From Coprococcus comes ATCC 27758 (GTDB lineage: Bacteria; Bacillota; Clostridia; Lachnospirales; Lachnospiraceae): a DNA stretch of 64,000 nucleotides. The position numbers and the translations under genes were made by a program. Under the pieces are notes generated by a model. The model ran no database searches. It had not been told where the DNA came from and worked only from the letters and a program-made list of their open reading frames with translations. This document shows positions 1 through 64,000 of this stretch, piece by piece. Location: positions 2,108,001 to 2,172,000 of the forward strand of contig NZ_CP102277.1 of assembly GCF_025149785.1 (NCBI RefSeq). Direction: 5' to 3'. Numbering within the stretch: the first letter of the stretch is position 1; each line of letters starts with the position of its first letter.

Positions 1-644
1 AGTTTTTCTTTCAATGCTTTCAGCTCTTTCTTCAGACGGATATTGTCAGTCTGAAGCTGACGGATATCATTCAATACCGGATCTGGCAGATGGATCTGAT
101 CCAGGTCAGCACTCGGAACTTTCTGGTCACCCATGCGTACAATTCTTCCCGGGACACCGACAACGGTACAGTTCGGAGGTACTTCCTCGATAACAACAGA
201 TCCTGCTCCGATCTTGGAATTCTTTCCAATTGTAAAGGAACCGATGACCTTCGCACCGGCACTGACCATAACATTGTCTTCCAGCGTTGGATGGCGCTTA
301 CCCTGCTCTTTTCCTGTACCACCCAGGGTTACTCCCTGATACAGTGTAATATTATCACCCAGGATTGCAGTCTCGCCGATGATAACGCCACTTCCATGGT
401 CGATAAAAAGCCCCTTTCCAATGGTTGCTCCCGGATGGATCTCAATTCCTGTCTTTCTGACACCACGCTGTGACACCCACCGTGCCAGAAAATAGTGTTT
501 TTTCAGATACAGCTTATGTGCGATCCTGTAATGAAGCATTACCTTAAAGCTTGGATACAGAAGTACTTCTATATCCGATTTGATAGCCGGATCTCGTTCT
601 TTTACTACTTTGATTTCTTCTTTGATATAGGAAATAACTCCCAT
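1..644 (-). CDS. cysE: Serine O-acetyltransferase (3' end outside window)
   Basis: Transfers acetyl from acetyl-CoA to L-serine, giving O-acetylserine for cysteine synthase. The 214 visible residues have a short N-terminal helical part (residues 1-60) followed by left-handed beta-helix hexapeptide repeats (about 65-165) including IEIHPGATIGKGLFIDHGSG; D82-H83 in IDHGSG are the expected catalytic pair and GVTLGGTG is the family signature. A charged helical tail (from about 195) runs off the window. The start ATG at 644 follows AGAGGTGA. It is transcribed from a TTGACA/TACTAT promoter through a cysteine T-box, and its product feeds the cysK enzyme encoded at 25.4-26.3 kb. It is the short bacterial form without the long N-terminal domain of the E. 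coli enzyme. Family assignment is firm; only the C-terminus is unseen. Confidence 0.95.
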   Translation of the reverse strand, partial: MGVISYIKEEIKVVKERDPAIKSDIEVLLYPSFKVMLHYRIAHKLYLKKHYFLARWVSQRGVRKTGIEIHPGATIGKGLFIDHGSGVIIGETAILGDNITLYQGVTLGGTGKEQGKRHPTLEDNVMVSAGAKVIGSFTIGKNSKIGAGSVVIEEVPPNCTVVGVPGRIVRMGDQKVPSADLDQIHLPDPVLNDIRQLQTDNIRLKKELKALKEK

Positions 645-675
645 TTCATTCACCTCTGATTTGGAATTTCCTGTG

Positions 676-955
676 AAATAAAAAAACTCCGTCTCAAAAA
701 GAGACGAAGTTTCCGCGGTTCCACTCTAAATTAAAAGCAGCTCTCCTGCTTTTCTCTCACGGCCTGTAACGTCTGCCACACGTACCCGGCTACTTGTAAA
801 ATCTTCACTTTCACGTTCGCCCGGTCAACTCCCGAATGCACTTCATCATCCCTGCTCCCAGATCTGCTTTCAGCCGATGACAGATCCTCTCTGATGGAAC
901 TCTGAGGATAACTACTCTTTTCGTTCTCCGTCTTTTCAGTTTCATTCATGTCTAG
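676..955 (-). promoter_or_regulatory. T-box riboswitch, cysteine specifier, upstream of cysE
   Basis: Read on the minus strand the leader ends with the conserved T-box sequence AGAGTGGAACCGCGGAA (711-727), directly followed by a terminator hairpin with a U-run (681-713). Upstream is a long Stem I; in it GATGAAGTGCATTC places TGC (Cys) at 838-840 followed by a purine, as expected for the specifier. An AGTAG bulge motif lies near the 5' end. Uncharged tRNA-Cys would stabilise the antiterminator and allow cysE transcription. The Cys specifier agrees with the downstream gene. Confidence 0.92.
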
Positions 956-960
956 TACAT

Positions 961-989
961 ATAGTATGCGATTTTTTCTATTTTGTCAA
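961..989 (-). promoter_or_regulatory. Promoter of the T-box/cysE transcript
   Basis: TTGACA (984-989, read on minus strand), 17-bp spacer, TACTAT (961-966): a near-consensus vegetative promoter just upstream of the T-box leader. Confidence 0.8.
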
Positions 990-997
990 CCCGCTTA

Positions 998-2128
998 TCA
1001 GACAATCTCGTTGATAAAAACAGGAGAAAACGGCATCAATTTACTGATTTCTTCTTTGAATTCTGCTGAAAAGATCTCTTTTTCTTCCTCTTCAATCTTT
1101 TCCAGCTCTTTATAGCCAAATACAATCGATGTAAGCGCATCAATACTGATCTTCTGCACAGCATCATCTTTGCCGGTGTGTGCTGTCCTTGTCCGGACTA
1201 CAAGATGTTCTTCATTGCCTTTTAGCATAAACAGACAGTTATTTTCCCGGATAATCGGATCATACAGAACAAACTCCAGATCCATCTCTTCTTTGCACAC
1301 CATTGAAGACAGAAGACTTTCTACATTCAAAAGCCGTGCCATGATCAACGGTTTTTTCTTTTCTTCTTTTTTGAGGATGACTCCTGCCTTATCAAAAACA
1401 TCTTCATATCCCTTTCGGAGCAATGGCTCTCTTACTGCAAGCCCATCTTCTTCATCAAAAACAAGGATTCCTCGCATCTCTCCATCCTGCTCTGCGATCA
1501 GGATTCCGCCTTTTTCACTTTCCTGTTCCTTCAAAAGGCGCATATAATAAGCTGCATCCCGTTTGGTATATACCTGTATTTTCTGTTTTTCCAGAACTTC
1601 TTCCGCAAAATCTCCCAGCTTTTTACAGTCTTTTTCCTCTGCCTTTCTGAGTCTCACGCCGGAATCGTTCTGCAATTCCACGATCTTCTGTATTGTCAGT
1701 TCTTTCCCGTCTGTTCCTTTTGCACTCCACACATCGGCTGCATAGATAAACCGGTAATTATGTGGATAGTAAATTTTCTCACTTGCGGGCATCAGGAAAA
1801 AGAATGGCATTTTTTGCTGATACAGATCTCTTGCTGTCTTGCTTAATAATTCTGCCATATAACCTCTGTGCCGATAAAGAGGCTCTGTTGCAACTGCAAC
1901 AATGTATCTGCTCTCTACTGCCTTTTTCCCCATCTGTATTACATAAGGATTCAGCTGCATCATCGCCCGGATATCGTGATCTGTCTCGATCACATAGATT
2001 TCGTTATTCTTCGTCTTTTCTGTGTAATAGTAGTCCAGAAATTCTTTCGTATCTTCTGTAAATACCTGTTCCCACAGTGTTCTTGTAAGCCCACGTTCTT
2101 TCGACTTCAGTTTTTTCAGTATCTTCAT
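998..2128 (-). CDS. GNAT-family N-acetyltransferase (Eis-like)
   Basis: A protein of about 376 residues. The N-terminal half carries a GNAT acetyl-CoA site: VAVATEPLYRHRGYMAELL contains the R-x-x-G/A-type pantetheine loop (YRHRGYM). It is followed by PFFFLMPASEKIYYPHNYRF, typical of the Eis/YhbS-like group with a second GNAT-like fold and a C-terminal SCP2-like domain. The longer open frame begins at 2209 but overlaps the end of ispF; the ATG at 2128 (MKILKKLKSKERG) lies 37 bp after the ispF stop and is preferred, although its ribosome site is weak. It follows ispF and the membrane protein on the same strand. Substrate unknown. Confidence 0.75.
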   Translation of the reverse strand: MKILKKLKSKERGLTRTLWEQVFTEDTKEFLDYYYTEKTKNNEIYVIETDHDIRAMMQLNPYVIQMGKKAVESRYIVAVATEPLYRHRGYMAELLSKTARDLYQQKMPFFFLMPASEKIYYPHNYRFIYAADVWSAKGTDGKELTIQKIVELQNDSGVRLRKAEEKDCKKLGDFAEEVLEKQKIQVYTKRDAAYYMRLLKEQESEKGGILIAEQDGEMRGILVFDEEDGLAVREPLLRKGYEDVFDKAGVILKKEEKKKPLIMARLLNVESLLSSMVCKEEMDLEFVLYDPIIRENNCLFMLKGNEEHLVVRTRTAHTGKDDAVQKISIDALTSIVFGYKELEKIEEEEKEIFSAEFKEEISKLMPFSPVFINEIV

Positions 2129-2165
2129 TTTACTTTTTCGCCGTGCCTTTCTATTCAGACTTGAT

Positions 2166-2717
2166 CTACATCTGTCTTGCTGCACAACCTCCACAGCCTG
2201 CGCAGCCACCTGCAGGTGCTGCTACGTCTACACTGCTGAAATTAGTCAGTTTTTCGATTGCACAGATTGCCTGTGAAGAAATTCCTTCCCCACTTCCGGT
2301 AAATCCAAGACCTTCTTCCGTCGTTGCCTTGACATTTACCTGATTCGTTTCAATATGCAGTGCTTCTGCAATATTCTTTTCCATCTGCTCGATATGTGGG
2401 CGCATCTTCGGTCTCTGCGCAATGATCGTCGCATCAATATTCTCAATTACATACATATGATCATCCAGCAGCTTTCCTACATGCTCCAGAAGCTTAATAC
2501 TGGAAATTCCTTTGTATGCAGGATCTGTATCCGGAAAATGCTTTCCGATATCTCCAAGTGATGCCGCCCCAAGCAGGGCATCCATGATTGCATGCAGAAG
2601 TACGTCTGCATCCGAATGTCCAAGAAGCCCCTTTTCATATGGGATCTCCACCCCACCAAGAATCAGCTTTCTTCCTTCTGTCAGTTTATGAACATCATAT
2701 CCCATTCCAACACGCAT
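2166..2717 (-). CDS. ispF: 2-C-methyl-D-erythritol 2,4-cyclodiphosphate synthase
   Basis: Fifth enzyme of the MEP isoprenoid pathway; cyclises CDP-ME-2-phosphate to MEcPP with release of CMP. Metal ligands are visible as D8-x-H10 (GYDVHKL) and H in [17 protein letters not shown] and [16 protein letters not shown] are family signatures. At 183 residues it is about 25 longer than usual: after the normal end (ICAIEKL) there is a tail with [15 protein letters not shown], a Cys/Gly-rich C-x2-C-x2-C stretch not needed for catalysis. The start is supported by AAGGAG upstream. The preceding gene (2721-3254) ends 3 bp before it, so the two are likely cotranscribed. Confidence 0.95.
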
Positions 2718-2720
2718 CTT

Positions 2721-3254
2721 CTACACTTCTCCTTCCTGTCTGTCATCTGCTTTTTTGTCGCTCTTTTCTTCCGGCACCTCTTCTGCTTTCTTATCTTCTT
2801 TGTCCTCCACAGTTTTCTTTTCTTCGTCTTTTACCGCTTCTGTATCATCTTCTGCTTTCTTTTTCTCTTTTTCACCGTCTTCCGCTTTTTCTTCAGCAGC
2901 TGTTTCTTTCCTTTCCTCTTTATCCGCAGACTTCTCTTCTTTTGTATCAGCTCCTACATGAACGTCTGCAACTCCTTTCCCTGAAGAAACCTTTTTTGCC
3001 GCTTCTTCGCCATCTTCGTTTTCTTCTGCCCCTGCAATTGTACCCTGAATTTCTGCTTTTGTCTCTTTTACGATTGTTCTTATATTCCAGATAATCGTAG
3101 CCAGTCCAAACAGTGCAAAAAATACTCCGACCAGAATAAAAAGGATCTGGTTTTTCGGTTCTCCGACAATTGTGTCCTTCACAAGTGATATGCCGGTATA
3201 TACCAGATATGCGCCGATTGCAGCCATGATGATCTGCTTTGTCTTAGATGTCAT
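2721..3254 (-). CDS. Small membrane protein with charged C-terminal tail
   Basis: 177 residues. Two hydrophobic segments (about 9-26 and 37-58, ILFILVGVFFALFGLATII) form a helical hairpin; the rest (from about 65) is extremely rich in Lys, Glu, Asp and Ala and probably unstructured. No catalytic motif is seen and I do not recognise a family. The start has GGAGG 9 nt upstream. It precedes ispF by 3 bp. The tail resembles low-complexity cytoplasmic tails in Firmicute membrane proteins. Function unknown. Confidence 0.65.
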   Translation of the reverse strand: MTSKTKQIIMAAIGAYLVYTGISLVKDTIVGEPKNQILFILVGVFFALFGLATIIWNIRTIVKETKAEIQGTIAGAEENEDGEEAAKKVSSGKGVADVHVGADTKEEKSADKEERKETAAEEKAEDGEKEKKKAEDDTEAVKDEEKKTVEDKEDKKAEEVPEEKSDKKADDRQEGEV

Positions 3255-3365
3255 ATGAAAATTCCTCCGTTTTGTCGTAATCTAGGGATATTTTATCACA
3301 TCTTTGGGGGATTGCATAGGTTTTGTTGGGAGGCAGGTGAAATGGTGCGGGTGTTCAGAGGGGAC

Positions 3366-3442
3366 GCAGGAGGAGAAAAAATATCCCACCGGATTCCTTT
3401 GTCCAAACATGGAATCTGGTGGGATATTTTTTCTCCTCCTGC
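3366..3442. repeat. 32-bp hairpin in a 460-bp gene-free stretch
   Basis: Arms 3366-3397 and 3411-3442 are complementary over 32 bp with a single G-T pair, separated by a 13-nt loop. Further out, ATTGCATAGGT (about 3312-3322) and ACCTATGCAAT (about 3509-3519) form another inverted pair. The surrounding 3255-3680 region has no convincing gene; open frames there are mirror images of the repeat. It lies between the start of the 177-residue membrane protein and the tRNA terminator. Confidence 0.75.
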
Positions 3443-3682
3443 TGACTTTCTCTGAAAAGACGGCAGCGCTTGGGAGCGGCTGCCTGGGAAATGTTGAGTT
3501 TAAGCACCTATGCAATTGGGGATTTATCAATGGCTTTTGTATTGGAGGGGTACTTTGTTGGGAAATTTTAAGGCAATGGATCGCTTGTAGTTTAATATTT
3601 GTGAATTTTATAGTTTGAGTATAAAAGTTGGAATATGGCAAATGATATTCAGCGTTTCATGAATGATAATATAGATATAACG

Positions 3683-3714
3683 CAAAAAGAAGCCCCACAC
3701 AAGGGCTCCTTCTT
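3683..3714 (-). terminator. Terminator of the tRNA-Val/tRNA-Met unit
   Basis: Minus-strand AAGAAGGAGCCC / GGGGCTTCTT stem followed by a T-run, just after tRNA-Met. Confidence 0.8.
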
Positions 3715-3718
3715 GTAG

Positions 3719-3792
3719 TAGCGGGAACTGGATTTGAACCAGCGACACCGCGGGTATGAACCGCGTGCTCTAGCCAACTGAGCTATCCCGCC
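3719..3792 (-). tRNA. tRNA-Met (CAT), elongator type
   Basis: The minus strand gives a 74-nt cloverleaf starting GGCGGGATAGCTCAG. The anticodon stem CGCGG/CCGCG encloses TTCATAC (anticodon CAT), and the T arm is CTGGTTCAAATCCAG. The acceptor stem GGCGGGA pairs with TCCCGCT; CCA is not encoded. The first pair is G-T, not the C-A mismatch of initiator tRNA, so elongator Met is favoured; tRNA-Ile with a modified CAT anticodon is less likely. Confidence 0.93.
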
Positions 3793-3898
3793 ATATGATA
3801 TGTTTTTGTACCAGCTCTTCAGAGCTGTGTGCATCGCACGAAGTGCTCGTCACATTTCGCGTTCAATGTTTTCGACTTTAAAAAACTTTCTCGCGAAA

Positions 3899-3971
3899 TG
3901 GGACCAATAGGGCTCGAACCTATGACCCTCTGCTTGTAAGGCAGATGCTCTCCCAGCTGAGCTATGATCCC
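3899..3971 (-). tRNA. tRNA-Val (TAC)
   Basis: Minus-strand 73-nt cloverleaf GGGATCATAGCTCAG..., anticodon arm CTGCCTTACAAGCAG with anticodon TAC, T arm TAGGTTCGAGCCCTA, discriminator A, no encoded CCA. It is the first gene of the two-tRNA unit. Confidence 0.95.
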
Positions 3972-4003
3972 ATATGTTCGTCCGTTTTACAACCGACTTC
4001 GTT

Positions 4004-4033
4004 ATTATACAATTATCTACTTCTAAATGTCAA
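4004..4033 (-). promoter_or_regulatory. Strong promoter of the tRNA pair
   Basis: TTGACA (4028-4033), 18-bp spacer, TATAAT (4004-4009) on the minus strand: a perfect consensus promoter about 30 bp upstream of tRNA-Val. Confidence 0.88.
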
Positions 4034-4101
4034 CTATTTTTTTCATTTTTTTGTTTTATTTTTACCATTTTTCATTCGATACCATTGAACAGACAAGCGC
4101 C

Positions 4102-4130
4102 GGAAAAAGAATCGTTTAGATTCTTTTTCC
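4102..4130. terminator. 12-bp hairpin downstream of gdhA
   Basis: GGAAAAAGAATC (4102-4113) pairs with GATTCTTTTTCC (4119-4130). It sits between the gdhA hairpin and the tRNA promoter and may act as a second stop or insulator. There is no clean U-run. Confidence 0.45.
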
Positions 4131-4173
4131 AGCGACCGCCCACACAACCTATATCATTCAACATTTTCGCATA

Positions 4174-4215
4174 AATCAGAAAAATCTCCGGATTGCTCCG
4201 AAGATCTTTCTGATT
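4174..4215 (-). terminator. 19-bp hairpin after gdhA
   Basis: Arms 4174-4192 and 4197-4215 pair over 19 positions including G-U pairs; on the minus strand the loop is GCAA, a GNRA tetraloop. It lies 24 bp after the gdhA stop. There is no strong U-run, so it could serve as an mRNA 3' stabiliser as well as a terminator. Confidence 0.55.
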
Positions 4216-4238
4216 ATATTTTACATAGAGGATATGTC

Positions 4239-5600
<1,362 letters not shown>

Positions 5601-5633
5601 TTACAAAAATGTGACTTTGCACACTTCTTTGCT

Positions 5634-5717
5634 AAAAAAAGAGGGACAAACAAATGTCTGTCCCTCCGGAACACCTTTGTTCTTTAACAGAGTAAAGCAT
5701 TCAGGCGCCTGTGTCAA
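5634..5717 (-). promoter_or_regulatory. gdhA promoter with an intrinsic terminator in the leader
   Basis: Promoter TTGACA (5712-5717), 17-bp spacer, TACTCT (5689-5694). About 20 nt downstream of the expected start, GAGGGACA (5641-5648) pairs with TGTCCCTC (5659-5666), followed on the minus strand by seven T (5634-5640). A small upstream hairpin GAACA-AAGG-TGTTC precedes it. gdhA starts about 60 nt later, so most transcripts may stop unless the hairpin is relieved. The rest of 5718-5884 holds nothing recognisable. Confidence 0.65.
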
Positions 5718-5884
5718 GATTTTTTTGCATATTTTTCAATTTTTATGAATTTCCACTACATTTTTGTTTCAAATACAGCTGATTTTCATTTTTTTTCTTG
5801 ATACTTCTTCTCTTTTTTGCAAGTTCGTGTCGACAATCTTGCATTTTCGTCTCATTCGAAGCATTTTATTCCAGATTTCCCGTC

Positions 5885-8800
5885 TTATTTGAAATATTTC
5901 ACACCAGATTCAAAGATCTTCATATCCTGTTCACCATAAATATTGATTGCCACGGAATCTGCACGACGTTCTGAATGTGCCATCTTACCAAGCACACGGC
6001 CATCCGGACTTGTAATACCTTCAATTGCGCGATAAGAGCCATTGACGTTCCATTCTTCGTCCATAGATACATTTCCGTCAAGGTCACAGTACTGTGTTGC
6101 AACCTGTCCGTTTGCAAAGAGCTTGTCAAGCCATTCTTCACTTGCAACAAAACGTCCCTCTCCGTGGGATGCCGGATTGGTATAAACTCCGCCAAGCTCT
6201 GCCCCCTGCAGCCATGGTGACTTGTTGGTAACAACTTTCGTGTAAACCATCTTGGAAATATGGCGTCCGATGGTATTGTAGGTCAGTGTCGGAGAATCCG
6301 GTGTCTGTCCCACAACTTCTCCGTAAGGAACCAGACCAAGTTTAACCAGTGTCTGGAATCCGTTACAAATACCAAGTACAAGACCATCTCTTTCGTTCAG
6401 AAGTTTTTCTACTGCTTCTTTGAGTTTTGCATTCTGGAATGCAGTTGCAAAGAATTTTGCTGAACCATCTGGTTCGTCACCAGCTGAGAATCCGCCCGGG
6501 AACATGATGATCTGGGATTTTGCAATTTCTTTTTCAAATGTATTCACAGAATCTACGATATCTGCTGCATCCATGTTACGGAATACTTTTGTGATGACCT
6601 TTGCACCTGCTCTTTCAAATGCTTTTGCACTGTCATACTCACAGTTTGTTCCCGGGAATACCGGAATAAATACAGTCGGCTGTGCAATCTTGTGTCCGCA
6701 GATCACAATGTCTTTTGTATCATACAGCGGAGATTCTACCTTTTCGTCAGAAGCTTCGTCAGATACCGTACGGAATACCTGTTCCAGAGTTCCTGTCCAT
6801 GCATCTTCTGCTTCTTTCAGTGTGATTTCTGTATCTCCAAATGCGAATTTCGCATCATCTGTCACTTCACCGATCACAGTGTAAGAAATGGAGAGTTCTC
6901 CAACCTTGTCTGCCGGAACTTCTGCTACGATGTCACCGAATGCAGGTGCAAAAAGTTCTCTTGCATCCATGCTGTGTTCGATCTTCACACCCATTCCGTT
7001 ACCGAATGCCATCTTACTGACAGCCGCGATCACTCCATGGCGGTCAAGTGCGTAAGCCGATACGATCTTTCCGTTGTGGATATCATCAGCGAACTTACCG
7101 TACTGATCCATTACCTGTTCATATACCGGAAGCTCATATTCATCTTTTTCAATCTTCATCCATACAAGTTTATTACCTGCTTTTTTCAGTTCCGGAGTAA
7201 TGATATCTCCTTCTTTGGCAATGTCAACTGCAAAGGATACCAGTGTCGGCGGTACATCGATATGTTCAAATGTTCCGGACATGCTGTCCTTTCCTCCGAT
7301 TGACGGAAGTCCGTAAGCAATCTGTGCCTTATATGCACCAAGCAGTGCTGCAAATGGCTGACTCCATCTTTCCGGATCCTCTGTCATTCTGCGGAAATAT
7401 TCCTGGAATGTAAAACGGATCTTGCTGTAATCTCCACCACAAGCCACGATCTTAGCCATAGACTCTGTGACAGCATAGACAGCTCCGTGATACGGACTCC
7501 AGCTTGACAGATACGGATCAAATCCATAACTCATCATCGTAACGGTATCGCATTTACCATGCATAACCGGAAGCTTTGCAACCATACTCTGCGTCTCTGT
7601 CATCTGGTATTTTCCACCGTGAGGCATGAAAACTGAGCCTGCTCCGATGGATCCGTCGAACATCTCAACCAGACCTTTCTGCGAGCATACATTCAGATCT
7701 TTCAGAGTATCCAGCCATTTTTCTTTTACATCGCCAACCTCAACCTGTTTCTTAAGGATGGTATCTTCTCTTGAAGGAATATCAACTTTAACCGTTGTCT
7801 CCTGGTGTGCACCGTTGGTGTTCAGGAAGGCACGGGAAATATTTACAATCTCTTTTCCTCTCCATGAAAGAACAAGTCTCGGATCTTCGGTAACAACTGC
7901 AACCTTTACCGCCTCCAGATTCTCTTCTTTTGCATAGCCAAGGAATTCATCTACATCCTTCGGATCTACCACAACAGCCATACGCTCCTGGGATTCAGAA
8001 ATTGCAATCTCTGTTCCGTCAAGACCTGCATATTTTTTCGGTACTTTGTCCAGATTGATCTGAAGACCATCTGCAAGTTCTCCGATTGCAACAGATACTC
8101 CGCCTGCTCCGAAGTCATTACACTTCTTGATCAGCTTGCTGACTTCTTCTCTGCGGAACATTCTCTGGATTTTACGTTCGGTCGGCGCATTACCCTTCTG
8201 AACCTCAGCTCCACATGTCTCGATGGATTCTTCGGTATGAACTTTGGAAGAACCGGTTGCTCCACCACAGCCATCACGTCCGGTACGTCCGCCAAGAAGA
8301 ATGATGATATCTCCCGGATCCGAATTTTCACGGATAACTGCACGTCTCGGAGCAGCACCCATAACCGCACCGATCTCCATTCTCTTTGCCACATAATCCG
8401 GATGATAGATCTCTTTTACCAGTCCGGTTGCAAGTCCGATCTGATTACCATATGAGCTGTATCCGTGTGCTGCACTACGCACCAGTTTCTTCTGCGGCAG
8501 TTTTCCTTTCATCGTCTCTTTTACAGATACGGTCGGATCTGCTGCACCGGTTACACGCATTGCCTGGTATACATAAGTACGTCCTGACAGCGGGTCACGG
8601 ATTGCTCCACCAAGGCAGGTAGCTGCACCACCAAATGGTTCGATCTCGGTCGGATGGTTGTGCGTCTCGTTCTTGAAGTTGACAAGCCACTCTTCTTCCA
8701 CACCATCTACTTCAACCGGGACAACGATACTGCAGGCATTGATCTCATCGGATTCTTCCTGATCCTGAAGTTTGCCTTCTTTTTTCAGCTTCCGCATTGC

Positions 8801-9640
8801 CATCAGTGCAAGATCCATCAGGCATACAAATTTGTCTTCGCGTCCTTTAAAGATCTCACTGTGTGTCTGAAGGTATTCTTTATAAGTATCTTCCATCGGC
8901 TTTCTGTAATCGCCATCACCGAAGGATACTTCTGTAAGTTCTGTTGAGAATGTAGTATGACGGCAGTGGTCAGACCAGTAAGTATCCAGAACACGGATCT
9001 CTGTCATAGATGGATCTCTGTGTTCCTCCACTTTGAAATAATTCTGGATGTGCTGGAAATCCTTGAATGTCATAGCAAGTCCAAGAGAACTGTATAACTC
9101 TTTCAGTTCCGCTTCCGGCATATCTTTGAATCCGTCAAAAATCTTTACATCTGCAGGTTCCTCGAATTTCGTAACCAGTGTCTCCGGTTTTTCAAGTCCT
9201 GTCTCTCTGGAATCCACCGGGTTGATGCAGTGTGCCTTGATAGCTTCCATCTCTTCTTCGCTGATCTCACCTTCGATCACATAAGTGGTCGCTGTCTTGA
9301 TAACCGGCAGCTCATCCTCTTTGATAAACTGTACGCACTGAACAGCAGAATCTGCTCTCTGGTCAAACTGTCCAGGAAGAAATTCTACAGAAAAAATGTG
9401 GTCACTTTCTTCGCGCGGGAAGTCCTCTCTGTAAAGCACATCTACCGGTGGTTCTGCAAACACACCGTTGCATGCTCTTTCAAATGTTGCATCAGAAAGA
9501 TTTTCCACATCATAGCGGATCAGTACACGTACATTCTTCACCGTCTTAATTCCAAGATAACTCTTCACCTCATGGCGAAGTTCTTTAGCCTGTACTGCAA
9601 ATTCTGGTTTTTTCTCCACATATACACGTTTTACGCCCAT
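5885..9640 (-). CDS. purL: Phosphoribosylformylglycinamidine synthase, single chain
   Basis: Fourth step of de novo purine synthesis: converts FGAR, ATP and glutamine to FGAM. About 1,251 residues combine the PurS-like N-terminal part (from 1), the two AIR-synthase-like halves (roughly 170-930; DTYWSDHCRHTTF and ETHNHPTEIEPFGGAATCLGG are visible) and a class I glutamine amidotransferase (from about 985, PVFPGTNCEYDSAKAF, with nucleophile Cys in LGICNGFQ and the His-Glu pair in SHGEGRF). This fused form replaces separate PurS/PurQ/PurL. The first ATG in the frame (9652) reads ATGGAGGAAATT and is itself the ribosome site for the ATG at 9640 (MGVKRVYVEKK), which is therefore the start. No purine riboswitch is visible upstream. 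Confidence 0.96.
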   Translation of the reverse strand: MGVKRVYVEKKPEFAVQAKELRHEVKSYLGIKTVKNVRVLIRYDVENLSDATFERACNGVFAEPPVDVLYREDFPREESDHIFSVEFLPGQFDQRADSAVQCVQFIKEDELPVIKTATTYVIEGEISEEEMEAIKAHCINPVDSRETGLEKPETLVTKFEEPADVKIFDGFKDMPEAELKELYSSLGLAMTFKDFQHIQNYFKVEEHRDPSMTEIRVLDTYWSDHCRHTTFSTELTEVSFGDGDYRKPMEDTYKEYLQTHSEIFKGREDKFVCLMDLALMAMRKLKKEGKLQDQEESDEINACSIVVPVEVDGVEEEWLVNFKNETHNHPTEIEPFGGAATCLGGAIRDPLSGRTYVYQAMRVTGAADPTVSVKETMKGKLPQKKLVRSAAHGYSSYGNQIGLATGLVKEIYHPDYVAKRMEIGAVMGAAPRRAVIRENSDPGDIIILLGGRTGRDGCGGATGSSKVHTEESIETCGAEVQKGNAPTERKIQRMFRREEVSKLIKKCNDFGAGGVSVAIGELADGLQINLDKVPKKYAGLDGTEIAISESQERMAVVVDPKDVDEFLGYAKEENLEAVKVAVVTEDPRLVLSWRGKEIVNISRAFLNTNGAHQETTVKVDIPSREDTILKKQVEVGDVKEKWLDTLKDLNVCSQKGLVEMFDGSIGAGSVFMPHGGKYQMTETQSMVAKLPVMHGKCDTVTMMSYGFDPYLSSWSPYHGAVYAVTESMAKIVACGGDYSKIRFTFQEYFRRMTEDPERWSQPFAALLGAYKAQIAYGLPSIGGKDSMSGTFEHIDVPPTLVSFAVDIAKEGDIITPELKKAGNKLVWMKIEKDEYELPVYEQVMDQYGKFADDIHNGKIVSAYALDRHGVIAAVSKMAFGNGMGVKIEHSMDARELFAPAFGDIVAEVPADKVGELSISYTVIGEVTDDAKFAFGDTEITLKEAEDAWTGTLEQVFRTVSDEASDEKVESPLYDTKDIVICGHKIAQPTVFIPVFPGTNCEYDSAKAFERAGAKVITKVFRNMDAADIVDSVNTFEKEIAKSQIIMFPGGFSAGDEPDGSAKFFATAFQNAKLKEAVEKLLNERDGLVLGICNGFQTLVKLGLVPYGEVVGQTPDSPTLTYNTIGRHISKMVYTKVVTNKSPWLQGAELGGVYTNPASHGEGRFVASEEWLDKLFANGQVATQYCDLDGNVSMDEEWNVNGSYRAIEGITSPDGRVLGKMAHSERRADSVAINIYGEQDMKIFESGVKYFK

Positions 9641-9793
9641 AATTTCCTCCATTAGCTTTGATAGTAATATTGAAACCGCATGCCTTGATCCGGCATAACG
9701 GCAGTTTCCTCGATTTTTATTTTACCACATCACCTTTTATAAGTACAATAAATATAACTAAATCTTTTTATAAGTATATCTTATTTATTACAA

Positions 9794-10498
9794 TTACCGT
9801 GAATCGCATCTCTTATTTATCTTTTTCTGGACAATACTGCAGACAAAAGATACGATTAAAAACACAGCAAAAATACTTCCGATCCTCATCACCATATCAT
9901 AGAAAAAGCCCTCCGGAAGCATCCGGATCATATAGTCTTCTGCCGGATCAAGGATCCATAAGTTATTGTTAAAGAAAATATGATGAAAGATCACGAAATA
10001 TTTGTTAAAGTCTCTTGAGAACAGAAATCCTGCCACCGCGGTAAGTGCCAGAAATACCGCCAGCACCCGCTGATACATCTGCGGGATCAGTCTCTTCCAG
10101 TCTGCTTTCATAAGCACAAGTGCCGCCATTGAAAAAAGCAGTACGATGATCGCTCCCCTCCGGATTGCAAGTCCGCCAAGAAAAAGTCCCTGCACATCTG
10201 CCATATGAAGCCGGTCCTTCTCATTGAAAAAATCCTGTATATTTCCTTCCACTTCCGTCTCAATACTCAGTTTCTTCTCGTTGCCCCGCAAATAAGACAT
10301 CATGAATTTTGTCACCTTCATGATATCCGGCATCTCCATATAAAGTTCATCCGCTACCTTATATTTTTCATATTCTTTTTCATAAAAATTCCAGTCTCCG
10401 TATGCACCGATCTCAAAACTGCTGATCAGCAGGATCACGATCAGTGAAATACTCGGCAAAATCGCCAGGATTTTATGCAGCCATTTCTTTTTTGCCAT
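9794..10498 (-). CDS. TIGR01906/DUF1461 family integral membrane protein
   Basis: 234 residues with a membrane segment at 13-32, an extracytoplasmic loop to about 110, then three further helices (about 112-132, 142-162, 205-225). Diagnostic family features are HMADVQGLF near 97, FVIFHHIFF near 168 and WILDPAEDYMIRMLPEGFF near 181. Molecular function is unknown for the family. It is divergently oriented from the LysR gene across a 128-bp intergenic region, so that regulator may act on it. Confidence 0.8.
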   Translation of the reverse strand: MAKKKWLHKILAILPSISLIVILLISSFEIGAYGDWNFYEKEYEKYKVADELYMEMPDIMKVTKFMMSYLRGNEKKLSIETEVEGNIQDFFNEKDRLHMADVQGLFLGGLAIRRGAIIVLLFSMAALVLMKADWKRLIPQMYQRVLAVFLALTAVAGFLFSRDFNKYFVIFHHIFFNNNLWILDPAEDYMIRMLPEGFFYDMVMRIGSIFAVFLIVSFVCSIVQKKINKRCDSR

Positions 10499-10568
10499 CC
10501 TTTTTCTCCTTCTCTTTTTTGTCTATAGTTTAGCAACCCTGTCTTCATTTGTCAAAAATGGTTTTCTC

Positions 10569-10597
10569 TTGAAATTTCATTTTTTATCACTTATAAT
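10569..10597 (+). promoter_or_regulatory. Promoter of the LysR gene
   Basis: TTGAAA (10569-10574), 17 bp, TATAAT (10592-10597). It is followed immediately by AATAGGTTTTATA (10601-10613), a 13-mer also found inside the cysK promoter (26357-26369, opposite strand). Confidence 0.75.
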
Positions 10598-10626
10598 ACT
10601 AATAGGTTTTATAAGGAGGACTAATA

Positions 10627-11505
10627 ATGGATATCAACTATGAATTATATAAAGTATTTTATTATGTTGCAGACACGCTCAGCTTTTCTGAGGCTTCCAA
10701 GCAGCTCTTTATTTCACAGTCCGCTGTCAGCCAGTCCATTAAAGCACTGGAAAAGAAACTGGATCAGGTTCTTTTCATCCGAAGCACAAAAAAAGTTCAG
10801 CTCACCCCGGAAGGCGAGATCCTTCTGCGTCATATCGAACCGGCGATCAATCTGATCAAGCGCGGGGAATCCCAGATCATGGAAACAGCCTCTACCGGCG
10901 GCCAGATCCGCATCGGTGCCAGCGACACCATCTGCCGGTATTTTCTGGTTCCTTATCTGGAGCGTTTCCACAAAGCTTTCCCTAACGCACATATAAAAGT
11001 GACCAATGCCACTTCGATCAAGTGTACGGAACTTCTGGAGAACGGTCAGGTAGATCTCATTGTCGCTAACTATCCGAACGTTTACCTTGGCAGTCTTGCC
11101 TCCTTCCGAAAGATCCGTGATTTTCACGATGTCTTTATCGCAAACCAGTCCTTTGCGGAACTGCAGGGGAAAAAGCTTTCCCTCAAAGAACTGCAGCGTT
11201 ATCCGATCATCATGCTGGACAGAAAAAGTACAACCAGTGAATTTCTGCATTCTCTCTTCCAGCAGCATCAGTTGGATCTGGTTCCTGAAATCGAGCTGAG
11301 CAGCAACGATCTTCTGATCGATCTCGCACGGATCGGACTTGGCATCGCTTTTATTCCGGACTACTGTGTACCAAAGAATTCCGACCAACTCTTTGTCGTC
11401 CAGACCGAAGAACAACTTCCAAAGCGTCAGCTGGTTGCCGCATGGAACGGACATGTTCCGGTTTCCCGCGCGACACAGGCATTTCTGGATTACTTTAATG
11501 CATAA
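10627..11505 (+). CDS. LysR-family transcriptional regulator
   Basis: 292 residues. Winged helix-turn-helix at 1-62 (LSFSEASKQLFISQSAVSQS), linker helix to about 88, then a periplasmic-binding-protein-like effector domain (from about 92, GGQIRIGASDTICRYFLVPYL). It is one of few plus-strand genes here, with an AAGGAGG ribosome site. The target is unknown: the divergent DUF1461 gene is the positional candidate, and the motif shared with the cysK promoter raises the possibility of a sulfur-related role. The effector domain resembles the CysL/YwfK-type group only in a general way. Confidence 0.9.
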   Translation: MDINYELYKVFYYVADTLSFSEASKQLFISQSAVSQSIKALEKKLDQVLFIRSTKKVQLTPEGEILLRHIEPAINLIKRGESQIMETASTGGQIRIGASDTICRYFLVPYLERFHKAFPNAHIKVTNATSIKCTELLENGQVDLIVANYPNVYLGSLASFRKIRDFHDVFIANQSFAELQGKKLSLKELQRYPIIMLDRKSTTSEFLHSLFQQHQLDLVPEIELSSNDLLIDLARIGLGIAFIPDYCVPKNSDQLFVVQTEEQLPKRQLVAAWNGHVPVSRATQAFLDYFNA

Positions 11506-11513
11506 AAAGTTTC

Positions 11514-13886
11514 TTAATTATCCGTCTGTTTTTCCCAGAACAGACGGATTTTTTCTTCCACAATGTCTAACCGGCATCTTTCACAGTCCGCCCATTCTTT
11601 CGGGAAAATCTCTTTCCCCTTCTCCCTCTGAAAACGCTCATCCAGAAGAAGTATCACTCCGCGGTCATCCTCTGTGCGGATCACCCTTCCTGCCGCCTGC
11701 AAAACCTTGTTCATCCCCGGATACCGGTAAGCATAGTCAAATCCGTAAAGTCCCTTCTGGTCAAAATAGCTTTTCAGGATTTCCCGCTCATTGCACACCT
11801 GCGGCAGCCCTGTTCCGATGATCAGTGTCCCGATCAGCTTCTCATTTGTCAGATCGATTCCTTCTGAGAAAATCCCGCCAAGAACTCCAAAACCGATCAG
11901 ACTTTTCTCTCTTCCCATTTCAAATGCACGCAGGAAATTTTCCCGTTCTTCTTCATCCATGTGCTTCTGCTGAATAACCAGTTCCATCTCTTCTTCATCT
12001 GATGCAAGAAGCTGTGTAAATTCCTGATACACATCTTCCATAAACCGGTAAGACGGGAAAAAAATCAGATAATTCCCCATTTTTGCTTTCACTACCCGGA
12101 AAATGTATGTCGCATATCGTTGATACATTTCCCTGGAACGCATGGTGTAACGGGTACTCACATCCACACCATTCATAAGCAGTCTCTTCTTTGTATCAAA
12201 CGAAGAATCAATGTAGACCGCATAGTTGTCTTTTTCCGTACTCAGAAGTCTTTTGTAATACTGGATTGGCAGAAGTGTTGCCGAAAAGAATACAGCACTG
12301 TTCCCCTTATCCAGACATTTCTGCAGATTTGCCGCCGGGTTAACACAAAACAACTTCAGAACAAATCTTCCATTCTCCTGATACTCCGTATAGATGACAT
12401 AGTTCTCATCCAACCCATCATATATATTCAGGAAAGACCTCACTTGAAAATAAAAATCCAATACGGTTTCCCGGACTTCTTTATCCACACATTCCTCGAG
12501 ATACCGGTCTGTCTCAGATAGTACATTCATAAGCTGGATTCCAAAATGCGAAATATTGTCCAGCACCTTATAGTTTTCACACTCTTTTTTCATTGCCAGA
12601 AGAATCTTATTGCATGCCTCCAGTCTTTTTGCAAACCGCGGTGCTTCTCCCTTTACCAGTTTCTTCACCGCAAGAAAGTCCTCCTTGCATAACTCTGCAC
12701 TGTACATCTGCCGTCCACGTTCTACCAGATTGTGTGCCTCATCGATCAGAAACAAATATCCTCCAGCGCCACCTTCTGCAAAGAAACGCCTGAGCCGGGC
12801 ATCCGGGTCAAACACATAATTATAATCGCAGATCACACCATCCACCCAGGTCGACACATCCAGTGCCATTTCAAATGGACAGACCTTATGCTTTCTTGCC
12901 TGCGCTTCCAACACTTCCCGGCTCATCACATCTTCCTGCATCAAAAGCTCATAGACCGCGTCATTTACCCGGTCAAAATGCCCTTTGGCATATGGGCAGT
13001 CATCCGGATTGCAGCTTGTCTCCTCACAGAAACAGATTTTTTCTTTTGCCGTTAAAGTGATCACCTTGAACTTCAGATTCTGTTCCCGTAAGGTTTTGAA
13101 TGCCTGCTCCGCCACCGTCCGGGTGATTGTCTTTGCCGTCAGATAAAAAATCTTCTCACCCAGTTCTTCTCCAACCGCTTTCACTGCCGGAAATACCGTT
13201 GAAATCGTCTTCCCCACTCCGGTTGGTGCCTGGATGAACAACTTTTTCTTCCGAAGAATCGTCCGGTAAACAGATACCGCAAGCTCTCTCTGCCCTTTAC
13301 GATATGGAAACGGAAATTCAATCCCTTTAATAGATGCATTTCTTGCCTTTCTCCATTCAATCTGGAACTTTGCCCATTTTTTATACTGTCGAATAACTTC
13401 ATCGAACCAGACTTTCAGTTCGTTACTCTGATAAGAATACTGAAACCTTTTCACCTCTTCCGTCTCCATCTGGCAATAGGTCATCTGTACCCCGATCTCA
13501 TCCGCCCCTTCCTGTTCTGCTACCATGCTGGCATAACATTTTGCCTGTGCCAGATGAATGCCTGCCGGCTCCTGCACCCGGTCAAGTTCCCGCAGAACAC
13601 CCTTGATCTCATCTACCATGACCTGCTCTTTTGTATGAATCAGTCCATCGGCACGTCCTTCTATTTTCAAAGTAAACCCATCACAGACAATCTCTGTCTT
13701 AAGAGGTACCTCCGCCTGATAATCCGATCCCATCTGTCTCTGGATCTTCCGGTGAATCCGACTTCCCATCTGCATATTCTCCGGATCTTGTCCGCCTCCT
13801 GTTCGATTGTCAATATCCCCTTCTCTTAAAATAAACTCCACAAGGTTTCGCACCGAAATCCGGATCACCGGGAGATTCTCGTCCAT
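11514..13886 (-). CDS. DinG/XPD-like iron-sulfur DNA helicase with N-terminal Cas4-like nuclease domain
   Basis: 790 residues. The N-terminal 190 residues resemble a PD-(D/E)XK nuclease: EGRADGL, then VDEIKG and AQAKCYA, giving the D...ExK...Q-x3-Y pattern of RecB/Cas4 nucleases. The helicase part starts near 195 (FPYRKGQREL Q-motif), with Walker A QAPTGVGKT near 225 and Walker B LIDEAHN near 400. Between them a Cys cluster (CFCEETSCNPDDCP plus a later Cys) is the XPD/DinG 4Fe-4S position. The C-terminal motifs FSATLL and AAGRVIRTEDDRG complete superfamily 2. It probably unwinds DNA 5' to 3' in repair. It converges with the LysR gene, 8 bp apart. Confidence 0.88.
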   Translation of the reverse strand: MDENLPVIRISVRNLVEFILREGDIDNRTGGGQDPENMQMGSRIHRKIQRQMGSDYQAEVPLKTEIVCDGFTLKIEGRADGLIHTKEQVMVDEIKGVLRELDRVQEPAGIHLAQAKCYASMVAEQEGADEIGVQMTYCQMETEEVKRFQYSYQSNELKVWFDEVIRQYKKWAKFQIEWRKARNASIKGIEFPFPYRKGQRELAVSVYRTILRKKKLFIQAPTGVGKTISTVFPAVKAVGEELGEKIFYLTAKTITRTVAEQAFKTLREQNLKFKVITLTAKEKICFCEETSCNPDDCPYAKGHFDRVNDAVYELLMQEDVMSREVLEAQARKHKVCPFEMALDVSTWVDGVICDYNYVFDPDARLRRFFAEGGAGGYLFLIDEAHNLVERGRQMYSAELCKEDFLAVKKLVKGEAPRFAKRLEACNKILLAMKKECENYKVLDNISHFGIQLMNVLSETDRYLEECVDKEVRETVLDFYFQVRSFLNIYDGLDENYVIYTEYQENGRFVLKLFCVNPAANLQKCLDKGNSAVFFSATLLPIQYYKRLLSTEKDNYAVYIDSSFDTKKRLLMNGVDVSTRYTMRSREMYQRYATYIFRVVKAKMGNYLIFFPSYRFMEDVYQEFTQLLASDEEEMELVIQQKHMDEEERENFLRAFEMGREKSLIGFGVLGGIFSEGIDLTNEKLIGTLIIGTGLPQVCNEREILKSYFDQKGLYGFDYAYRYPGMNKVLQAAGRVIRTEDDRGVILLLDERFQREKGKEIFPKEWADCERCRLDIVEEKIRLFWEKQTDN

Positions 13887-14002
13887 GTTCTTTCTGCCTC
13901 CGCTTTTTGCTACCTGTTATCATACCATAAACACATGTTCCTTGCCAATTGTATCCGTCCTGTCATGATATGGCTTTTCACATTTTCCGTGCCTCTATAG
14001 CT

Positions 14003-14040
14003 AAAAAGCCCCGGCGATCATCACCTCGCCGGAGCTTTCT
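14003..14040 (-). terminator. Terminator after the mrp gene
   Basis: AAAGCTCCGGCGA / TCGCCGGGGCTTT stem on the minus strand followed by a T-run (14003-14007), immediately after the stop at 14043. Confidence 0.85.
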
Positions 14041-14042
14041 TC

Positions 14043-14879
14043 TTAATTGAACTTGTCAATGATGTTTTTAAGATACTGGTTGTCTGCCTCATAGAACTTC
14101 TCCTGTTCTACAATCTCGGCAAGTTTCGGATCGATCGGCATCTTTCCGAGTACTTCTACCCCAAGTTTTTCTGCAATCTCGTCAATGTGGCTTTCCCCAA
14201 ATACAGATATTTTCTTTCCACAGTCCGGACATTCCAGATAACTGTAGTTTTCCACCAGTCCGAGAACCGGTATGTTCATCTTCTTTGCCATATTGTAAGC
14301 TTTCTCTACGATCATCTGTACCAGATCCTGTGGAGAAGTCACGATCACAACGCCGTCTACCGGAAGTGACTGGAATACCGTAAGAGGAACATCCCCTGTT
14401 CCCGGTGGCATATCAACAAATAAGAAATCCAGATCTCCCCACATTACATCAGTCCAGAACTGGGTTACTACTCCTGCGATCACCGGTCCTCTCCAGATGA
14501 CAGGATCTGATTCGTGTTCCAGAAGTAGATTGACCGACATGATCTTCGTGCCGTCTTCTGCAACGCACGGGAACATTCCCGCCTCGCTTCCGACTGCACT
14601 TCCATGCACTCCATACATCTTCGGGATAGATGGTCCTGTGATATCCGCATCCAGAATACCAACCGAATATCCCTGCTGTACCATCATACGTGCAAGAGAT
14701 GCTGTCACCATTGATTTGCCGACTCCACCTTTACCACTGACTACTCCAATTACTTTTTTTACCTGTGAATACGGATTTGCCGGTGCTTTCAGATCTTTCT
14801 TCGCACTGCTGCATGAACCCGCATGTGCACAGGAAGAACATGATTCCGGCGAACATCCGCTGTTTTGCTCTTCTGCCAT
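14043..14879 (-). CDS. Mrp/ApbC (NBP35-like) iron-sulfur carrier ATPase
   Basis: 278 residues. A deviant Walker A GKGGVGKS (near 45) and the MinD/ParA fold place it in the Mrp/ApbC family, which carries and transfers 4Fe-4S clusters. The N-terminus has a Cys-rich segment (CSPESCSSCAHAGSC) like eukaryotic Nbp35, and a C-terminal CPDC motif (near 215, LECPDCGKK) is the conserved bridging pair. Start ATG with AGGAGG. RidA lies 36 bp upstream on the same strand, so the two may share a transcript. Confidence 0.9.
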   Translation of the reverse strand: MAEEQNSGCSPESCSSCAHAGSCSSAKKDLKAPANPYSQVKKVIGVVSGKGGVGKSMVTASLARMMVQQGYSVGILDADITGPSIPKMYGVHGSAVGSEAGMFPCVAEDGTKIMSVNLLLEHESDPVIWRGPVIAGVVTQFWTDVMWGDLDFLFVDMPPGTGDVPLTVFQSLPVDGVVIVTSPQDLVQMIVEKAYNMAKKMNIPVLGLVENYSYLECPDCGKKISVFGESHIDEIAEKLGVEVLGKMPIDPKLAEIVEQEKFYEADNQYLKNIIDKFN

Positions 14880-14915
14880 AACGCCAAACCTCCTAATTTT
14901 TAGGATTTATAAATC

Positions 14916-15293
14916 CTATTCTTCTACTACTGCGATCACTTCAATTTCGCAAAGAAGATTCTTTGGAAGTGTCTTCACAGCAACACAGCTTCTGGCTGGT
15001 TTTGATGTGAAATATTTTGCATAAACTTCGTTAAATGCAGCGAAGTCTCCCATATCAGCAAGGAAACAAGTCGTCTTTAATACTTTATCAAAAGAAGTTC
15101 CTGCTTCTTCAAGGATCGCTCCGATATTCTTGCATACCTGATCAGCCTGTCCCTCGATGGTATCTGCTTCTACGGTGTCAGTAGCCGGATTGATCGCAAT
15201 CTGTCCTGCTGAATAAAGGATTCCCCCGTGTACATATCCCTGGGAATATGGTCCAAGTGCTTTTGGTGCTTTTTCTGTTGATACTAATTTCAT
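14916..15293 (-). CDS. ridA: RidA family enamine/imine deaminase
   Basis: 125 residues, the full length of the RidA (YjgF/YER057c/UK114) family, which hydrolyses reactive enamine/imine intermediates from PLP enzymes such as threonine dehydratase. Signatures: GPYSQGYVHGGILYSAGQI near the N-terminus, the conserved Arg in ARSCVAVKTLPKN that binds the substrate carboxylate, and the terminal IEVIAV. Ribosome site AAGGAG. Located upstream of the mrp gene. Confidence 0.93.
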   Translation of the reverse strand: MKLVSTEKAPKALGPYSQGYVHGGILYSAGQIAINPATDTVEADTIEGQADQVCKNIGAILEEAGTSFDKVLKTTCFLADMGDFAAFNEVYAKYFTSKPARSCVAVKTLPKNLLCEIEVIAVVEE

Positions 15294-15377
15294 GTTATAA
15301 ATCTCCTTTTCAAATATATTCTTTCTCTAGCATATCACATCTGCCTCAAAATTCCAAATTTATTTTCGCATACAATG

Positions 15378-16742
15378 TTATGCCAGCTCTGCTTTTTCTC
15401 TCGTCACATTCTGAATCCATTTATAGCTCCGGTAGCGCATGACTGTGATCGGTACTTTGATCACCTCATCACTCATCAGAAGGATATAAACAACCTGTAC
15501 CGGCGCATGAAAGACAAAGGCAGCGATCATACCCAGCAGAATAGAGCATCCCCACATGGTAGACACATCCAGGATCAGACCAAACCTGGTATCTCCTCCT
15601 GCCCGGAATACACCCACCACAAGGGTCGTATTGATCGCCTGGCAGAGTGTAAAGTAAGACATAACAAAAAACATAAAATAAAGATACCCCTGCGCTTCCT
15701 GTGAGAGTGTCATCACATGATTTGCAATCGGAGCAGCTATCAGAATGATGCCGCCTCCTACCGCACCGGTAATAATACTCAGCCACAAAAATCTTTTTCC
15801 ATATTCTTTTGCCAGATGAAACTCTTTTGCACCGATGGTCTTACCAAGATAAATGGCCGTCGCATTGGATACACCAAAGGCAACCACCGTTGCCAGCTGT
15901 CTTGCAACCTGAGCAACAGAATTTGCTGCCACCGCAGCACTTCCCAGATGACCGATCACTGCTGTATTCGCAGTAGAACCAAGTCCCCACATCATTTCAT
16001 TCAAGATCACCGGACTCGCATAAATCAGAAAGTCTTTTAGAAGCACCTTGTCGATCTTACGCATATAGACCGGGTGAAATCTAACGTCATGGTTTTTTAC
16101 TTTTGCATACCAGATTACAATGATAAGTTCTACGATCCTTGCTGTCAGAGTTCCGATTGCCGCACCCATAATTCCCATCTTCGGTAAACCAAATAAGCCA
16201 AAAATAAGAAGCGCATTTACCAGGACATTACAAATTAGTGACGCGCTGTAGACAACCGTTGCAATCACAACCTGCTCGATACTCCGCATAATGTAAAGAT
16301 AGACCTGCGTTGCCGCCATCAGGACATAGGAAAGCGCCACGATCCGCAAATATTTCACACCTTCTGCGATCACGGCCGGGTCACTGGTATAGATGTGAAG
16401 CAGCACTTCCGGAATGATTTCCGCAACAATGGTAAAAAGAGCTGCACAGCTGACACCGATGGTCATTCCCATTCCAAGGATTTTTTCAATCGTCTGTGTA
16501 TCTTTCTTTCCCCAGTACTGTGCGGTCAAAACCGTTGCACCTGATGTTGTACCGAAAAGGATCAGTGTCATGACAAACTGTATCTGCCCTGCAAGGGATG
16601 CACCTGAAAGAACTTTTTCGCTGACTCTTCCAAGCATCAGCACGTCTGCCGCCGTCACACCCACATTGATCAGATTCTGAAGTGCCATTGGAATTACAAG
16701 TGCGAACACTTGTCTGTAAAACTTTCTCTTATTTATTTCCAT
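15378..16742 (-). CDS. MATE-family efflux transporter
   Basis: About 454 residues with twelve predicted membrane helices in two homologous halves, characteristic of the multidrug and toxic compound extrusion family (cation-coupled export). The N-terminal helix FALVIPMALQNLINVGVTAADVLMLG is typical. The open frame extends to 16781 inside the alcohol dehydrogenase gene; the ATG at 16742 (MEINKRKFYR) follows that gene's stop by 1 bp with AGGAAAA as ribosome site and is preferred. Likely translationally coupled to the dehydrogenase. Substrate unknown. Confidence 0.9.
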   Translation of the reverse strand: MEINKRKFYRQVFALVIPMALQNLINVGVTAADVLMLGRVSEKVLSGASLAGQIQFVMTLILFGTTSGATVLTAQYWGKKDTQTIEKILGMGMTIGVSCAALFTIVAEIIPEVLLHIYTSDPAVIAEGVKYLRIVALSYVLMAATQVYLYIMRSIEQVVIATVVYSASLICNVLVNALLIFGLFGLPKMGIMGAAIGTLTARIVELIIVIWYAKVKNHDVRFHPVYMRKIDKVLLKDFLIYASPVILNEMMWGLGSTANTAVIGHLGSAAVAANSVAQVARQLATVVAFGVSNATAIYLGKTIGAKEFHLAKEYGKRFLWLSIITGAVGGGIILIAAPIANHVMTLSQEAQGYLYFMFFVMSYFTLCQAINTTLVVGVFRAGGDTRFGLILDVSTMWGCSILLGMIAAFVFHAPVQVVYILLMSDEVIKVPITVMRYRSYKWIQNVTREKAELA

Positions 16743-16743
16743 C

Positions 16744-17928
16744 TTATTTTCCTGCTGCTTTCCGAAAAATCTGGTATACATCTTCGGCAGTAAGTTCTTT
16801 GATTTTTGAAAGTTTTACGGTATCATTTAATGTCGCCGCCATAGAAAGTTCCCGCAGATCTTCCTCTGATACTTCTCCGATCTCCAGTTCCTTTAAATTT
16901 GTCGGCATATGAATCTCACGGAAATATTCTACCGTCCGGCGAATTCCCTCTTTTGCGGCTTTCGCCACATCTTCTTCCTCTACGCCCCATACTTTTTTTG
17001 CGTAATGCGCAAATCTTTCTTCATCGTTTTTATAGACATATTCTGCCCAGGATCCCCAGACAGCTGAAAGGGTTGCACCATGCGCCTTATCATATTTTGC
17101 ACCAAGTGCATGTCCGAGCTTATGTACAGAAAAATCTTTTGCTCTTCCGAGACCTGTCAGACCATTATGTGAAAGGCTTCCTGCCCACATGATTTCACTC
17201 ATGGCATCGTAGTCTGTCGGATTCTCCAGACCTTTCTTTCCATTTTCAATCACAACCCGCAGAACTCCCTCTGCAATCTCATCTGTTATCTGATTTCTCG
17301 TATTTGGAATAAAATATCGCTCCAGTGTATGCATCATGATATCCACGATTCCGCACGCAATCTGATATTTTGGAAGCGTATAGGTAAGAACCGGATTCAT
17401 AATCGCAAACTTCGGGCGGTTCAGGCTAGTGCTGATTCCTCCCTTTTTCCCTGTTTCTTCGTTTGTCAGAACTGCGGAATCGCTTGTTTCACTTCCTGCT
17501 GCCGCAATCGTAAGTACGCATCCTACCGGTGTCGATCTGGTAAGTATGATTTCACCTCCCCAGATTTCCTCCAGAGACCAGTCCGGGTTTGCCACACCAT
17601 GGGCGATTGCCTTTGCTGTATCAATAGAACTTCCACCGCCTACTGCAAGAAGAAAATCCGCACCGAACTCAATTGCTTTCTCAACGCCTTCCTGTGCATA
17701 TGCCATCCGGGGATTTGGCTTTACTCCGCCAAATTCCTCATAAGCAAGTCCTTCTTTTTCCAGGGCTTCTTCTACCTGCGCAAGAAGTCCGCTTTTCTTT
17801 ACACTTCCACCGCCATATACGATAAATACACGGCTTCCGCCCCATTTCTTAACTTCTTTCCCAACTTCTGCCTGTGCATTTTCTCCAAACAGGATTTCTG
17901 TCGGGGTATACTGTATAAACTTTTGCAT
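16744..17928 (-). CDS. Iron-containing alcohol dehydrogenase (butanol dehydrogenase type)
   Basis: About 394 residues, group III Fe-dependent NAD(P)H alcohol dehydrogenase. The nucleotide site GGGSSIDTAKAIAHG lies near 95; metal ligands are expected at the Asp/His in VDIMMHTLERY, in KLGHALGAKYDKAHG and downstream, all visible. It reduces aldehydes such as butyraldehyde or acetaldehyde in fermentation; the exact substrate is not deducible. The frame opens at 17964, but GGAGAGAGG sits 5 nt before the ATG at 17928 (MQKFIQYTPTEI). A terminator hairpin (17943-17982) lies directly in front, so expression may depend on readthrough. Confidence 0.92.
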   Translation of the reverse strand: MQKFIQYTPTEILFGENAQAEVGKEVKKWGGSRVFIVYGGGSVKKSGLLAQVEEALEKEGLAYEEFGGVKPNPRMAYAQEGVEKAIEFGADFLLAVGGGSSIDTAKAIAHGVANPDWSLEEIWGGEIILTRSTPVGCVLTIAAAGSETSDSAVLTNEETGKKGGISTSLNRPKFAIMNPVLTYTLPKYQIACGIVDIMMHTLERYFIPNTRNQITDEIAEGVLRVVIENGKKGLENPTDYDAMSEIMWAGSLSHNGLTGLGRAKDFSVHKLGHALGAKYDKAHGATLSAVWGSWAEYVYKNDEERFAHYAKKVWGVEEEDVAKAAKEGIRRTVEYFREIHMPTNLKELEIGEVSEEDLRELSMAATLNDTVKLSKIKELTAEDVYQIFRKAAGK

Positions 17929-17942
17929 TTTACCTCTCTCCT

Positions 17943-17982
17943 TAAAAAAATCCGAACCGTTCAATAAAGATTGCGGTTCGGA
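17943..17982 (-). terminator. Terminator between the DUF6465-like gene and the alcohol dehydrogenase
   Basis: CCGAACCG (17952-17959) pairs with CGGTTCGG (17974-17981); the minus strand continues into seven T. The ribosome site of the next gene begins within a few bases, so it may work as an attenuator. Confidence 0.8.
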
Positions 17983-18002
17983 CTAAATCTTTCAGTCTTA
18001 TC

Positions 18003-18551
18003 TTATAACCATACTTTTCCGGTATGTTCGCCATTGATTACATAGTATACTGCATAATCTTCCGGTTTTACATAAAGCTCAATACTCTTGATCTCGGAAA
18101 TTTTATGTTTCTGTTTTGTCCAGTCTTTTTTTACTGAAGCAATCATATCTTTTGTGTTTACTTCTTTTTCACCATACTGAAGAACAACTTCTGTTTTGAT
18201 TTCTTTCTTTGCCGCAGATTTTTTTGCTGTTGTTTTTGGTGCTGCTTTCTTTACTTCTTTTGTAACTTTCTCTGCAGTTTTCTTCACTTCTTTTGCAGCT
18301 TTTTCAGCTGTTTCTTCTACTGTTTTTTTCACTTCTCCTGCAGCTTTTTTTACCTCCTGCGCTTTCTTTTCAACAGTAGCCTTTACTTCTTTCGGCTGTG
18401 CTTCTTTTTTAGCAGTTTCTTTTACTTCTTCTACTTTTTCGCTGACTTTATCTTCTGCTGCTTTAACTGCTGTTTTTACTTCTTCTTTAGTTTCTGCCGC
18501 TGCCTTTACCTCTGCTGCCTTTGTTTCTTTTATCTGTTTTTTCAGTGCCAT
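18003..18551 (-). CDS. DUF6465-like protein with Lys/Glu/Ala-rich N-terminal repeats
   Basis: 182 residues. The first 110 are heptad-like repeats of Ala, Lys, Glu and Val (for example KAAEEVKKTAEKVTK-type units), predicted as one long amphipathic helix similar to LEA or apolipoprotein-type repeats. The last 65 form a compact domain (VVLQYGEKEVNTKDM...YVKPEDYAVYYVINGEH) that I associate with the Lachnospiraceae DUF6465 family; this is from memory. Function unknown; the C-terminal end resembles a small beta-rich module. Codon use matches neighbours. Confidence 0.7.
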   Translation of the reverse strand: MALKKQIKETKAAEVKAAAETKEEVKTAVKAAEDKVSEKVEEVKETAKKEAQPKEVKATVEKKAQEVKKAAGEVKKTVEETAEKAAKEVKKTAEKVTKEVKKAAPKTTAKKSAAKKEIKTEVVLQYGEKEVNTKDMIASVKKDWTKQKHKISEIKSIELYVKPEDYAVYYVINGEHTGKVWL

Positions 18552-18734
18552 ATTGGTTTGCCCTCCTTAACCGCTAAGCCTTACTATTTTAAATCCGCAA
18601 AACTGACAATACGCTGTGTTATCATTTGCTCTTTGACATTATAGCATACTAAATGAAAAAAGTCACATTTTTTCATTTAATTTTACTTGCCTCCGTGTTA
18701 TACTATAAAAAGACGAGAAAAGGAGGTACGTGTT

Positions 18735-18851
18735 ATGGGTATTTTAGTAGCACTGATCGGTGTAGCAATCATCGCCGCTGTCGTTGTTGCTTCTTTCACT
18801 GCCGTTCTCGGAGGTGTCATCGGAGGAGAACTGGAAGACGAAGAAGAATAA
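18735..18851 (+). CDS. 38-residue single-span membrane peptide
   Basis: ATG at 18735 follows AGGAGG by 8 nt and a TATACT -10 element about 35 bp upstream. Translation is one hydrophobic helix (residues 3-30, rich in Val, Ala, Ile, Gly) followed by an acidic tail ELEDEEE. It ends at TAA 18849-18851 just before a strong terminator. Ribosome site, promoter, composition and terminator together make a real small gene likely. Function unknown; the size resembles small membrane regulators or toxins, but nothing specific supports either. Confidence 0.6.
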   Translation: MGILVALIGVAIIAAVVVASFTAVLGGVIGGELEDEEE

Positions 18852-18852
18852 A

Positions 18853-18900
18853 AAAAGGTGGCTGTGAAAAATTCAATCGAGTTTTTCGCAGCCACCTTTT
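18853..18900. terminator. Bidirectional terminator
   Basis: A GGTGGCTG(T/C)GAAAAA stem of about 16 bp with T-runs on both strands serves the 38-residue peptide gene (plus) and dnaJ (minus, stop at 18903). Confidence 0.88.
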
Positions 18901-18902
18901 TA

Positions 18903-20090
18903 TTATTCTTCAAATGTTTCTTTTAACTTATCCATGAACCCTTTTTTCTTAGCTTTACCCTTCGATTCAGAAGCCGGCTCTTCCTGGTTCAGTGTATTTC
19001 CTGTCAACTGATCAAAATGTCTAAGCACTTCTTTGGCTTCCGGACTTAATTTTTCCGGGGTCTGAATAACCAGCGTCACATAATGATCACCTCTGACCTG
19101 AGGATTTCTCAAAGAAGGTACCCCTTTTCCTTTCAGGCGTACTTTTGTATCAGTCTTAGTTCCCGGTTTTACGGTATAGATCACATCACCATCAACCGTC
19201 TTGATTCGCACATCACCACCAAGTGCTGCCTGCGCAAACGAAATTGGTGCAGTTGAGAAAATATGAACATCCTGTCTCTGGAAGATTGGATGTCTGGAAA
19301 CCGTAACTTCTACCAGAAGATCTCCCCTCGGTCCGCCATTCACACCCGGTTCACCTTTCTCACGGATTCTTACGCTCTGACCATTGTCAATACCTGCCGG
19401 GATTGTGACTTTGATCTTCTTGCGGCTTGAAGTATAGCCTGTTCCACCACAGTCCGGACATTTCTCACGAATGATCTTACCCGTTCCATGACAGTCCGGA
19501 CAGGTCTGCACATTCTGCACCGTTCCGAAGAACGACTGTGATGTATAAACAACCTGACCTTTTCCACCACATTTTGAACAGGTCTCCGGACTTGTTCCCG
19601 GTTTTGCTCCTGTTCCATTACACTTTGTACATGGATCTTTCAGAACGATATCCAGTTCCTTCTCGCATCCAAAAATTGCTTCCTCAAATGTAATCCGGAC
19701 ACCTTTACGGATATTGGCGCCTTTCATCGGACCATTGTTCGCACGTCCGCCTCTTCTGCCACCGCCAAACAGATCACCAAAAATATCACCAAAAATATCA
19801 CCAAAGTCTGCCCCGTTAAAATCAAAACCGCCATATCCACCGGCTCCGCCTGCACCGCCTTCAAACGCTGCATGACCAAACTGATCGTACTGACGCCGTT
19901 TGTCTGCATCACTCAGAACAGCATAGGCTTCAGAAGCCTCCTTGAACTTCTTTTCGGCTTCTGCATCTCCTGGATTCATATCCGGGTGATATTTTTTCGC
20001 CAAAGCTCTGTATGCTTTTTTCAGAGTCGCATCATCCGCATCTCGTGATACGCCCAGGATCTCATAATAATCCCTTTTTGCCTCTGCCAT
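18903..20090 (-). CDS. dnaJ: Chaperone protein DnaJ
   Basis: 395 residues. The J domain (1-70) has HPD in [11 protein letters not shown]; the Gly/Phe-rich linker spans about 75-115; four CxxCxGxG zinc repeats lie at about 155-225 ([32 protein letters not shown]); substrate-binding C-terminal domains follow. Stimulates DnaK ATPase and delivers unfolded proteins. Last gene of the hrcA-grpE-dnaK-dnaJ operon, separated from dnaK by a 218-bp gap containing hairpins. Confidence 0.97.
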
Positions 20091-20308
20091 AATCCTACCT
20101 CACTTAGATATTTCTCAAAGTATTTTAATACAGAATGTACCCTGGCACATTCTCATGCCCGCGCCGGCTCTCTGCAACATCTTCTTTGCACATGCAGTTC
20201 ACCTAACCGGAGGCTTTTTATGTCATAAAAAACTATTTTTATTTATGATACATGAAATCTGCAAGACGGTATAATGCCGCCTTGCAGTTTCTCATCTTAT
20301 CTTACGGA
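20091..20308 (-). other. Structured dnaK-dnaJ intergenic gap
   Basis: Just after dnaK a hairpin CTGCAAGGCGG / CCGTCTTGCAG (about 20258-20288) may slow or partly terminate transcription. Further on, AGAATGT/ACATTCT forms another small stem. A 22-codon open frame at 20125-20193 (starting MCKEDVAESRRG, AGGTGA upstream) exists but has no other support. A conventional promoter for dnaJ is not evident. Confidence 0.4.
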
Positions 20309-22198
<1,890 letters not shown>

Positions 22199-22271
22199 TT
22201 AATATAATAAAAATTGTATTTTGCTTTGTTATTTATATAAAGTGTATCGTAAATGCGGTACACGGTATATC

Positions 22272-22907
22272 TTAGTTTGCTACCTTTACCATGCTGTGTC
22301 TTACGACTGAGTCACGGTACATATATCCTTTCTGGAATTCCTCGGCTACTACATTTTCACCAAGTTCTTCATCCTCCACATGCATCACTGCATTGTGGAA
22401 ATTCGGATCGAATTCCTGACCAACTGCTTCGATCGGTTTTACTCCGATTCCTTCCAGTGTGCTCATCATTTGTTTATAGATCTTATCCATTCCATCTACG
22501 AACGGATCATCTTTCTTTTCTTCCGGTACGGACTGAAGTCCGCGTTCAAAGTTGTCTACAATCGGAAGAATTTTTTCTACAACATCTTTGGCTCCGATCT
22601 CATACATCGCTGACTTTTCTTTTTCAGTACGCTTTCTGTAATTATCGAACTCAGCCATGTGTCTCGTAAGTTTGTCTGTCAGATCTGCGATCTGCTCATC
22701 CTTTTTATCTTTTTTATTCTTCTTTTCAAACAGCTTCTTTTTCTTTGGTTCTTCAGTATCTTCGGAATTCGTCTCTTTACCAACAGCTTCTTCCTCTGTT
22801 GCTTCGGTTTCTTCCGGTTCCTGCTCTTTGGCTTCTGCCTCCGCAGCTTTCTTTGCTTCTTCCACTGCTTCTTTTACCATTTCTTCATTACTCATCTTTT
22901 TATCCAA
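22272..22907 (-). CDS. grpE: Nucleotide exchange factor GrpE
   Basis: About 210 residues: a highly acidic N-terminal extension (to about 80, Glu/Ala/Lys rich), a long coiled coil (DLTDKLTRHMAEFDNYRKRTEKE) and the beta wing with the signature VVEEFQKGYMYRDSVVRHSMVKV at the end. Promotes ADP release from DnaK. The frame opens at a GTG (22919); AAAGGTGG lies 8 nt before a TTG at 22907, making TTG a likely start, and an ATG at 22895 is a further option, so the first residues are uncertain. Preceded by hrcA with a 12-25 bp gap. Confidence 0.93.
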   Translation of the reverse strand: MDKKMSNEEMVKEAVEEAKKAAEAEAKEQEPEETEATEEEAVGKETNSEDTEEPKKKKLFEKKNKKDKKDEQIADLTDKLTRHMAEFDNYRKRTEKEKSAMYEIGAKDVVEKILPIVDNFERGLQSVPEEKKDDPFVDGMDKIYKQMMSTLEGIGVKPIEAVGQEFDPNFHNAVMHVEDEELGENVVAEEFQKGYMYRDSVVRHSMVKVAN

Positions 22908-22931
22908 TGGTTCTTCCACCTTTCTTACTTC

Positions 22932-23993
22932 TTATTCGAGCTTTTTCGGCTCATCCCTGTGGAATATGTCATCCAGCTCTGCCATCAGTGTCTTAAGCGT
23001 CTTCATGACATGTTCATAATCCATTCGCTTCGGTCCGATGATTCCGATGGTTCCCTGCATGCCCTCGCCCAACTCATATGTTGCTGTGACTACGCTGCAG
23101 TCTTTCATGTTCTCCACATTCGATTCATCTCCGATGTATACCTGAATGTCTCTGTCTTCACCGCCGTTTGCCATTGACTTTGTTACCAGAGCGGCAAGCT
23201 GCTGCTTTTCTTCAAAAGCACTGATGATCTCCTGTGCGCTCTGCTTATCACTAAGCTCCGGATACTTGAAAATATTCGTCGCGCCACTGGTGTAAATCTC
23301 CATGTCGTCATCCAGCTGGATCACATTCGCTACTGCATCCAGGACACTGCTCATCACACCACTGTGGATCCCTGCCTGTTCTTTCAGTCTTGCAATCACT
23401 CCCAGATTGATCTGCTCTAGTGAAGTTCCATTCAGCGAAGTATTCAGAAGCATATTCAGCTTCAATAGTGCTTCATTGCTGAGCGGCTCATCCAGTGTCA
23501 CGATCTGGTTCTTTACAATGTTGCCTTCCATCACGATCACAACGATCAGCTGATGGTCATCAACCTGTGAAAGCTGGATAAATTTTAATTTGTTCCCGTT
23601 GTAAGTCGGAGTCGAAATCATCGTCGCATAATTCGTGTTGTTCGCAAGAACCTTTGCAACCTGCTTCAGAAGTTCTTCCATCTTGTCAGCCTTCTCAAGC
23701 ATCTGACCTTTGATTTCGGTAATCTCCTGTTCTTTCTGGCTCATCAGCATATCCACATACCATCTGTAACCTTTATCCGACGGAATCCTTCCTGCTGATG
23801 TGTGAGGCTGCATGATATAACCAAGCTCTTCGAGATCTGCCATCTCATTCCGGATCGTTGCCGAACTTAAATTCAAATCCGTATACTTGGAAATCGTTCT
23901 GGATCCCACAGGCTCTCCGGTCTCAAGATAGTTCTTAATGATTGCATGTAAGATCTTCGTCTTCCGCTCACTAAGTTCCTGTATGGCTTCCAT
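22932..23993 (-). CDS. hrcA: Heat-inducible transcription repressor HrcA
   Basis: 353 residues. N-terminal winged helix (1-75: KTKILHAIIKNYLETGEPVG, then SSATIRNEMADLEELGY) binds CIRCE; the GAF-like domain and dimerisation region follow (GNKLKFIQLSQVDDHQLIVV), ending with IGIIGPKRMDYEHVMKTL. Represses its own operon; GroEL normally helps it fold, but groE is not in this window. First gene of the operon with a GGAGG ribosome site. The CIRCE operator lies 20 bp upstream. Confidence 0.97.
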   Translation of the reverse strand: MEAIQELSERKTKILHAIIKNYLETGEPVGSRTISKYTDLNLSSATIRNEMADLEELGYIMQPHTSAGRIPSDKGYRWYVDMLMSQKEQEITEIKGQMLEKADKMEELLKQVAKVLANNTNYATMISTPTYNGNKLKFIQLSQVDDHQLIVVIVMEGNIVKNQIVTLDEPLSNEALLKLNMLLNTSLNGTSLEQINLGVIARLKEQAGIHSGVMSSVLDAVANVIQLDDDMEIYTSGATNIFKYPELSDKQSAQEIISAFEEKQQLAALVTKSMANGGEDRDIQVYIGDESNVENMKDCSVVTATYELGEGMQGTIGIIGPKRMDYEHVMKTLKTLMAELDDIFHRDEPKKLE

Positions 23994-24013
23994 ATGCTAC
24001 CTCCTTTTTGTTA

Positions 24014-24040
24014 TTAGCACTCGTTATGTCTGAGTGCTAA
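24014..24040 (-). promoter_or_regulatory. CIRCE operator of the hrcA operon
   Basis: Perfect inverted repeat TTAGCACTC-N9-GAGTGCTAA (24014-24022 and 24032-24040), the canonical HrcA-binding site, located between the promoter and hrcA. Confidence 0.98.
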
Positions 24041-24057
24041 CATTTTCTACGCTTATA

Positions 24058-24086
24058 AATGTACCACTTACTATTCACTTTGTCAA
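24058..24086 (-). promoter_or_regulatory. Promoter of hrcA-grpE-dnaK-dnaJ
   Basis: TTGACA (24081-24086), 17 bp, TACATT (24058-24063); the expected start falls close to CIRCE so that HrcA blocks it. Confidence 0.8.
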
Positions 24087-24116
24087 CAGGGTTTATGATT
24101 TTTTTATTTTTAGTCC

Positions 24117-24278
24117 GGTTCCACCCGGATATGCTGTCGGATTCCAATTCAATCGGCAAACCATTCCGATGAGCCTCTGAAAGCGAACATTATGTCAGCA
24201 AAGGCTTCCATAATGTTCTGAGTCTCCTCTCCATTGCCTCAAATGAATTGGAATCCGACAGCATATCCGGGTGGAACC
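24117..24278 (+). repeat. Structured repeat element, copy 1, with perfect 35-bp arms
   Basis: Arms 24117-24151 and 24244-24278 are perfectly complementary over 35 bp. The 92-nt interior contains GAACATTATG (24185-24194) pairing with CATAATGTTC (24209-24218). The inner part, from GGATTCCAATTCA to TGAATTGGAATCC, is shared with copy 2 at 24633-24850 in opposite orientation, while the outer arm sequences differ entirely between copies. Compensatory base changes in the internal stem suggest a folded RNA. Confidence 0.85.
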
Positions 24279-24395
24279 TCACTCAAGCCTATAATAATCG
24301 ACTTGATTTGGGCGCTTACAGGACATACTATAAAGGATTTACTTGCTTCTTTAACAATACTGTATTGCGTGGGGCGGGACTTAATGGCTGCGCCA

Positions 24396-24535
24396 TTTTC
24401 GTCCGCAAATATTGGGATCGGACTGTTTGAAGATGATGTATTTTCTACTTTCTGGGACTACGCTGTTTTTGTCTGCGAATTTTGGGATTAGGCTGTTTTG
24501 AGATGATGCATTTTCTACTTTCTGGGAGCTCCACA
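24396..24535. repeat. Degenerate tandem duplication, unit about 70 bp
   Basis: Two diverged copies (24396-24465 and 24466-24535) share TCnGCnAAT, TTTGGGAT-like and ATTTTCTACTTTCTGGGA segments. They lie between the two structured repeat copies. No gene is supported here. Confidence 0.6.
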
Positions 24536-24632
24536 CTTCCACTTAACCAACAACTGGCTGGAGCAACCGGTTTTTTCCGCACATCATCAGACTGGGGCGT
24601 CCCGTCTGTATGTTTTCTGTCTTCCAGGAAGA

Positions 24633-24850
24633 GGGTGGGGAGTTTGGGAGGAAAGGGGCGGGGCGACCAGGCAGAAAAGAAGGGATTCCAATTCATTTGA
24701 GGCAATGTAGATGAGACTCAAATCATTGTGGAAGCCATTTCTGACACAATGATTGCTTTCGGAGGCTCATCGGAATGGTTTGCCGATTGAATCGGAATCC
24801 CTTCTTTTCTGCCTGAACCGCCTGCTCCCTTCCTCCCAAACTCCCCACCC
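24633..24850 (-). repeat. Structured repeat element, copy 2, inverted, with extended arms
   Basis: Inner arms 24669-24695 and 24788-24814 match over 27 bp with one mismatch that becomes G-U on the minus strand; outer arms 24633-24653 and 24830-24850 match perfectly over 21 bp. The interior is the reverse complement of copy 1 with substitutions. The internal stem here is AATCATTGTG/CACAATGATT (minus strand), compensated relative to copy 1 at three pairs. Confidence 0.85.
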
Positions 24851-24910
24851 GACCGTCAAACAAAAAATACACACCCCAGCCTCCCGGTCTGATGGTGTGC
24901 ATTTCTTCTA

Positions 24911-25357
24911 TTATATATAGTACATATCCTGACTGTATTCACTGTATTCCTGATATTTTTGTTCGAGGTCAGAGAGAAACAGATTCTCAAGGATATCCTG
25001 TAGTCCTCTGTTCAGACGTTCGATAACTTCACTCTGTACAGCCTGAGCCGCAGCTCTTCCGTTCTCGGCGCCTTCTACATCCTCTTCTTCGATGAGATAA
25101 TCACCTTCCAGCGCACGTAATATTTCCGCAACCGAAATCTTTGTGGCAGGCTTCGCCAACAGGTATCCCCCCTGCGGTCCTTTCACGCTTTTAATGATTC
25201 CGGCTTTTCTGAGTGCCGCAAATACCTGTTCCAGATACTGCGGTGAAATACTGTTACGCTCTGCAATTGCTGCAAGTGCAACATGGGATTCTTTTGAGTA
25301 TACGGACAGGTCGATCAGTGCCCGAAGTCCGTATCTGCTTTTCTTTGAAAAATTCAT
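24911..25357 (-). CDS. Rrf2-family transcriptional regulator (CymR-like)
   Basis: 148 residues. N-terminal winged helix with MNFSKKSRYGLRALIDLSVYS and ISPQYLEQVFAALRKAGI, typical of Rrf2. The iron-sulfur Cys triad of IscR/NsrR is absent, which with the cysK neighbour favours CymR, the cysteine-metabolism repressor that in Bacillus works together with CysK. It starts 3 bp after cysK stops, so the two form an operon. Inverted CCTA/TAGG half-sites in the cysK promoter are candidate operators. The CymR assignment is inference from context. Confidence 0.82.
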   Translation of the reverse strand: MNFSKKSRYGLRALIDLSVYSKESHVALAAIAERNSISPQYLEQVFAALRKAGIIKSVKGPQGGYLLAKPATKISVAEILRALEGDYLIEEEDVEGAENGRAAAQAVQSEVIERLNRGLQDILENLFLSDLEQKYQEYSEYSQDMYYI

Positions 25358-25360
25358 ATT

Positions 25361-26293
25361 CTACTCCGTGAAGAGCGGTGTGGAGTAATATCTGTCTCCG
25401 GTATCCGGAAGCAGTGCCACAATCGTCTTTCCTTTGTTTTCCGGACGTTTTGCAAGTTCGATCGCTCCATAAAGTGCGGCTCCCGAAGAAATTCCTACCA
25501 GGATTCCCTCTTTCTTTGCAAGCAGCTTTCCTGTTGCAAAAGCGTCATCATTTTCTACAGTAAATATTTCATCATATACAGTTGTGTTGAGTACGTCCGG
25601 TACAAATCCTGCTCCGATTCCCTGAATCTTGTGAGGACCACCTTTTCCTGTAGAAAGTACCGGTGAGCTTGCAGGCTCCAATGCAACGATCTTCACATCC
25701 GGATTCTGGGATTTCAGATATTCGCCGACACCGGTCAGTGTTCCACCTGTACCAACACCTGCGATAAACAGATCTACTTCTCCGTCTGTATCCTTCCAGA
25801 TCTCTGGTCCGGTTGTCTTTCTGTGTACTTCCGGATTAGCCGGATTAACAAACTGTCCAGGGATATAGCTGCCCGGGATCTCTTTTGCAAGTTCATCTGC
25901 TTTTTCAATCGCACCCTTCATTCCCTTTACGCCTTCTGTCAGAACAATCTCTGCTCCGTATGCTTTCAGGATATTTCTTCTTTCTACACTCATTGTCTCC
26001 GGCATAGTAAGAATGATACGGTATCCTTTGACTGCTGCAATCGATGCAAGACCGATTCCCGTATTTCCCGAAGTAGGCTCAATGATAACAGAACCTTCTT
26101 TTAATAATCCTTTTTCCTCAGCATCCTCGATCATTGCTTTGGCAATTCTGTCTTTTACACTTCCGGCCGGGTTAAAATATTCCAGTTTCACAAGGATTCT
26201 TGCCTCTAATCCTAATTCTTCTTCAATATTTTTCACCTCTACAAGAGGAGTATTTCCAACAAGCTCTAAAGCACCATTATAAATTTTTGACAT
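25361..26293 (-). CDS. cysK: Cysteine synthase A (O-acetylserine thiol-lyase)
   Basis: 310 residues, PLP fold type II. The PLP lysine is in GSVKDRIAKAM (near 44); the phosphate/substrate loop PTSGNTGIG lies near 70; GTGGTLTGVGEYLK near 180 binds the PLP phosphate; ISSGAALYGA is near the C-terminus. Forms cysteine from O-acetylserine (made by CysE) and sulfide. It has a consensus promoter and is followed by the Rrf2 regulator gene. Length and motifs are fully normal. Confidence 0.97.
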   Translation of the reverse strand: MSKIYNGALELVGNTPLVEVKNIEEELGLEARILVKLEYFNPAGSVKDRIAKAMIEDAEEKGLLKEGSVIIEPTSGNTGIGLASIAAVKGYRIILTMPETMSVERRNILKAYGAEIVLTEGVKGMKGAIEKADELAKEIPGSYIPGQFVNPANPEVHRKTTGPEIWKDTDGEVDLFIAGVGTGGTLTGVGEYLKSQNPDVKIVALEPASSPVLSTGKGGPHKIQGIGAGFVPDVLNTTVYDEIFTVENDDAFATGKLLAKKEGILVGISSGAALYGAIELAKRPENKGKTIVALLPDTGDRYYSTPLFTE

Positions 26294-26311
26294 CGTAAGT
26301 TCTCCTTTCTT

Positions 26312-26375
26312 TCCTACTGTTTTGATAGGTTTAACTCGATGATGTCATTATATGCCTATAAAACCTATTTGTCAA
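26312..26375 (-). promoter_or_regulatory. cysK promoter with candidate repressor sites
   Basis: TTGACA (26370-26375), 17 bp, TATAAT (26347-26352): perfect consensus. The spacer holds AATAGGTTTTATA (minus strand, 26357-26369), also found after the LysR -10 at 10601. Downstream, CCTACTGTTTTGATAGG (26314-26330) is an inverted CCTA/TAGG pair. Both are plausible CymR-type operators. Confidence 0.7.
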
Positions 26376-26407
26376 GTATACTTTATATTTTTCTGATTTT
26401 CCAAATT

Positions 26408-27589
26408 TTACTCTTCCAGCAGAAACTCTACAAACACACTGTTGCTGACATCGATCCCCCGTTTTGTAAGCCATACTCTGTCATCATCCTGCTCAAGAAG
26501 CTTTAAGCTTTCCAGTTTGCAGATCGGTTCACCGTAAATATCCTCCAGACTTTTCCCAAAATACTCTGAAAATTCTTTTTTTGAGATTCCGTTCATTTTC
26601 CGCAGTCCAAGAAACATAAATTCCTCCATCTCCTCAGTTTCTGTCAGAAGCTCTGCCTGAAATTTGTTCCTGTAGGAATGTGCATACTCCCTTAACTGAT
26701 CCGGGTTCGTGTAGCGACTCATTTTTCCTTTCAGCTTCCTGCATTTTCCAATCAGATCCCCGGGAACCAGAGATGCCGCACCAATTCCAAATCCCAGATA
26801 CGGAATTCTCTCCCAATATCCCAGGTTGTGCCGGCAGGCATATCCCTCCTTAGCATAATTGGAAATCTCGTAACGGTGATATCCGTTCTTCTCCATCAGC
26901 GTTTCTGTATCCCAGTACATCTGACGCTCCGCATCCTCATCCGGAAGCTTTGGCCCTTCTTTTGCCTCGTCTTCTACATATTTTTTATAGAAAGTTGTTC
27001 CCTCTTCCAAGATCAGACTATATGCAGAAATATGCTCCGGGAAAAGTGCCATTACCTGCTCCAGTGTACGCCTCCAGCTTTCCACCGTCTGCCCCGGAAT
27101 TGCCGAGATCAGGTCTACATTGATATTTGCAAAACCATTGGCTCTCGCCAGATGATATGCTTCCAGAAATTCTTCATAAGTATGGATTCTTCCAAGCAGA
27201 CGAAGTTCCTCATCATTGACCGACTGCAGACCGATACTCAGACGGTTCACCCCTGCCTGTCTGTACTTTCGCAGTTTTTCTTCCGTTACCGTTCCCGGAT
27301 TCATTTCCATAGTGATCTCTGCGTCCTCATCCAACGTAAATATTTCCCTGACCGTATCCATCAGCCGCCCAATCTGCTCACCGGTAAGAAGAGATGGGGT
27401 TCCGCCTCCGAAAAAAATGGAAATCACCCTGTAATTCTGCACTGTATCCGGACAGTTTCTGATCTCATCGACCAGCATTTTCACATATTCCTCTTTTTCC
27501 TTTTCTCCGGCCGGACCGGAAAGGAAATCACAATATGCACATTTTTTCACACAAAACGGAATATGAATATATAGTTCTAAAGGCTGCAT
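26408..27589 (-). CDS. hemW: HemW, radical SAM heme chaperone
   Basis: About 393 residues. The radical SAM cluster motif is CVKKCAYCDF (CxxxCxxC, near 14-24), preceded by LELYIHIPF; GGGTPSLL and SIGLQSVNDEELRLLGR follow, and the C-terminal HemN-like domain ends near 390. Historically annotated as oxygen-independent coproporphyrinogen III oxidase, but HemW proteins lack the extra N-terminal residues needed and transfer heme. The frame opens at 27613; AAGGAG precedes the ATG at 27589 (MQPLELYIHI). It follows lepA, separated by a structured 210-bp region. Confidence 0.93.
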   Translation of the reverse strand: MQPLELYIHIPFCVKKCAYCDFLSGPAGEKEKEEYVKMLVDEIRNCPDTVQNYRVISIFFGGGTPSLLTGEQIGRLMDTVREIFTLDEDAEITMEMNPGTVTEEKLRKYRQAGVNRLSIGLQSVNDEELRLLGRIHTYEEFLEAYHLARANGFANINVDLISAIPGQTVESWRRTLEQVMALFPEHISAYSLILEEGTTFYKKYVEDEAKEGPKLPDEDAERQMYWDTETLMEKNGYHRYEISNYAKEGYACRHNLGYWERIPYLGFGIGAASLVPGDLIGKCRKLKGKMSRYTNPDQLREYAHSYRNKFQAELLTETEEMEEFMFLGLRKMNGISKKEFSEYFGKSLEDIYGEPICKLESLKLLEQDDDRVWLTKRGIDVSNSVFVEFLLEE

Positions 27590-27611
27590 CTGCTTTTCTC
27601 CTTTTCTGTGC

Positions 27612-27653
27612 AAAAGGCAGGAACCTTTCCCTCGGAAACCGCTCCTGCCTTTT
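27612..27653. terminator. Terminator hairpin directly in front of hemW
   Basis: AAAAGGCAGGA (27612-27622) pairs with TCCTGCCTTTT (27643-27653), with T-runs on both strands. Only 22 bp separate it from the hemW start, so on the minus strand it would be read as a leader attenuator or partial terminator after lepA. Confidence 0.7.
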
Positions 27654-27656
27654 TGT

Positions 27657-27785
27657 GTATACGATGAGCCAAGTACAGATTTGTGCTTGCAAAAGAATCT
27701 GTACTTGGCGAATGTACATCATCGAGCTGTTAAGCGAGATAGTGTACAAAGTATACGAATCGAGTAGGAGCCAGCCTGCTCGATT
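27657..27785 (-). other. Multi-hairpin structured region between lepA and hemW
   Basis: GTATAC at 27657-27662 and 27751-27756 enclose a perfect 14-bp hairpin (27668-27681 with 27696-27709) and a TGTACA-bounded stem (27713-27718 with 27743-27748). A further 11-bp hairpin (27758-27768 with 27775-27785) follows. The arrangement resembles a multi-branched RNA in the hemW leader; no known riboswitch class is recognised. Confidence 0.6.
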
Positions 27786-27798
27786 ATCCTTTGTCTAT

Positions 27799-29610
27799 CT
27801 ATTTGTCGTCCAGTTTTAATACACTCATAAATGCCTTCTGTGGAATTTCTACATTTCCAACCTGGCGCATACGCTTCTTTCCTTCCTTCTGCTTTTCCAG
27901 AAGCTTCTTCTTACGGCTGATATCACCGCCGTAGCACTTGGCAAGTACGTCCTTACGCATGGCTCTTACTGTCTCACGGGCAATGATCTTGCTTCCGACA
28001 GCTGCCTGGATCGGAATTTCAAAAAGCTGTCTCGGAATCTCTTCTTTGAGCTTCTCACACATCTTTCTTCCTCTCTCATAAGCACTTCCCGCAAATACAA
28101 TAAAGGAAAGAGCATCCACTTCTTCTTTGTTGATCAGGATGTCCAGCTTGACCAGATCAGATTTGACATAGCCGAGCATTTCATAATCAAAAGACGCATA
28201 ACCACGGGATCTGGATTTGAGCGCATCAAAGAAATCATAGATGATCTCATTCAGAGGCAGGTGGTATTTCAATACCGCTCTGGTCTCTTCGATGTATTCC
28301 ATTCCCTGATATTCGCCACGTCTTTCCTGACACAGATCCATGATCGCACCGATAAATTCGGATGTCACCATAATCTCTGCTTTTACCATCGGCTCTTCCA
28401 TAAAATCAATTTCTGACGGATCCGGAAGATTAGACGGATTGGTCAGGTCGATCACTTCTCCGTTGGTCTTGTGCACCTTGTAGATAACGCCCGGCGCAGT
28501 TGTCACCAGATCCAGATTGTATTCTCTCTCCAGTCTCTCCTGAATGATCTCCAGATGCAAAAGTCCAAGGAAACCACAGCGGAAACCAAATCCCAGCGCA
28601 AGAGAGGTCTCCGGTTCAAACTGAAGTGCCGCATCGTTGAGTTGCAGTTTTTCCAGTGCATCTCTCAGATCCGGGTATTTGGAGCTGTCTGCCGGATACA
28701 TTCCGCAGTACACCATCGGGTTGACCTTTTTATATCCCGGAAGAGGCTCAGAACATGGATTTTCCGCACCTGTTACGGTATCACCCACACGGGTGTCCTT
28801 TACATTTTTCAGGCTGGCTGTAAAATATCCAACCATTCCTGCTGAAAGCTCATCGCAAGGGATAAACTGTCCGGCACCAAAATATCCAACCTCCACAACA
28901 TCAGCAGTTGCACCTGTCGCCATCATATGAATCGGCATTCCTTTCGTGATACATCCTTCTTTGATACGGCAGAATACGATAACGCCTTTATACGGATCAT
29001 AGAGAGAATCGAAAATCAGTGCCTGAAGCGGTGCATCTGGATCTCCTGTCGGAGAAGGGATCTTTGTCACGATCTGTTCCAGAACCTGATCTACATTAAG
29101 CCCTGTCTTTGCCGAGATCAGTGGTGCATCCTGCGCTTCAATTCCGATCACATCTTCAATCTCTTCGATCACACGCTGCGGCTCTGCGCTTGGAAGATCG
29201 ATCTTGTTGATAACCGGCATGACATCCAGATCATGGTCCAGTGCCAGATATACATTTGCCAGTGTCTGCGCTTCTACGCCCTGTGCCGCATCAACGACCA
29301 GGATCGCTCCATCACAGGCTGCAAGACTCCGTGACACTTCATAGTTAAAGTCTACGTGTCCCGGAGTATCGATCAGGTTAAAGATATATTCCTCCCCATC
29401 CTTTGCCTTATAAACTGTGCGGACTGCCTGTGATTTGATTGTGATACCACGTTCTCTTTCCAGATCCATGTTATCCAGCACCTGGGCCTGCATCTCTCTG
29501 CTGGTCAGAAGACCTGTCTGTTCGATAATACGGTCCGCCAGTGTGGATTTTCCATGGTCAATATGTGCAATAATACAAAAATTCCGAATCTTTTTCTGAT
29601 CCATATGCAT
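27799..29610 (-). CDS. lepA: Elongation factor 4 (LepA) GTPase
   Basis: 603 residues, full length. GTPase motifs: [13 protein letters not shown] (G1), ERGITIKSQ (G2), DTPGHVDF (G3), NKIDLPSA (G4). The C-terminal LepA-specific domain contains [31 protein letters not shown]. Ribosome back-translocase/initiation-related factor. Either ATG at 29610 or 29604 could start it; GGAG lies 11 nt before the first, which is preferred. Part of the com-holA-lepA run. Confidence 0.97.
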
Positions 29611-29648
29611 ATTTTCAGTCTCTCCTTTTTCTTCTTATCTATATCTGA

Positions 29649-30638
29649 TTACTTTTCCCGTTTGCTACTGTACTGCACCAGAAAGAGTTCCACCGAGAGG
29701 ATATCTCCCATCTTTCCGGTTTTTACATCTTCTTCCGTCTGTACACCGGCTTCTACGATCCCACGCAGCTCTTTCCTGGTAAATGCCTTCGCCTGTGCCC
29801 GGTACTTTCCTACCAGGAATGGCATGATTCCCACCTTGGCGGCAATCTCTTTTTGCGGAATCCCAGTACGGTCCATCTCTTTTACCTCCATCAGGATACG
29901 GAACTGTCTGGTCAGCAGGTAGAGGATCCGCATCGGCGGTTCCTTCAGTGTCAGAAGATCATAATAGTAATCCAGCGCTTTTTTCTGCTCTTTTGCTGCA
30001 ACTGCATCTACCATATCAAAAATATGGTTTCCGATCTGCGTAGTACAGATTTCATCAATATCTGCTGCCGTGATCTCCGTGTGATTCATGCAGTAACAGA
30101 ATAATTTTTCCAGCTCCTGCCCGAGATTCTCCATGTCATTACCAGTCTTTGCAAGCAGATAGCGCACTGCTGCCTCCGACATCTGAAGCTTCTCCTTTTT
30201 CGCCATCCCAAGGATCCAGCGGATCAGTGTCTTTTCATCCTGCCGCTTCAGTTCTACAATATGACCTTTCTCCTTGATCGCTTTGTAGAGCTTTCCTCTC
30301 TTATCCAGCTCTGATTCCACAAAGATCATATAAGTGGTCTCCGGCATGTTCTTCAGATATTCTGCCAGCTCCGGTGTCGCATTTTTCAGAAAACCGGTAT
30401 TTTCCAGAACGATCAGCCTGCGCTCTGCAAAAAAAGGTAAGGTCTCGGCAAGGTCGATAATCTCTTTCGGGTTCGTGTTCTTTCCCTCAAAATAACGATA
30501 ATTCATCGTGTCACCTTCCGGAACCATCGCTTTGACGAAACGGTTTTTATATAATTTTTTCAGATAAGCTTCTTCTCCGTACAGAAGATAAATCTGCTTA
30601 AACTGTCCTGTCTTTAAATCTTCATTCAAACTTTTCAT
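29649..30638 (-). CDS. holA: DNA polymerase III subunit delta
   Basis: 329 residues. N-terminal clamp-loader fold (IYLLYGEEAYLKKLYKNRF), middle domain with ETTYMIFVESELDKRGKLYK and the C-terminal collar domain (QIGNHIFDMVDAVAAKEQKKAL, LTLKEPPMRILYLLTRQFR). Opens the sliding clamp. Its ATG overlaps the comEC TGA (ATGA), showing translational coupling; the comEC-holA order is common in Firmicutes. Confidence 0.93.
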   Translation of the reverse strand: MKSLNEDLKTGQFKQIYLLYGEEAYLKKLYKNRFVKAMVPEGDTMNYRYFEGKNTNPKEIIDLAETLPFFAERRLIVLENTGFLKNATPELAEYLKNMPETTYMIFVESELDKRGKLYKAIKEKGHIVELKRQDEKTLIRWILGMAKKEKLQMSEAAVRYLLAKTGNDMENLGQELEKLFCYCMNHTEITAADIDEICTTQIGNHIFDMVDAVAAKEQKKALDYYYDLLTLKEPPMRILYLLTRQFRILMEVKEMDRTGIPQKEIAAKVGIMPFLVGKYRAQAKAFTRKELRGIVEAGVQTEEDVKTGKMGDILSVELFLVQYSSKREK

Positions 30639-32869
30639 GGACTTTGGATACCATATTTCCTTCCATCTGTATACATACTGACAGCACCTCTGTCTTTCGT
30701 ATTATATAGGCTTACGCCCCATTTTGCAAGTCTTTCCAGTGTTTCCGCATGCGGATGTCCATAACGGTTTTCTTTTCCGGATGAACAGAATGCTGCCCGT
30801 GGTCGGATCACTTCCAGAAGCTCTTCGCCGGTCGCATTTCTTGATCCGTGGTGTCCGACTTTCAGCAGATCATAACACGCCGGAAGTTCTCCTTTTTTCC
30901 GGAGATTCTTTATTCTCTCTGCCAACAGCTCTTCTCCGGTATTTTCCAGATCTCCGGTAAAAAGCATGGTAATTTTTCCATATTGCAGGTGAAGTACCAG
31001 AGAATTTTCATTTCCATTTTCAGATGGCTCACCTTCTCCAGGCCAGAGACAACGCATCTTCAATTTTCCAGACAGAAAAATAGTATCCATCTCCATTACC
31101 CGTACCTTCGTTCCTGCTTCTTCTGCCAGATTACATAATTTAATAAGCCTTTCATCCCAATATTTCTGTTCCGGAAAAATCAGATACTGGATTTCTACTC
31201 CATACTTTCTCCGTTCCAGAAGTTCTTCCACTGCATTTAAGTGATCCACATCCCCATGCGTCACCCACACATAATCCAGCCTCTTCACGCCCCGGAATTT
31301 TAAAAATGGTTCCAACCGGTATCTTCCTGCTGCATCTACCGAACTGCTTCCGCCGTCGATCAGGTAATTTTTTCCGTTTCCGTCCCGAAAGAAAAAACAG
31401 TCGCCCTGTCCCACATCCAGCATAGTCAGCTCCATCTGCCCTCGTTTCCACTTTGGGATCCCGAGCAGGATGAGCAGGATCCCAGCTGTCACAAGCTGTC
31501 TTACCACCTGTTTCCCGGTTTGTCCGCCCTCTTTCTTTTCCTTCCTTTTTCTCCACAAATAAAATAGAAGAACCCCATAATAACAGGCAATCTGCCAGAG
31601 CCGTGGTCTTCCCGGAATCCACCTTGCCCCCGGAAGTTCCAGGAGCAGACCGCTCCCTTTTTCATAAAAAAGCAAAATCCACTCTGTTATTTTCCAAAGT
31701 GCGCTCTGCATTATATCTCCTGCCCCACACGGAATCAGCATGACTGCCATCCCTGCACTCCCGCAAAGCAGAAGCACGGATGCCATCGGAATTACCAGAA
31801 GATTCCAGGCTGGCGCATACAGGCAGGTTTCATAATAGTGCCACAATGTAACTGGCAGCAGAAAAGACCAGAGCCTCACCGACATCCGGACACTGTCTGA
31901 AAATCTGCCTTTTTTATTTCCCGAACCAATCAGATAGATACCGAGAACCGCAGCAAAAGAAAGCTGGAACCCTGCCGTAAAAAGCCGCAACGGATTTGCC
32001 AGAAGCAAACCAATTTCCGCAATCCCAAGTGCCGTCAATCCATCGTATTCCCTTCCTGTCAGCTCTGCTCCCATCCGGATCAGAAACATGGCAAACGCCC
32101 GCAATGCCGAAACACTCATTCCAGTCATCACCACATAACTCCCAAGAAGCAGACTTCCCACTACACCGGCCTGTAAAATAGAAAATCCGGTTTTCCTAAG
32201 TCCCCGGTAAAGTCCGTTGCCCAAAAAAGAAATATGCAGACCGGATATAGCCAGCAGATGCCCGATCCCTGCCACCCGGTAAAGTTCTTTCACTTTCTCT
32301 TCTGTATAAAAAAAATCTCCCAAAAGAACCGCACACAAAATACCCCCTCGACGCTTTCCCATCTCTCTGCAGATCTCATCTGCGGTCCGGTTCCTAAACT
32401 GCCACAGCTTTTCCCGGAGGGAAGTCTTTTTCACCTGTTTTTCCAGAACCTTCCCTTTCCATAAGACTGCCTGGATATTCTGCTGCTTATAATAATTTTT
32501 CTGGTCAAAATTGCCCGGATTGGCCGCCGGATCAAAAAATCCCACATTGCCTTTAACCAGGATCCGCTGTCCGATTTCCGGACCATTTCCCTTTTCATCC
32601 AGATAGACAAGCATCCTCTCGTCAGCAACTGCTTTTCCATTCCCCATCTCTCTGATCTGTATTTTTTTCAGATACAGGATCAGTTTTTCTTCTTTTCTGG
32701 TTTTCTGATAAACCTCTCCTTCCACCATCACTTCTTCCGACTCTTTCCAGAGCTTCTCACACCTTGACACACCGAGTCTTCCAAAAATCTTTCCTCCCCC
32801 TGTCAGATACAGTACCAGAATCAGTCCTGCCAGAAGTATTCCGGCAAAACCAAGTCTTCGCTTGATCAA
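30635..32869 (-). CDS. comEC: DNA internalization channel ComEC/Rec2
   Basis: 744 residues. An N-terminal membrane segment plus a DUF4131-like region (to about 160) is followed by the multi-helix Competence domain (GIGHLLAISGLHISFLGNGLYRG, about 200-430). The C-terminal metallo-beta-lactamase domain begins near 480 (MLDVGQGDCFFF, THGDVDHLNAV, KVGHHGSRNATGE). Transports single-stranded DNA across the membrane; the lactamase domain may degrade the other strand. All zinc-ligand-type motifs are present. It lies 4 bp after the GerMN lipoprotein gene, and the comEA gene is three genes upstream. Confidence 0.93.
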   Translation of the reverse strand: MIKRRLGFAGILLAGLILVLYLTGGGKIFGRLGVSRCEKLWKESEEVMVEGEVYQKTRKEEKLILYLKKIQIREMGNGKAVADERMLVYLDEKGNGPEIGQRILVKGNVGFFDPAANPGNFDQKNYYKQQNIQAVLWKGKVLEKQVKKTSLREKLWQFRNRTADEICREMGKRRGGILCAVLLGDFFYTEEKVKELYRVAGIGHLLAISGLHISFLGNGLYRGLRKTGFSILQAGVVGSLLLGSYVVMTGMSVSALRAFAMFLIRMGAELTGREYDGLTALGIAEIGLLLANPLRLFTAGFQLSFAAVLGIYLIGSGNKKGRFSDSVRMSVRLWSFLLPVTLWHYYETCLYAPAWNLLVIPMASVLLLCGSAGMAVMLIPCGAGDIMQSALWKITEWILLFYEKGSGLLLELPGARWIPGRPRLWQIACYYGVLLFYLWRKRKEKKEGGQTGKQVVRQLVTAGILLILLGIPKWKRGQMELTMLDVGQGDCFFFRDGNGKNYLIDGGSSSVDAAGRYRLEPFLKFRGVKRLDYVWVTHGDVDHLNAVEELLERRKYGVEIQYLIFPEQKYWDERLIKLCNLAEEAGTKVRVMEMDTIFLSGKLKMRCLWPGEGEPSENGNENSLVLHLQYGKITMLFTGDLENTGEELLAERIKNLRKKGELPACYDLLKVGHHGSRNATGEELLEVIRPRAAFCSSGKENRYGHPHAETLERLAKWGVSLYNTKDRGAVSMYTDGRKYGIQSP

Positions 32870-32873
32870 CCGA

Positions 32874-33809
32874 TCAATCCTCCTTTATCATTTCCTGGTT
32901 TCTGCTCAGAGGTTCATCCAGCTTTATACTCTCCTGATATACAATACTGCTGTCTCCGTTGATTGAAATCTGTACTTCAGAGACATTTCCACCATCGATC
33001 ACTGAATTTACGATGGAATAGATCACCGTCTCCGGACTGACTCCCGGAGCAATGTTCCGAAGTCCTTCATCAAAATTCAGATAGCAGATATGATCTTTGA
33101 TCGACACACCCAGCAGCTTTGTTCCTTTTGGTATGGTAGCAAGCAGTCTGTTATTGGATGGTCCTCGCATCAGCTGTTCCACTACAACCCGTTCCTTCGA
33201 CTCATTGCTGTTATACCGCACCGTATCCTCTTCCTTTTGCAGCTTTTCTCCAGATGAATCTGCATAATACAGCGTAAGCTTCATCTCCTGGAAAGAGTTA
33301 ATAGAAGAGCCTGTGTTCTGTACAAAATCTTCTGCCTGCTGGTATCCATAAGTATTCCCTTTTTTATCCGTAAGTGGCGTTCCATCTACACAGATCATCA
33401 CCAGATCCACTCCATCGATCTGCGTCAGTGAACGGACAAGCGCTGCCCTGCACAGAACCTCTCTTACCGTATCCATCTTTCCGTAAGCAGCATTATAGTA
33501 CAGGATCAGCTTTTCATCCTCCAGAGTGTATCTCTCCAGTTTTACCTTTTTCGGCAATGCCGCCTGTGCCTTCACCTCGTCATCACACTTCTGCAGCGCA
33601 GACAGCATTCCTTTTACTTCTTCGTCCACCGACTTTCCTGTTCCATCGTAGTCCTTCGGAACCAACGCCGTTCCGCTCTGGTTAATCTGGTAAATCGTGT
33701 ATTTTGCATCTGCTTTCTGCTCCTTTTTTCTGCATCCCACAATGCTTGTAAGAAGACACATTGCAAGAAGAATGCTTATGATCTGGTAAATTTTTTTCAT
33801 TCTTCTCAT
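32874..33809 (-). CDS. GerMN-domain lipoprotein
   Basis: About 311 residues. N-terminal signal with lipobox TSIVGC (Cys near 26), predicted as a membrane-anchored lipoprotein. Two GerMN-like repeats follow (about 75-175 with ITLYYNAAYG-like ILYYNAAYGKMDTVREVL, and 178-300 with LTLYYADSSG ... VVEQLMRGPSNN ... VSIKDHICYLNFDEGL). GerMN domains occur in GerM and in LpqB-type proteins that accompany sensor kinases. The first ATG (33809) overlaps the kinase stop as ATGA; ATG 33800 is an alternative. Located in the operon directly after the kinase, so it may modulate its sensing; that is inference. Confidence 0.82.
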   Translation of the reverse strand: MRRMKKIYQIISILLAMCLLTSIVGCRKKEQKADAKYTIYQINQSGTALVPKDYDGTGKSVDEEVKGMLSALQKCDDEVKAQAALPKKVKLERYTLEDEKLILYYNAAYGKMDTVREVLCRAALVRSLTQIDGVDLVMICVDGTPLTDKKGNTYGYQQAEDFVQNTGSSINSFQEMKLTLYYADSSGEKLQKEEDTVRYNSNESKERVVVEQLMRGPSNNRLLATIPKGTKLLGVSIKDHICYLNFDEGLRNIAPGVSPETVIYSIVNSVIDGGNVSEVQISINGDSSIVYQESIKLDEPLSRNQEMIKED

Positions 33810-35287
33810 CCTTCCCTCTTGATATAAGTAAGCGGGATCCGGACTGTAAATGTCGTTCCCTCTCCCGGTTCACTGTAGACCTTGATCGCACCGCGGTGCA
33901 TGACAACCGCATTTCTTGCAATCGAAAGCCCAAGACCGGTTCCGCCGATCTCACGAGAATGGGATTTGTCCACACGGAAAAATCGCTCGAATATATGATC
34001 CGTATCTTCTTTCGGAATCCCGATTCCAGAATCCGCAACCTTCAGATAAAAATACTTATGATCCGCATTTAAAGACACGTGTACCCATCCGTTCTCTTTA
34101 TTGTACTTGATCGCATTTTCCACCAGATTCGTGATCACAAGTGCAATCTTTACCTCATCAATCTCCGCTGTCACCGGACGAAAACTCTCAAATACCAGCT
34201 CAATATTACTTTTTGCCGCAAGTGGCTGTAATCTTTTGAGAATCCGTTCTACCAGTTCATTAACATCCTGACTCTTAATATTTAAGTTTGCACCCTTCTT
34301 ATCTAGTTTTACAAGATCCAGAAGGTCATTGATGATCTTATTCTCCCGCTCGATTTCTTCGGACAAATCACCCATGAATTCCCGGTAAATCTCCGTCGGT
34401 GCATCCGGCTGCATCAGCAGTGAATCCGCCAGCACCTTCATAGAGGTCAACGGTGTCTTCAACTCATGGGATACATTTGCCACGAACTCTTCTCTCGATG
34501 CATCCAGTACTTTATAGCGGTCCCACAGCTTATTAAATGCATTGGAAATCCGTTCCGTTTCATCGTAAGCATTTTCATGGAGATAATTATCTCCATAGCC
34601 TCCTGCCATCTCCTCGATCGATTGAGACATCCTTTTCAGCGGCCTTACAAGCAGCATACCGATGATTGCTGCTAAAAAGATCCCGATAATACTGATTGCA
34701 ACCGTTGCAATTCTTGCCTTTGACTGCAATGCCTCTACATTGTCACGCAGACTGTCTGTAGAAACACTGACCAGAATCATTCCTTTTACCGGCTCTTCCC
34801 CTTTTTTGACCGGGACTGCCACTTCAATGTACCGGCTCTTTCTGTCATAACTTGCCGGCTTCTCGCCGCGGAAGCATTTGACTACATCCTCGGAAATGAT
34901 CGTCTTTCCCTCCTCCAGATCATAGGTATCTTCCACAATCCGGAATTCATCATCAATAACAAGCACTCTTCCATTGTAAATATTGGATAACTGTGATAGT
35001 TCTGTATCGATCACATCAGAAACTCCCGTTTTCAGATAATCAGAATTGACCAGCTGATTACTCAGAATCGTACACTGGTTTTGAATCTCTGCTGTGCGCA
35101 CGGATACGGTTCTCTGATCATAGCTTTGCAGAATCGCATTCATCAGGATCACACTGGATAATATGACAAATACGCTCAGGATCACCGTTACCCGCACTTG
35201 CAGACTTTTTATGAATTTTGGTACAAAAAATTTAACCCCTGAAATAATAGCCAACTCCCCACTTTGTGTAAACGTATTTCGGATCAC
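33806..35287 (-). CDS. Membrane sensor histidine kinase
   Basis: Up to 493 residues. First helix about 30-52, extracytoplasmic sensing domain about 55-190 with a PDC/CACHE-like pattern, second helix about 193-212, HAMP 213-265, HisKA with phospho-His in NVSHELKTPLTSM (near 274), and HATPase with N-box NLVENAIKYN, G1 DSGIGIP and G2 GTGLGLSI. WalK/PhoR-like architecture. The frame starts at a GTG overlapping the response regulator gene by 56 bp; a downstream start close to that gene's TAA (for example a TTG after GGGGAG) is possible. Paired with the adjacent OmpR-type regulator. Confidence 0.92.
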   Translation of the reverse strand: MIRNTFTQSGELAIISGVKFFVPKFIKSLQVRVTVILSVFVILSSVILMNAILQSYDQRTVSVRTAEIQNQCTILSNQLVNSDYLKTGVSDVIDTELSQLSNIYNGRVLVIDDEFRIVEDTYDLEEGKTIISEDVVKCFRGEKPASYDRKSRYIEVAVPVKKGEEPVKGMILVSVSTDSLRDNVEALQSKARIATVAISIIGIFLAAIIGMLLVRPLKRMSQSIEEMAGGYGDNYLHENAYDETERISNAFNKLWDRYKVLDASREEFVANVSHELKTPLTSMKVLADSLLMQPDAPTEIYREFMGDLSEEIERENKIINDLLDLVKLDKKGANLNIKSQDVNELVERILKRLQPLAAKSNIELVFESFRPVTAEIDEVKIALVITNLVENAIKYNKENGWVHVSLNADHKYFYLKVADSGIGIPKEDTDHIFERFFRVDKSHSREIGGTGLGLSIARNAVVMHRGAIKVYSEPGEGTTFTVRIPLTYIKREG

Positions 35288-35921
35288 TTGGATTTACTTC
35301 AATCTTCTCGCGCAGTCGTCTGATATGTACATCTACCGTTCTTGCATCTCCCGGATACTCATATCCCCAGACAATATTCAAAAGACTTTCCCTGCTGTAA
35401 ACCTTATTCGGATTCATTGCAAGAAGCTCCAGAAGATCAAATTCTTTTGCGGTAAGATTCAGTTCCCTGTCCCCGGAAAAAACTCTCCGGCTTTCACAGT
35501 CGATCTTCAGATCTCCCTTTACCACAACTTTACCGCTCGCGCTCATCCCATCTTTTTTAGCGACCCTGCGCATGATTGCCTTCATTCTGGCCTTAACCTC
35601 AAGAATGTTGAACGGCTTTGTGATGTAATCATCTGCGCCATATTCCAACCCGAGGATCTTGTCCATATCCTCGCCCTTCGCAGTGAGCATGATGACCGGT
35701 ACATCTGAGAAATCACGGATCTGTCTGCATACTTCAAATCCATCGTATTTTGGAAGCATGACATCCAGAAGAATCATATCATACTCTTTTCTTTTTACCA
35801 TCTCAAGTGCTTCCTCACCGTCGTATGCGCAGTCAACTTCCATATCATCCTGTTCCAGGCTGAATCTCAGTCCTTTCACGATCAGCTTTTCATCATCTAC
35901 TACCAATACTTTTCTGCCCAT
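35232..35921 (-). CDS. OmpR/PhoB-family response regulator
   Basis: About 229 residues. Receiver domain 1-115 with acidic pair DDE, phospho-Asp in MILLDVMLP (near 52) and Lys in MLTAKGED; winged-helix effector domain 130-229 (LNLTAKEFDLLELLAMNPNKVYSRESLL). ATG at 35921 has GAGGAG 8 nt upstream and is preferred over the GTG at 35930. Cognate partner of the following kinase. Its targets are unknown; position between comEA and comEC suggests cotranscription with competence genes, not necessarily control of them. Confidence 0.94.
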   Translation of the reverse strand: MGRKVLVVDDEKLIVKGLRFSLEQDDMEVDCAYDGEEALEMVKRKEYDMILLDVMLPKYDGFEVCRQIRDFSDVPVIMLTAKGEDMDKILGLEYGADDYITKPFNILEVKARMKAIMRRVAKKDGMSASGKVVVKGDLKIDCESRRVFSGDRELNLTAKEFDLLELLAMNPNKVYSRESLLNIVWGYEYPGDARTVDVHIRRLREKIEVNPSDPKYVYTKWGVGYYFRG

Positions 35922-35934
35922 CTTGCGCACTCCT

Positions 35935-36597
35935 CTACTCTACCGTTATCTGCTCCCGGATCTTCTGAAAGATTCCTTCCTTGATCCCGTCCACTTTCTT
36001 CAGATCCTCTATCTTCCTGAATCCACCGTTTGTCTCTCTATAAGCAATAATTGCTTCCGCGCGGGACTCGCCAATCCCGCTTAAGCTTAAAAGTTCAGCC
36101 TTTGTCGCGGTGTTCAGGTTTATTATTCCTGTGTCTTTTCCCATCCCGGCATCTGCCATATCCGATGGTGAATCTTCTTCTTTCAAAGTCTGTTCTTCTT
36201 CTCTGGATGGCACATAAATCCTTTGTCCATCTGTCAGATGTGCTGCCTGATTCAGATAAACCTGTCCTGCTGCCTCCGTCAGACCTCCCGCTGCTTCTAT
36301 GGCATGCGTGATGCGGTCTCCTTCCTGCAGTTCATATACACCGGGTGATGCCACCTCGCCACATACATACACCCAGATCGAACCTTCTTTTTCTTCACCA
36401 CCCGGATCTGCTTTTTCCTTATCCGGCTTTTCTTCGGCAGCCTTTGATTCTGCCTCGTTTTTCTTATCCCCGGCATCCGCTTCTGCAGCAGCCACACTGG
36501 TAAAGGTCTCTTCTTTTTCATGGCATGCTGACAGCATACAGCTGATTCCAAGGAAAATTCCACATATTTGATATAAAATCTGTCTTCTTTTCCGCAT
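35935..36597 (-). CDS. comEA: ComEA-like DNA-binding lipoprotein
   Basis: About 220 residues. Signal peptide with lipobox-like MLSAC (Cys near 25), then an acidic Ala/Lys/Glu linker to about 72, an SLBB domain (IWVYVCGEVASPGVYEL ... ITHAIEAAGG ... GQRIYVPS, about 75-140) and two helix-hairpin-helix motifs at the C-terminus (INLNTATKAELLSLSGIGESRAEAIIAYR, about 158-215). ComEA binds incoming DNA and passes it to ComEC. Bacillus ComEA has a membrane helix; here anchoring looks to be by lipid. ATG at 36597 has AAGGAG; the upstream frame to 36639 is not needed. Confidence 0.88.
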   Translation of the reverse strand: MRKRRQILYQICGIFLGISCMLSACHEKEETFTSVAAAEADAGDKKNEAESKAAEEKPDKEKADPGGEEKEGSIWVYVCGEVASPGVYELQEGDRITHAIEAAGGLTEAAGQVYLNQAAHLTDGQRIYVPSREEEQTLKEEDSPSDMADAGMGKDTGIINLNTATKAELLSLSGIGESRAEAIIAYRETNGGFRKIEDLKKVDGIKEGIFQKIREQITVE

Positions 36598-36678
36598 ACA
36601 TACTCCTTTTCCGCAGAGCATGTCCCCTCGTACTTCCAAGACATGATTATTGTAACGAATTTTTTTCCAAAAGACAAC

Positions 36679-37110
36679 CTATTTCCACTGAAAAATTGTC
36701 GTGCCGATCAGAGCGATCCCCATACCGATCACTTTTCTCCAGGAAAATGGCTCTTTTTCCACACCAAATAATCCCACCAGTTCAATCAGATACGCTACAA
36801 TAAGCTGAGACATAACGATCAGAAGTGCCGCCTTTGCAGGCCCGAGCTGCGCCATACTTTTGATCACGGTCCAAGTGATCCCTGCTCCGATCACACCGCC
36901 AAGCAGCATATATTTAGGCTGCACCTCTCCTATCGTGGCAATACTGTCCCTTCCCATGATCAGCCACATTACCAGGCAGATGGCAAATGCACTAAGCTGC
37001 ACCCAGGCATTACTCACCCACATTCCTGTCGTCTTTGTTACCTGTGTGTTAAATACCCCCTGCACACTCATCAGCGCTCCCGACAGCAGGGCAATAAAAA
37101 ATCCGGTCAT
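36679..37110 (-). CDS. DUF606-type (DMT superfamily) small transporter
   Basis: 143 residues with five predicted helices, matching the half-size DMT proteins of the DUF606 group (MTGFFIALLSGALMSVQGVFN and GPAKAALLIVMSQLIVAYLIE). Probably works as a dimer exporting or importing small metabolites; substrate unknown. GGAGG ribosome site. Lies between argD and comEA on the same strand but is not obviously part of either unit. Confidence 0.82.
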   Translation of the reverse strand: MTGFFIALLSGALMSVQGVFNTQVTKTTGMWVSNAWVQLSAFAICLVMWLIMGRDSIATIGEVQPKYMLLGGVIGAGITWTVIKSMAQLGPAKAALLIVMSQLIVAYLIELVGLFGVEKEPFSWRKVIGMGIALIGTTIFQWK

Positions 37111-37188
37111 CTTTCATACCTCCTTTTCTTCTGAAAGTATATCCGATGACCGGCTCTTTTATTCTCTTATTTTTATCAGGCACCGACT

Positions 37189-38370
37189 TTATGCAAGTGC
37201 TTTTTTCAGGATCTCTACCATCTCATCTACCTGTTCTTTACCGATAACAAGCGGTGGGATCATTCGGATCACATCTGTTCCAGCTCCGATGATCAGAAGT
37301 CCTTCTTCCAACGCTTTGGCTGTCACTTCACCCAGCGGCTTGGTGATCTGAAGTCCCTGGATCAATCCTCTTCCCTTTACTTTAACGGCTGCATCGCAGG
37401 TATCCACGATTTCCTGCAGTTTCTGTGTCAGATATGGTGCGATTTCATTGACATGATCGAGCATATGCTCTTTTTCAAAGATCTCAATAGTCTTGCTGAC
37501 CGCTGCACAGCAAAGTGGGTTTCCACCATATGTAGTTCCGTGATCTCCCGGTACCAGCGAATTATCTGCAACTTCTTTTGTCATCGCAAATGCGCCGACC
37601 GGAACACCGCTTCCGATTGCTTTCGCCATTGTCATGATATCCGGTGTGATTCCCATCTGCTGCCATGCAAACCATGCACCGCTTCTTCCCATACCACACT
37701 GTACTTCATCGCAGATCATCAGGATTCCGTTCTCATCACAGATCTTACGGATTCCCTGCATAAATTCTTTTGTCGCTGCGTTGATTCCGCCTTCACCCTG
37801 GATTGTTTCCAGAATGATCGCGCAGGTCTTATCATTTACCAGTGCTTTTACACTGTCAAGATCATTGTAGATTGCAAAATGTACACCAGGCATAACCGGT
37901 TCAAATGGCTCTCTGTATTCTTTGTGTCCGGTAAGTGCTACCGCACCCATACTTCTGCCGTGGAATGAATTCTCCATTGCAATAAATTCATAACGTCCGG
38001 TTTTTTTTGTGTACGCATATTTTCTTGCAGTTTTGATCGCACCTTCGATTGCTTCTCCACCACTGTTTGTGAAGAATACCTTGTACATACCGGTGATCTT
38101 TTTCAGATCTTCTCCTGCTTTACCGCAGGTTGTATTATAATACAGGTTTGATGTATGGATCATCTTGTCAATCTGAGCCTTTAATGCATCATTAAATTCC
38201 TTGTTGTTATATCCCAGAGAAGATACTGCATATCCTGCTGAAAAATCCAGATATTTCTTTCCTTCCGGATCATAGAGGTATGCGCCGTCTCCATGGTCCA
38301 ATACAACCGGATAACGGTTATAAGTTTTTAAAATCGCGTCGTCCTCTTCCTGCATATACTGATTTGCCAT
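37189..38370 (-). CDS. argD: Acetylornithine aminotransferase
   Basis: 393 residues, class III PLP aminotransferase. Signature LMICDEVQCGMGRSGAWFAWQQMGI (shown in part: ICDEVQCGMGRSG) and the PLP lysine in TMAKAIGSGVPVGAF. FFTNSGGEAIEGAIKTAR near 105 binds the cofactor phosphate. Converts N-acetylglutamate semialdehyde to N-acetylornithine. Last gene of argC-GNAT-argJ-argB-argD. Confidence 0.95.
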   Translation of the reverse strand: MANQYMQEEDDAILKTYNRYPVVLDHGDGAYLYDPEGKKYLDFSAGYAVSSLGYNNKEFNDALKAQIDKMIHTSNLYYNTTCGKAGEDLKKITGMYKVFFTNSGGEAIEGAIKTARKYAYTKKTGRYEFIAMENSFHGRSMGAVALTGHKEYREPFEPVMPGVHFAIYNDLDSVKALVNDKTCAIILETIQGEGGINAATKEFMQGIRKICDENGILMICDEVQCGMGRSGAWFAWQQMGITPDIMTMAKAIGSGVPVGAFAMTKEVADNSLVPGDHGTTYGGNPLCCAAVSKTIEIFEKEHMLDHVNEIAPYLTQKLQEIVDTCDAAVKVKGRGLIQGLQITKPLGEVTAKALEEGLLIIGAGTDVIRMIPPLVIGKEQVDEMVEILKKALA

Positions 38371-38399
38371 AAGAATTACCTTCTTTCTTTGTCTTCCCT

Positions 38400-39287
38400 T
38401 TAATCTTCTTCACCGTTTCTTAAAATTGCAGTTCCGATACCTTTCTTCGTGAAAATCTCAAGAAGCAGGCAGTGCGGAATTCTTCCATCCAGAATATGGA
38501 CTCTGGACACTCCGTTTTCAATCGCTCCTACACAGTTCTGCAGTTTCGGGATCATTCCTCCGGAAATTGCTCCGCTTTCGATCAGTTCATTCGCCTGATC
38601 TACAGTAAGAGCTGTGATCAGAGAAGATTTATCCTCGTAGTCTCTGTATACCCCTTCAATATCAGAGAGGAACGCAAGCTTCTCAGCATGAACCGCTTTT
38701 GCGATCGAATAAGCTGCATCATCCGCATTGATATTATAAGTGTTGTAATCATCATCGATTCCAACCGGGCATACGATCGGGAGAAAATCTTTATCCAGAA
38801 GATCCAGAAGAACCTCTGCATTGACCTTCTTGATATCTCCTACAAATCCAACGTCCTGTCCTGTCATTGAAAGCTTTTTATCAACTCTTAAAAGTCCGCC
38901 GTCTTTTCCACTGACACCGATAGCACGGACACCAAGTTCTTCGACCATACGAACCAGATTTTTATTAACCTTGTTCAGTACCATCTCTGCAATTTCCATG
39001 GTCTCTGCGTCCGTCACACGAAGTCCGTCGATGAATTTCGGCTCCATTCCGGCTTTACTTACCCATTTACTGATCTCTTTTCCACCGCCATGAACGATGA
39101 TCGGTTTGAATCCAACCAATTTCAAGAATGTAACATCCTTGATGACATTTTTCTGGAGTTCTTCGTCCAGCATTGCACTTCCACCGTATTTTACAACGAT
39201 GATCTTACGGTTGAAACGCTGAATATAAGTAAGCGCCTCAATCAGAACTTCTGCTTTGTCCAGATACTGCTGCATATCCTGATCCAT
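38400..39287 (-). CDS. argB: Acetylglutamate kinase
   Basis: 295 residues, amino acid kinase fold: [10 protein letters not shown] near 30, [10 protein letters not shown] near 63, and [11 protein letters not shown] near 205. Phosphorylates N-acetylglutamate, usually the arginine-feedback step when ArgJ recycles acetyl groups. The N-terminal helix ([19 protein letters not shown]) is the type associated with the arginine-sensitive hexamer. GGAGG ribosome site; 12 bp after argJ. Confidence 0.96.
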
Positions 39288-39299
39288 TTTGCTTACCTC

Positions 39300-40523
39300 C
39301 TAGCTTCTGTAATCTGCATTGATGTCAATATATCCGTGAGTCAGGTCACATCCCCATGCGGTTGCGCTTTCGCTTCCCATCTTCACATCAGCAACTGCTT
39401 TTACTTCTTCCTGTGAGAGGATCTCCGTTGCTTTTTCTTCACTGTAATCTACCGCTGTACCATTTTCGATAATCTGGATCTTTCCTGCCTTGCTCTCGAA
39501 GAACAGATCCACCTTTTCCGGGTCAAACTGTGCTCCGGAATATCCCATTGCACAGAGGATTCTTCCCCAGTTTGCATCATGTCCTGCAATTGCTGCCTTG
39601 GTAAGATTTGAGCATACGATTGATTTTGCAAGTGTCTTTGCAGTCTCTTTTGTATCTGCACCAACTACAGTTACTTCAAATAAAGCAGTTGCTCCTTCTC
39701 CGTCCCCTGCGATCTTCTTTGCAAGGTATTCGTTGATCTCATGCAATGCTTCCGCAAAGGTTTTATAGCTTTCACTGTCTACCGTGATCACTTCATTTTC
39801 AGCCATTCCGTTTGCAAGAAGAACTACAGAATCATTTGTAGAAGTATCTCCGTCTACGGAAATCATATTGTATGTATCATTGACATCATCACTGAGGGCT
39901 TTCTGCAGTGCCTCTTTTGTGATTGCTGCATCTGTTGTGATAAAGCTGAGCATGGTGCACATATTCGGATGGATCATACCAGATCCTTTTGCCATACCAC
40001 CGATGGTAACGGTCTTTCCGGCAACCTCGATCTCTACTGCGATCTGTTTTTCACAGGTATCAGTCGTCATGATTGCTTTTGCTGCCTCAGTTCCGTTTGC
40101 CAGTGTATCATTTTTCTTTTCAGCAAGAGCCTTTACCCCTGCCACGATGCGATCAATTGGAAGCTGCTTTCCGATGACACCGGTCGATCCGATCAGTACA
40201 CCGTCTGCATTAATTCCAAGAGCTTCTGCTGCCGCATCTGCTGTGTCCTTGCAGTAGCCAAATCCTTCCGCACCGGTACATGCATTGGCAATTCCGGAAT
40301 TGACGATCACAGCCTGTGCTTTCGCACCGCTCTTTACAACCTGCTGATCCCATTTTACGCATGCTGCCTTTACAACGTTTGTAGTAAATGTTCCTGCACA
40401 TTCACATGGAACCTGGCTGTAGATCATTGCCATGTCGGTTCTGTCCTGATATTTGATCTTTGCTGCTGTTGATGCTGCCTCAAATCCTTTTGCTGCGGTC
40501 ACACCGCCTTCGATAATCTTCAT
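39300..40523 (-). CDS. argJ: Bifunctional ornithine acetyltransferase / N-acetylglutamate synthase
   Basis: 407 residues. Ntn-type self-processing enzyme: the KGSGMIHPNMCTML motif (near 180-193) carries the Thr that becomes the N-terminal nucleophile of the beta chain; here the residue before it is Cys where many homologs have Ala. GSTGVIG and TTNVVKAACV form the active site. Transfers acetyl from N-acetylornithine to glutamate, recycling it. Whether it also uses acetyl-CoA cannot be told from sequence. AAAGGAGG ribosome site. Confidence 0.95.
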   Translation of the reverse strand: MKIIEGGVTAAKGFEAASTAAKIKYQDRTDMAMIYSQVPCECAGTFTTNVVKAACVKWDQQVVKSGAKAQAVIVNSGIANACTGAEGFGYCKDTADAAAEALGINADGVLIGSTGVIGKQLPIDRIVAGVKALAEKKNDTLANGTEAAKAIMTTDTCEKQIAVEIEVAGKTVTIGGMAKGSGMIHPNMCTMLSFITTDAAITKEALQKALSDDVNDTYNMISVDGDTSTNDSVVLLANGMAENEVITVDSESYKTFAEALHEINEYLAKKIAGDGEGATALFEVTVVGADTKETAKTLAKSIVCSNLTKAAIAGHDANWGRILCAMGYSGAQFDPEKVDLFFESKAGKIQIIENGTAVDYSEEKATEILSQEEVKAVADVKMGSESATAWGCDLTHGYIDINADYRS

Positions 40524-40538
40524 CGTATATAGCCTCCT

Positions 40539-40997
40539 TTAGCCCTCTTCGATAAATGCTGTAATATTTTCCTCATTTAAAACAAACTCATAGTAGTTGA
40601 CATCCGGTCTCTTGGTCCATCCGATCGTATTCCAGAACGTATTGCCGATATCATTCTTGGTAAATGCGATCAGTGTGATCTTGTTGATATGTTCCTCTTT
40701 CAGAGCTGACATTGCATAGGCAACCATGCTCTTTCCGATCCCATGACAGCGGTACGCCGGATCTACACATACATGATAAAAACATCCGGTTCTTCCGTCG
40801 TGTCCGCAGAGGATTCCTCCTACTACTTTTCCGTCTATTTCGGCGATCACACTGGTTGTCGGATTCCTTTTCAGGAATCGTTCCACGCCTTCTTTTGAAT
40901 CATCTATGCTCCGGATTCCAAATCCTTTGATTCGCATCCAAAGTGCATGAAGCTGGTCATAATCTTCTACTGTCATCGCACGAATAATTGTTGTCAT
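40539..40997 (-). CDS. YpeA-like GNAT acetyltransferase in the arginine cluster
   Basis: About 152 residues, a single GNAT domain. The acetyl-CoA loop is VCVDPAYRCHGIGKSMV (R-x-x-G-I-G) near 76-92, with IAFTKNDIGNTFWNTIGWTKR at the C-terminal end. It resembles YpeA-type GNATs. The frame opens at 41066 inside argC; ATG at 40997 (MTTIIRAMTVEDYD) with AAGGAA is preferred. Its place between argC and argJ makes a short-form N-acetylglutamate synthase possible, but the sequence alone does not show it. Confidence 0.82.
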   Translation of the reverse strand: MTTIIRAMTVEDYDQLHALWMRIKGFGIRSIDDSKEGVERFLKRNPTTSVIAEIDGKVVGGILCGHDGRTGCFYHVCVDPAYRCHGIGKSMVAYAMSALKEEHINKITLIAFTKNDIGNTFWNTIGWTKRPDVNYYEFVLNEENITAFIEEG

Positions 40998-41031
40998 ATA
41001 TTTTCCATTCCTTTTCTTTTTCTGCCGTGTT

Positions 41032-42072
41032 CTACGGGAACATCGGAACCAGATCAAGACCTTCACTTTCCGGAAGTCCGAAGATCAGGTTCATGTTCTG
41101 TACAGCCTGTCCTGCTGCACCTTTTACCAGGTTGTCGATCGCACCCATCATAATGATACGGTTTGTTCTCGGATCGATCTTAAATCCGATATCGACATAA
41201 TTACTTCCTTCTACCCATTTTGTTTCCGGGTAAACATCTTTCTCCAGAACGCGGACAAATTTTTCATTTGCATAATATTTATCGTAAACTGCTTTTACTT
41301 CTTCCCAGGTAACATCCTTTGTAAGCTTCGCGTACTCTGTTGCCAGGATTCCTCTGTTCATCGGAACCAGATGCGGTGTAAAGTTGATCACAACCTCTTT
41401 GCCGCTCGCATATCCAAGCTGTTCCTCGATCTCCGGTGTGTGTCTGTGTGTTGCCACACCGTATGCTTTCATATTCTCATTGACTTCACAGTACAGGTTC
41501 GGAACCTTTGCACCTCTTCCTGCTCCGGATGTTCCGGACTTGGCATCAATGATCAGCGTATCCATATCGATCAGTCCTTCTTTTGCCAGCGGATAAGCAG
41601 TCAGGATGGAGCATGTTGTATAGCATCCAGGATTGGCGATCAGTCTTGCGCCTTTTATATCTTCTCTGTTCACTTCACACAGTCCGTAAACTGCTTCTTC
41701 GATAAACTGCGGGCTCTTGTGCTCAATACCGTACCATTTTTCGTAAGTCTTGACATCTTTGATACGGAAATCTGCGCTCAGGTCGATGATCTTAACCTTT
41801 GATAAGATTTCTTCATTAACTAATGATGCGCACAGTCCCTGTGGAGTTGCTGTGAAAATCACATCTACCTGATCTGCAAGTTGTTCCATATTATCATCTA
41901 AACATACCGCATCTACGATCTGAAACATATTGCGGTATACATCTGCATATTTCTTATCGATATAGCTTCTTGAGCCAAACCATTTAATTTCTACGTCTTT
42001 ATGTCCTGTTAAAATGCGAACCAGTTCTCCTCCGGCGTAACCGGTAGAACCGATGATTCCTGCTTTAATCAT
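41032..42072 (-). CDS. argC: N-acetyl-gamma-glutamyl-phosphate reductase
   Basis: About 346 residues. Nucleotide motif GIIGSTGYAGGELVRIL at the N-terminus; catalytic Cys in IANPGCYTTCSILTAYPL (near 146); substrate/dimer region HRHTPEIEEQ and VPMNRGILAT. Reduces N-acetylglutamyl phosphate to the semialdehyde. ATG at 42072 has GAAAGG 9 nt upstream; an in-frame ATG at 42081 is less well placed. First gene of the arg cluster, with a proximal promoter and a GC-rich structured region further upstream. Confidence 0.96.
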   Translation of the reverse strand: MIKAGIIGSTGYAGGELVRILTGHKDVEIKWFGSRSYIDKKYADVYRNMFQIVDAVCLDDNMEQLADQVDVIFTATPQGLCASLVNEEILSKVKIIDLSADFRIKDVKTYEKWYGIEHKSPQFIEEAVYGLCEVNREDIKGARLIANPGCYTTCSILTAYPLAKEGLIDMDTLIIDAKSGTSGAGRGAKVPNLYCEVNENMKAYGVATHRHTPEIEEQLGYASGKEVVINFTPHLVPMNRGILATEYAKLTKDVTWEEVKAVYDKYYANEKFVRVLEKDVYPETKWVEGSNYVDIGFKIDPRTNRIIMMGAIDNLVKGAAGQAVQNMNLIFGLPESEGLDLVPMFP

Positions 42073-42128
42073 GTAAACCATCCTTTCGTAAATGCCGTAT
42101 TTGTGTATAGATAGGCATAATCATAAAT

Positions 42129-42157
42129 ACTATAAACCCATTAATCCCTATTGTAAA
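42129..42157 (-). promoter_or_regulatory. Proximal argC promoter
   Basis: TTTACA (42152-42157), 17 bp, TATAGT (42129-42134) on the minus strand, about 57 bp upstream of argC. TATTTATGATTATGCC just downstream resembles an arginine-repressor half-site. Confidence 0.65.
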
Positions 42158-42164
42158 GGGGTTC

Positions 42165-42440
42165 GCGGGAATTGGGGGAATGTTTTTTTGATTGGTGCGG
42201 GGACGCTCCTGCGCGAAATATGTTTGCACGCAACCGCGCTTGCGCTTGCCATGCATGCCTAAAGAAATATCCAGTGGATATTTCTTCGGCGCGTCTCAAA
42301 CGCAGCGGTACTAGGCTCGGCTTTGCTTACGCTCGCCTTGCCAAGTGCCGGCGTTTTCGAGGGGTTGCTTAGCAAAGATATTTCGCGCAGGAGCTGTGCA
42401 CTGACGAATGGGAACATTCTCCAATTGGGTGGGGCTGATG
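42165..42440 (-). ncRNA. Candidate structured RNA upstream of argC (GC-rich, GNRA loops)
   Basis: A closing stem of 17 perfect pairs (42205-42221 with 42378-42394) lies inside weaker outer pairing (about 42170-42183 with 42414-42427). The interior folds on the minus strand into several branches: AAACGC/GCGTTT around a CGGCAC..GTACCG stem; GC-GTAA-GC and GC-GCAA-GC with GNRA tetraloops; and an 11-bp hairpin (42262-42286). GNRA loops appear only on the minus strand, suggesting the functional strand. Much richer in GC than flanking DNA. No coding sign. Class unknown. Confidence 0.6.
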
Positions 42441-42480
42441 CTTGTCGACTCATTGTGGTGCAACGGGCGGGCGAGGCGGC

Positions 42481-42529
42481 GTCAAACTTCCTGCCTCATG
42501 CTTGACAGCATGAGGATTGGAAGTTTGAC
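42481..42529. repeat. Hairpin next to the argC-upstream structured element
   Basis: GTCAAACTTCC (42481-42491) pairs with GGAAGTTTGAC (42519-42529); after a small internal loop CCTCATGC pairs with GCATGAGG. Total 19 bp. Read on the minus strand it precedes the larger structured element. Confidence 0.7.
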
Positions 42530-42639
42530 ACCTGTCTCCCTTGGGAATGAAAGAATTCCATGTGATTTCAGCCGAGTTTTGGTTCAGCCTATCTTAAAAA
42601 ACAATTATTATTCTATCTATTTTATTTTCCGATTGGTTT

Positions 42640-42668
42640 AGTATACATGGTTTTATTTGGTAAAGCAA
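42640..42668 (-). promoter_or_regulatory. Distal minus-strand promoter upstream of the structured element
   Basis: TTGCTT (42663-42668), 17 bp, TATACT (42640-42645). Its transcript would pass through the hairpin and structured element (42165-42529) before argC, giving either a separate small RNA or a 550-nt argC leader. Confidence 0.55.
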
Positions 42669-42680
42669 GTGGTTTTTTGA

Positions 42681-42780
42681 TTTTTATGCATGTTTCTGTG
42701 TATTTTTATGTATAATTTCTTATTTTTATGCATTTATATTTATTTTTATGCATTGTTATGCATTTTTATTATTATAAGAT
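42681..42780. promoter_or_regulatory. Array of ArgR-like boxes with 20-bp phasing
   Basis: TATTTTTATGCAT-type units begin at 42681, 42701, 42721 and 42741, with a degenerate fifth at 42761: exactly 20 bp apart. The reverse complement ATGCATAAAAATA matches the Bacillus-type ARG box consensus, and tandem boxes separated by a few bases are the known ArgR hexamer target. The same motif occurs before argG (47717-47772). The array lies between the distal argC-side promoter and the MATE promoter. Confidence 0.7.
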
Positions 42781-42803
42781 ACATTAGGTCTGTATTCTTT
42801 TTA

Positions 42804-42833
42804 TTGACTATTTTAGGAAAATTCAGTTAGTAT
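42804..42833 (+). promoter_or_regulatory. Promoter of the second MATE gene
   Basis: TTGACT (42804-42809), 18 bp, TAGTAT (42828-42833); the AAAGGAG ribosome site follows at about 42849. Confidence 0.65.
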
Positions 42834-42865
42834 TAAGGAAGTGATTGTAAAGGAGTTGTTATTTT

Positions 42866-44197
42866 ATGGAACGGGATCTTACTTCGGGGAGTGTTTTTCG
42901 GAATGTGATTTATTTTTCGCTGCCTTATTTTTTATCTTATTTTTTGCAGACGCTTTATGGGATGGCGGATCTTTTTATTGTTGGGCAGTTTGATGGGGTT
43001 GCCAGTACAACAGCGGTTTCGATTGGGAGCCAGGTGATGCATATGTTGACGGTGATGATCGTGGGGCTTGCGATGGGGGCTACGGTTTCAATCGGGCAGT
43101 CTATTGGAGCAGGCGATAAGAAAAGGGCTTCTGTGTTTGTGGGAAATACGGTGACTTTGTTTATGGGGATTTCTCTGGTGCTGGCAGTTTTGCTTCTGTT
43201 TTTTGTAAAGCCAATTGTTTCGGTGATGTCTACGCCTGCGGAGGCTGTTTCCGGGACAGCAGCTTATCTGACGATCTGTTTTCTCGGGATTCCTTTTATT
43301 ACGGCGTATAATGTGATCAGTTCGATTTTCCGCGGACTCGGGGATTCTAAAAGTCCGATGTATTTCATCGCAGTTGCATGTGCGGTGAATATTATACTGG
43401 ATTATCTGTTTATCGGATTTTTCCATCTGGGAGCTTCCGGTGCTGCGCTTGGCACAACACTTTCCCAAGCGTGCAGTGTTCTGTTTGCACTGATTGCCAT
43501 TAAACGTAAGCAGACCGGACTTTCTCTTTCCGGAGACTGTTTCCGCCCACAGAAAAAACCGCTTGGCAAAATTCTGAATATTGGGATTCCGGTAGCGCTT
43601 CAGGACGGATTTATTCAGATTGCTTTCATTGTTATTACGATCATTGCCAACCGGCGCGGACTGAACGCAGCCGCTGCTGTCGGCATTGTGGAAAAAATCA
43701 TCAGCTTTCTGTTTCTGGTTCCGTCTTCCATGCTTTCGACTGTTTCTGCACTCGCAGCTCAGAATATCGGTGCCGGAAAGTATGACCGTGCAAAGCAGAC
43801 GCTTCGCTATGCCATGATGATCGCCATTGGATTTGGTCTGGTCGTCTCTATATTGATCCAGTTTATCGCAGCTCCGGTTGTCGGACTTTTCACTGCAGAC
43901 GCAGCCGTTATTCTTCTCGGCGCGCAGTACATTCGCGGATATATCTGGGATTGTATTTTTGCCGGCGTTCATTTCAGTTTCAGCGGATACTTCTGTGCAT
44001 GCGGAAAATCTGGAATTTCATTTTTACATAACCTGATCGCTATTTTGTGCGTGCGTATTCCGGGTGTTTATCTGACTTCAAAAATTTTCCCGCATACACT
44101 GTTTCCAATGGGACTCGCAACCGCTACCGGCTCCTTATTGTCTGTGATCATCTGCATCATTGCTTACCGATGGTTATGTGAAAAATCCGGAAAATAG
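42866..44197 (+). CDS. MATE-family efflux transporter
   Basis: 443 residues, twelve predicted helices, DinF/NorM-type MATE (YFSLPYFLSYFLQTLYGMADLFIVG at the N-terminus; IGSQVMHMLTVMIVGLAMGATVSIGQ). Exports drugs or metabolites with H+ or Na+. It differs clearly from the MATE protein at 15.4-16.7 kb. The first third is unusually rich in TTT/GGG-type codons, whereas the rest matches neighbours. Upstream ArgR-like boxes make arginine-linked control conceivable. Confidence 0.92.
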   Translation: MERDLTSGSVFRNVIYFSLPYFLSYFLQTLYGMADLFIVGQFDGVASTTAVSIGSQVMHMLTVMIVGLAMGATVSIGQSIGAGDKKRASVFVGNTVTLFMGISLVLAVLLLFFVKPIVSVMSTPAEAVSGTAAYLTICFLGIPFITAYNVISSIFRGLGDSKSPMYFIAVACAVNIILDYLFIGFFHLGASGAALGTTLSQACSVLFALIAIKRKQTGLSLSGDCFRPQKKPLGKILNIGIPVALQDGFIQIAFIVITIIANRRGLNAAAAVGIVEKIISFLFLVPSSMLSTVSALAAQNIGAGKYDRAKQTLRYAMMIAIGFGLVVSILIQFIAAPVVGLFTADAAVILLGAQYIRGYIWDCIFAGVHFSFSGYFCACGKSGISFLHNLIAILCVRIPGVYLTSKIFPHTLFPMGLATATGSLLSVIICIIAYRWLCEKSGK

Positions 44198-44277
44198 AAT
44201 ACAGGATCGGACTCTTACGGATTTCTCCAGATCATCAAAAATGGTGACTCACTACGAGCCACCATTTTGATGATCAC

Positions 44278-44784
44278 TTATCTGATATGCGCTTCTTCAT
44301 GTGCAAGCAGCCATTCTTTCTTTTCAAGTCCACCGGCATATCCGGTCAGGCTTCCGTCGCTTCCGATGACCCGGTGACAAGGAATAATCACAGAGATCGG
44401 ATTATGTCCGACCGCACCTCCGACTGCCTGCGGCGAGATACTTTTCGCGCCCCGTTTTACTGCAAGGATCTTTGCAATCTTTCCATAAGTAATGGTACAT
44501 CCATATGGGATTTTTGCGATAATCTTCCATACTTCTTTTCGGAAATCACTTCCTGCAGGTGCAAGAGGAAGTTCTTCCGGATCCGGATCCTGCCCTGCAA
44601 AATACCGATCCAGCCAGTACTCTGCCTGATCCAGTACCGGCAAGTCTTTCTTCTCCTCAAAATCTTCTATAATCTTGTCCATATAGTATTTCTGTCCTTC
44701 AAACCATGCACCAACAAGTACATCCTCCCGTGCTCCAAGCGTAATTTTCCCAATCGGCGAATCATAGTAGCTTACATACAGCAT
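44278..44784 (-). CDS. ogt: Methylated-DNA-protein-cysteine methyltransferase
   Basis: 168 residues. The alkyl-acceptor Cys lies in VIIPCHRVIGSDG near 142, the DNA-binding helix in GAKSISPQAVGGAVGHNP, with the RNase H-like N-terminal domain ahead. Suicide repair of O6-alkylguanine. Ribosome site AGGGGAAG. Single gene; a small structured repeat lies immediately upstream. Confidence 0.95.
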   Translation of the reverse strand: MLYVSYYDSPIGKITLGAREDVLVGAWFEGQKYYMDKIIEDFEEKKDLPVLDQAEYWLDRYFAGQDPDPEELPLAPAGSDFRKEVWKIIAKIPYGCTITYGKIAKILAVKRGAKSISPQAVGGAVGHNPISVIIPCHRVIGSDGSLTGYAGGLEKKEWLLAHEEAHIR

Positions 44785-44814
44785 TTTTCATTCTTCCCCT
44801 TTTTCATCCGTCCT

Positions 44815-44896
44815 GATACCTATGTTTTTGAGGATTGCGAGAGTGCAAAGCACGTAGCAATCTGGTATCAAAGGGGTCAAAATACCTTTGGACCCC
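44815..44896 (+). repeat. Small structured repeat, copy A (GGATTGC/GCAATC)
   Basis: GATACC/GGTATC (44815-44820 with 44864-44869) closes a stem containing GATTGC/GCAATC (44833-44838 with 44857-44862) and GTGC/GCAC (44843-44846 with 44850-44853). A second hairpin GGGGTC/GACCCC ends at 44896. A relative (copy B) lies at 55492-55565 on the minus strand. Confidence 0.65.
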
Positions 44897-44978
44897 AACA
44901 TCTTAAAAATAAAAACAAAATTCCTTAACTTTTGTACCATTCAAATTATAAAATGGAGATTTTTTCCTGTCAATCTTC

Positions 44979-46247
44979 TTATCCGCGAATTTGTCCATTT
45001 CCAAAGATCACATACTTTTTCGTGGTAAGGGCTTCCTGCCCCATCGGTCCGCGGGCATGAAGCTTCTGGGTACTGATTCCGATTTCCGCCCCGAATCCAA
45101 ATTCGTTTCCGTCAGTAAATCTGGTTGACGCATTGACATACACTGCCGCCGCATCTACCCTCTCCTGAAAATACAGTGCATTTGCATAATCCTTCGTGAT
45201 AATCGTCTCGGAATGTCCGGTGTTCCATTTGTTGATGTGCCGGACGGCATCACAGATAGCTGGAACAATTTTTACAGAAATAATCGCATCCAGATATTCC
45301 TGTCCCCAGTCGCTTTCCTGTGCCCAAGCGATCCGCTCATCAATCTGCCTTGTCGCTTCGTCTCCCCGGATCTCTACCCCTTTTGCCGAAAGCCGGTCAC
45401 AGATCACCGGAAGCGCCTCCTCTGCAATTTTCTCATGAATCACTAAGGATTCACATGCATTGCATACACCAAGTCTCTGCGTCTTTGCATTCTCGATAAT
45501 CTCCGCTGCCATCTGGACATCAGCAAATTCATCCACATAAATATGGCAGTTCCCCGTCCCAGTCTCAATCACCGGAACCGTACTGTTCTCCACCACAGAT
45601 GCAATCAGTGAAGCACCTCCTCTTGGGATCAGTACATCCAGATAGTCCTTCATCCGCATCATTTCCATAGCCGACTCCCGGCTGGTATCTTCAACCAGAA
45701 TCAGCGCATCCGGTTCCATTCCCTTTTTCGCAAGTGCCCCACGGATTACCTCTGCTATAGCCCTGCAGGAATTTGCTGCTGCACTTCCTCCTTTTAAAAC
45801 GGCGACATTTCCGGTCTTAAAGCAGAGTCCAAAGGCATCTGCAGTCACATTCGGACGGGCTTCATAAATGATTCCAACAACACCAAGCGGAACTCGTTTT
45901 TCTCCGATCTGCAGTCCGTTTGGCCTTGTTTTCATGGAAATGATCTCTCCCAAAATATCCGGAAGTGCTGCAATCTCCCTAAGTCCTTCTGCCATTTTCC
46001 GGATTCTGTTTTCATTTAGAAGAAGCCGGTCGATCAGTGGCTCTGTCATCTTATTTTTTCTTGCAAGCATAATATCCTTTTGGTTTTCTTCTATTATATA
46101 TGCCTGTTGTGCCACCAGCGCATCTGCCGCCAGGATGAGCCCTTCCTGTCTTTGAATTGCATTTAAAAATGCGACCGTTTCTTTTGCACTGACTGCACGC
46201 TTTCCAAGCTTTTCCATATAGATTTTTTTCTCTGTTCTCTGTTCCAT
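44979..46247 (-). CDS. proA: Gamma-glutamyl phosphate reductase
   Basis: About 422 residues, aldehyde dehydrogenase superfamily. Catalytic Cys in [14 protein letters not shown] (near 275), cofactor site [12 protein letters not shown], family signature [27 protein letters not shown] at the C-terminus (abbreviated). Second step of proline synthesis. The frame opens at GTG 46256; AGAGG sits 8 nt before the ATG at 46247. Directly follows proB. Confidence 0.96.
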
Positions 46248-46258
46248 CTCATTCACCT

Positions 46259-47167
46259 CTACTTTCCCACAGCCATCCGATACTGTATATTTCTTTTCAG
46301 TCTCCGCTCCATCCTGTACGCATCTCTTTCCGGTCCAAGCTCATTTTCCCCGTCATAGCGGTGATTCTTTGCAAGAAACAGCGTACCGACTTTCTTTCCT
46401 GCCATAATATCATTAATTGCATAAATATTATCGCCATTTGCGATCACCATATCTGCTCCCGCTTCTGTTGCAATCTTGGCTGCCTCGATCTTTGTCGCCA
46501 TGCCACCGGTTCCGACTGCGCTTCCGGCTCCTTTTCCCATCTTCTCCAGTTCTTCATCAATCCGGTTCACAGTATGCACAAATCTTGCTGCCGGATTGGT
46601 TCTTGGATCATCCGTATAAAGTCCCTCGATATCTGACATCATGATCAAAAGATCCGCCTCCACCAACGCCGCCACATCCGCAGACATAGTATCATTATCG
46701 CCAAAATTTCCATAGCTGTCCTCATCCACGGAAATAGCATCATTTGCATTGACGATTGGAACCACATTCATTGCCAGAAGTTCTTCAAATGTTTCTCTCG
46801 CATGGATACGGCATGTCTTGCTGTAGACAGATTCTTTCGTCAGCAGCACTTGTGCGGTGAGCTGACTGTATTCCGCAAAAAATTTCTCATAGATCATCAT
46901 CAGGCGCCCCTGCCCTACTGCTGCACATGCCTGTTTGACAGAACCAGCCGGCTTCTCAATGATTCCAAGGACATTTTTTCCGATACCGACTGCACCGGAA
47001 GATACTACGATTATCTCTTTTCCGCGGTTTCTGAGATTGAACAGTACACGGACAAATTTCTCCAGTTTTTCCAGATTGATGTTACCGGTTTTTGCATAGG
47101 TGACAGTGGAGGTTCCCACTTTGATGACGATTCGTTTCTTTTCCTTTAGAGTGGCTCTTAATTCCAT
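46259..47167 (-). CDS. proB: Glutamate 5-kinase (short form)
   Basis: 302 residues. Amino acid kinase fold with [12 protein letters not shown] (phosphate loop), [29 protein letters not shown] (abbreviated: [10 protein letters not shown]) and [15 protein letters not shown]. First, proline-regulated step of proline synthesis. The C-terminal PUA domain of E. coli ProB is missing; only about 35 residues follow the kinase core ([19 protein letters not shown]), ending in a basic tail. Operon with proA. A hairpin lies in the leader. Confidence 0.94.
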
Positions 47168-47211
47168 TTCGTTTTTCCTCTTTTCAATTCATATTCTTAG
47201 TAGGTATAAAT

Positions 47212-47260
47212 AAAAGAAGCAGAAAAAGAGTATGCGGCGATACCTTTTTCTGCTTCTTTT
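47212..47260. terminator. 17-bp hairpin upstream of proB
   Basis: AAAAGAAGCAGAAAAAG (47212-47228) pairs perfectly with CTTTTTCTGCTTCTTTT (47244-47260), extended by GTAT/ATAC after one bulged base. The plus strand has the better T-run, but no plus-strand gene precedes it; on the minus strand it lies in the proB leader 45 bp before the start. No T-box motif accompanies it. The remaining 47270-47680 holds no supported gene. Confidence 0.55.
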
Positions 47261-47685
47261 TTCACTATCGAATCATAATACTTCAATGACTGAACAAAAC
47301 CTATCACTTTTTCATTCCATCCGAAATGAACATTTTGAGCTGTATATATTGGATACACGCATTCCCTGATCTGCAATATTGAATTTTCTGTTCTGTGCCC
47401 TTGAAGGACACGGTCGATGCGGGAATGTAGAAATGAAAAATACACTGCCTTCTGCCGGCAATGTCAGAACGAAATCAAATATGTTATTCTTATTCATTTT
47501 ATGCATATCACTCATCTCGCCGGTCCCTTTCTTCCTTTAGCGTGTTACCTTGTTACTTTTTGTTATATTTTACGGATTTTTGTGCAAATGTCAAGTATTT
47601 TCCTGATTTATCTTTATATTTTCTGTTTAATCTTCTTCTATCCTTCTTTTTTCTTATTACTCTCTTTCCTTTTTTATACATAATC

Positions 47686-47787
47686 ATGCATATTTTATGT
47701 ATATTTTTACTTTTATTTGCATAAAAATAACATTTTTAAAAGTTTTTTCATTTTATTATTGCATAAATATAAAAAATGGTGTATAGT
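47686..47787 (+). promoter_or_regulatory. argG promoter with ArgR-like boxes
   Basis: TTGCAT (47759-47764), 17 bp, TATAGT (47782-47787). Boxes: ATGCATATTTTATGTATAT (47686-47704), TTGCATAAAAATAA (47717-47730) and TTGCATAAATATAA (47759-47772), the last overlapping the -35. They match the array near 42.7 kb. Confidence 0.7.
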
Positions 47788-47835
47788 GGGTTGTGAATTG
47801 AATACAAAAGAAAATTTTTAGGAGGTTTATATACA

Positions 47836-49056
47836 ATGAAAGAAAAAGTAGTTCTTGCATATTCTGGTGGTCTTGATACTACCACACTGATCCCTTGGTT
47901 AAAGGAGACATTTGATTATGAAGTAATCTGCTGCTGTATCGACTGCGGACAGGGCGAAGAGCTGGATGGTCTTGATGAAAGAGCAAAACTCGCAGGTGCT
48001 TCTAAATTATACATCGAAGATATCACTGATGATTTCTGTGACAACTATATTATGCCATGTGTACAGGCAAATGCTGTTTACGAAAATGCATACCTTCTCG
48101 GAACTTCTATGGCTCGTCCGGCAATCTCCAAGAGACTTGTTGAAGTAGCAAGAAAAGAAGGTGCTACTGCTATCTGCCACGGTGCTACCGGAAAAGGAAA
48201 TGACCAGATCCGTTTCGAGCTTTCTATCATGGCTCTTGCCCCGGATCTTAAGATCATCGCTCCTTGGAGAATGACAGATCTGTGGACACTTCAGTCACGT
48301 GACGATGAGATTGCTTACTGTAAAGCTCACGGAATCGATCTTCCGTTTGACGCAAGCCACAGCTATAGCCGTGACCGTAACTTATGGCACATCAGCCACG
48401 AAGGACTGGAACTTGAAGATCCATCCTGCGAACCAAATTACGCTGATCTTCTTGTTCTTGGAAATACACCGGAAAATGCACCGGATGAAGATGAATATGT
48501 AACTATGACATTTGAAGAAGGTGTTCCGAAGACAATCAACGGCGAAGCCATGAAAGTTTCTGATATCATCCGCAAACTCAACGAACTTGGCGGCAAGCAT
48601 GGTATCGGTATCGTTGATATCGTTGAGAACCGTGTTGTTGGTATGAAATCCCGTGGTGTTTATGAAACTCCTGGTGGAACAATCCTGATGGAAGCTCACA
48701 AACAGCTTGAAGAACTGGTTATCGACCGTGCTACCATGGAAGTTAAGAAAGATCTTGGCAATAAACTCGCTCAGGTTGTATACGAAGGAAAATGGTTCAC
48801 ACCACTTTGTGAAGCTCTTCGTGCTTTCGTAAAATCTACCCAGAAATATGTTACAGGTGAAGTTAAATTCAGACTTTACAAAGGAAATATCATTAAAGCC
48901 GGAACTACTTCTCCATACTCACTTTACAATGAATCTCTGGCAAGCTTCACAACCGGTGATATGTACGATCATCATGATGCAAGCGGATTCATCACTCTGT
49001 TCGGACTTCCGCTGAAGGTTCGTGCGATGAAGAATCTTGAGGTAAACAATAAATAA
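47836..49056 (+). CDS. argG: Argininosuccinate synthase
   Basis: 406 residues. ATP-binding N-type PP-motif AYSGGLDTTTLIPWL near the start; GATGKGNDQIRFE near 115; SPYSLYNESLASF near the C-terminus. Joins citrulline and aspartate to argininosuccinate. AGGAGG ribosome site. Transcribed alone, followed by a terminator; argH does not follow in this window. Confidence 0.97.
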   Translation: MKEKVVLAYSGGLDTTTLIPWLKETFDYEVICCCIDCGQGEELDGLDERAKLAGASKLYIEDITDDFCDNYIMPCVQANAVYENAYLLGTSMARPAISKRLVEVARKEGATAICHGATGKGNDQIRFELSIMALAPDLKIIAPWRMTDLWTLQSRDDEIAYCKAHGIDLPFDASHSYSRDRNLWHISHEGLELEDPSCEPNYADLLVLGNTPENAPDEDEYVTMTFEEGVPKTINGEAMKVSDIIRKLNELGGKHGIGIVDIVENRVVGMKSRGVYETPGGTILMEAHKQLEELVIDRATMEVKKDLGNKLAQVVYEGKWFTPLCEALRAFVKSTQKYVTGEVKFRLYKGNIIKAGTTSPYSLYNESLASFTTGDMYDHHDASGFITLFGLPLKVRAMKNLEVNNK

Positions 49057-49082
49057 TTGTATATCCCAATACTGACAGATTT

Positions 49083-49119
49083 AAAGGACGTTGATATGAA
49101 ATTATCAGCGTCCTTTTTC
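49083..49119 (+). terminator. argG terminator
   Basis: AAAGGACGTTGAT pairs with ATCAGCGTCCTTT and is followed by a T-run. Confidence 0.85.
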
Positions 49120-49222
49120 TGAACAAGCCAACGCTTAAAAGGTTCCGCTTTTGGCGAGGGTCTACATGAAATGTAAGTTTCACTCCAACAGACTCGTCAG
49201 GCATAAAATGTCATTTTTATAA

Positions 49223-49507
49223 TTATGCTATAGTAGTTATCAGCCATTTATGATTCATATAAAGGCATATCCACCCTGTATTCTCTATCAATCCCCATAC
49301 AGATCTGCTCAAATATCTGATTTGGCAGATATACACCTTACTTTCCGCTTTCAGGCAGCTCTCCCAGTGATAGTTTCCCCGGCACAACGCAGTTCCAAGA
49401 CCGGGAGACGCGCGCAAAGTGAGATCATATTTCAGGCGATACTTCCCTGGTTTTATTTCGGGAAGTTCCTTACAAAATTGCAGATCTGGCATGAATTTCA
49501 TTCCCAT
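49223..49507 (-). CDS. Small protein with SH3-like segment
   Basis: 94 residues. YRLKYDLTLRASPGLGTALCRG resembles the start of a bacterial SH3 domain (the LNVRSGPG-type turn), followed by beta-like segments (KVYICQIRYLS, VWGLIENTGWICLYM) ending WLI. There is no signal peptide and the ribosome site is weak (GAAGAAATGGGAATG), so start and expression are uncertain. It follows the MoxR gene on the same strand by about 70 bp and could be the last member of that unit. The overlapping plus-strand frame is less protein-like. Confidence 0.45.
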   Translation of the reverse strand: MGMKFMPDLQFCKELPEIKPGKYRLKYDLTLRASPGLGTALCRGNYHWESCLKAESKVYICQIRYLSRSVWGLIENTGWICLYMNHKWLITTIA

Positions 49508-49575
49508 TTCTTCTGCTTTCTATCATTATATGATACCACAGGCATAGTCGTTCTTATTCTGTCAGTTCTTGCTCT

Positions 49576-51084
49576 TTAATCTTCAACCAGTCCTCTTTCC
49601 ACTACATTTTCCACGGCATCCATCTGTTCCAGGATTTCTTCACGGCGTTCATCCAAAAGTAAACCTTTGTTGTATTTGTAATACATCGCACAGTCATTTT
49701 CCCGCAGGAACGCAATGCTGTACACATTACTGTTGAGTTCCGTGACAAATACTGCCATTTCCTGGCTCTCGCCGAAAGCAGATTCCAGGAATTCAAAGCA
49801 GTGATTCAGCGTTTCCAGTGTCTTATCTGCCATTTGCTCTCTCTGTTCTTCTTCGCTGTCAAATGTGGCCTTTACAGACTCAAATTCCGGAGCTTTCTGG
49901 TATTCTTCCAGTTTGCATAAAATACGCTCCATACGGTGCATTTCCGCTTTTGTAAGCTGTCCGGCGGCCTTCTTCTGTTCAACTTCCCGCCTAAGAGACT
50001 GAATTTTCGCAGCAAGTACCTCTCCCGGAACTGCACCTTCCTTTTGCAATTCCTCTTTATAAGCACACAGCTGAGCAAACAGTCCCTCCACAAATTTTTC
50101 CATCTCATATTCTTCTTTAAAAAGATCTGCCATCTTTCCGACCAGAAGATTTACCACACTCAGCCGCTCATCAAACGACGCAAATTTCAAACGTTCTAAG
50201 GTATCTTTTTCATAATGTCCTGCAAGGATCCGCTCCAGTCCATACTCCTTCTGATACTTTCGATAAAGCTCCAGATAATTTGCAAAATCCTTCGCTGTCT
50301 TCCAGTGCTGGAGGTACTGATGCACAACCTCACGATCCACCTCTTTACCAAGCTTTTCATAAACCTGGATCAACCTTGACAGGTCTTCCCATCCTCTGGC
50401 TGTGACAAACATTTTTCCATCTACTGTATTTTCCATACGATAGAAATTCTCTTTTCGAAGCTCCAGATAAGAAAGCACTGCAGAATGGATTCCAACCTGA
50501 TACGCATATTCCTTCCAGACATCAAAATCAGCTTCCACATCGATCCGCTTGATCCGGTCCAGTGTCACCACATCAAATTCCCGCACCGACTTATTATATT
50601 CCGGCGGATTCCCTGCCGCCACAATGATCCATCCCTCCGGCACACTCTGATTACCAAACATCTTGCACTGTAAAAACTGCAGCATAGTCGGCGCCAACGT
50701 CTCTGAAACACAGTTGATCTCATCGATAAACAGGATTCCCTCTTTCATGCCGCTCTGCTCTATCTTTTCATATACAGCAGCAATGATCTCACTCATCGTA
50801 TACTCGGTTACCGAATACTCTTTTCCACCGTAGATCTTTGTCTGAATAAACGGAAGCCCGATCGCACTCTGTCTGGTATGGTGTGTGATCGTATACGCAA
50901 CCAGTCCGATCTCACATTCCCTTGAAATCTGCTCCATGATCTGTGTTTTTCCAATTCCCGGAGGTCCCATCAAAAGGATCGGTCTCTGATGGATTGCCGG
51001 AATCTGATATTCTCCATATTCATCCTTCATCAGGTATGCCTGCACCGCATCCTTGATTTCCTGTTTTGCACGTTTAATATTCAT
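49576..51084 (-). CDS. MoxR-type AAA+ ATPase
   Basis: 502 residues. Walker A LMGPPGIGKTQ near 37, Walker B ILFIDEINCV near 120, sensor 1 IIVAAGNPPEYN near 155, lid region to about 290, then a helical C-terminal part of about 200 residues that is largely coiled coil (EELQKEGAVPGEVLAAKIQSL). MoxR ATPases act with VWA partners as metal-insertion or remodelling chaperones. Its ATG overlaps the stop of the VWA gene (ATGA), showing tight coupling. Third gene of the LRR-VWA-MoxR unit. Client unknown. Confidence 0.9.
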   Translation of the reverse strand: MNIKRAKQEIKDAVQAYLMKDEYGEYQIPAIHQRPILLMGPPGIGKTQIMEQISRECEIGLVAYTITHHTRQSAIGLPFIQTKIYGGKEYSVTEYTMSEIIAAVYEKIEQSGMKEGILFIDEINCVSETLAPTMLQFLQCKMFGNQSVPEGWIIVAAGNPPEYNKSVREFDVVTLDRIKRIDVEADFDVWKEYAYQVGIHSAVLSYLELRKENFYRMENTVDGKMFVTARGWEDLSRLIQVYEKLGKEVDREVVHQYLQHWKTAKDFANYLELYRKYQKEYGLERILAGHYEKDTLERLKFASFDERLSVVNLLVGKMADLFKEEYEMEKFVEGLFAQLCAYKEELQKEGAVPGEVLAAKIQSLRREVEQKKAAGQLTKAEMHRMERILCKLEEYQKAPEFESVKATFDSEEEQREQMADKTLETLNHCFEFLESAFGESQEMAVFVTELNSNVYSIAFLRENDCAMYYKYNKGLLLDERREEILEQMDAVENVVERGLVED

Positions 51085-52403
51085 CTATTTCTCACTCCTC
51101 TCAAATCTTCTTCATCCAGAACCAGTTTCATCGCCCACGGCGGAACTTCCTGTTCTTCTGCCCCGTCATCCATAAATACAAACGCGGTCTGATACAGAGG
51201 CATTTTCTGCGGATAAATCCCCTGTCCATCGGTAAAATAGATCACACCCTTCAGTTCAGTGAACCGGTGCGTCGCGATCAGCTCATCAATATAGGCAAAC
51301 GCCGGCCTGAAATCCGTTCCACCTTCCCCGGCAAGATCCAGCTTTTCCATATATTCCTGTAATTCTTCTTTACAGGTAATCTTCCTGTCTGACTGCACCT
51401 GGTCATCACATTGTATAATGTGGATATTGACTCTCTGAAAAAAGCTCCCTGCTTCACTTAAAATGCCATAGGTCTCCTCCAGGAATTTTTTTACCAGATC
51501 TCCTGAACAGGACATGGAAGTATCAATCACGATTGCAAAATCCTCCACTTTTTTCACTTCTTTCCATTCCTGTGGCTCGATCAGAGGCATATTTCCATAA
51601 AGGCGCAGTCCATAACTGTAAAATACATAATCAAAGCTGTCATCATCCACGGTAACCTCTTCCTTCAGCACAGCAAATTTGCGCAAAAAGCTGCGGTAGT
51701 CATATCGCTGTCGGTTCTCAACCCGGACCTGATCCAGAAAATGCCCGGTATTTGATGCTGCTTCTTTCGAAAAAGTTTCCATATCGGTCTGCATTTTCTC
51801 GCTGATATCCTGCCACCTCTGGTTCATTTCGCTTTGTTTTTCATCATCTTCATCTTTTGCCCAGTACTTGTGATCATCCACGGTAAATTCCCGGGCCATG
51901 CGCTCCATCTCTCTGTCCGAAAGCTTCCATCTTACCAGTACTCCATAAATTTTTTCCGCTGTAAATACCTTGATTTCCTCTTTCAGATCCCGGTAGGTTC
52001 TCTGTCTGATCCAGGACTGGCTTTTTCGTATATTCTGGAGGTTCCAGTCGTCAATCACAGATTCTACCGCAATATCCGCCGCCAGGTTCCATACAAGCTC
52101 TTCCCGTCCATTTCTGCGAAATACATGTCGGAAAATGCAGTGCAGAACCAGATGTAGATAGGCGCGGTTTACCTCGATCCGGTTCTGCCTGTACTCACCT
52201 CCCAGCATCTGCCCGTTAAAATACATTGTCTCTCCGTCTGTAGCAAGAAGGTCTACTGAAAAATCCTGTACATAATAAAACGCCGAAAGCGCCACATCCA
52301 TAAATCTCATCTTCATATACAGTTCGTTCCTCGTCAGAACCAGTATTTTATGTCCGATTTCTTCCAGACCCTGTTCTAATGACATTTCTTCCAATCTTTC
52401 CAC
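51081..52403 (-). CDS. DUF2201-like VWA protein (putative metallopeptidase N-terminal domain)
   Basis: Up to 440 residues. The N-terminal part contains YLHLVLHCIFRHVFR (near 80), the His-rich helix of DUF2201_N/putative metallopeptidase domains, though a clean HExxH is absent. The C-terminal VWA-like domain starts near 285 with FAIVIDTSMSCSGDL (MIDAS DxSxS) and contains GGTDFRPAFAYI and VIYFTDGQG. Partner of the MoxR ATPase. Start uncertain among GTG 52403, TTG 52394 and ATG 52385; GGTGG favours 52394. Function inferred only from pairing. Confidence 0.86.
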   Translation of the reverse strand: MERLEEMSLEQGLEEIGHKILVLTRNELYMKMRFMDVALSAFYYVQDFSVDLLATDGETMYFNGQMLGGEYRQNRIEVNRAYLHLVLHCIFRHVFRRNGREELVWNLAADIAVESVIDDWNLQNIRKSQSWIRQRTYRDLKEEIKVFTAEKIYGVLVRWKLSDREMERMAREFTVDDHKYWAKDEDDEKQSEMNQRWQDISEKMQTDMETFSKEAASNTGHFLDQVRVENRQRYDYRSFLRKFAVLKEEVTVDDDSFDYVFYSYGLRLYGNMPLIEPQEWKEVKKVEDFAIVIDTSMSCSGDLVKKFLEETYGILSEAGSFFQRVNIHIIQCDDQVQSDRKITCKEELQEYMEKLDLAGEGGTDFRPAFAYIDELIATHRFTELKGVIYFTDGQGIYPQKMPLYQTAFVFMDDGAEEQEVPPWAMKLVLDEEDLRGVRNR

Positions 52404-52409
52404 CTTCTT

Positions 52410-53399
52410 TTACAATACAAACTTTTTCTTCTTTTTTGGAAAACTACGGTAACGTTCGTCCATCAAAATAGCTGAAATCTCGGTCTGTCCTGCATCTGCC
52501 GCATAAGTAATCGTTTTTCCCAACGCTTGTTCATCAAAATAATGCTCTCTGCAGCAAAAAAGCAGAACCTCCTGCGGATCTCCGGCGGCGATTTCGCGTC
52601 TTTCTTTCACCGCATGGATACAGCTTTCTCCAATTTCTTCCATATGCGCCTTTACATAATTTTCATAGCGCAGCTTTGCCGCATCTTCCAGCTTCCACGG
52701 ATATCGCAGACGCGTCAGAGCCACACTGAAAATTGCCTCTTCCGAATCTCTTGCTTCAGAAAGTGCAAACAGCCGGTCGTATTTTCCATAATCCAGTTCC
52801 CGCCGGTAAAAGCACTCTCTGTACTCTCCACCGGAACCATAATAATGCGTCTCCACGATCCGCGCCGGCGTATTTTCCACCGCATCTGCGTAATATTCCG
52901 GAAACAGGATCTTCGTCTCCGTTCCCTGATAACGCAGTGTTGCAATGATCTGATACCGGATCTCCGTCAGAATTTCCTTAAGACAGGACTTATTTCCATC
53001 CATAAAATCAATCTCCACCTTCTCCAGACGGCATCCGGTAAATACCCCGCTCCCCATCCGCACAATTGCATCTGTCCCATGGAAAAGTTTCAGATTCATA
53101 CATCCATAAAACGCATAATTTCCAATTGACTGTACGGTAGACGGAAGATGGATTTCCCTTACCATTCCACCACAGCAGAGTTCTTCCGGCTGCGCAAAAC
53201 GATCATCTTCTTCATCTGTCTCTGTCTGATAAACAGATGCATTTTTCTCTTCTTCATCTTTATGCAGTGAAAATGTATATGGAGCAATGCGGATGACAGG
53301 GATTCCCTCTATCTGCTCCGGTACTTTTATGATTCCTGAATCCTGCCAGATCCTGAGAATTTCAAGTCCGTTTTCTATTTTCTGATATTGTATCTTCAT
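52410..53399 (-). CDS. BspA-type leucine-rich-repeat protein
   Basis: About 329 residues without signal peptide. The N-terminal half has BspA-like repeats: IPVIRIAPYTFS (near 30), REIHLPSTVQSIGNYAFYGCMNLKLF (abbreviated: LPSTVQSIGNYAFYGC, near 85) and MGSGVFTGCRLEKVEIDF. The C-terminal half (LFALSEARDSEEAIFSVALTRLRYP) is helical with no family I recognise. GTG 53408 opens the frame, but AGGAG lies 8 nt before ATG 53399. First gene of the three-gene unit with VWA and MoxR; it may present substrates to them, which is inference. Confidence 0.78.
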   Translation of the reverse strand: MKIQYQKIENGLEILRIWQDSGIIKVPEQIEGIPVIRIAPYTFSLHKDEEEKNASVYQTETDEEDDRFAQPEELCCGGMVREIHLPSTVQSIGNYAFYGCMNLKLFHGTDAIVRMGSGVFTGCRLEKVEIDFMDGNKSCLKEILTEIRYQIIATLRYQGTETKILFPEYYADAVENTPARIVETHYYGSGGEYRECFYRRELDYGKYDRLFALSEARDSEEAIFSVALTRLRYPWKLEDAAKLRYENYVKAHMEEIGESCIHAVKERREIAAGDPQEVLLFCCREHYFDEQALGKTITYAADAGQTEISAILMDERYRSFPKKKKKFVL

Positions 53400-53533
53400 A
53401 AATTTCACTCCTGAAATTGATTCTGTCTGTTCTATCCAATTAAGGATTATAGCAAAAAAAAGCAGATTTTTCCATTATCCACTTCACACAATATATCGAA
53501 ATCTCACGAAATATATCGTTATGGACAAAATTA

Positions 53534-53566
53534 TTTACATATCTATAGAATTCCTTTATTCTATAG
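53534..53566 (+). promoter_or_regulatory. Promoter with palindromic operator before the Spo0A-domain gene
   Basis: TTTACA (53534-53539), 17 bp, TATTCT (53557-53562). CTATAGAAT (53543-53551) and ATTCTATAG (53558-53566) form a 9-bp inverted repeat across spacer and -10, suggesting a repressor site. Two direct copies of AATATATCG lie just upstream. Confidence 0.5.
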
Positions 53567-53602
53567 TTAGATAGTCGGTATGAATATTTGAAGGAGGTTC
53601 TT

Positions 53603-53938
53603 ATGTATGACGTCAGGCATGTATTAAGAAAAGCCGGTCTTCGTTCCACGTACTCTGGTTATAACTATCTTGCTTCAGCAGTCGCCCTCGTTCTCAAAGA
53701 TCAGGAATTTTACCTGAAGAACGTAACCTCTAATCTTTACCGCGTTGTCGGTGAGCAGTATGGCGTTTCCAACATGTGTGTTGAAGCCGCCATCCGTACA
53801 ATGATCAACAGTTATTGGAATCAGAATTCCAATAAAATTTTAAGCCCGCTGCTTGGTTATCCTGTATTTGACAAACCGACCGCATCCGAATTTATTTCGA
53901 TGCTGGCTGATTATATCCAGGATCATTCCTCTCGTTAA
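53603..53938 (+). CDS. Stand-alone Spo0A C-terminal DNA-binding domain protein
   Basis: 111 residues. The whole protein aligns in character with the Spo0A effector domain: HVLRKAGLRSTYSGYNYLASAVALVL, then NLYRVVGEQYGVSNMCVEAAIRTMINSYW (the recognition-helix region), ending with KPTASEFISMLADYI. There is no receiver domain, so activity cannot depend on phosphorelay input. AAGGAGG lies 5 nt before ATG 53603; the TTG at 53588 is not needed. Plus strand, monocistronic, with a shared terminator. It might compete with Spo0A for 0A boxes or regulate other genes. Confidence 0.88.
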   Translation: MYDVRHVLRKAGLRSTYSGYNYLASAVALVLKDQEFYLKNVTSNLYRVVGEQYGVSNMCVEAAIRTMINSYWNQNSNKILSPLLGYPVFDKPTASEFISMLADYIQDHSSR

Positions 53939-54018
53939 TTATTAGATACTGGTAGAACTTATGCATTATCGCATATCAGCATGGTATATACAGAATAACG
54001 TTAGTAGGCTGGCATTTA

Positions 54019-54054
54019 AAAAAGGTGCAGCCTATGAGGTTGCACCTTTTTTTA
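54019..54054. terminator. Bidirectional terminator
   Basis: AAAAAAGGTGCA.. / ..TGCACCTTTTTT stem with T-runs on both strands serves the Spo0A-domain gene (plus) and cotJC (minus). Confidence 0.88.
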
Positions 54055-54101
54055 TCAAACCGGATTTTCATAATTGGGGACGTTTTTCCATACGCGCTGT
54101 T

Positions 54102-54722
54102 TTAATTGCCACAACTACTATTTGAATCCGTATCAAACTCCGGATTGATTGCATAAAAGTTCTTACTGTTCAGATTATCCTGAACGATCCTTAAACTTTC
54201 TCCAAATCTTTGGTAATGTACAATTTCCCGCTTTCTTAAAAAACGAATCGGATCACATACTTCCGGGTCTTTTACAAGCCTTAAAATGTTATCATACGTC
54301 GTCCTGGCTTTCTGTTCTGCGGCCATATCTTCATGTAAATCTGTAATTGGGTCACCCTTGGACTGAAAATAAGTTGCTGTCCACGGTGTTCCACTGGCTG
54401 CCTGCGGCCAAAGTGCAAGTGTGTGGTCCACATAATATTTATCAAAACCAGAAGCCTTAATTTCCTCCGGAGATAAATCCTTGGTAAGCTGGTAAACAAT
54501 GGCACATATCATTTCCATGTGGGCAAGTTCCTCTGTGCCAATATCGGTTAAAATTCCTGTCACTTCTTTGTACGGCATGGTGTACCTCTGTGATAAATAA
54601 CGCATGGACGCAGCTAATTCTCCATCCGGTCCACCGAACTGACTGATGATTACCTGGGCCATCTTCGGATTGGTCTGGGTAATTTTTACGGGATATTGTA
54701 AACGTTTTTCATAATTCCACAT
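54102..54722 (-). CDS. cotJC: Spore coat protein CotJC (manganese catalase family)
   Basis: 206 residues. Ferritin-like four-helix fold: di-manganese ligands expected at Glu in GELAASMRYL, E-x-x-H in TEELAHMEMI, and later Glu/His in MAAEQKARTTYDNIL and IVHYQRFGE. Probably protects the forming spore from peroxide. Last gene of cotJABC; 3 bp after cotJB. Confidence 0.95.
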   Translation of the reverse strand: MWNYEKRLQYPVKITQTNPKMAQVIISQFGGPDGELAASMRYLSQRYTMPYKEVTGILTDIGTEELAHMEMICAIVYQLTKDLSPEEIKASGFDKYYVDHTLALWPQAASGTPWTATYFQSKGDPITDLHEDMAAEQKARTTYDNILRLVKDPEVCDPIRFLRKREIVHYQRFGESLRIVQDNLNSKNFYAINPEFDTDSNSSCGN

Positions 54723-54725
54723 AAA

Positions 54726-55007
54726 CTAACACCCTCCTTCCTGCCATGGCCATGGTTCCTGAATCCAGTTCCATCTGTCTGAGCAGGAAGGAACAGCGGT
54801 ATCTACTGTGAGCGGTCCATAATATTTTGCATATTCTTTCAACAACTGGTTCCTTTTTTTATTATATTCATAAAAAAAGTCCAGTGCTTCCTGATCACGA
54901 GGATGAGTGTCCAGATAAAGCTTCACATCATCTACCGCAAAGCTCGCATGACCAATCTGCATCAGGAGATCTTTTCTACAAGGTTTGGAATTTGGCATTT
55001 CATTCAT
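54726..55007 (-). CDS. cotJB: Spore coat protein CotJB
   Basis: 93 residues matching the CotJB family: LLMQIGHASFAVDDVKLYLDTHP, then EALDFFYEYNKKRNQLLKEY and GPLTVDTA, ending WNWIQEPWPWQ. Structural or assembly component of the spore coat; precise role unknown. Its ATG overlaps the cotJA stop (ATGA). Confidence 0.95.
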   Translation of the reverse strand: MNEMPNSKPCRKDLLMQIGHASFAVDDVKLYLDTHPRDQEALDFFYEYNKKRNQLLKEYAKYYGPLTVDTAVPSCSDRWNWIQEPWPWQEGGC

Positions 55008-55321
55008 GCGTTACATCCTCCTTTCCCCTTAAACGGAAGATCAAGCTCTTCGAATATGGTTCCTCTGTGGAATCCTTTTCCGGCTTCGTAAATGTGTCTC
55101 CAACTCTGCCATGGCACATAAGCCATTGCGATCGACATTCCATCCAACGCATCGTCCCGGTCGCTACATCCAGATCGTTCTCGGTAAACAGGTGCTGACA
55201 TCGATAGATTTCTTCCATCATTGTTCGCCATACATGAATTACTATTACAGCTATTGTTATTATTGCCATATCCACAATTTGCACGTCTCATATATGGATT
55301 ATTATTTCTGCAATTTTGCAT
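55004..55321 (-). CDS. cotJA: Spore coat-associated protein CotJA
   Basis: 105 residues. The N-terminal half is rich in Asn/Cys/Gly (NNNNSCNSNSCM), the C-terminal half is the CotJA core MSIAMAYVPWQSW..IYEAGKGFHRGTIFEELDLPF. First gene of the operon, with AGGGGAG ribosome site and a sigma-E-like -10 upstream. The Asn-rich head is longer than in Bacillus CotJA. Confidence 0.93.
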   Translation of the reverse strand: MQNCRNNNPYMRRANCGYGNNNNSCNSNSCMANNDGRNLSMSAPVYRERSGCSDRDDALDGMSIAMAYVPWQSWRHIYEAGKGFHRGTIFEELDLPFKGKGGCNA

Positions 55322-55354
55322 TGTTTTGGCTCCCCTTTCTTATATCTGCAATAT

Positions 55355-55363
55355 TATTGTATG
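55355..55363 (-). promoter_or_regulatory. Sigma-E-like -10 element of cotJABC
   Basis: CATACAATA on the minus strand matches the sigma-E -10 consensus, 33 bp upstream of cotJA. The -35 is not clear. In Bacillus subtilis cotJ is sigma-E dependent. Confidence 0.5.
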
Positions 55364-55491
55364 GTAATTTTTTAAAAAGGGTTCTGACTTTTGCATCCGG
55401 TATAATCTGATGCCCGTTTCCGTTTCAAACAGGTCGTAACATCAATAATGCCGCCAGACCATTTCTGATCTGACGGCATCTTTCTTTAGTA

Positions 55492-55565
55492 TTTTATGAT
55501 GTAACCGGATTGCTCCATTGCTATGCAATTCCCGCAATCCTCGAACACCTCATACTCCCATAAAA
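55492..55565 (-). repeat. Small structured repeat, copy B (GGATTGC/GCAATCC)
   Basis: On the minus strand GAGGATTGCGGGAATTGC.. mirrors copy A: GGATTGC/GCAATCC (55534-55540 with 55507-55513) encloses ATTGC/GCAAT (55517-55521 with 55525-55529). An outer 7-bp stem TTTTATG/CATAAAA (55492-55498 with 55559-55565) closes it. It lies between the htrA gene and cotJA. Confidence 0.65.
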
Positions 55566-55583
55566 CGGCGTGTTCACATCATT

Positions 55584-56870
55584 TTATGAATTTTTACCAA
55601 GTGTAACCTTGATATCTTTCTCTGTATATTCACCATTCTTATCCGGGATCTGTACGGTAAGCGTTACCTCTTCTCCGGCTTTATAATACTGAAGCTGTTC
55701 CTGAAGAGAGCTCATACCACTGATGGAACTTCCCTCAAAACCAGTAATGATCGATCCTTTTGTAAGGCCGGCTTTCTCAGCTCCGCCACCACTCATAACT
55801 TCTTTGACATAAACACCGGTCGGCATATTGTACATCTGTGCACCTTCTTCAGATACATCGTATCCCTTGATTCCAAGATATCCTCTTTCTTCATCTGAAA
55901 CCTTGCTTCTTGTCTCTTTATTCATCAGATTCTGGATAACATCACTTGCATCAGAAATCGGAATCGCAAATCCCATACCCTCTACTGCCGAGCTGTTGAT
56001 CTTTGCAGAGTTGATACCGATTACCTCACCATTTGCATTCAGAAGAGCTCCACCACTGTTACCAGGGTTGATTGCTGCATCTGTCTGGATGTATTCTCCG
56101 TCAAATCCATCAATTGTTCGTCCGGTTGCACTGACGATACCAGTTGTAACAGACTGTCCATAGCCAAGTGCATTACCGATTGCAATAGCAGGTTCTCCAA
56201 CCTTCAGAGAATCTGAATCTCCAAGTGTTGCAACCTTAATCGCATTCATTGTATCGTCTGAAATTTTATCAAGCGGAACAGCTACGACTGCAAGATCCCT
56301 TGCGGAGTCTGTTCCTTTAATCTGCGCTTCCACGCTGTTACCATCATTAAATGTAACAGTAAGTGTATCGCTTCCTTCTACAACATGGTTATTGGTAACA
56401 ACCAGGAGTTCTGAATCATTCTGGCTGATGATAATACCGGATCCGGCGCTTTCACTCTCCTGCTGGCTGATTCCTCCGAAGAAATTCTGTACTTCCTGTA
56501 CGCTCATATTGGTAATAGAAACGATTGACGGAAGTGTATTCTCAACAATATCTGATACATCAGAAGTTACTGTACTGGTAGATGTCGTAAGCTTTGCGTT
56601 CGATACAGTCTTTGTTGTGCCTACGGTACTCTTTGTATTCTTTCCAAGCAGCTTACCAGTCAGATAACTGGTTCCCTGCATCGTCACACCACCAACTGCC
56701 CCGAATAATACTGCAGCACCTACAACAAGTGCGACTTTCTTTGCGTAACCTTTTTTCGGTTTTGGAGCTTTCGGATTCTGCTGCGGTCCTGCTCCGAATC
56801 CCTGCTGATTGTCTGCTCCTCTATTTTCATCTGAATCTGGTCTGTAATAATTGTACTGATTGTCCATCAT
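55584..56870 (-). CDS. HtrA/DegP-like membrane-anchored serine protease
   Basis: 428 residues. Short cytoplasmic N-terminus rich in Gln/Asn/Pro, one membrane helix (about 45-68), trypsin-like domain with triad His in VVTNNHVVEG, Asp in DSARDLAVV and Ser in NPGNSGGALL, then one PDZ domain (from about 325, RGYLGIKGYDV). Degrades misfolded extracytoplasmic proteins; Bacillus HtrA/HtrB-type. A dedicated promoter was not resolved; the 3' side carries structured repeat B. Confidence 0.94.
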   Translation of the reverse strand: MMDNQYNYYRPDSDENRGADNQQGFGAGPQQNPKAPKPKKGYAKKVALVVGAAVLFGAVGGVTMQGTSYLTGKLLGKNTKSTVGTTKTVSNAKLTTSTSTVTSDVSDIVENTLPSIVSITNMSVQEVQNFFGGISQQESESAGSGIIISQNDSELLVVTNNHVVEGSDTLTVTFNDGNSVEAQIKGTDSARDLAVVAVPLDKISDDTMNAIKVATLGDSDSLKVGEPAIAIGNALGYGQSVTTGIVSATGRTIDGFDGEYIQTDAAINPGNSGGALLNANGEVIGINSAKINSSAVEGMGFAIPISDASDVIQNLMNKETRSKVSDEERGYLGIKGYDVSEEGAQMYNMPTGVYVKEVMSGGGAEKAGLTKGSIITGFEGSSISGMSSLQEQLQYYKAGEEVTLTVQIPDKNGEYTEKDIKVTLGKNS

Positions 56871-57027
56871 TCAAGACTCCTTTCTTTTCCTTTTCTATAG
56901 TTAAGAGTTTAGCCTATAATTGTGATGAAAGTGTGATAAAATATGAAAAAAAAGATGAACGGCACATTTTTATGTCGTTCATCTCGTTTATTCAACAGGA
57001 AATTCCGCTGGAACTTCCTACATCACT

Positions 57028-58866
57028 TTATTCAACCGTTACAGATTTCGCCAGATTACGCGGCTTATCTACATCCAGTCCCTTTGCAACGGATACATAA
57101 TATCCCATCAGCTGCAGCGGAATCACTGCAAGCGATGCCTCAAAATGCTCATCTGTCTTCGGAATGTAAACCACAAAATCAGCAGTATCCTCAATGCTGT
57201 AATTGCCATAAGTTGTAAGTCCCATCAGATATGCACCACGACTCTTGCACTCTACCATGTTGCTGATCGTCTTTTCATATAATTCCGGCTGTGTCAGCAC
57301 ACCGATCACAAGCGTTCCATCCTCTATCAGAGAAATGGTTCCGTGCTTGAGTTCTCCCGCTGCATATGCCTCTGAATGAACGTAACTGATCTCTTTCATC
57401 TTCAGGCTGCCTTCCATACAGATTGCGTAATCAATTCCACGTCCGACAAAAAATGCGTCCTTTGCATTTGCCTGCTTTGCTGCAAACCACTGGATTCTTT
57501 CTTTATCTTCAATAATCTTTTCAATCTTCTCCGGGATTGCCTGTAATTCGGCAATATAATTTTCATACTGCTCTTCAGTGATTGTATTTTTTACTTTGGC
57601 AAACTCAATTGCAAGGATGTAAGAAGCCATCAGCTGTGTACTGTACGCTTTCGTTGTTGCCACAGAGATCTCCGGTCCTGCAAGAGTATAGAATACCTTA
57701 TCCGCTTCTCTTGCAATAGAAGATCCAACTACATTGACAATTCCAAGTGTACGGATTCCCTGCGCTTTTGTCTCACGGAGCGCTGCAAGACTGTCTGCAG
57801 TCTCTCCTGACTGGCTGATAATGATCACCAGACCATTTGGATCCAGAATTGGCTTACGGTAACGGAATTCAGAAGCCAGCTCCACACGAACAGGAATCTT
57901 CACCAGATCCTCGATCACATACTGTGCCACCATACCTACATGGTAAGCAGAACCACATGCTACAATGTAAATCTGGCTTGTTCTCCGGATATCCTCTTCC
58001 GCTAATCCGATATCTGTCAGATCAAACTTTCCGTCTTTTAATACAGAATTCAGAGTATCCTTAACCGCTCTTGGCTGCTCATGGATCTCTTTCATCATAA
58101 AATGCTCATAACCGGCTTTTTCAGCTGCTTCCGCATCCCATTCGATGGTCTTCATCTCCTTCTGGATTTCTTCACCATCCAGATTGTAGAAAATGATTTC
58201 ATCTTTGCTGATCTTTGCCATCTCCAGATTACCAATATAGTATACATTTCTTGTATATTTCAAAATAGCCGGTACATCAGACGCAATAAAGGATTCCCCA
58301 TCACCGACACCTAAAATCATCGGGCTGTCTTTTCTTGCCACATAAATTTCTTCCGGATAATCCTTGAACATCACAGCAAGCGCATAAGATCCACGAATGC
58401 GGACCAGGGAATGGTTGATCGCATCTACCGGTGTTCCTTCATACTTTTTATAATAATAATCGATCAGCTTAACAGCAACCTCTGTATCCGTCTCAGAGTA
58501 GAATGTATATCCTTTGCGGAGCAGCTTGTTCTTTAACTCCTGATAGTTTTCAATAATACCGTTGTGTACAGCAACTACATTGCCATCGTCACTCATATGC
58601 GGATGCGCATTGTTCTCTGACGGTTCCCCGTGTGTTGCCCATCTGGTGTGACCGATTCCACAGGTTCCCGGAACTGCTGTACCGTTGTTGGTCTTCTCAG
58701 CTAATACTTTCAAACGGCCTTTTGCCTTGATGACTTCCGTTTCTTCGGTTCCATTACGGACAGCAAGCCCTGCTGAATCATATCCACGATACTCCAGCTT
58801 TGACAGTCCATCCAGTAAGATCGGAGCCGCCTGCTGCGATCCAACATATCCTACGATTCCACACAT
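57028..58866 (-). CDS. glmS: Glutamine-fructose-6-phosphate aminotransferase (isomerizing)
   Basis: 612 residues. Ntn nucleophile Cys2 in MCGIVGYVGS, class II glutaminase domain 1-240 (HTRWATHGEPS), then two SIS domains (ISQSGETADSLAAL near 355; terminal KPRNLAKSVTVE). Makes glucosamine-6-phosphate for peptidoglycan. Ribosome site GGAGG. The 120-bp upstream region has a promoter but no sign of a glmS ribozyme. Confidence 0.97.
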   Translation of the reverse strand: MCGIVGYVGSQQAAPILLDGLSKLEYRGYDSAGLAVRNGTEETEVIKAKGRLKVLAEKTNNGTAVPGTCGIGHTRWATHGEPSENNAHPHMSDDGNVVAVHNGIIENYQELKNKLLRKGYTFYSETDTEVAVKLIDYYYKKYEGTPVDAINHSLVRIRGSYALAVMFKDYPEEIYVARKDSPMILGVGDGESFIASDVPAILKYTRNVYYIGNLEMAKISKDEIIFYNLDGEEIQKEMKTIEWDAEAAEKAGYEHFMMKEIHEQPRAVKDTLNSVLKDGKFDLTDIGLAEEDIRRTSQIYIVACGSAYHVGMVAQYVIEDLVKIPVRVELASEFRYRKPILDPNGLVIIISQSGETADSLAALRETKAQGIRTLGIVNVVGSSIAREADKVFYTLAGPEISVATTKAYSTQLMASYILAIEFAKVKNTITEEQYENYIAELQAIPEKIEKIIEDKERIQWFAAKQANAKDAFFVGRGIDYAICMEGSLKMKEISYVHSEAYAAGELKHGTISLIEDGTLVIGVLTQPELYEKTISNMVECKSRGAYLMGLTTYGNYSIEDTADFVVYIPKTDEHFEASLAVIPLQLMGYYVSVAKGLDVDKPRNLAKSVTVE

Positions 58867-58920
58867 TTATCTATATCCTCCAGTCTTTTTTGCAAAAATA
58901 AATTTTACTCTTTTCGTTAC

Positions 58921-58949
58921 ATTGTAGCAAATATGGGACTTTTTGTAAA
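58921..58949 (-). promoter_or_regulatory. glmS promoter
   Basis: TTTACA (58944-58949), 17 bp, TACAAT (58921-58926). The terminator-like GCGGGG/TCCCGC hairpin of the upstream gene (about 58957-58981) lies right next to it. Confidence 0.75.
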
Positions 58950-58989
58950 GAATAAGCGGGAATAACAATCGTCATCCCCGCCTTTCTCT

Positions 58990-60435
58990 TTAATCCAGAT
59001 CAATAAAATCCATTTCGAAAGTATCACCTTTTTTACGCTTTTCTTTCTTGATATTATAATCATCGAACGAATCAAAGTCGTCATCATCAAACTCATCAAC
59101 GCTACGAGTATCATCACTTATTCCTTCGTCATCATAATCATCGTCGAAGTCATCATCATAATAATCATCATCGTCGAAATCATCATCGAAGTCGTCATAA
59201 TCATCTTCAAAATCATCATCCTGTCTCTTTTTGAACTGTGATTTCTTTTCTGCCTTAACAGGCTGGATCGGTTTTACCGGATTACGTTGCGGCTCATCGT
59301 CCAATTCATATTCATCATACAGATCATCCAACTCTCTGTTGCGGTTATGTAACTTCACAACGGAAACAAGAAGGAAGATTACCAGAAGAATAACGATAAC
59401 TGCTGCCGCTGCTACAAACCAGATCAAATGATCGGAAATCTTTTCTAAAATTGCGTCAAACTTGCTTGCACTCTTCTTATCCGGTGTAGTCGCAGACTTC
59501 GGAGTCTCCATTCTCTGATAAGTATGCTCTACAGAGTCATATAAATAGAGGGATTCTTCACCGTCATTATTTACTGCATATAATACATAGAAATCATCGC
59601 GATCCGGTTCATCCCAGATTTCAAAAGTCTTGCCGTTGATCTCCAGATTTCCTTTTGAATACTTTGCTGGCATAGACACTTTACTGCCTGCATCAAAAAT
59701 TACGATAGAATAAGTATCTGAAATCACAACCTGTTCTGCCGGTGAGAAGCTACTGTCAGATGAATCATACATCCAGAAATCGCCTTTTCCATCGCCGTCT
59801 ACCAAGTAAGCCATCTGAAGTCCTGTCTTTTCCTGCACAGCACCTTTATACGTCGAATCATTATAAGTAATCTCTCCTGCTGTAAATCCAGCTGGAATCA
59901 TGCTGTCTGAGAAATCACCGGATAAGGTATACTCCTGACCATCAATCGTGACACTTGCTCCATTCGCAACATCTTTAATCTTGCTTGGATCTCCTGCTCC
60001 AATCGTAACATCCGCATATCCTTCTTCACATGCCACACTTGATCCAGCGCTGTCTGTAACCGTCGCATCTCCCTGTTCAAGTCTTGTACTTCCTTCCTGG
60101 AGAGCCTGGAATTTCATTGTAAACTCAATCCGGTCACTGCTTCCGTCACCTGAACCTTTAAATGTCAGATTACCATCCGTGTCTGCATTCACTCCGTCTC
60201 CCTCTTCAAATCGCATATAAGAAGGATCGTAAGTCATATGAATCGTTGCGTCTCCGATTACATCTCCGCTGACAACTGCTGTACCTGTGATCGTAAATTC
60301 ATCCCCGACACTTGTCTCAAGATCAGAAAAGAATATCACACCATTTGCAGCTAGCGCCATCACAGAAAAACATGGTACGATCAGACATACAGACAAAAGA
60401 ATTGTCGCTATTTTTTTCGTAAACTTCATCTTCAT
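58990..60435 (-). CDS. Cohesin-like surface protein with acidic cytoplasmic tail
   Basis: 481 residues. Signal peptide 1-29 (LLSVCLIVPCFSVMALAA), a cohesin-type beta domain (about 31-150: VGDEFTITGTAVVSGDVIGDATIHMTYD, abbreviated; VSGDVIGDATIHMTYDP), a second extracytoplasmic region to about 335, one membrane helix (about 342-365, IWFVAAAAVIVILLVIFLL), and a cytoplasmic tail of about 115 residues dominated by Asp (long DDDFDDDYDD runs). Cohesin domains bind dockerins in cellulosome-like assemblies; no dockerin is encoded here. Topology and tail are unusual. The Asp runs give a repetitive DNA stretch at 59050-59220. Confidence 0.78.
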   Translation of the reverse strand: MKMKFTKKIATILLSVCLIVPCFSVMALAANGVIFFSDLETSVGDEFTITGTAVVSGDVIGDATIHMTYDPSYMRFEEGDGVNADTDGNLTFKGSGDGSSDRIEFTMKFQALQEGSTRLEQGDATVTDSAGSSVACEEGYADVTIGAGDPSKIKDVANGASVTIDGQEYTLSGDFSDSMIPAGFTAGEITYNDSTYKGAVQEKTGLQMAYLVDGDGKGDFWMYDSSDSSFSPAEQVVISDTYSIVIFDAGSKVSMPAKYSKGNLEINGKTFEIWDEPDRDDFYVLYAVNNDGEESLYLYDSVEHTYQRMETPKSATTPDKKSASKFDAILEKISDHLIWFVAAAAVIVILLVIFLLVSVVKLHNRNRELDDLYDEYELDDEPQRNPVKPIQPVKAEKKSQFKKRQDDDFEDDYDDFDDDFDDDDYYDDDFDDDYDDEGISDDTRSVDEFDDDDFDSFDDYNIKKEKRKKGDTFEMDFIDLD

Positions 60436-60614
60436 GTACTTTCCTCTTTCTAACCATATTAATTGTAAGTATAAATACTCTTAGACTCTATCTTACACTT
60501 TTTATGGGGAAATGTCTACTTGTTTGTAGAATTTCTCATTGTATCAATTTACGGACAACTCCGTTCTGCTTTATTTATCCGAAGAAAAACCCCGGCATAA
60601 ACCGGAGTTCTTCT

Positions 60615-62597
60615 CTAATTTACATTTTCTGTTGTTCCGCCTGCATTGCTTTCTGCGCCTCCACCGGGATCCGGAGTTGGTGTTGAATCCGGTGCCGGAT
60701 CTGGTGTTGGTGTCGGCTCTGGCGCTGGATCCGGTGCCGGCGTTGGATCTGGTGTTGGTTCCGGCGTTGGAGCTGGAGTCGGTTCCGGCGTTGGAGTTGG
60801 TTCTACATAAGTATTATCATCATATCCTCCATTCCATGAATTGTCCCAGGAATTTCCTCCGTCATACCAGTAATCATTCGATCCGTCATTATAATTATAC
60901 TGATAATTATCCTGCGTATACCCCTGCCATGCATCCGGCGTTTCAATACCACTTGTATCTACACCTGCATCTGGCTGATTCGTCTGCTGCTCTTGATTAT
61001 CTGTATTTTCCTGATTATCTGCATTTTCCTCCTGCTGTTTTTCGGCCTCTTCCTTTCGCTTTTTCTGTAGTGCATCAATATCCACATCATTGATCAGCAT
61101 ATCATAGAATTTTGATTTTTTCATCAGCTCTTTATCAAGGCCTTTTCTTCCATATTGCTCGGTAAGTGTCTGCTCATCAGAAAACAGATTCACTCCAAGT
61201 GCTAACCTGTCTCCTTCAATTGTTACTCCCATCGCAGCCAACGTGGTCGGGAACATATCCAGTGTTGCAAACTCTCTGCTATGTGTTTTTTCAAATGAAG
61301 TGTCCAGACCTTCTGGAAGATTGATAAATACATTGTATACACTACGTTCATAATCTTCACTGACATCATTACAGAAATCAGAATCCATCGTCAAATGATC
61401 CCCACTTATTACAATCGTTGTATTTTCATAAAATGGCTGTTGTTGAATCCATTTTACAAATGCATCTACCTGCCTGCTCGAACATGCCATTACATTTGCA
61501 TACTGGTTATCACCAAATTCATTCTGACACTGTTCACATACATATCCATCTTCAAAATGGGTATCTACCGTCAGCATAGTAAAATTAAACGGTTCATCTT
61601 TTGAACTTAATTCGGTCAGTTTTTCCTGCGCATTTGCAAACAGCTTCTGATCCTCATATCCCCACCATACATAATAATCTTCTGGTATCTGTCCGTTTTC
61701 TTTTGCCGTATTATAATCACAGATTTCTGTTTGTCCTTTTCCATGACTCTCAAAGTAAGCTCTTCTTCCCCCAAAAGTCGCATCAGAGCCAATCATAAAA
61801 CACTGGTTATATCCTTCATCTGCAAGAATATCCTCTAAGTTTCTTGCCTGCGAAGAGAAAGAAGACTGTTCTGCAAGTGTTGCATTTACATCATCCGTCT
61901 GTTCCGAATTCTTGATCGGTATTCCTGAAGTCTGTGAAAAAATACCTGCCATTGTCCAGGTTCCTCCATAAGCAGGATATCCACCACCCAATTTATCTGA
62001 ATCGGAAAAATTAGTATTTTCTTCTGCAAGAGTCGTCAGTTCCAGAATGCAGTTAAAATCCAGTCCTCCTCCATCTCCTTTTGACGCAAAGGTGGATTCC
62101 ATTGACTCCAGATAAATATAAATCAGATTTCTTTTTTGTTCCGGAAATGTAATCTTCGTTGTACGTGGATCCACATAATTCTGTTCAATAAAATGCGATT
62201 CTTTCTTCTGACTTACCAGATATTCTTTTACATCCAATTCATCATATACTTCATAAGCCGCCCTTCCTGCACTTCCACAGGCAATCACAGCTACAAGAAA
62301 TAACGCAATCATACATTTTCCATGCTTATTCCTTAATCCTATAATCAGGAAAATAGATAAAAATAATACTAATACTGCCAATGGTACGCATGCATTGATC
62401 CCATCAAGTACTACGTCTGAGTTTGTCCCATCAAGCGGTACTTTCAGATGAAAAATAATTTCATCGATAGACAACAGCCCCCACGTGTCTAATACCCAGT
62501 TTCCCAGATTATAAAGAATAAATCCAAGAACTGAGATTAAAATCATCAGAATACAATAGAATCCATAACCGATACTTTTTATCTTTGGTTTTTTCAT
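60615..62597 (-). CDS. LtaS/MdoB-type phosphoglycerol transferase (sulfatase fold)
   Basis: 660 residues. About four to five N-terminal membrane helices (10-160), then an extracellular alkaline-phosphatase/sulfatase domain (about 165-520). Nucleophile Thr in GGTWTMAGIFSQTSGIP, a motif closer to MdoB/OpgB than to LtaS; VISGDHLTMDSDF and TVDTHFEDG supply metal ligands. A Gln/Asn-rich segment (about 530-600) and a Pro-Thr-Glu/Asp repeat tail (EPTPTPEPTPAP type) end the protein outside the cell. Probably transfers phosphoglycerol to a membrane or cell-wall polymer. The tail may span or bind cell wall. Confidence 0.88.
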   Translation of the reverse strand: MKKPKIKSIGYGFYCILMILISVLGFILYNLGNWVLDTWGLLSIDEIIFHLKVPLDGTNSDVVLDGINACVPLAVLVLFLSIFLIIGLRNKHGKCMIALFLVAVIACGSAGRAAYEVYDELDVKEYLVSQKKESHFIEQNYVDPRTTKITFPEQKRNLIYIYLESMESTFASKGDGGGLDFNCILELTTLAEENTNFSDSDKLGGGYPAYGGTWTMAGIFSQTSGIPIKNSEQTDDVNATLAEQSSFSSQARNLEDILADEGYNQCFMIGSDATFGGRRAYFESHGKGQTEICDYNTAKENGQIPEDYYVWWGYEDQKLFANAQEKLTELSSKDEPFNFTMLTVDTHFEDGYVCEQCQNEFGDNQYANVMACSSRQVDAFVKWIQQQPFYENTTIVISGDHLTMDSDFCNDVSEDYERSVYNVFINLPEGLDTSFEKTHSREFATLDMFPTTLAAMGVTIEGDRLALGVNLFSDEQTLTEQYGRKGLDKELMKKSKFYDMLINDVDIDALQKKRKEEAEKQQEENADNQENTDNQEQQTNQPDAGVDTSGIETPDAWQGYTQDNYQYNYNDGSNDYWYDGGNSWDNSWNGGYDDNTYVEPTPTPEPTPAPTPEPTPDPTPAPDPAPEPTPTPDPAPDSTPTPDPGGGAESNAGGTTENVN

Positions 62598-62739
62598 TTT
62601 CCTTTCATTTCCTTTACTCAGTATTTACAAACACACATAATATAGTAAAGCATAAATATTGGGAAAATGCAAGATTGACAACAACTACAAAATCATCAAA
62701 ATGTAAAAATCAGGATATGTTTTTATCCCATATCCTAAT

Positions 62740-63909
62740 TCATTCTAGACCGTTATTATTCTTGTTTTTTATAAACGCCTTTTTCCTATTATCTTGTACA
62801 TTAAAATTTGCAAATGCTAACATTAAAAATATATTATAATGCAATTCAAACAAATGTTGCTCTATTACCGAATGTATACATATTACAACTATCATCGCCA
62901 TCAAATACGATTTATTAAAGCTCTTAATAATCATAATACTTAATAACAACATTACTATCACAAAAACAGCAAATCCAAATCTCATTAGTATATTTAAATA
63001 CGAACAATCAATAAAAAAGTATTCTGGGACAGGATCTGTCGTTCCACCGCCTCCATGCATTTCAATATACTGTCCCCACAACTTCACATCATACAAATCA
63101 AAAGTTTTCTTTCCCAAAAAAAGTCTTGTTGACGTAATACTATTCAGTTTTTCCATCCAGCCTTTACTTGGATCATAAAATCTGGACAAAAGAATCATTA
63201 TTCCTGCACCTAAAAACGGCACACATAAACATAAAAAATTTAAGAGCTTAGATGTCTTATACTTTTTCCCTTTTTTCTCTGCAAAATACATTCTGCATTT
63301 TAAATATGCAGTACAAAGCACAATAAGAATAATACATATTTCTCCACACCTTGCATCACAATACTTGTCCAGGAAAACTACAAGTATCGTAATCATACCT
63401 AACTCTAAAAATGTGCATTTTACCTCTTTTATTGCAATCCATGCAGCAATTATAAACATAAGATGCAACACAAAATTTGTAGGATATACAAATCCAAAGG
63501 TCATTCTCACTTGTTCTCCACGGTGATATACTAAATTTTCAATTATTCCCAAACGTGCAGCCATTAAAGTGATAAGCGTTAACGGGATTTCAATTGCAAG
63601 ATATAATTTTAAAATCTTTTTATAATCAATCTTTCTAGCTCCGATAATAAACAATCCTGTTTCAAGTAATAATCCTGTCCCATTTCTATCTTTTGAAATT
63701 GCAAATACAGCTAAAACTATAAGAGCTAAAACCAAAGCATCTATATTCTCAGAACTCAGCACCGTGTATCTAAACAACACTGCCATACCAACAAAAACCT
63801 GTATATAAAAATATAAATGTTCAGGTCACTGTATATGAAACATCGTTATCCAATTAAACGCATAGATTATCCATACACTTAATGCACACAAAAAAATTTT
63901 TTCCGACAT
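62740..63909 (-). pseudogene. Wzy-like polysaccharide polymerase interrupted by an in-frame TGA
   Basis: The intact frame from ATG 63786 encodes 348 residues with about ten helices, a polar loop (RFYDPSKGWMEKLNSITSTRLFLG) typical of O-antigen/capsule polymerases and a terminal His/Glu region (HSVIEQHLFELHYNIFLMLAFANF). Reading the same frame upstream gives MSEKIFLCALSVWIIYAFN-type membrane sequence from ATG 63909, then a single TGA at codon 28 (63826-63828), then PEHLYFYIQVFVG joining the frame. A missing first helix in the shorter version suggests that the full gene is 63909-62740 and carries one nonsense codon. It could be a sequencing error, or translation could restart at 63786. Confidence 0.6.
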
Positions 63910-63966
63910 ATCACATTTTTTTCATACGGAATAGCTTCCCATTTCATTTCGATCTTATTTCTTATT

Positions 63967-64000
63967 TTAATTATTTTCTCCATCTTCAACTTCTTCCCAT
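63967..64000 (-). CDS. Possible 3' end of an upstream gene
   Basis: At the window edge one frame reads WEEVEDGENN then TAA (63967-63969), an acidic end plausible for a preceding polysaccharide gene. Only 34 bases are visible, so this is weak; other frames are also open there. Confidence 0.2.
   Translation of the reverse strand, partial: WEEVEDGENN

What the first reader, a model, noticed from the sequence alone, without database searches (positions are those of the whole stretch)
24117..24278. Structured element with compensatory changes (copy 1 versus copy 2)
Two inverted copies share a roughly 120-nt core. Their internal 10-bp stem is GAACATTATG/CATAATGTTC in copy 1 and AATCATTGTG/CACAATGATT in copy 2: three positions change and each is compensated on the opposite arm. 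Copy 2's one arm mismatch becomes G-U when read in the matching orientation. This is strong evidence for selection on a folded RNA (or ssDNA) and not for protein.
Basis: seen in the sequence. Interest (0 to 1): 0.72.

Follow-up and report, generated by a model that had tools for sequence, protein, structure and literature searches.

The report
Mobile hairpin DNA with self-copying arms
The hairpin belongs to a family of small mobile DNA elements of gut bacteria, and its matching 'compensatory' changes look like one arm of a DNA palindrome being copied onto the other, not like ordinary selection on a folded RNA.

Summary
The two copies belong to a family of mostly intergenic hairpins: 29 model matches in this genome, 44 in one I take to be Coprococcus comes, and matches in 23 of 397 genomes drawn from the family. 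Each is a conserved ~90-nt core on an outer stem that differs between most copies yet stays palindromic. Core covariation is extreme: 25 of 28 pairs, 444 of 3045 cells, 0/500 shuffles.

The RNA inference does not follow. The core's two long helices hold 1938 Watson-Crick, 7 G-T, 7 A-C and 9 other cells; ten tRNAs here have 14 G-U and no A-C in 217 pairs. Arm mismatches show no significant strand bias (97 versus 79, p 0.20). A conserved TC/TC loop is paired in 11 of 119 copies, as GA/TC (10) or TC/GA (1), the two products of copying one arm onto the other.

Relatives show transposition: 7-bp target duplications in one genome, 11-12 bp in another, with different ends around the same core. Best reading: a fold-back, MITE-like element whose arms evolve together by template switching. 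No transposase was found; the core is constrained; RNA function is untested.

The parts
24109..24151 (+). copy 1, 5' arm of the outer stem (P2); same stem at the orthologous site of G002, not seen in other copies
   Evidence: I3, 93% complementary to 24244-24286
24152..24240 (+). copy 1 conserved structured core
   Evidence: R1 match G000:C1:2132152-2132240, 92.7 bits, E 3.6e-27
24185..24194 (+). copy 1 internal stem, 5' side GAACATTATG
24209..24218 (+). copy 1 internal stem, 3' side CATAATGTTC
24244..24286 (+). copy 1, 3' arm of the outer stem
24633..24695 (-). copy 2, outer arm (3' arm in the element's orientation)
   Evidence: I2, 87% complementary to 24788-24850
24699..24787 (-). copy 2 conserved structured core, inverted
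   Evidence: R1 match G000:C1:2132699-2132787, 89.1 bits, E 6.5e-26
24721..24730 (+). copy 2 internal stem arm AATCATTGTG
24745..24754 (+). copy 2 internal stem arm CACAATGATT
24788..24850 (-). copy 2, outer arm (5' arm in the element's orientation)

Best explanation
The two hairpins are copies of a small, non-autonomous fold-back element of the MITE kind, dispersed mainly in intergenic DNA of several Lachnospiraceae. Shown: a conserved ~90-nt core sits between long palindromic arms. In two related genomes recent copies carry terminal inverted repeats and target-site duplications (7 bp in G061, 11-12 bp in G214). Inferred: DNA transposases of at least two kinds have moved elements with this core, acting in trans, because no enzyme with matching ends was found. 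Inferred from pattern: the matching changes on the two arms and in the core helices arise mainly because a replication fork (or a repair polymerase) switches template inside the palindrome and copies one arm onto the other. A change on one arm is then doubled or erased in one step, giving covariation without G-U intermediates and without a need for RNA selection. The core is under some constraint whose cause is unknown; recognition of the folded (cruciform or single-stranded) form is possible.
For: Dispersed copies: 29 in G000, 44 in G002, in 5 of 61 genomes and 23 of 397. TSD and TIR: G061 7 bp, 7 of 12 elements against 4 of 132 mis-paired flanks, signal only at width 7 of 4-11; G214 8 of 25 at width 11 and 8 of 25 at width 12, against 0 of 600 each. 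Watson-Crick-only covariation: core helices H2+H3 WC 1938, GT 7, AC 7, other 9; arms WC 5459, GT 97, AC 79, other 312 over 137 copies; tRNA control 14 G-U and 0 A-C of 217. Concerted changes at one site between sister genomes: 55 double changes that still pair against 27 single, 44 of the 55 in 3 of 22 pairs. Six young G061 copies without indels have 15 changes shared by both arms, e.g. GGG to TAA in L192, whose duplication is intact, beside 15 on one arm only. Internal loop TC/TC paired as GA/TC (10) or TC/GA (1) in 11 of 119 copies. Orientation relative to tandem genes is mixed. Template switching is a published mutation route with these footprints (PMC8794818: abstract and passages read).
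Against: TIRs and TSDs were not shown for the window's own copies or for any copy of G000/G002; 26 of 30 G000 loci share their flanks with a copy-bearing G002 locus, so these insertions are old. Template switching makes arms alike but does not supply new sequence: the most rewritten stems (L003/L124, L013/L129, L026/L102) share at most 8-11 nt with any other known copy, so their origin is unexplained. Young copies are not perfect: L167 has 5 one-arm changes and no shared one. The core diverges less than its flanks between sister genomes (32/1355 and 24/616 against about 6%), so neutrality is not the whole story. The helix next to the outer stem does have more G-T (33) than A-C (9), 30 of the 33 at one pair. 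The tRNA control is small. Copies are related, so cells are not independent events.
Confidence: 0.55

Rival explanations
1. A structured non-coding RNA (or RNA domain) encoded by each copy, kept by selection on the RNA fold.
For: Very strong covariation in the core; some unpaired positions such as CATT, the apical loop ends and TCCA are nearly invariant; the core is less diverged than flanks between sister genomes; two copies sit beside the same gene in another genome (L008/L178 and L007/L170).
Against: G-U is 0.36% in the long core helices and equals A-C, against 6.5% and none in tRNAs of the same genome; orientation relative to tandem genes is mixed (4 same/13 opposite, 8/15, 25/13); no Rfam family at gathering score; unpaired columns are on average no more conserved than paired ones (0.85 against 0.83, p 0.33); copies with the internal loop paired or the apical hairpin deleted persist. 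No expression data.
Confidence: 0.2
2. A DNA structure under selection: the folded single strand or cruciform is recognised by a protein (transposase, recombinase or host factor), and the core loops are the recognition sites.
For: Watson-Crick-only pairing with some nearly invariant unpaired positions; strand-symmetric arm mismatches; same core inside elements with different terminal repeats and duplication lengths.
Against: No protein identified; 4 of 5 core-less 131-bp and 55-bp derivatives in G214 also show a duplication, so the core may not be needed for movement, although deletion after insertion is not excluded.
Confidence: 0.2
3. A fixed intergenic feature such as a transcription terminator or insulator that only looks repeated.
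For: In G000 few copies lie between divergent genes (17 tandem, 9 convergent, 1 divergent).
Against: No terminator-like site was found at the two hairpins in the consensus scan of 23900-25000; recent dispersal with target duplications in relatives.
Confidence: 0.05

Closest known systems
[quoted passage not shown]
   Same: Short, non-coding as far as seen, multi-copy, mostly intergenic, with terminal inverted repeats and target-site duplications in recent copies of relatives.
   Different: A structured core is shared by elements with unrelated ends and different duplication lengths, while the arms between core and ends differ between most older copies. No autonomous partner found.
Template-switch (quasipalindrome) mutagenesis, PMC8794818
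   Same: Multi-base compensatory changes made in one step and repair of base pairing in existing stems. Abstract and passages read.
   Different: That paper works from reconstructed histories of RNA genes; here it is a mobile DNA family, with arms up to 128-136 nt and whole-stem replacement that the mechanism alone does not explain.
REP sequences and REPINs moved by RAYT (PMC3116915, PMC2817692; search listings and abstract starts only)
   Same: Dispersed extragenic palindromes, often in alternating orientation.
   Different: Target-site duplications and long terminal inverted repeats are present in relatives here; RAYT genes were not searched.
Plant microRNA precursors (weak Rfam hits MIR1858, MIR831)
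   Same: Long hairpin shape only.
   Different: All below gathering score; shape similarity, not relationship.

Membership tests
MITE | short, multi-copy, dispersed | tested here: met
   233-235 bp in G061, mostly 283-287 or 333-334 bp in G214; 29 and 44 copies in G000 and G002
MITE | terminal inverted repeats | tested here: met
   GATGTGGGTG... in G061 and TAGGYAATTGCGAAACT in G214; not shown for G000/G002 copies
MITE | target-site duplication | tested here: met
   7 bp in G061 and 11-12 bp in G214 with mis-paired controls; not shown for the window copies
MITE | related autonomous element with the same ends | tested here: not met
   none by TIR pattern in five genomes (list capped); six PF01609 hits in G214 have no end within 3 mismatches of the TIR; other transposase families not searched
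MITE | no conserved protein coding | tested here: inconclusive
   of ORFs of at least 80 aa only two TTG-start ORFs of 85 and 86 aa touch the window copies; conservation of reading frames was not tested
structured non-coding RNA | covarying fold | tested here: met
structured non-coding RNA | RNA-type pairs: G-U tolerated on one strand, A-C not | tested here: not met
   control; exception one pair beside a loop with 30 G-U
structured non-coding RNA | expression of the folded strand | not testable with these tools
   no transcript data
structured non-coding RNA | match to a known Rfam family | tested here: not met
REPIN/RAYT | RAYT (Y1) transposase and insertion without target duplication | tested here: inconclusive
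   duplications present in relatives; RAYT gene not searched; the defining feature is recalled
intrinsic terminator | GC-rich hairpin followed by a T run | tested here: not met
   three sites in 23900-25000, none at the two hairpins

The most novel reading that the evidence does not exclude
The core is a structure-defined module that does not depend on one transposase. It has been carried by elements of at least two different transposases (7-bp and 11-12-bp duplications, unrelated ends) in different Lachnospiraceae, is held by recognition of its folded DNA, and keeps itself palindromic by template switching while the outer arms, including the ends that decide which transposase moves it, are rewritten. 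It would be a mobile element whose identity lies in a fold and not in its ends.
Probability: 0.22. Interest if true: 0.82.

Novelty: new variant of a known kind. Interest (0 to 1): 0.6.

Why it matters
Covariation is widely treated as the best evidence for a functional RNA. This family shows covariation in 25 of 28 pairs, far above shuffles and slid controls, with features pointing to DNA template switching instead. That suggests a practical test (G-U against A-C, strand symmetry, loops turned into stems) for screening RNA candidates made of long hairpins. If the core really travels with different transposases, it also raises the question of what a non-autonomous element needs to keep when its ends change.

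Tried and rejected
Hammerhead-like reading of GATGA...GAAAGC: rejected by eye, because copy 2 changes the motif. Rfam at a loose threshold gave, at the hairpins, microRNA-shaped hits and other weak matches, all below gathering score. Copying of whole stems from other family copies: the longest stretch that a stem of the five most changed ortholog pairs shares with any other copy is 8-11 nt (no chance expectation was computed). Acquisition of stems from phages: one core pattern and three exact stem patterns gave no hit in viral contigs (three stems of many). The copy 1 element gave no match in plasmids or phages. A recurrent neighbour gene: apart from the core itself read as protein, the largest clusters among 1912 ORFs were weakly similar common families, one of them sensor histidine kinases at about five distinct sites; none looked like a partner. 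A partner transposase: none. G000 counterparts of two G002 copies (L101, L110) look like remnants from which the hairpin is lost, because element arm or linker sequence remains. One G002 copy (L125, minus strand) is absent at the G000 site, but insertion and deletion cannot be told apart there. Two rows (L104+2519, L107-1783) were false core hits and were dropped before the counts. Of 24 ortholog pairs, two (L007/L126, L008/L103) were left out of the counts because one member lacks its 3' arm. Literature: the listings showed no paper on this family; only PMC8794818 was opened, and the library is open-access PMC only.

Full report
Where it is. The window lies in a 3.37-Mb single-contig genome (G000) whose hrcA locus is 97% identical to that of G002. 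The hairpins sit between hrcA (22932-23993, minus strand) and an Rrf2 regulator (24911-25357, minus strand), with a PALP-family enzyme gene beyond; HSP70, HrcA, Rrf2 and PALP matched Pfam. A CIRCE-like palindrome (name recalled) lies at 24014-24040 in front of hrcA.

The observation. The shared part is 118 nt at 90%. Outside it each copy continues into a longer palindrome, and these outer arms do not resemble each other. A search of the same genome gave 29 loci, of which L023 and L024 are broken and L029 is weak by BLAST; the covariance model added one more (L134) and confirmed L029. Folding 28 of them shows the same plan in nearly all: a core of about 90 nt on an outer stem that differs between copies and is palindromic. 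Exceptions are the broken L023 and L024, and L008, whose 3' arm is lost.

The core. On 26 own-genome cores, 18 of 29 pairs have changes on both sides (77 cells; shuffled mean 20.6; slid controls 5-16). The covariance model R1 found 29 places in G000, 44 in G002, 5 in G022, 1 each in G019 and G032, and none in the other 56 of 61 genomes. In a wider draw, 23 of 397 genomes have matches at E up to 1e-5; that call uses stricter filters and scores at most 11 candidates per genome, so both figures are floors. Seven genomes reached through a pattern search have 7 to 25 copies each. Over 114 matches in 100 loci chosen from those held (109 distinct), 25 of 28 pairs show double changes, 444 of 3045 cells. 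These are related copies, so cells are not independent events, and the alignment was fitted to the model.

Why this is probably not RNA selection. First, pair types: in the two long core helices there are 1938 Watson-Crick, 7 G-T, 7 A-C and 9 other cells. The helix next to the outer stem has 33 G-T and 9 A-C, and 30 of the G-T cells are at one pair beside a loop. In the outer arms, scored so that G-T and A-C cost the same, 137 copies gave 5459 Watson-Crick, 97 G-T, 79 A-C and 312 other mismatches; 97 against 79 is not a significant strand bias (p 0.20). In 10 tRNAs from 400 kb of the same genome there are 14 G-U and no A-C in 217 pairs. Second, tempo: between 22 orthologous copies of G000 and G002 the outer stem has 55 double changes that still pair, 1 double that does not, and 27 single changes. 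The doubles are concentrated in L003 (15), L013 (13) and L026 (16), while most other stems change little. Divergence is 158/1581 in the outer arms, 302/2648 in the linker zone, 32/1355 in core helices, 24/616 in unpaired core, and 1706/20195 in flanks, or 1119/18232 without the two badly aligned flanks L011 and L019. Third, a conserved internal loop: of 119 copies caught by the motif used, 101 have TC/TC and 7 other open forms, while 11 are perfectly paired, ten times as GA/TC and once as TC/GA, the two products expected if one arm is copied onto the other; the ten may share one event. Fourth, in six young G061 copies without indels, 15 differences from their consensus are shared by both arms and 15 are on one arm only. 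Some of the shared ones are inherited by several copies. Independent point mutation would make matched pairs of changes far rarer than single ones, yet the arms of young copies are clearly not perfect either: L167 has five one-arm changes and no shared one. L192, with an intact duplication, has GGG changed to TAA on both arms and nothing else. These footprints match template switching in DNA replication as described in PMC8794818 (abstract and passages).

Against that reading. The core is less diverged than its surroundings, so something holds it. Unpaired columns are on average as conserved as paired ones (0.85 and 0.83, p 0.33), but several are nearly invariant. Template switching equalises arms; it does not explain where the new sequence of a rewritten stem comes from, and no other known copy is the source. 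I have no transcript data.

Mobility. In G061 a recent group of copies is 233-235 bp long with ends GATGTGGGTG/CACCCACATC. Flanking 7-mers agree in 7 of 12 elements (at least 85% identity) against 4 of 132 mis-paired flanks, and no other width from 4 to 11 shows a signal. In G214 the element is mostly 283-287 or 333-334 bp with ends TAGGYAATTGCGAAACT; 8 of 25 elements agree at width 11 and 8 of 25 at width 12 (at least 90%), against 0 of 600 controls at each. So the same core is found in elements with different ends and different duplication lengths, which by established knowledge of DDE transposases points to different enzymes. G214 also has 131-bp and 55-bp derivatives without the core, 4 of 5 with a duplication; whether they moved by themselves or lost the core after insertion is open. 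No transposase with either set of ends was found, but lists were capped, assemblies are incomplete and only one transposase family was searched. In G000 and G002, 26 of 30 loci share flanks, and ends and duplications could not be defined; two G002 copies correspond to what look like remnants in G000.

Context. By a rough ORF-based reading, 27 of 27 placed copies of G000 are intergenic (17 tandem, 9 convergent, 1 divergent); G002 has 23 tandem, 15 convergent, 3 divergent and 2 at contig edges of 43; other genomes 38, 13, 11, 3 at edges and 2 inside an ORF of 67. Orientation against tandem genes is not consistent across genomes, which does not favour a cis-acting RNA.

Conclusion. The finding is a real, conserved, mobile hairpin family of the MITE kind whose covariation looks DNA-made. 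Membership in MITEs rests on relatives, not on the window's own copies. The most surprising point, the same core with two kinds of ends, deserves a targeted search for the enzymes.

Noticed in passing
G000 and G002 places; G022:C69:230-731; G390:C16:11083-11455: Copies within 1 kb of each other form inverted pairs, and all pairs I read from the lists have the order plus then minus (3 in G000, 6 in G002, some of them orthologous, 1 in G022, 1 in G390).
   Followed up: partly
24388-24527: A 70-nt unit is duplicated in tandem (81% identity) in the spacer between the two hairpins.
   Followed up: no
L013/L129, L003/L124, L026/L102: At the same chromosomal site much of the outer stem is replaced on both arms between sister genomes; the source of the new sequence is unknown.
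   Followed up: partly
L172, L177, L184 (G065): Palindromic arms of 106 to 136 nt with 1 to 4 mismatches around the same core; such long palindromes are usually unstable in bacteria (recalled).
   Followed up: no
L206-L209 (G061), L214 (G065): Copies in which the apical part of the core is gone (core 39-42 nt) while the arms remain largely paired.
   Followed up: no
697-937 minus; 3718-3792 and 3898-3972 minus: A T-box leader and two tRNA genes, Met and Val.
   Followed up: no
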